Assembly (NCBI GenBank): GCA_020061125.1
Contig: JAGUYV010000341.1
Span: 1-17,582, forward strand
Direction of reading: 5' to 3'
Source of the DNA: a bacterium
Lineage (GTDB): Bacteria; UBP15; UBA6099; DSWB01
Length of the DNA stretch: 17,582 nucleotides
A program made the position numbers and the translations under genes. The notes below the pieces were generated by a model that made no database searches, had not been told where the DNA came from, and was given only the letters and a program-made list of their open reading frames with translations. Shown here piece by piece: positions 1 through 17,582 of the stretch. Position 1 is the stretch's first letter. The number at the start of each line of letters is the position of its first letter.

Positions 1-819
1 CGCCAGGCCGCGGCCGCGCCCGACCCCGACGGCGCCTTTGCGCAGGCGCGCGAAATTCTCGAATCCATCGAGGAGCGCGCCGCAGCGCACTACCGCCGCA
101 TTGTGGAGCGCATGGACCAGGCTCTGGAAGAAAAGGCCGTGGACCTCGAACAGCGCCTCGCGTCCATCGAGCAGGGAATGGAATCCCTGCACGCCATCAA
201 GAACGACATCATCCGCGACTCCGTGGAACCGGACCCGGTCGTGCACCAGGCCCTGGACGAGATGAGCCGCAGACTGAAAAAATATGAAACGCTCATGGAA
301 CAGGAATCCGCGGTTGTCAGCCGCCTGGCGGAGCAGGTGGCCGCAGCGCAGAACATGCTCTCGCGCACGCGCGAATCCTCGGCCACGCACGAGCAAATCC
401 ATGCTCTGGCCGAACGCGTACAGGAGCTTCAAAGCAACATGGAGCGCATGATCTGCGAGATCACCGAGCGGCCACCGGATACGGGACTTGCCGAGCGCGT
501 GCACAAGAACATCCTCGATACCCTTCGCAACAGGGGCCTTCGCGAAATCCTGTTCCCGGTCAACGATCTGTTCGAAGATGAGCATTCGGACGGCGAAGAC
601 CTGCCGCCGGAAATCACCGAAGAAGAGGCCGCAGGCATTTTCGGCGACCGGCTTGCGAAACAGATATTAGGCGAGCGCGTGCTGCAGGACATCCTCTCTG
701 ACACCGGCGAGTGCATCATCAGCCAGGGCGACACCGTGGATGAAGACGCCATCCGCCGCGCCAAACAACACGGCAAATTCCTCGAACTCACACTCAATGT
801 GGAGCCGGAAGAAAAATAG
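1..819 (+). CDS. Coiled-coil protein of unknown function, 5' end missing
   Basis: The reading frame is open from the first base of the window, so this is the C-terminal 272 residues of a longer protein; the first internal ATG (103) is probably not the start. About residues 15-155 are rich in Glu, Arg, Ala, Leu and Gln with heptad-like spacing and no Pro-rich breaks except near 75-80, which suggests a long coiled coil. After a short PPDTG linker comes a different, acidic segment of about 110 residues (around 160-272) containing VHKNILDTLRNRGLREILFP and ending in a small region with ILSDTGECIISQGD followed by DEDAIRRAKQHGKFLEL. I do not recognise a family. No membrane segment or signal is visible in the part present. 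The next gene is convergent, so this is the last gene of its operon. The reading frame is secure; the function is open. Confidence 0.8.
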   Translation, partial: RQAAAAPDPDGAFAQAREILESIEERAAAHYRRIVERMDQALEEKAVDLEQRLASIEQGMESLHAIKNDIIRDSVEPDPVVHQALDEMSRRLKKYETLMEQESAVVSRLAEQVAAAQNMLSRTRESSATHEQIHALAERVQELQSNMERMICEITERPPDTGLAERVHKNILDTLRNRGLREILFPVNDLFEDEHSDGEDLPPEITEEEAAGIFGDRLAKQILGERVLQDILSDTGECIISQGDTVDEDAIRRAKQHGKFLELTLNVEPEEK

Positions 820-824
820 CCGCC

Positions 825-844
825 CCCGCATTGTCATTTGCGGG
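825..844 (+). terminator. Weak hairpin between convergent genes
   Basis: CCCGCA (825-830) pairs with TGCGGG (839-844) around an 8-nt loop, just after the stop of the coiled-coil gene, and is followed by AATCTTT. The stem is short and the T-run poor, so this is only a possible terminator. Confidence 0.3.
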
Positions 845-909
845 AATCTTTCACATTTGCAAATTTTACTGGATGATGCCGCGCATCGGCACAGCGGCGA
901 GCACCGTGT

Positions 910-3348
910 TCACTCTATTGTCAATTCACCCGACAGCCGGATATCCTCGGACGAACTGCCCGCGAAAATTTTGAACAAGCCCGGCTCCACCACCTGTTCC
1001 ATGTCCATGTTGAACAGGGACAGATCTTCCGGTGTGAGGGTGAATTCCAGTGTCTGCGACGCACCTGGCGCAAGTGAGATCCGCTTGAATCCTCGCAGGC
1101 GCTTTTCGTATGTGACCACGCTCGCGGTCACATCGCTGATGTAAAGCTGCGCGACCTCGTCGCCCTCGCGCGTGCCCGTGTTTTTCACGGTGAAGAAAAC
1201 CTTGACGCTGTCCCGGGGGCCGGCCTTTCCGGGCGTAATGTTCAATCCGCTGTACTCGAATGTCGTGTAGCTCAATCCGTGGCCGAACGGATACAGGGCG
1301 CCGTTCACCCTTGTGGTGAACCGCTCGGGCCAGTTCACGGGCTGGTCGAGCTGCGAACTTGTCTTGTGCGGGAAATTGTAGGGGAGCTGCCCCACGGAAC
1401 GGGGGAAGGTTACGGGGAGCTTGCCGCCGGGGTTGATGTCTCCGAAAATGGCTTCGGCGACGGCCTGGCCCGCGAACTCGCTCGGGAACCACGCTTCAAT
1501 CACCGCCGGAACAAACTTGTCTATCCAGTTGATGGTCATGGCCCGTCCGTTGATTAACACTACGACCATGGGCTTTTTTGTACCGTATAGCTGCTGCACC
1601 AGGTCGTTCTGGTTTCCGGGCAGATCCAGGGAGGTGCGAGACTTGGACTCGCCGACCGTGTCCACATTGTCTCCGACCACGGCGATGATCAGATCCGCGT
1701 CCCTCGCCATGTCCACGGCTTTCTGGATTTTCAGCCGCTGTTCCTTGGCGGGCTTTTTGTAGTACAGCTCATTTTCCGGCCAGTTGCTGTCGTAATGATC
1801 GCAACCCTGCGCGTATTTGACCTCCACGGAATCGCCGAGCAGGTTCCTGACCCCTTCAAGAACGGTGATCACATGGATTTCGGAAGGGCCGTAGCGGCTG
1901 ATCATGGCGTTCTCTTCGTTGGCGTTTGGGCCGGTGACCAGCACGGTTTTAATCTTTGTTCTATCCACCGGAAGCAGGCCCGTGTTTTTGAGCAGAACCA
2001 GGGATTCGCGCGACGCGCGCAAAGAAAGCCTGTCGAATTCCTCATTGCTGATCAGGGAATCCGCGGCGTCCGGATCCCGCACATAGGGGTTGTCGAAAAG
2101 TCCGATCCAGAACTTCACGCGCAGAATGTCGCGCACGCGGTCGTCAATCACGCTCATGGGGATGCGGCCCTCGGCCGCGAGTTCCCGCAACGGAATCACG
2201 AATGTCTCCGGCGGGATGAAATCCGTGTGCACATTCAGGCCCGCCATAACGGACAGGTATGTAGACTCCTTGAAATCTTGCGCGATGTGATGGCGGCCTT
2301 GAAGCCCGCCCACGGCCCATGAGTCCGACACCACATATCCCCGGAAATTCCATTCACCGCGCAGCAGGTCCGAGAGGAAATAGCGGCTTGCGGTGATGGG
2401 CACGGCGTCGTAGTCGTTGTAGGAACTCATGAGGCCCATGATGCCTGCCTTGGTCACGGCGGAGCGGAACGGCGCGATGAGAATCTCATGCACTTCGCGC
2501 GGCGTGGCGTGGGGGTCGGTGCGCACATTGCCGTCGCGCCCGCCCTTTGGCACGCTGTACACCGCGAAGTGTTTTCCCGTGGACACCACGCGCTGCTCCT
2601 GCAGTCCGCGCACCATCTGGTTGCCGAGCACGGACACATGATGCGGGTCTTCTCCGTAGCATTCCACCACGCGGCCCCAGCGCGGGTCCCGCGCCAGATC
2701 CAGAATGGGCGAATATATGTTTGTGTAGCCCAGCGCCCGCGCTTCGCGGCCCGTCACGCGCCCGATCTCATAAACCAGTTCCGGATCCCAAGTGCTGCCC
2801 TGTCCTATCTGCGCGGGGAACGAGGTTGCCTTTTTGTGGCAGAGGCCGTGGATGCCCTCGTTGGTGAAATCCGCGGGAATGCCTAGGCGCGTGTCCTCGA
2901 TGAAGAACCGCTGCACCTGGTTGATGGCGCGCGCGTGGCGCGACGGCGGCCAGGCGTACTCCGTAGCCGCCTGCGGATGATACGCCAGCCCGTTCAAATG
3001 CTCGTCTATGTTTCCGATCCCGTCCTTCCACAGCGCGGATTTCCATTTTTCGGTTGGCAGTTCGTCCTGCGCCACGCGGCCGTATCCGTACAGCGTCACC
3101 ATCTGCATGGTTTTTTCTTCGAGCGTCATCTGCGTCAACAAATTCTCGACACGGGCGTCAATGTCCGCGGCGGGATCCTCGTATGTGTCCATCCGCCCGT
3201 TCTTGTTCAAATCAATCCACGCGCCATGATACATGGAATTGTTTGCGGAGCCGGAAAGAAAAAGCTCCTGCGCGGCGCGCGCGCTTCCGAGACCTGTCAG
3301 CAACAGCGCGAGCGTGAGCAATGAAACCGTTTTGCGGAATCGAGTCAT
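910..3348 (-). CDS. Secreted glycoside hydrolase family 3 beta-glucosidase-like enzyme
   Basis: 812 residues from the chosen ATG at 3348. It is preceded by GGGGGGAAC at good spacing and begins with a signal peptide (MTRFRK, then a Leu-rich core ending SARAA). A longer reading to 3384 would put 12 residues ahead of the signal peptide and lacks a comparable site. The order is: an EF-hand-like loop DLNKNGRMDTYE (46-57); the GH3 (beta/alpha)8 domain with LDLARDPRWGR and the KHF motif (259-261); the nucleophile motif GYVVSDS (Asp342); the second domain with VGESKSRTSLDLPGNQ, where Glu567 is the likely acid/base; then the C-terminal Fn3-like domain with GDEVAQLYISD (729-739). All core elements are present and length is normal for BglX-like enzymes. 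Expected role: exo-hydrolysis of beta-linked glucosides or xylosides in the periplasm or outside the cell. Exact sugar specificity cannot be read from the sequence. It is divergent from the GH97 gene and probably co-regulated with it. Confidence 0.93.
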   Translation of the reverse strand: MTRFRKTVSLLTLALLLTGLGSARAAQELFLSGSANNSMYHGAWIDLNKNGRMDTYEDPAADIDARVENLLTQMTLEEKTMQMVTLYGYGRVAQDELPTEKWKSALWKDGIGNIDEHLNGLAYHPQAATEYAWPPSRHARAINQVQRFFIEDTRLGIPADFTNEGIHGLCHKKATSFPAQIGQGSTWDPELVYEIGRVTGREARALGYTNIYSPILDLARDPRWGRVVECYGEDPHHVSVLGNQMVRGLQEQRVVSTGKHFAVYSVPKGGRDGNVRTDPHATPREVHEILIAPFRSAVTKAGIMGLMSSYNDYDAVPITASRYFLSDLLRGEWNFRGYVVSDSWAVGGLQGRHHIAQDFKESTYLSVMAGLNVHTDFIPPETFVIPLRELAAEGRIPMSVIDDRVRDILRVKFWIGLFDNPYVRDPDAADSLISNEEFDRLSLRASRESLVLLKNTGLLPVDRTKIKTVLVTGPNANEENAMISRYGPSEIHVITVLEGVRNLLGDSVEVKYAQGCDHYDSNWPENELYYKKPAKEQRLKIQKAVDMARDADLIIAVVGDNVDTVGESKSRTSLDLPGNQNDLVQQLYGTKKPMVVVLINGRAMTINWIDKFVPAVIEAWFPSEFAGQAVAEAIFGDINPGGKLPVTFPRSVGQLPYNFPHKTSSQLDQPVNWPERFTTRVNGALYPFGHGLSYTTFEYSGLNITPGKAGPRDSVKVFFTVKNTGTREGDEVAQLYISDVTASVVTYEKRLRGFKRISLAPGASQTLEFTLTPEDLSLFNMDMEQVVEPGLFKIFAGSSSEDIRLSGELTIE

Positions 3349-3362
3349 GGCGTTCCCCCCTG

Positions 3363-3379
3363 CGCCGGATATGCCGGCG
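3363..3379 (-). other. Hairpin at the 5' end of the GH3 transcript
   Basis: CGCCGG and CCGGCG form a perfect 6-bp inverted repeat around 5 nt. Given the -10 box at 3385-3390, transcription should start near 3378, so the hairpin would sit at the very 5' end of the mRNA, just before the G-rich ribosome binding site. It could stabilise the message or be a protein site. Confidence 0.35.
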
Positions 3380-3384
3380 ACCAC

Positions 3385-3390
3385 ATTATA
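3385..3390 (-). promoter_or_regulatory. -10 box of the GH3 gene promoter
   Basis: Perfect TATAAT on the minus strand, about 37 bp before the GH3 start codon. No good TTGACA-like hexamer lies at 16-18 bp spacing; that position is occupied by one copy of a 10-bp direct repeat, which may mean activator-dependent transcription. Confidence 0.5.
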
Positions 3391-3417
3391 TCACCGCGCC
3401 AGGACGCTCACCGCGCC
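3391..3417. repeat. 10-bp direct repeat between divergent glycosidase promoters
   Basis: TCACCGCGCC occurs at 3391-3400 and again at 3408-3417, 17 bp start to start, between the two divergent -10 boxes. The second copy covers the -35 position of the GH3 promoter. This is where a regulator of both genes would be expected to bind, but no regulator gene is nearby. Confidence 0.5.
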
Positions 3418-3435
3418 GCGCTCTTCATTGTGTTA

Positions 3436-3441
3436 TATAAT
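3436..3441 (+). promoter_or_regulatory. -10 box of the GH97 gene promoter
   Basis: Perfect TATAAT on the plus strand, 71 bp before the GH97 start, giving a leader of about 65 nt. Together with the GH3 -10 box it forms an 8-bp inverted repeat (CATTATAT at 3384-3391, ATATAATG at 3435-3442). No recognisable -35 hexamer is seen. Confidence 0.45.
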
Positions 3442-3512
3442 GGATGCCAGTTCCGGCTCATAATCCGCCGGGACGGGAATCGGACAATCACGCACACGCC
3501 GGGAGAACCGCC

Positions 3513-5399
3513 ATGCGCAGAGTGTTTTTCACACTGGCCATCATCGCCGCGCTTGCGGCCGCGCGCGCTGCATGCGCCGCGCCGCTTCAGGAAACGGCTA
3601 TTCCGTTTTTCGAGGAATCAGACACGGGCGCGCTCGTGGGCGTGTCCGAAGACGGGCGGCTTTATTATTCCATAGACTGGGCGAACCAGGCCGCGATCCT
3701 GGAATCTCCCATTGGGGTGATCAGCGACGGGCATGATCTGGGCATGGGCGTGACGCTTGGCGAACCGTCGTTCACGCGCATTGATCAGACATTCCCTGTT
3801 CGCGGCCCGCACGCCACCGGAATGCACCACTGCAATGCAGCCGCCATTCCGGTCACGCACACCAAAACCGGTACGCAGTACACTGTCGAATTCCGCGTGT
3901 GCATGGACGGCGCGGCGTTCCGCATGGTGATCCCGGGAAAGGGCAAACGCCGCATCACGGGCGAATCCACGGCATTCACATTCCCGCCCGGCGTGACATT
4001 CTGGCGTCAGACCGGGGTCGGCAATTACGAGGACGAATACAAGAGTGAAACCGCCATGGTCCCGGATACGCGGGTCGGCATGCCCCTGACTGTTGAATAC
4101 CCCAACGGGTGGACCGGCGCGGTTACCGAGAGCGCGGTCACTGGCTACAGCGGCATGACGCTCAAGGCGCTGGAAGGAAACAGATTTCAAGCCGAGTTCC
4201 TGGATGATCCCATGGGATGGATCGCCGCCGGAGATGTCACGACACCCTGGCGCGTGTTCCTGCTGTCCCGGGATCTCAACGGGCTTGTGAACGCGGACCT
4301 GGTCTGGGCGCTGGCCCCGCCGCCCGCGGACGAGGTTCTGGCCGCGGACTGGATCAAACCCGGCCGCTGCCTGTGGTCATGGCTCAACGGAGGCCGCTCC
4401 AGGGTCAAGCCGGACGAAATGCGCATGTATGTGGATGCGGCTTCGCACCTGGGTTACGAATTCGTGCTCGTGGACGACGGCTGGGAGGATCCGCCGCCGG
4501 TGTGGCGCAATCAGAACAAAGGCGCGGGGTGGTCCACTCCGGAGAAATCCGACATGCAGCACATGAAGGAGCTTGTGGAATACGCGCGGGAGCGCGGCGT
4601 GGGCATCTGGGTGTGGAAGCATTTCGAACTCATCAACGATCCGCAATACCGCCGGAAATACTTCGCTGATCTGCACGGCATCGGGGTCGTTGGCGTGAAA
4701 GTGGACTTCATGGATTCGGAATCCGTGCAGCGCCTGCAATTCTACGACGACACGCTCCGGGACGCGTTTGATCACCAATTAATGATTAACTTCCACGGGG
4801 CTAATAAACCCGCGGGCGAATCCCGGCGCTGGCCCAATGAAATGTCGCGCGAAGGCATCCGGGGGCTTGAAAATGTGTTCATGCCCGAGACTCATGTCAC
4901 GGCTCTGCCCTTCACGCGCCTGCTCGCGGGTCACGCCGATTACACGCCCATGCATTTCAAGCGCGCGTTCATGAGCAACACGAGCTGGCCGTTCCAGATC
5001 GCCTCGGCCGTGATCTTCGCGTCGCCGGTCACCTTCTACGCCGCATATCCGCCGGACATGCTGGCGAACCCCGCGCGCGAGATTCTCGAAAAGCTGCCTG
5101 TGGTGTTCGATGAAACCATTGTGCTGCCGCAGAGCCGCATCGGCGGGCTGGCAGCATTTGCGCGCCGTTCGGGCCGCGTGTGGCACATCGCCGTAATGAG
5201 CGCGGGGGCGTCGCGCAAGCTCGATATTGATCTGTCGTTTCTCGGCCCCGGAGAATATTCCGTTACGGCCGCGCTGGACGACCCGCGCGATCCCGTGTCT
5301 CTCAAAATCGCACGCACCACAGTGACCGCTGCGGACACATTGCCCGTGCGCTTGCGCACCTTCGGCGGGTTCGCCGCCGTGATCGAGCCTGTCAAATAA
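3513..5399 (+). CDS. Secreted glycoside hydrolase family 97 enzyme, retaining type (alpha-galactosidase or related)
   Basis: 628 residues from ATG 3513, chosen because it follows GGGAG at 7-nt spacing and opens a signal peptide (MRRVFFTLAIIAALAAARA). The open frame extends to 3444, but those 23 residues are hydrophilic and lie ahead of the signal. The order fits GH97: an N-terminal beta-sandwich (about 40-265), a (beta/alpha)8 barrel starting at WSWLNGGRSR (288-297) with YEFVLVDDGWED, then GVGIWVWKHFE and GVKVDFMDSE, and a short C-terminal beta domain (from about 535). In characterised retaining GH97 enzymes the nucleophile is an Asp; Asp398 in VKVDF is the likely equivalent and Glu447 in MSREGIRGLE the likely acid/base. 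This mapping is my inference from motif position. Expected role: release of alpha-linked galactose or glucose from oligosaccharides in the periplasm or outside the cell, paired with the divergent GH3 enzyme. Confidence 0.9.
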   Translation: MRRVFFTLAIIAALAAARAACAAPLQETAIPFFEESDTGALVGVSEDGRLYYSIDWANQAAILESPIGVISDGHDLGMGVTLGEPSFTRIDQTFPVRGPHATGMHHCNAAAIPVTHTKTGTQYTVEFRVCMDGAAFRMVIPGKGKRRITGESTAFTFPPGVTFWRQTGVGNYEDEYKSETAMVPDTRVGMPLTVEYPNGWTGAVTESAVTGYSGMTLKALEGNRFQAEFLDDPMGWIAAGDVTTPWRVFLLSRDLNGLVNADLVWALAPPPADEVLAADWIKPGRCLWSWLNGGRSRVKPDEMRMYVDAASHLGYEFVLVDDGWEDPPPVWRNQNKGAGWSTPEKSDMQHMKELVEYARERGVGIWVWKHFELINDPQYRRKYFADLHGIGVVGVKVDFMDSESVQRLQFYDDTLRDAFDHQLMINFHGANKPAGESRRWPNEMSREGIRGLENVFMPETHVTALPFTRLLAGHADYTPMHFKRAFMSNTSWPFQIASAVIFASPVTFYAAYPPDMLANPAREILEKLPVVFDETIVLPQSRIGGLAAFARRSGRVWHIAVMSAGASRKLDIDLSFLGPGEYSVTAALDDPRDPVSLKIARTTVTAADTLPVRLRTFGGFAAVIEPVK

Positions 5400-5426
5400 T
5401 AATAAAAGAGAGCATTTAAGCAACTC

Positions 5427-5462
5427 GAATCCGCGCGGTTCTTTTGTCCTCCGCGCGGACTC
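5427..5462. terminator. Hairpin between convergent GH97 and propeller genes
   Basis: GAATCCGCGCGG (5427-5438) pairs with CCGCGCGGACTC (5451-5462), with one mismatch, around a 12-nt loop. It lies in the 69-bp gap between two converging genes and could end both transcripts. The minus-strand side reads into a T-richer stretch (5400-5420); the plus-strand side lacks a T-run. Confidence 0.5.
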
Positions 5463-5468
5463 CTGCCG

Positions 5469-8400
5469 TCAGTTCGCCAGGAGCAGGCTGCAAGCCGCTC
5501 GCGTGCGCAGCAGATACCCGGTCCAGGGCTGGAGCGCCGCATCCCGGGACAACTTCACATATTCGTCGCCCGTATATTCATACAGCGCGCCGTCTGTGAG
5601 ACCCAGCTGCACGGCTCCGGACAGGGGCAATGCCTGGCCGCCGCATTCGAGGGTGATGTTGTCCGCCCAATCCAGCGGCGATTCAAAGGGATTGCCGATC
5701 ATGTTCCAGCCGTTGTGCAGGGGCACGCTCACGACGCGATCCTGGGGCAGGGCGGGGCCGGTGATGTCAATCTGCGTGTCGCGTTCCACAAACACCCAGT
5801 AGCCCAGGCCCGCCTGAATGTCGGCGTCCGCGCCTGTGTAAAACACGCGGTCGTGGTACTGGAACACCTGGAGCAGGGGCAGGTCGTCACCGAGCTGTTC
5901 GAGCGCGCCGGTGATTTCGGGATCAAGCGGCACGCTGATGAGACGCCATCCGGGTGACAGGGTGTGCGTGCGCGTCACGGTCTGCATTTCCAGAAGCGCC
6001 ACGACCTGGATGCGGAACCGCGCCTCGGACACGACACCAGGGGCCGCTGTGTAGGAATATGAGCTTTGAAGGGCCATGTCCACGGCCGCGCCGGTCTGCG
6101 TATCGATCAGGGTAAAGGAATATCGCGCGGACGGAAGCGCGGCGGAGTCCCATGTGAGGGTCACGGTTTCACCGGCTTCGGAGGTCTCGACCACGAAATC
6201 CCACGACTGGGCGCTGCCCTGTGCGCGGGCCGGGGCGCGCATGTCCGCGGCATATCGTCCGGAACGGTCCGCCCACTGGTCCTGCGGGAAGTACAGGGCC
6301 GTGTATTTCCGGCCGGGCGTGCGCGGAGGCTCGGCCGCATCCTGCGGGTCGAATGCCGCATCCGCGGCGTCCCCGGCGCCGAAATAGTTGTCCAGATCCG
6401 CGGACGCGGGTGCAACAGCGGATATTCTGACCAAGTAATCCGTGGCGTTGCGCACGCGGCGAGCCAGCATCACAGTGTCCGCGACAGCGTCGGGATCAAA
6501 TGAAAGGGTCACATCTTTGTATGCGAGGATATTGTAGCCAGTTCCCGGAACGAGCTGCGAGGACATGGTGTTCATGACCCAGGATCCGCTCGAATTGTCG
6601 TAGCTGTAAATTGTGTTGCTTATCAGAGCCATGCTCACGGCCTGGAGAAGCGTGTAAGCGGTTCCCTGATAAATGACTTGCACATCGTTCCAGTCATAGG
6701 CGCGGTTGTATGGCGAGCCGAACTGGTTCCAGCCGGTTTTCAGTTCGATGGCGTATGGTTCGGTGGTGTCGGCAAGCTCACCCGTGTACGAGTAGGAGAG
6801 TTCGCTGTAGTAACTCTGAATCCAGAATCCCTGGCCCGCGGAGAGCGTGTCCGGGTACACATACTGGAGCAGGAATTCCTGTGATTGGGCCTCGGGATCC
6901 CACTGGTAAACCTTGTAGTCCGTTGTGGAGGACTGGAACATGGCCGTGGGCTGGGGCGCGTCCGGTTCCACGGGCACGGAGAGCAGAACCCACTCCGACG
7001 GCGGGATGGTTCCCGTGACTTTGATTTTGTTGCGCACGAATACATCAACCGTGGCCGTGGCGTAATAGCCTCCGGTGTTGCGAGCGGCCAGGTGCAGCGT
7101 GTAGTAGCCGCGCATGTCCTGCGTGTCCCACTGGCCCAGGGTGCCGCTGGCGACTTCGGATGTTCCGGATGCAATGAGCGTGAGCGTTGCGGGTCTGGAT
7201 CGCGGGGAATAATACAGGGACCAGGACGCCAGAGCCGGGTCCAGAACGGTTCCGGTGACGGTGATGCTGCCCGTGATTTCGCTGTCGTGCGCGGGCGATA
7301 TGATGGCCACGGTGGGATAAGTGGCCACATTTACGGTCACGGCGTTGCTTGTGACTCCGGCGCAGGATGCGGTGATGCTCGTGTCGCCCATGGCCACGGC
7401 GGTTACCTGGCCCGTGAGCTGGCCCACGGTTGCGGCGGCCGTGTTGCCGGATGTCCACGCCACGGTTGCTGTGCAGTCGCAGGAAGCCTGGCCCGAGCAG
7501 TAGGGACTCGGGGCGCTGTAGGTGCATACTGCGGTGAAGGGCAGGGTGGCGCCGGGCAATATCAGGGTTCCGCCCGAGGGCGAGATGGTGATGGCGGTGA
7601 GGCGCGGAGGATTCACGCCCGCGTTGTTGGCGTACATGATGGAATATTCGTTGGCGTTGCCGGTGTATGCTTTATACCAGAGGTGCAGGGCGCCGTTCAG
7701 TGTGACCAGTGAGCTTAACGCGGCGATGGCCGCATCGTGTTCAGTCCCCACATCCAGAATGCTGCCTTTGGTGAGCGGTCCGGGATACTTGTTCCAGGCC
7801 AGGCCGTCCGCGCTGGCCGCATAGCCCAGGCGGTATTTTGTTCCGTCGAAGCCTGAATATATCATTTTGTAGGCATTGTTTTCGCGGTAGATGTTCGGGT
7901 GCGTGGCGCGGATCTCATCGAACGAGCCAGCCGCGCCCATGGACACGAGGCTGCCCGAGGCCTGCGGGCCGTTGTGTCTGGTCCAGTTCACGCCGTCCGG
8001 GCTGGTGGCGTATCCGATGCGGAATTCATAAGTGAACACGACGGTGTTGACTTCGATGCCCGTGTACCACATTTTGTACATGCCGTCTTCATAAACCACC
8101 CAGGGGCCGTAAACCGAAAATTCGTCGAAGGCATCCGCGGTCCATCCGAGAACCGCTCCGCCGTCCGCGGAGCCGGGAACGCGTTCCCAATTGATGCCGT
8201 CGTTGGACCGCGCCAGGCCGATGCGCCACGAGTTCGGGTTGTCAATCCGCGCCCCGGTGTACCACATGTAATACTTGAAACTGGCCGTGGGCGGGTTTTG
8301 CATTACAAATCCCACGCTCACTGCCTTGGAGTCAAAAGCGTTCGGGTCCGAAGACGGCTTCATCACGCCGCCCTCGGTAAGGCCGCCCTGCACCCGCGCC

Positions 8401-11400
8401 CAGTTACCTCCGTCCTTGCTCACCGCATAGCCGATCTGGTCGTTGCCCGCGCTGTCCCGGCCCGTGTACCACATGCGGAACACGCCGCCGTCATAAATCA
8501 CATGCGGATCCATCACGCCCACGGCGTCGAAACCGGTTCCATCCCCATCGAGCACCGGATTTCCTTCGTATTTGGAGAGCGTGGGCAGAACCGAAGGCGC
8601 GGCCGCAAGTTGCACCGTGTTGGTGTCTTCGTTGCCTGCGGAATCCCTCGCGCGCACCACGAAATAGTACATCGTGTCGTTGGTGAGACCGGTAATCTGC
8701 GCTGTTGTGGAAGTTGTCGTGGTCAGGGGAGTGGAGAAGGTTTGTGCGCCGCTGGTAGTGCTTGCATAAATCCTGTACGAGACGGGGGTGGAGTTTTGCA
8801 GATCGTTGGCCGCGTTCCAGGACAGGGTCACGCACCCGCCGCCGCAGCCCGCCGCGGACTGCACACCGTCGAACAGGGGCGGATTGGTGTCCGGTCCGCT
8901 CACAAGGAACATGTCCTCCGCGGACCATGGCGACAGGGCGAAGCCCGTGTTGTCTATTGCGCGCACGGACCAGAAATACACGCCCGTGTCCAGCGTGGCA
9001 TGGAAGCTGGCCGTGGCCCCGGCGTTACCCGGATAGCCGGAAACCGCCCCGGAAACAATGTCGTTGCGGCCGGAGAGCGTGCCGATGCGCACCTGATATC
9101 CAATGTTGCCGGCCGGTGTGTGATCGTCCGCGGAAGCGGTCCATTGCAAAGTGAATGCGCCGGGATCCCCGTCAGGCTCGGCGGAAATGACGGGGGCCGA
9201 AGGCGGGCTGTTGAGCGGATTCATTTTGTTGCGATAAACGCGGTTCTGGCCGTTGCCCGCCGCATAGTAATCCAGATCGCCGTCGCCGTCGTAGTCGAAG
9301 AACGCCGCGGATTGCACGGCCTCGCTCTCGGGCGAATTCCACAGCAGGGTGAAGCCGTTGGCGCCGTCTCCCGTGTAGACGGCGTCCGGTTCATTGTAAT
9401 TGACAAAAAGCAAATCTGCGTTCCCGTCGCCGTCCGCGTCTCCCCACTGCACGCCCGTGGTGGCGTCAGACGCGGCGAGTGTGGCGGTCAGTGTGAACGC
9501 GCCGCCGCCGTCGTTGCGGTACACGCGGTTGGGCTGTCCATAGTTGCCTGCGGCGATGTCGGGATCGCCGTCGGAATCCGGATAGCCCCAGGCCGCGCTT
9601 GTGGTGTTGTCCGCTTCGGCCGAGGACCAGACCAGTGTGAACGCGCCGCCGCCATCATTACGGTACACGCGGTTGGCCTGTGCGTAGTTGCCCGCGAAAA
9701 TGTCCGGGTCCCCGTCCATATCGTAGTCCGCGAGCGCCAGGGCGCGGGTGTCGTCGTTTTCCGTTGAGGACCAGATCAGTGAGAATGCGCCGCTGCCGTC
9801 GTTGCGGTACACGCGGTTGGATTGCCCGCTGTTGCCGGCGAACAAATCCAGATCCCCATCGCGGTCAAAATCGCCCCAGGCCACGGACCGGGTGCTGTCC
9901 GTTTCGGGCGACGACCAGACCGCTGCCCACGAGCCGCCATCGTTGCGGTACACGCGATTGGGCTGCCCGGTGTTGCCCGCTGCGAAGTCCAGGTCTCCGT
10001 CGCCGTCGAAATCTCCCCAGGCCGCGGATGCGGTGTTGTCCGATTCTGTGGATGACCACGCCAGGGACAGGCTGCCGCCGCTGTTGCGGTACACGCGGAT
10101 GGGCTGTCCGTTGTTTGCAACGACGATATCATGATCACCATCTCCATCGAAGTCGCCGTAGGCCACGGATGCAGAATCGTCGCTTTCGGAACTGACCGCC
10201 GCGGATTGGAACGGCTGCGCCGTGAGAGTGAAAGAGTCCTCGGGCGTGAATGCCGACATCTTGAAAGAGGTATCAATGGCCGCCACGGACCAGTAATAGG
10301 TTCCGAGAGGGAGGTGGATGAGCCTGGATGTGGCCTGTCCCGCGTTGCCGGGATAAGAGGCAAGGGCCGCGGACATGACCTGGCTGCCGCCGGGTGTGGT
10401 TCCAATGCGGAGCTGGTGTCCAATGAGCGCGGTTGGGGTGTGGTCGTCCGCGGGCGCGTTCCACATCAGCGTGATCCAGCCCGGTTCGTCGTCGAGCTTG
10501 TTCGAGAGGACTGGCGCGGGCGGTGCGCTGTTCGCGGGGTTGAGCGTGTTCTGGTAGATTCGGTTCACCTGGCCCGAGCCAGCGGTTAGAATGTCCAGAT
10601 CCCCGTCACCGTCGTAATCGCCGAAAGCGGCGTCGAAAGTTTCCGCGGTTTCATCGGATGACCAGTACAGCGAGAACGCGCCTCCTGTGTTCCGGTAAAT
10701 GCGATCCGGTTTTGCGAAGTAGTTCCCGAAGAGCAGATCCAGATCGCCGTCGCCATCTGCATCGCCCCAGGCCGCGGAATTTGTGTCGTCGGTTTCCGGG
10801 GTTGACCACGCCAGAGTAAAGCCCCCGGCGCCGTTGTTTCTATAGACGCGGTTGGCTTTGGTGTGCGTGTTCGCCAGTGCGAAGTCCGGATACCCGTCGC
10901 CGTCGTAGTCTCCCCATGCAACGCCCACTGTGGAATCCACCTGCGCGGGCGCCCAGGCAACCGTGAACGCGCCGTTCCCGTCGTTCCGGTAGACGCGGGA
11001 CACTCCATAATTGCCGAACAGAAGATCCAGATCCCCGTCGCGGTCATAATCGGCCCAGGCCGCGGCTCTGGTGTTGTCGGTTTCCGTGGAACTCCAGACC
11101 AGGGAAAAGCTGCCGTTGCCGTCGTTGCGGTAGACCCTGTTGGCCTGCAGGTCATTGCCTGCGGCGATGTCTAAATCCCCGTCGCCGTCATAATCGCCCC
11201 AAGTGGCCTGGTAGGTTTTGTCTGCTTCCGGCGAGGACCAGACAAGCGTGAATGCTCCGCCGCCGTCGTTGCGGTACACGCGGTTCTGGGTATTCCAGTT
11301 TCCCAGAAGAAGATCCAGGTCTGCGTCGCCGTCATAGTCGCCCCATTCCACGCTCTGTGTGGGCGCGGTGGATGGAGAACTCCAGGCCAGTGTGAAAGCG

Positions 11401-11678
11401 CCGCCGCCATCGTTGCGGTACACGCGCGTGACCTGTCCGTAGTTGCCTGCTGCAAAGTCCAGATCGCCGTCGCCGTCGTAATCTCCCCAAACCACGGACG
11501 AGGTATTGTCGGTCTGTGTTGTGGTCCACACAGATACGAATTCACCCGCAGACAAAGCCGGGCCAGTCGCAAAAATGGTGAGAAGCACAACCGCGAACAT
11601 GAAAACGGCCGAGCGCTCGAGTAAAGTCTGAATTGGGATGGTTCTGGTTGCGCGTTTCAAGACATGCTCCAGCTTCAT
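5469..11678 (-). CDS. Giant secreted multi-propeller protein (FG-GAP/VCBS, Fn3, five-blade glycosidase-like propeller, Ig-like, paired C-terminal repeats)
   Basis: 2069 residues. Signal/anchor at 1-44 (hydrophobic core FMFAVVLLTIFATGPALSA). Domains: 47-377, seven FG-GAP/VCBS repeats with DYDGDGDLD calcium-binding loops and RVYRN; 384-485, Fn3-like; 489-817, seven more repeats; 823-927, Fn3-like; 930-1028, Fn3; 1035-1352, five repeats such as YKMWYTG and IGYATSPDGVNW, as in GH43/GH32/GH130 five-blade propellers; 1358-1452, Big2-like with five Cys; 1454-1548, Ig-like; then W/G repeats at 1560-1632, 1643-1727, 1901-1972 and 1981-2066, with a separate beta-rich segment at 1735-1893. An in-frame TAA 15 nt upstream bars an earlier start. 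The ATG lacks a ribosome binding site; a TTG at 11660 has GGAG 6 nt ahead and may be the true start. Probable role: calcium-dependent binding of glycans or surfaces outside the cell; enzymatic activity of the five-blade part is unproven. No known sorting signal is seen at the C terminus. Confidence 0.92.
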   Translation of the reverse strand: MKLEHVLKRATRTIPIQTLLERSAVFMFAVVLLTIFATGPALSAGEFVSVWTTTQTDNTSSVVWGDYDGDGDLDFAAGNYGQVTRVYRNDGGGAFTLAWSSPSTAPTQSVEWGDYDGDADLDLLLGNWNTQNRVYRNDGGGAFTLVWSSPEADKTYQATWGDYDGDGDLDIAAGNDLQANRVYRNDGNGSFSLVWSSTETDNTRAAAWADYDRDGDLDLLFGNYGVSRVYRNDGNGAFTVAWAPAQVDSTVGVAWGDYDGDGYPDFALANTHTKANRVYRNNGAGGFTLAWSTPETDDTNSAAWGDADGDGDLDLLFGNYFAKPDRIYRNTGGAFSLYWSSDETAETFDAAFGDYDGDGDLDILTAGSGQVNRIYQNTLNPANSAPPAPVLSNKLDDEPGWITLMWNAPADDHTPTALIGHQLRIGTTPGGSQVMSAALASYPGNAGQATSRLIHLPLGTYYWSVAAIDTSFKMSAFTPEDSFTLTAQPFQSAAVSSESDDSASVAYGDFDGDGDHDIVVANNGQPIRVYRNSGGSLSLAWSSTESDNTASAAWGDFDGDGDLDFAAGNTGQPNRVYRNDGGSWAAVWSSPETDSTRSVAWGDFDRDGDLDLFAGNSGQSNRVYRNDGSGAFSLIWSSTENDDTRALALADYDMDGDPDIFAGNYAQANRVYRNDGGGAFTLVWSSAEADNTTSAAWGYPDSDGDPDIAAGNYGQPNRVYRNDGGGAFTLTATLAASDATTGVQWGDADGDGNADLLFVNYNEPDAVYTGDGANGFTLLWNSPESEAVQSAAFFDYDGDGDLDYYAAGNGQNRVYRNKMNPLNSPPSAPVISAEPDGDPGAFTLQWTASADDHTPAGNIGYQVRIGTLSGRNDIVSGAVSGYPGNAGATASFHATLDTGVYFWSVRAIDNTGFALSPWSAEDMFLVSGPDTNPPLFDGVQSAAGCGGGCVTLSWNAANDLQNSTPVSYRIYASTTSGAQTFSTPLTTTTSTTAQITGLTNDTMYYFVVRARDSAGNEDTNTVQLAAAPSVLPTLSKYEGNPVLDGDGTGFDAVGVMDPHVIYDGGVFRMWYTGRDSAGNDQIGYAVSKDGGNWARVQGGLTEGGVMKPSSDPNAFDSKAVSVGFVMQNPPTASFKYYMWYTGARIDNPNSWRIGLARSNDGINWERVPGSADGGAVLGWTADAFDEFSVYGPWVVYEDGMYKMWYTGIEVNTVVFTYEFRIGYATSPDGVNWTRHNGPQASGSLVSMGAAGSFDEIRATHPNIYRENNAYKMIYSGFDGTKYRLGYAASADGLAWNKYPGPLTKGSILDVGTEHDAAIAALSSLVTLNGALHLWYKAYTGNANEYSIMYANNAGVNPPRLTAITISPSGGTLILPGATLPFTAVCTYSAPSPYCSGQASCDCTATVAWTSGNTAAATVGQLTGQVTAVAMGDTSITASCAGVTSNAVTVNVATYPTVAIISPAHDSEITGSITVTGTVLDPALASWSLYYSPRSRPATLTLIASGTSEVASGTLGQWDTQDMRGYYTLHLAARNTGGYYATATVDVFVRNKIKVTGTIPPSEWVLLSVPVEPDAPQPTAMFQSSTTDYKVYQWDPEAQSQEFLLQYVYPDTLSAGQGFWIQSYYSELSYSYTGELADTTEPYAIELKTGWNQFGSPYNRAYDWNDVQVIYQGTAYTLLQAVSMALISNTIYSYDNSSGSWVMNTMSSQLVPGTGYNILAYKDVTLSFDPDAVADTVMLARRVRNATDYLVRISAVAPASADLDNYFGAGDAADAAFDPQDAAEPPRTPGRKYTALYFPQDQWADRSGRYAADMRAPARAQGSAQSWDFVVETSEAGETVTLTWDSAALPSARYSFTLIDTQTGAAVDMALQSSYSYTAAPGVVSEARFRIQVVALLEMQTVTRTHTLSPGWRLISVPLDPEITGALEQLGDDLPLLQVFQYHDRVFYTGADADIQAGLGYWVFVERDTQIDITGPALPQDRVVSVPLHNGWNMIGNPFESPLDWADNITLECGGQALPLSGAVQLGLTDGALYEYTGDEYVKLSRDAALQPWTGYLLRTRAACSLLLAN
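9228..10214 (-). repeat. Second block of seven FG-GAP/VCBS-coding repeats
   Basis: Seven imperfect tandem units of roughly 120-150 bp inside the giant gene, each encoding one blade with a D-x-D-x-D-G-D-x-D loop. The minus-strand codons for RVYRND recur nearly unchanged. The sixth unit (DADGDGNADLLFVN, then AVYTG) and fifth (YPDSDGDPD) are the most diverged. Confidence 0.85.
10548..11540 (-). repeat. First block of seven FG-GAP/VCBS-coding repeats
   Basis: Seven imperfect tandem units of roughly 120-150 bp encoding blades 1-7 (residues 47-377). The segment before the first calcium loop (FVSVWTTTQTDNTSS) resembles the strand that ends each other blade, as expected for a ring closed by the N-terminal strand. 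Confidence 0.85.
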
Positions 11679-11696
11679 GTATTGAATGTATTAATC

Positions 11697-11702
11697 ATTA
11701 TA
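11697..11702 (-). promoter_or_regulatory. -10 box before the giant propeller gene
   Basis: TATAAT on the minus strand, 18 bp before the ATG. The predicted start near 11690 leaves only about 12 nt of leader to the ATG, or about 30 nt to the alternative TTG at 11660. No clear -35 hexamer. Confidence 0.4.
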
Positions 11703-11766
11703 AGCGTTGGAGAGTTCCCGCGTTTTCTGAAAAATATAAAATATGTTAAACCAGCAGGACACAACA

Positions 11767-11797
11767 AAACGCCCCCGGAGCGGATCCGGGGGCGTTT
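11767..11797 (-). terminator. Intrinsic terminator after rny
   Basis: A perfect 13-bp inverted repeat (AAACGCCCCCGGA at 11767-11779 and its complement at 11785-11797) with a 5-nt loop, 47 bp past the rny stop. On the minus strand it runs into TTTTGTTGTG. It separates rny from the giant gene downstream. Confidence 0.8.
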
Positions 11798-11843
11798 GGC
11801 TTGTCTGAATGGAAGATAAAACCGTCCGGCAGGGCCGTGCGGA

Positions 11844-13385
11844 TTACTTGGCGTATTCCACGGCGCGGGTTTCGCGCACAACATGGACCTTGATCTGGCC
11901 CGGATAGGACAGGTCGGACTCGATTTTTCTGGCCACTTCACGGGCCAGAATGATGGCCTCGTCGTCGTCCACGCTGTCGGGCTTGACCACGATGCGCAGC
12001 TCACGGCCGGCCTGGATGGCGAAGGCCTTATCCACGCCCGGGAAATCCACGGCCAGGTCTTCGAGACGGGTGAGGCGCTTGATGTAGGATTCGAGATCCT
12101 CGCGCCGCGCGCCGGGCCGCGAGCCGGACACCGCGTCCGCCACCTGCACCAGAACCGCCTCGATGGTCAGCGGCTCCTGGTCGTTGTGGTGGCTGTTGAT
12201 GATGTGGCAGATGCCCTTGGATTCGCGGTAGCGTTTGGCCAGGTCGCCGCCGATGAGCGCGTGCGGGCCTTCGACCTCGAAGTCCACGGCCTTGCCGATA
12301 TCGTGCAGCAGTCCGCCTCGTTTGGCCAGATTCACGGACACATCAAGGTCCGCGGCCATACTGGCGGCCAGGTTGGCCACCTCGATGGAGTGCTGCAGCA
12401 CATTCTGGCCGTAGGATGTGCGGTACTTGAGGCGGCCCAGGAGCTTGACGATCTCGGGGTGCAGATCGGTCATTTTCATCTCATAAGTGACTTTTTCGCC
12501 TTCCTCGATGATGTTGGCTTCGAGTTCGGCGCGTGTTTTCTCGACGATTTCCTCGATGCGCGCCGGGTGGATGCGGCCGTCGGAAACGAGTTTCTCCAGG
12601 GACTGGCGCGCAATCTCGCGGCGGATGGGGTCGAACGCGGAAATCACCACGGCCTCGGGCGTGTCGTCCACCACCAGGTCCACGCCGGTGAGATTCTCGA
12701 AAGCGCGGATGTTGCGGCCCTCGCGGCCGATAATGCGGCCTTTCATTTCATCACTGGACAGCGAGACCACGGACACCGTGCTTTCGGCCACATGGTCCAC
12801 GGCGCAGCGCTGAATGGCCAGGCTCACGATCTGCTGGGCGCGGCGCTTGGACTCGGTCTTGGCCCTGTCGCCGTACTCCTTGACCATGGTGGCGTATTCC
12901 TTCTTGAGTTCCTTCTCCAGGTTGTTCAGCAGCATCTGCCGGGCTTCTTCCACGGACAGCTCGGATATTTGCTGCAGCTTGGCTTTCTGCTGATCCAGAA
13001 CCGTGGTGATCTCCTTTTCCCGCTCGGCCACGGCCTTGTCCTTGTCGTTCAGTTCCTGCTCTTTGGACTCGACCTGCGCGGTCTTCTTGTCCAGAGCTTC
13101 TTCCTTGGTGTTGAGGCGGTGTTGCAGCTTGTCAAGTTCGCTCTGCTTCTTGCGGGCTTCTTTTTCCGCATTCTGCATGATCTGGTAAGCCTTGTCTTTG
13201 GCTTCGAGAGTGATCTCTTTGGCCTTGGACTCGGCTTCGCGGCGCGTTTCCTCGCGCACGCGCTGGGCTTCTTTATCGGTGTCTACTTTCTGGGCCTCGA
13301 AGTTGCGTTTGGCCGACGCAATGGCCGCCATGGAGCCGGCGATTGCGAGCACGACAACGATACCTGCGATGATCCACGGTAACAT
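11844..13385 (-). CDS. rny: Ribonuclease Y
   Basis: 513 residues from ATG 13385. Order: an N-terminal membrane anchor ([19 protein letters not shown]), a long charged coiled coil (about 25-185), a KH domain with [17 protein letters not shown] (218-234), and an HD domain with [10 protein letters not shown] (His361-Asp362 as metal ligands), ending [10 protein letters not shown] as in Bacillus RNase Y. This membrane-tethered endoribonuclease starts mRNA decay. The frame also has an ATG at 13406, but the strong AAGGAGGTG lies between the two ATGs, just right to serve the second at about 10-nt spacing; I therefore choose 13385. It lies 154 bp after recA on the same strand, a neighbourhood also seen in Firmicutes. 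The gap holds a short GCCCG/CGGGC hairpin but no convincing promoter, so read-through from recA is possible. Confidence 0.97.
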
Positions 13386-13539
13386 ATTATGGGGCACCTC
13401 CTTCATGGATGCCGCGCACCCGGTTGCACCACCGGAACTGCGCGCCCGGCCGCGCCCGAATCGGGCCAGCGCGGGATTCCGTTGAAAGAGTGTTCGTTAT
13501 GGGAGGGAAACTTGTCTGGCTGAATGGCCCGGCAAGGGA

Positions 13540-14559
13540 TCAGGCATCGTCGTCCGCGGCCGCCGCCACATCGGCGCCCGCTTCGGCCAGCCGGGATTTC
13601 ACATCCTGCAGAATGCGCTCGTACAGGTCGGGATTTTCGCGCAGGTTCTGCTTCACGCGTTCTCTTCCCTGACCGATGCGTTCTTCTCCGTAAGTGAACC
13701 AGGAGCCTTTCTGCGTGAGGGCTTTTGTTTTGAGACCCATGTCAATGAGGTCTCCGTATTTGCAGATGCCCGTGCCGAAAACGATCTCGAAATCGGCGTT
13801 GCGGAAAGGCGGGGCGAACTTGTTCTTGACCACCTTGGCTTCGGTGCGGGTGCCGGTGATGTCCATGCCAGACTTCACATTCTCCATTTTGCGGATTTGA
13901 AGCCGGATGGAGGCGGCGAATTTCAATGCCCGCCCGCCCGGAGTGGTGATGGGGCTTCCGAACATGACCCCGATTTTTTCCCTGATCTGGTTCACGAAAA
14001 CAACGCAGGCGCGCGTCTTGCTGATGTTTCCGGCGAGCTTGCGCAGGGCCTGGCTCATAAGTCTGGCCTGAAGCCCCACATGCGTGTCACCCATCTCGCC
14101 CTCGAGTTCCGCGCGCGGCACCAGCGCCGCCACCGAGTCCACCACCACGACATCCACGGCGCCGCTGCGCACGAGCATGTCGGTGATCTCGAGGGCTTGC
14201 TCTCCGGTGTCCGGCTGCGAAATCAGGAGGTTGTCGATGTCCACGCCGAGCCGTTTTGCGTACAGCGGATCCAGAGCATGCTCCGCGTCCACGAACGCGG
14301 CGACTCCGCCTGCTTTTTGGGCTTCCGCGGCCACATGCAGCGCCAGCGTGGTTTTTCCCGATGACTCCGCCCCGAATATCTCTACGATTCTGCCTTTGGG
14401 CAGGCCCCCGATGCCAAGCGCCGTGTCCAATGCTAGCGACCCGGTCGAAATGGCCTCCACGGGGATGATCTGATCCCCGCCGAGTCTCATTATGCTTCCT
14501 TCGCCATATTGCTTGGTTATCTGGTTAATGACTGCATCTAGGGCCTTGTTGTCAGCCAC
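13540..14559 (-). CDS. recA: RecA recombinase
   Basis: 339 residues from a GTG start with AGAGGTG eight to nine nt upstream. It shows Walker A GAESSGKT (63-70), the catalytic Glu in DAEHALD (93), Walker [11 protein letters not shown] (137-146), DNA-binding loop 1 around [10 protein letters not shown] (153-162), and the loop 2 region [19 protein letters not shown] followed by PGGRALKF. The C terminus ends in the usual acidic tail (ADDDA). Length is normal and no intein or break is present. RecA forms ATP-dependent filaments on single-stranded DNA for strand exchange and drives LexA self-cleavage in the SOS response. No recX lies directly downstream; rny does. Its own promoter at 14605-14633 overlaps a near-palindrome. 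Confidence 0.99.
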
Positions 14560-14596
14560 CTGCTATTCACCTCTGACCATATTAAACACACTTCGT

Positions 14597-14616
14597 CAAT
14601 CCGTATTATACGATTG
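14597..14616. promoter_or_regulatory. Near-palindrome over the recA -10 box
   Basis: On the minus strand this 20-bp site has CAATC and GATTG flanking GTATAATAC, with one extra G on one side. It covers the -10 box and so would be a fitting operator, for example for LexA. It matches neither the Bacillus GAAC-N4-GTTC nor the E. coli CTGT-N8-ACAG type. Confidence 0.35.
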
Positions 14617-14633
14617 CCGATCCATTGAATCAA
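14605..14633 (-). promoter_or_regulatory. recA promoter
   Basis: TTGATT (14628-14633) and TATAAT (14605-14610) on the minus strand with exactly 17 bp between. Transcription would start near 14598, leaving a leader of about 38 nt before the GTG. This is the best sigma70-type promoter in the window. Confidence 0.8.
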
Positions 14634-14660
14634 GTAGCTATATAATAAAGTTCCAATTAG

Positions 14661-14698
14661 AAAAAATGCGAAAATGGCGGGCCGGCAGGCCCGGCCGC
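14661..14698 (-). terminator. Terminator of the ccmCDE operon
   Basis: GGCCGG (14680-14685) pairs with CCGGCC (14691-14696) around 5 nt, just past the ccmE stop. On the minus strand the hairpin is followed by ATTTT and then TTTTTT (14661-14666). Confidence 0.65.
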
Positions 14699-14704
14699 GC
14701 ACGG

Positions 14705-15082
14705 TCACTCCACGCGCTTTTCATATTTCGAGGGGCATTTGTACAGAATTTCGGATGCATGGAACATGCCGCTTTTATACTCGCCCTTGATGACTAAATT
14801 CTTGGCTTCCTTCATGCGCGCCGGGTCGGGCTTGCCCTGCGCCAGCACGGTCATGAGCGAACCTTCCTTGTCCGTAACATCCACGGTGAATGTGTTCGCG
14901 GACTGATTGTACGCCACGGAATCCACGACAGGTTCGCCGTAAATCTGCAATTTTTCGCCTTCGTGCTTTGACGCTTCGGCCAGGGTGGCGTACATGGTGG
15001 TGCTGGGCATGAGCGCATAGAGCGCAACCCCGGCGAACACGAATACGATAACCGCGCCTATGATGAATCGGGATTTGTTCAC
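14705..15082 (-). CDS. ccmE: Cytochrome c haem chaperone CcmE, CxxxY variant
   Basis: 125 residues from a GTG start that overlaps the ccmD stop (GTGA). One N-terminal membrane anchor (about 6-25) is followed by the OB-fold beta-barrel domain with LQIYGEPV (45-52), VTDKEG and LVIKGEY. Near the end is FHASEILYKCPSKYEKR. In the common CcmE the haem-attaching residue is His in a HxxxY motif; here it is Cys116 with Tyr120 (CPSKY), the variant described in Desulfovibrio and archaea. The protein would bind haem covalently in the periplasm after handover from CcmC and pass it to the CcmF ligation step. It is short for the family, with only five residues after the motif tyrosine. A terminator follows at once. 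Confidence 0.93.
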   Translation of the reverse strand: MNKSRFIIGAVIVFVFAGVALYALMPSTTMYATLAEASKHEGEKLQIYGEPVVDSVAYNQSANTFTVDVTDKEGSLMTVLAQGKPDPARMKEAKNLVIKGEYKSGMFHASEILYKCPSKYEKRVE

Positions 15083-15189
15083 TTGTCCTTCTCCAGTTTG
15101 CGGAGCCGTGCGTCCACGGACAGAATGTAGCCGAAGACGCCGATCCAGATCAGCAGAATGATTGCGAACACAATGGTCAACTGGTTCAT
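15079..15189 (-). CDS. ccmD: Small membrane protein, CcmD-like
   Basis: 36 residues: one membrane helix (about 4-24, LTIVFAIILLIWIGVFGYIL) followed by a short basic tail (DARLRKLEKDK). Its ATG overlaps the ccmC stop (ATGA) and its stop overlaps the ccmE start (GTGA), so the three genes are tightly coupled. AGGAGG lies upstream inside the end of ccmC. In System I, CcmD is a tiny membrane protein that helps release holo-CcmE from CcmABC. Size, topology and position between ccmC and ccmE fit CcmD; sequence alone is too short to prove it. Confidence 0.8.
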   Translation of the reverse strand: MNQLTIVFAIILLIWIGVFGYILSVDARLRKLEKDK

Positions 15190-15848
15190 AAGGAGTCTTC
15201 CTCCTCCTTGTTTTTCAATATCAGGGTCTGCACGCGCACGGTCAGGGTCTGGAGCCGCGCGAACAGCAGAATGAAGGCAACGCCGGTAAACATGAGGATG
15301 AGGCGCATTTCCGAGTCCATGCCGGATTCCTGGCGCTTGGTGGGGATGATGGGCGACGGGTGCAGGCCTTCGGTGACGCGCGGCGCGATGAACACCAGAA
15401 ACGGGACTGTGAAAAACGCGAGGATGGCGTACACCGCGGACAGGCGCGCGCGCTTGTCCGGATCCTCGATGGCCGCGCGCAGCGCGAAATATGCCATATA
15501 AATCAGCATGAGCACCACGATGGAGGTCTCGCGCGGATCCCAGTTCCAGTAGCTGCCCCAGGTGTTTTTTGCCAGCACCGAGCCTGTGACCGTGGCGAGC
15601 ACGCAGAACACCAGGCCCAGGCGCGCCGCGGATTCCGCGCGAATGTCGCTGGCGTCTCCGCCGCCTCGCAGCACGCCCGCGCTGTACACGCACGAGGTCA
15701 GAAACGCGGCCACTGTAGCCATGGCGCATCCGATGTGAAAATAAATCGCGCGCACAAACTCGCCCAGCCCGGACGCTGGCCCGGACAGAAGGAATGCGGC
15801 GCAGATGGCCCCTGTCATGAATACGAATAAAAACGCGTTCAGCACCAT
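15186..15848 (-). CDS. ccmC: Haem-handling membrane protein CcmC
   Basis: 220 residues with about six hydrophobic helices and the tryptophan-rich haem motif WGSYWNWDPRE (97-107) that defines the CcmC/CcsA/CcmF group. The two flanking conserved His are present at 38 (YFHIG) and 163 (GLHPSP). Length is close to E. coli CcmC (245), which fits CcmC and not the larger CcmF or CcsA. It presents haem at the outer face of the membrane for attachment to CcmE. GGTGA lies 3 nt before the ATG. No ccmA or ccmB precedes it: the next gene upstream is a YkgJ-family gene with its own terminator. The C terminus is acidic (KEEEDSL) and overlaps the start of ccmD. Confidence 0.94.
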   Translation of the reverse strand: MVLNAFLFVFMTGAICAAFLLSGPASGLGEFVRAIYFHIGCAMATVAAFLTSCVYSAGVLRGGGDASDIRAESAARLGLVFCVLATVTGSVLAKNTWGSYWNWDPRETSIVVLMLIYMAYFALRAAIEDPDKRARLSAVYAILAFFTVPFLVFIAPRVTEGLHPSPIIPTKRQESGMDSEMRLILMFTGVAFILLFARLQTLTVRVQTLILKNKEEEDSL

Positions 15849-15857
15849 GATTCACCC

Positions 15858-15866
15858 ATAATAACA
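15858..15866 (-). promoter_or_regulatory. Possible extended -10 before ccmC
   Basis: TGTTATTAT on the minus strand fits an extended -10 (TGn plus TATTAT), between the upstream terminator and ccmC. It is so close to the ATG that the transcript would be almost leaderless, which weakens the call. Confidence 0.3.
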
Positions 15867-15876
15867 CGGCGCGCGG

Positions 15877-15898
15877 AAAAATCCAGTATGTTGACTGG
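15877..15898 (-). terminator. Terminator after the YkgJ-family gene
   Basis: On the minus strand CCAGT and ACTGG form a 5-bp stem with a 6-nt loop (15883-15898), followed by ATTTTT. It lies 30 bp past the stop of the YkgJ-family gene. Confidence 0.5.
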
Positions 15899-15927
15899 TT
15901 TACCGGATATTTATTCCGCTGCGCTGA

Positions 15928-16740
15928 CTACGGCATGCTCGGGCTGCGGCCCTGGGGCTGCAGCCCGCCCAGGCTGCGCACGGACAGGGTATCCTCGTTG
16001 AACATGGAAAACCGCAGCCACCGGTATGCGAACCGAAGTAGCGCCGTGTCATCCGTCTTTATGTTCTGAAGAGTTTCCTCGTCCACTTCGAATTTGCGCA
16101 GAAATGAGCTTTTGAGCACGAAATCGCGGAATCTTTCCAGATTGTAGCAAGCCATGAAGAACATCTTCTGGCGCGCCGCGCCCAGGCCCGACTGCAGGGT
16201 TTTGCGGTACCGGGTCAGGTCTTTGAAAAAGTCGTTGTTTTCCTCGTAGGCCTGAATGTCCTGGTCTTTAACCCACTCGCGCACGGTGATGGTGCGGTCC
16301 TGCTCGAACCCTTTGCAATGGTCCTCTTTAATGAGGAAATAAAACTGGTCGCTGCGGCCGGGCAGATTGCTCACGCTGGTGGCGCTGCCCACGGGATAAC
16401 TGCGGCAGGCCCAGGGCCGGTCTTCGTAAACCGAGCAGCCCTTGTCCGTGAGGAACGGGCAGGACTTGCGCTCGTCGTCAAGCATTTTGAGGCGCAGCAG
16501 GGGCAGGTTGAACTCACCGTCCGCGTGCATGTCCGTGTAAGTGTCAATGAATTTCTCGGAGGACAGGCCCAGGTGCGTGCGCAGTCGCAGCACATCGTAG
16601 CCCGTGAGCATGAGGCTCAAATCGTGGCAGCACTCATTGAAACACGGCACATCCGGCCCGCACCTGAATGTGATGGTGTCGTCCAGTGTCAGCCGCGGGC
16701 TGTCTTCCATGAAACTGTTGGTTGCATCCTGTCTGCTCAT
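15928..16740 (-). CDS. YkgJ-family cysteine-cluster protein (putative Zn/Fe-binding)
   Basis: 270 residues from ATG 16740, chosen because GAAGGG lies about 7 nt upstream; two ATGs at 16758 and 16755 have no such site and would leave a leader of only about 7 nt from the likely transcription start. Cysteines at 27, 33, 37 and 38 (FRCGPDVPCFNECC) form the N-terminal cluster, followed by LTGYDVLRLRTHLGLSS, and then Cys94, 102 and 112 in CPFLTDKGCSVYEDRPWACR, with another at 142. This is the UPF0153/YkgJ family, thought to bind zinc or an iron-sulfur cluster; its biochemical role is not settled. No signal or membrane segment is seen, so it is likely cytoplasmic. The last 90 residues are basic and aromatic and not recognised. 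It has its own -10 box and terminator, so it is probably transcribed alone. Confidence 0.88.
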   Translation of the reverse strand: MSRQDATNSFMEDSPRLTLDDTITFRCGPDVPCFNECCHDLSLMLTGYDVLRLRTHLGLSSEKFIDTYTDMHADGEFNLPLLRLKMLDDERKSCPFLTDKGCSVYEDRPWACRSYPVGSATSVSNLPGRSDQFYFLIKEDHCKGFEQDRTITVREWVKDQDIQAYEENNDFFKDLTRYRKTLQSGLGAARQKMFFMACYNLERFRDFVLKSSFLRKFEVDEETLQNIKTDDTALLRFAYRWLRFSMFNEDTLSVRSLGGLQPQGRSPSMP

Positions 16741-16772
16741 GTTGTTACCCTTCATCAATTTGTGTTCAAAGT

Positions 16773-16778
16773 ATTATA
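16773..16778 (-). promoter_or_regulatory. -10 box before the YkgJ-family gene
   Basis: TATAAT on the minus strand, 33 bp before the chosen ATG. A run of T lies at the -35 position and no TTGACA-like hexamer is visible. Confidence 0.45.
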
Positions 16779-16835
16779 AGGACAGCGTTTTACATAAAAA
16801 ATGAATTGTATGTTTCGCCGCAGCATTCTGCGCAA

Positions 16836-16849
16836 ATTGAATATTCAAT
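16836..16849. repeat. 14-bp perfect palindrome
   Basis: ATTGAATATTCAAT reads the same on both strands and is followed by a further half copy (TTCAAT, 16851-16856). It lies in the 170-bp gap between the methyltransferase and the YkgJ-family gene, about 60 bp before the latter's -10 box. Possible operator; no partner known. Confidence 0.4.
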
Positions 16850-16910
16850 GTTCAATCTGCACGGGATGATTGCGAATGCTTTGCAATCGTGTTTCGCCTG
16901 TGAGCGCCTA

Positions 16911-17582
16911 TCAGTAGCTTTTCCTGGCCAGGACTTCGATGACGCCGCCGCGGCTTTTTGCAAACAGAGGTGCAAGCAGGGATTCGTCGGCCGTGCTCAC
17001 GATTTTGCGGGCCGCATCCCTGGGACCGCGCAGCAGCCGGCGCAGATTCTTTTTGCGCTCCGCGGTCATGGGCACGCCCGCTTTTTGCAGCGCGCCCGCG
17101 GACAGCAGCAGGTCGTTCAGTCCGAGCAGGGGCCAGCGCCGGGCCTCCACGCGGAACCCGGCTTTTTCCATCATGGCGTCCAGGGTTTCGGGCGTGAAAT
17201 AATACAGGTGGTGCTCTGGTTCAACCAATCCCCACTTGTCTCCGAGGATTTTCGATGGAATGCAATGGAAGTTGGGCGTGGCCACGAACAGGAGCGCGCC
17301 GGGCTTGAGCGCGCGGCGCGCGTTTTCGAGCGCACGCATGGGGTCGGCGAAGTGCTCGATCACATCGAGCATGGTGATTAAATCCAGGGATTCCGGCTCC
17401 ACGAAATTCTGTTCCGACGAGAAATCGCCGGTTGCTGCATCGAGGCCCAGGGTCTCGCGGGCGTAGGATGCGGCGTGGTCCGAGATTTCCACGCCGCGCG
17501 GTTCCCAACCGCGCTCGCGCGCGGCGAGCAGGAAAAATCCCGCGGCGCAGCCTATGTCGGGCAGCCGGCCGGGCGGGGCGCG
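16911..17582 (-). CDS. Class I SAM-dependent methyltransferase, 5' end missing
   Basis: The frame is open to the right edge, so the N terminus is outside the window; 223 residues are present. The SAM-binding motif I is visible as PDIGCAAGFFLLAA (about 8-21), beyond the first possible internal start (GTG at 17492), so that start is wrong. Further motifs are LDLITMLDVIEHFADP (motif II/post-I region) and LKPGALLFVATPN, then EPEHHLYYFTPETLDAMMEKAGF, typical of Methyltransf_23-type enzymes often found with polysaccharide or lipid biosynthesis genes. The C-terminal part after KKNLRRLLRGPRD is not diagnostic. Substrate unknown; neighbours inside the window give no clue. The gene upstream is out of view. 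Confidence 0.9.
   Translation of the reverse strand, partial: RAPPGRLPDIGCAAGFFLLAARERGWEPRGVEISDHAASYARETLGLDAATGDFSSEQNFVEPESLDLITMLDVIEHFADPMRALENARRALKPGALLFVATPNFHCIPSKILGDKWGLVEPEHHLYYFTPETLDAMMEKAGFRVEARRWPLLGLNDLLLSAGALQKAGVPMTAERKKNLRRLLRGPRDAARKIVSTADESLLAPLFAKSRGGVIEVLARKSY

Follow-up and report, generated by a model that had tools for sequence, protein, structure and literature searches.

The minus strand of the window, the whole 17,582-nucleotide stretch of DNA analyzed here, encodes a large, probably exported protein of 2069 aa whose architecture comprises a pair of seven-bladed calcium propellers together with a five-bladed propeller of the sugar-enzyme type. We consider it reasonably probable, at roughly 60%, that this is a non-catalytic glycan-binding protein of the surface that is exported and probably surface-attached. 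What appears to be new, within a limited open-access literature search, is the joining of a GH-type five-blade propeller to FG-GAP propellers in an association that recurs as fused or coupled genes. That search found neither the combination nor its recurrence as coupled genes; going by their titles and abstracts, the papers that mention FG-GAP together with five-bladed propellers are not about a fusion of this kind.

Gene layout and the seven-bladed propellers

The multi-propeller gene is read as a single minus-strand frame with an ATG start, and opposite-strand ORFs over the region (e.g. 7899-9767, plus strand) were set aside since every profile match falls on the minus strand. The span noted in an earlier sequence-only reading, 7623-11540, corresponds to residues 47-1352. 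The chain extends 717 residues beyond it, through Big_2/Big_7-like domains and then a C-terminal module of ~520 aa. The features of the gene are as follows.

5469..11678 (-): whole gene for the exported multi-propeller protein, 2069 aa; ORF 11678-5469 with Pfam matches along the chain
11544..11678 (-): probable Sec signal peptide, residues 1-45; by inspection a basic n-region, a hydrophobic core and ALSA/GE
10539..11540 (-): propeller 1, seven FG-GAP/VCBS blades, residues 47-380; 7 loops, 28 predicted strands, Z 35.7 to CRTAC1 and ~31 to integrin alpha
10212..10538 (-): Ig/Fn3-like linker of unit 1, residues 381-489; recurs after seven-blade blocks in order-mates, low-confidence model
9228..10211 (-): propeller 2, seven FG-GAP/VCBS blades, residues 490-817; 7 loops, ~54-55% identity to propeller 1
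8892..9227 (-): Ig/Fn3-like linker of unit 2, residues 818-929; order-mates match the same linker profile
8592..8891 (-): fibronectin type III domain, residues 930-1029; Pfam fn3 at 950-1018, E 3.2e-6
7623..8588 (-): predicted five-blade GH130/GH43-type propeller without the GH130 catalytic residues, residues 1031-1352; profiles, predicted fold and alignment
7029..7622 (-): Big_2-like and Big_7-like domains, residues 1353-1550; Pfam
5472..7028 (-): C-terminal module with GWxLxSxP / GWNxxGNP repeats, residues 1551-2069; 13 matches in its own genome

The signal peptide probably exports the protein, and inspection revealed no C-terminal hydrophobic helix in the 2069-aa chain. The sequence-only reading had described three propellers joined by Fn3 domains. 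The 7 + 7 + 5 layout stands, but only the third linker (950-1018) passes the Pfam fn3 profile, the two unit linkers being Ig/Fn3-like by pattern. Further along the chain, Pfam places Big_2 at residues 1361-1437 (E 1.1e-4; 22.5 bits, slightly below the 22.8 cut-off) and a weak Big_7 match from residue 1455 (E 0.011).

The earlier count of exactly seven FG-GAP/VCBS repeats in each block is borne out by both loops and profiles. The first residues of the calcium loops are 65, 113, 161, 209, 256, 305 and 353 in block 1 and 508, 555, 602, 650, 698, 746 and 794 in block 2, with a period of 47-49 residues in both, and FG-GAP_3 (PF13517) matches 14 stretches in Pfam with an E value of 1.3e-100 (330 bits against a curated cut-off of 26.9). 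Some of the 14 loops are degenerate, for example those at 113 and 698. On the profile evidence, namely the Pfam E values for FG-GAP_3 and Glyco_hydro_130, a chance origin of the repeat counts is excluded. The DxDxDG loops suggest that calcium stabilizes the seven-blade propellers.

An AlphaFold2 model of unit 1 (residues 46-489) contains 28 propeller strands with a pLDDT of ~77-96 in the propeller; its linker is poorly modelled, at low confidence. As modelled, propeller 1 closes into seven blades of four strands each, the last of which takes in the N-terminal strand, and it matches CRTAC1 with a Z of 35.7 and integrin alpha chains with a Z of ~31 over ~313 residues, in agreement with the seven-blade integrin-like fold that had been proposed. 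This likeness of fold to integrin alpha and CRTAC1 shows no function. Propeller 2 has the same seven loops at ~54-55% identity to propeller 1. In an ungapped comparison of units 1 and 2, mean identity is 50% for corresponding and 47% for non-corresponding blades; the units may have originated by blade-by-blade amplification or by whole-unit duplication.

The description of this architecture as unusual holds only in part, since Pereira and Lupas 2021 (PMC8023676) describe VCBS proteins that combine several propellers with Ig domains, chains in order-mates reach eight propeller units, and fusions of FG-GAP and five-blade propellers exist in CPR bacteria. VCBS/FG-GAP proteins (PF13517, PF01839; PMC8023676) resemble the present protein in that they have a signal sequence, more than one propeller in the chain, accompanying Ig-like domains and a DxDxDG blade loop, but here a GH130-type five-blade propeller is present in the same chain together with a lineage-specific C-terminal module. 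Chouhan 2011 (PMC3192720) reports bacterial tandem seven-blade propellers with 14 signatures. The bacterial integrin-type propellers described there share the seven blades and sometimes the tandem arrangement; the five-blade partner, the blades of only ~48 residues and the probable signal peptide set the present protein apart from them. The integrin alpha chain, which also has a beta-subunit partner, leg domains and a transmembrane helix, is alike in its seven-blade FG-GAP propeller fold.

The five-bladed propeller

Five WYTG-type strands, the number given in the sequence-only reading, are located at residues 1069, 1138, 1203, 1272 and 1333, with a DGxxW turn after each of the first four. The profile search against GH families that had been proposed for this part returned Glyco_hydro_130 in Pfam (E 2.6e-10), and the best NCBIfam match was a beta-1,2-mannobiose phosphorylase model, whose cut-off of 450 lies far above the 64.9 bits scored here. 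AlphaFold2 modelling of residues 926-1358, utilizing an alignment of 65 sequences, gave a pLDDT of >90 across most of the propeller. The highest Z score, 34.3, is to the N-terminal propeller of BT_0996 (5mt2, 5mui; rmsd 2.8, 303 residues), yet at a very low sequence identity of 18%. The BT_0996 propeller is presumably a GH137 member. GH130 enzymes overall match with Z scores of 31-33 in an N-to-N register, for example Teth514_1788 (9gph; Z 32.7, rmsd 1.9, 270 residues, N-to-N). As modelled, residues 1031-1352 are a GH130/GH137-type five-blade propeller, and the GH-like fold anticipated from the repeats was recovered.

GH130 mannoside phosphorylases and mannosidases (Teth514_1788, BT3780) share the five-blade fold, but their catalytic Glu-Asp and phosphate-binding Arg residues are absent here. 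When Teth514_1788 (9fj8) was added to the alignment, the Glu-Asp of its EDPR motif aligned to Ser1121-Val1122 and its blade-3 Arg-Arg to Thr-Gly. By our own reading of these motifs, EDPR contains the equivalent of the Glu141-Asp142 pair of BT3780, and the blade-3 Arg-Arg residues are the phosphate binders in GH130 phosphorylases. E141 and D142 of BT3780 are essential, as D142N and E141Q abolish activity (PMC4599007).

Across the 65 five-blade relatives, all columns that are more than half acidic are blade-symmetric (WD start, DGxxW turn and hairpin turn), and no asymmetric acid is conserved. Residues flanking the pore Pro vary freely, giving a hypervariable pore versus fixed scaffold residues. 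The pore of GH43 and GH32 enzymes contains two Asp and one Glu. D1057 is the sole acidic residue at the strand-A pore positions, and its position is Asp in only 4 of the 65 relatives. By comparison of motifs rather than of coordinates, it would occupy a pore site that is Asp in GH43/GH32 enzymes too, with D1057-P1058 resembling their blade-1 Asp-Pro. Because the GH130 catalytic and phosphate residues are replaced and no asymmetric acid is conserved, catalysis by the five-blade domain appears unlikely, and the hydrolysis suggested in the sequence-only reading is not upheld. In profile libraries, WYTG five-blade proteins of this kind come out as GH130, GH32 or GH43, and many automatic 'glycosyl hydrolase' labels on them may be wrong given that the 65 relatives conserve no asymmetric pore acid.

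An exported-looking GH3 gene (910-3384, minus strand) and a divergent GH97 gene (3444-5399, plus strand) adjoin the propeller gene. These neighbors could hint at an enzymatic role for the propeller protein; no operon is evident, since the GH97 gene, which separates the GH3 gene from the propeller gene, is encoded on the opposite strand.

Related chains in the order and in other phyla

The genome that carries the window is 78.8% complete, and the set searched for its relatives comprised six order-mates and no closer relatives. One order-mate (G001; L161, contig 151) encodes a 3842-aa protein with eight units of seven blades plus linker, amounting to 56 FG-GAP blades. In a chain from L162, three such units precede Big and, last, the C-terminal module that the present protein also has; this chain lacks the five-blade domain. 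The number of blades per unit is seven in 8/8 units of the 3842-aa protein and in 6/6 in L162, and further chains encoded by G001 contain three and four units. The five-blade domain has no match in the six order-mates and occurs once in its own genome. The 2069-aa protein would best be viewed as a lineage-typical scaffold to which the Fn3 and five-blade domains were added.

The C-terminal module (5472-7028) matches 13 places in its own genome, has no Pfam match, and sits at the extreme C-terminus in carriers read full length. Because of this constant position, it is possibly a sorting or anchoring domain of the lineage. A separate protein of 2019 aa (L172, G000 contig 320) consists of ~14 tandem Fn3-like domains that are related to the Fn3 of the 2069-aa protein.

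Elsewhere, too, these two kinds of propeller repeatedly occur together, either fused or adjacent. FG-GAP and five-blade propellers are fused in one secreted chain in L068 (Dojkabacteria) and in L038 and L056 (CPR3), which differ from the present protein in having one seven-blade propeller instead of two and longer integrin-style blades. By reading, seven FG-GAP loops can be counted in L068, which also has five WYTG strands, and by inspection its C-terminus is a hydrophobic membrane segment followed by a basic tail; both L038 and L056 run off the ends of their contigs. Additionally, all nine five-blade genes belonging to one subtype lie directly upstream of a same-strand FG-GAP gene (9/9; L052, L088, L080 and L214-L217) in Armatimonadota and one bin labelled Planctomycetota (genomes G098, G099, G100, G176 and G237). 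Stop and start codons overlap by four bases (ATGA or GTGA) in eight of these nine pairs, and L080 has a short gap. Contig 80 of G098 contains four consecutive pairs, and with four of the nine pairs being tandem copies at one locus the count reduces to six separate loci. G099 also contains a weak five-blade match (E 2e-9) that falls outside the subtype and was left out of the nine. FG-GAP genes of the paired type are also found without a five-blade gene. A quick tree weakly separated the domains of the window, the fused chains and the paired genes; independent origins of the association were dropped as an explanation since a joint grouping was not rejected (p-AU 0.77).

Proposed function and alternatives

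We favor a model in which the signal peptide would export the 2069-aa protein and its two calcium-stabilized seven-blade propellers, spaced by Ig/Fn3-like domains, would make up a rigid array, while the C-terminal module, as its constant C-terminal place suggests, would anchor or sort the chain. The five-blade propeller, which by alignment has lost the GH130 catalytic residues, would bind a glycan or comparable ligand in its variable pore and leave it uncleaved. Comparison with order-mates suggests that this domain was added to a lineage scaffold of repeated seven-blade-plus-linker, Big and C-terminal modules. Binding of a glycan or other ligand is a plausible inference for the protein, and VCBS-like propellers are typically tied to carbohydrate recognition (PMC9218822).

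It could be argued instead that the five-blade part works as a glycoside hydrolase or as a phosphorylase, with the seven-blade propellers serving it as carbohydrate-binding modules. Its top structural matches are indeed enzymes (BT_0996 and GH130 phosphorylases), the GH130 profile matches, GH3 and GH97 genes lie alongside, and D1057-P1058 is like the GH43/GH32 blade-1 Asp-Pro. We nevertheless regard an active enzyme as distinctly improbable, given the change of the GH130 Glu-Asp to Ser-Val and of Arg-Arg to Thr-Gly, the presence of Asp at position 1057 in just 4/65 relatives with no conserved asymmetric acid, and an NCBIfam score of 64.9 versus a cut-off of 450.

A structural surface-layer or matrix protein, with the propellers acting as rigid bricks that have no specific ligand, is an unlikely reading to which we still give some weight, as order-mate chains stack up to 56 blades, the repeats are highly similar and the C-terminal module is widely shared. 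However, the pairing of FG-GAP and five-blade propellers recurs in distant phyla and pore positions vary freely against fixed scaffold residues, which suggests ligand diversification rather than pure packing. It is very improbable that the protein acts in an adhesin- or receptor-like manner by binding proteins or another cell's surface through its integrin-like propellers, with the five-blade domain as a spacer. The strong fold matches of propeller 1 are integrin alpha and CRTAC1 and order-mate FG-GAP units occur without a five-blade domain, but fold likeness shows no function and VCBS-like propellers are mostly tied to carbohydrates (PMC9218822).

A tentative proposal that we hold at less than even odds takes in the other genomes. 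Under this proposal, an FG-GAP seven-blade propeller and a non-catalytic WYTG five-blade propeller would constitute a widespread, previously undescribed two-part surface recognition module. Its parts would be split between translationally coupled genes in Armatimonadota and a single Planctomycetota bin, and joined in one chain in CPR3, Dojkabacteria and, as 7 + 7 + 5, in the present protein. The five-blade pore would be its diversifying ligand site. The recurrent coupling to FG-GAP propellers suggests a function that experiments could test, namely recognition of glycans or surfaces by a two-part system in little-known phyla.

A single-sequence query returned no FG-GAP relatives in viral_contigs, and an alignment query returned six weak loci. 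The putative viral contig IMGVR_UViG_3300037498_000121 contains two adjoining giant ORFs of ~2900 and ~2800 aa (L106 and L107), each with ~20-25 WYTG repeats that probably form several tandem five-blade propellers.
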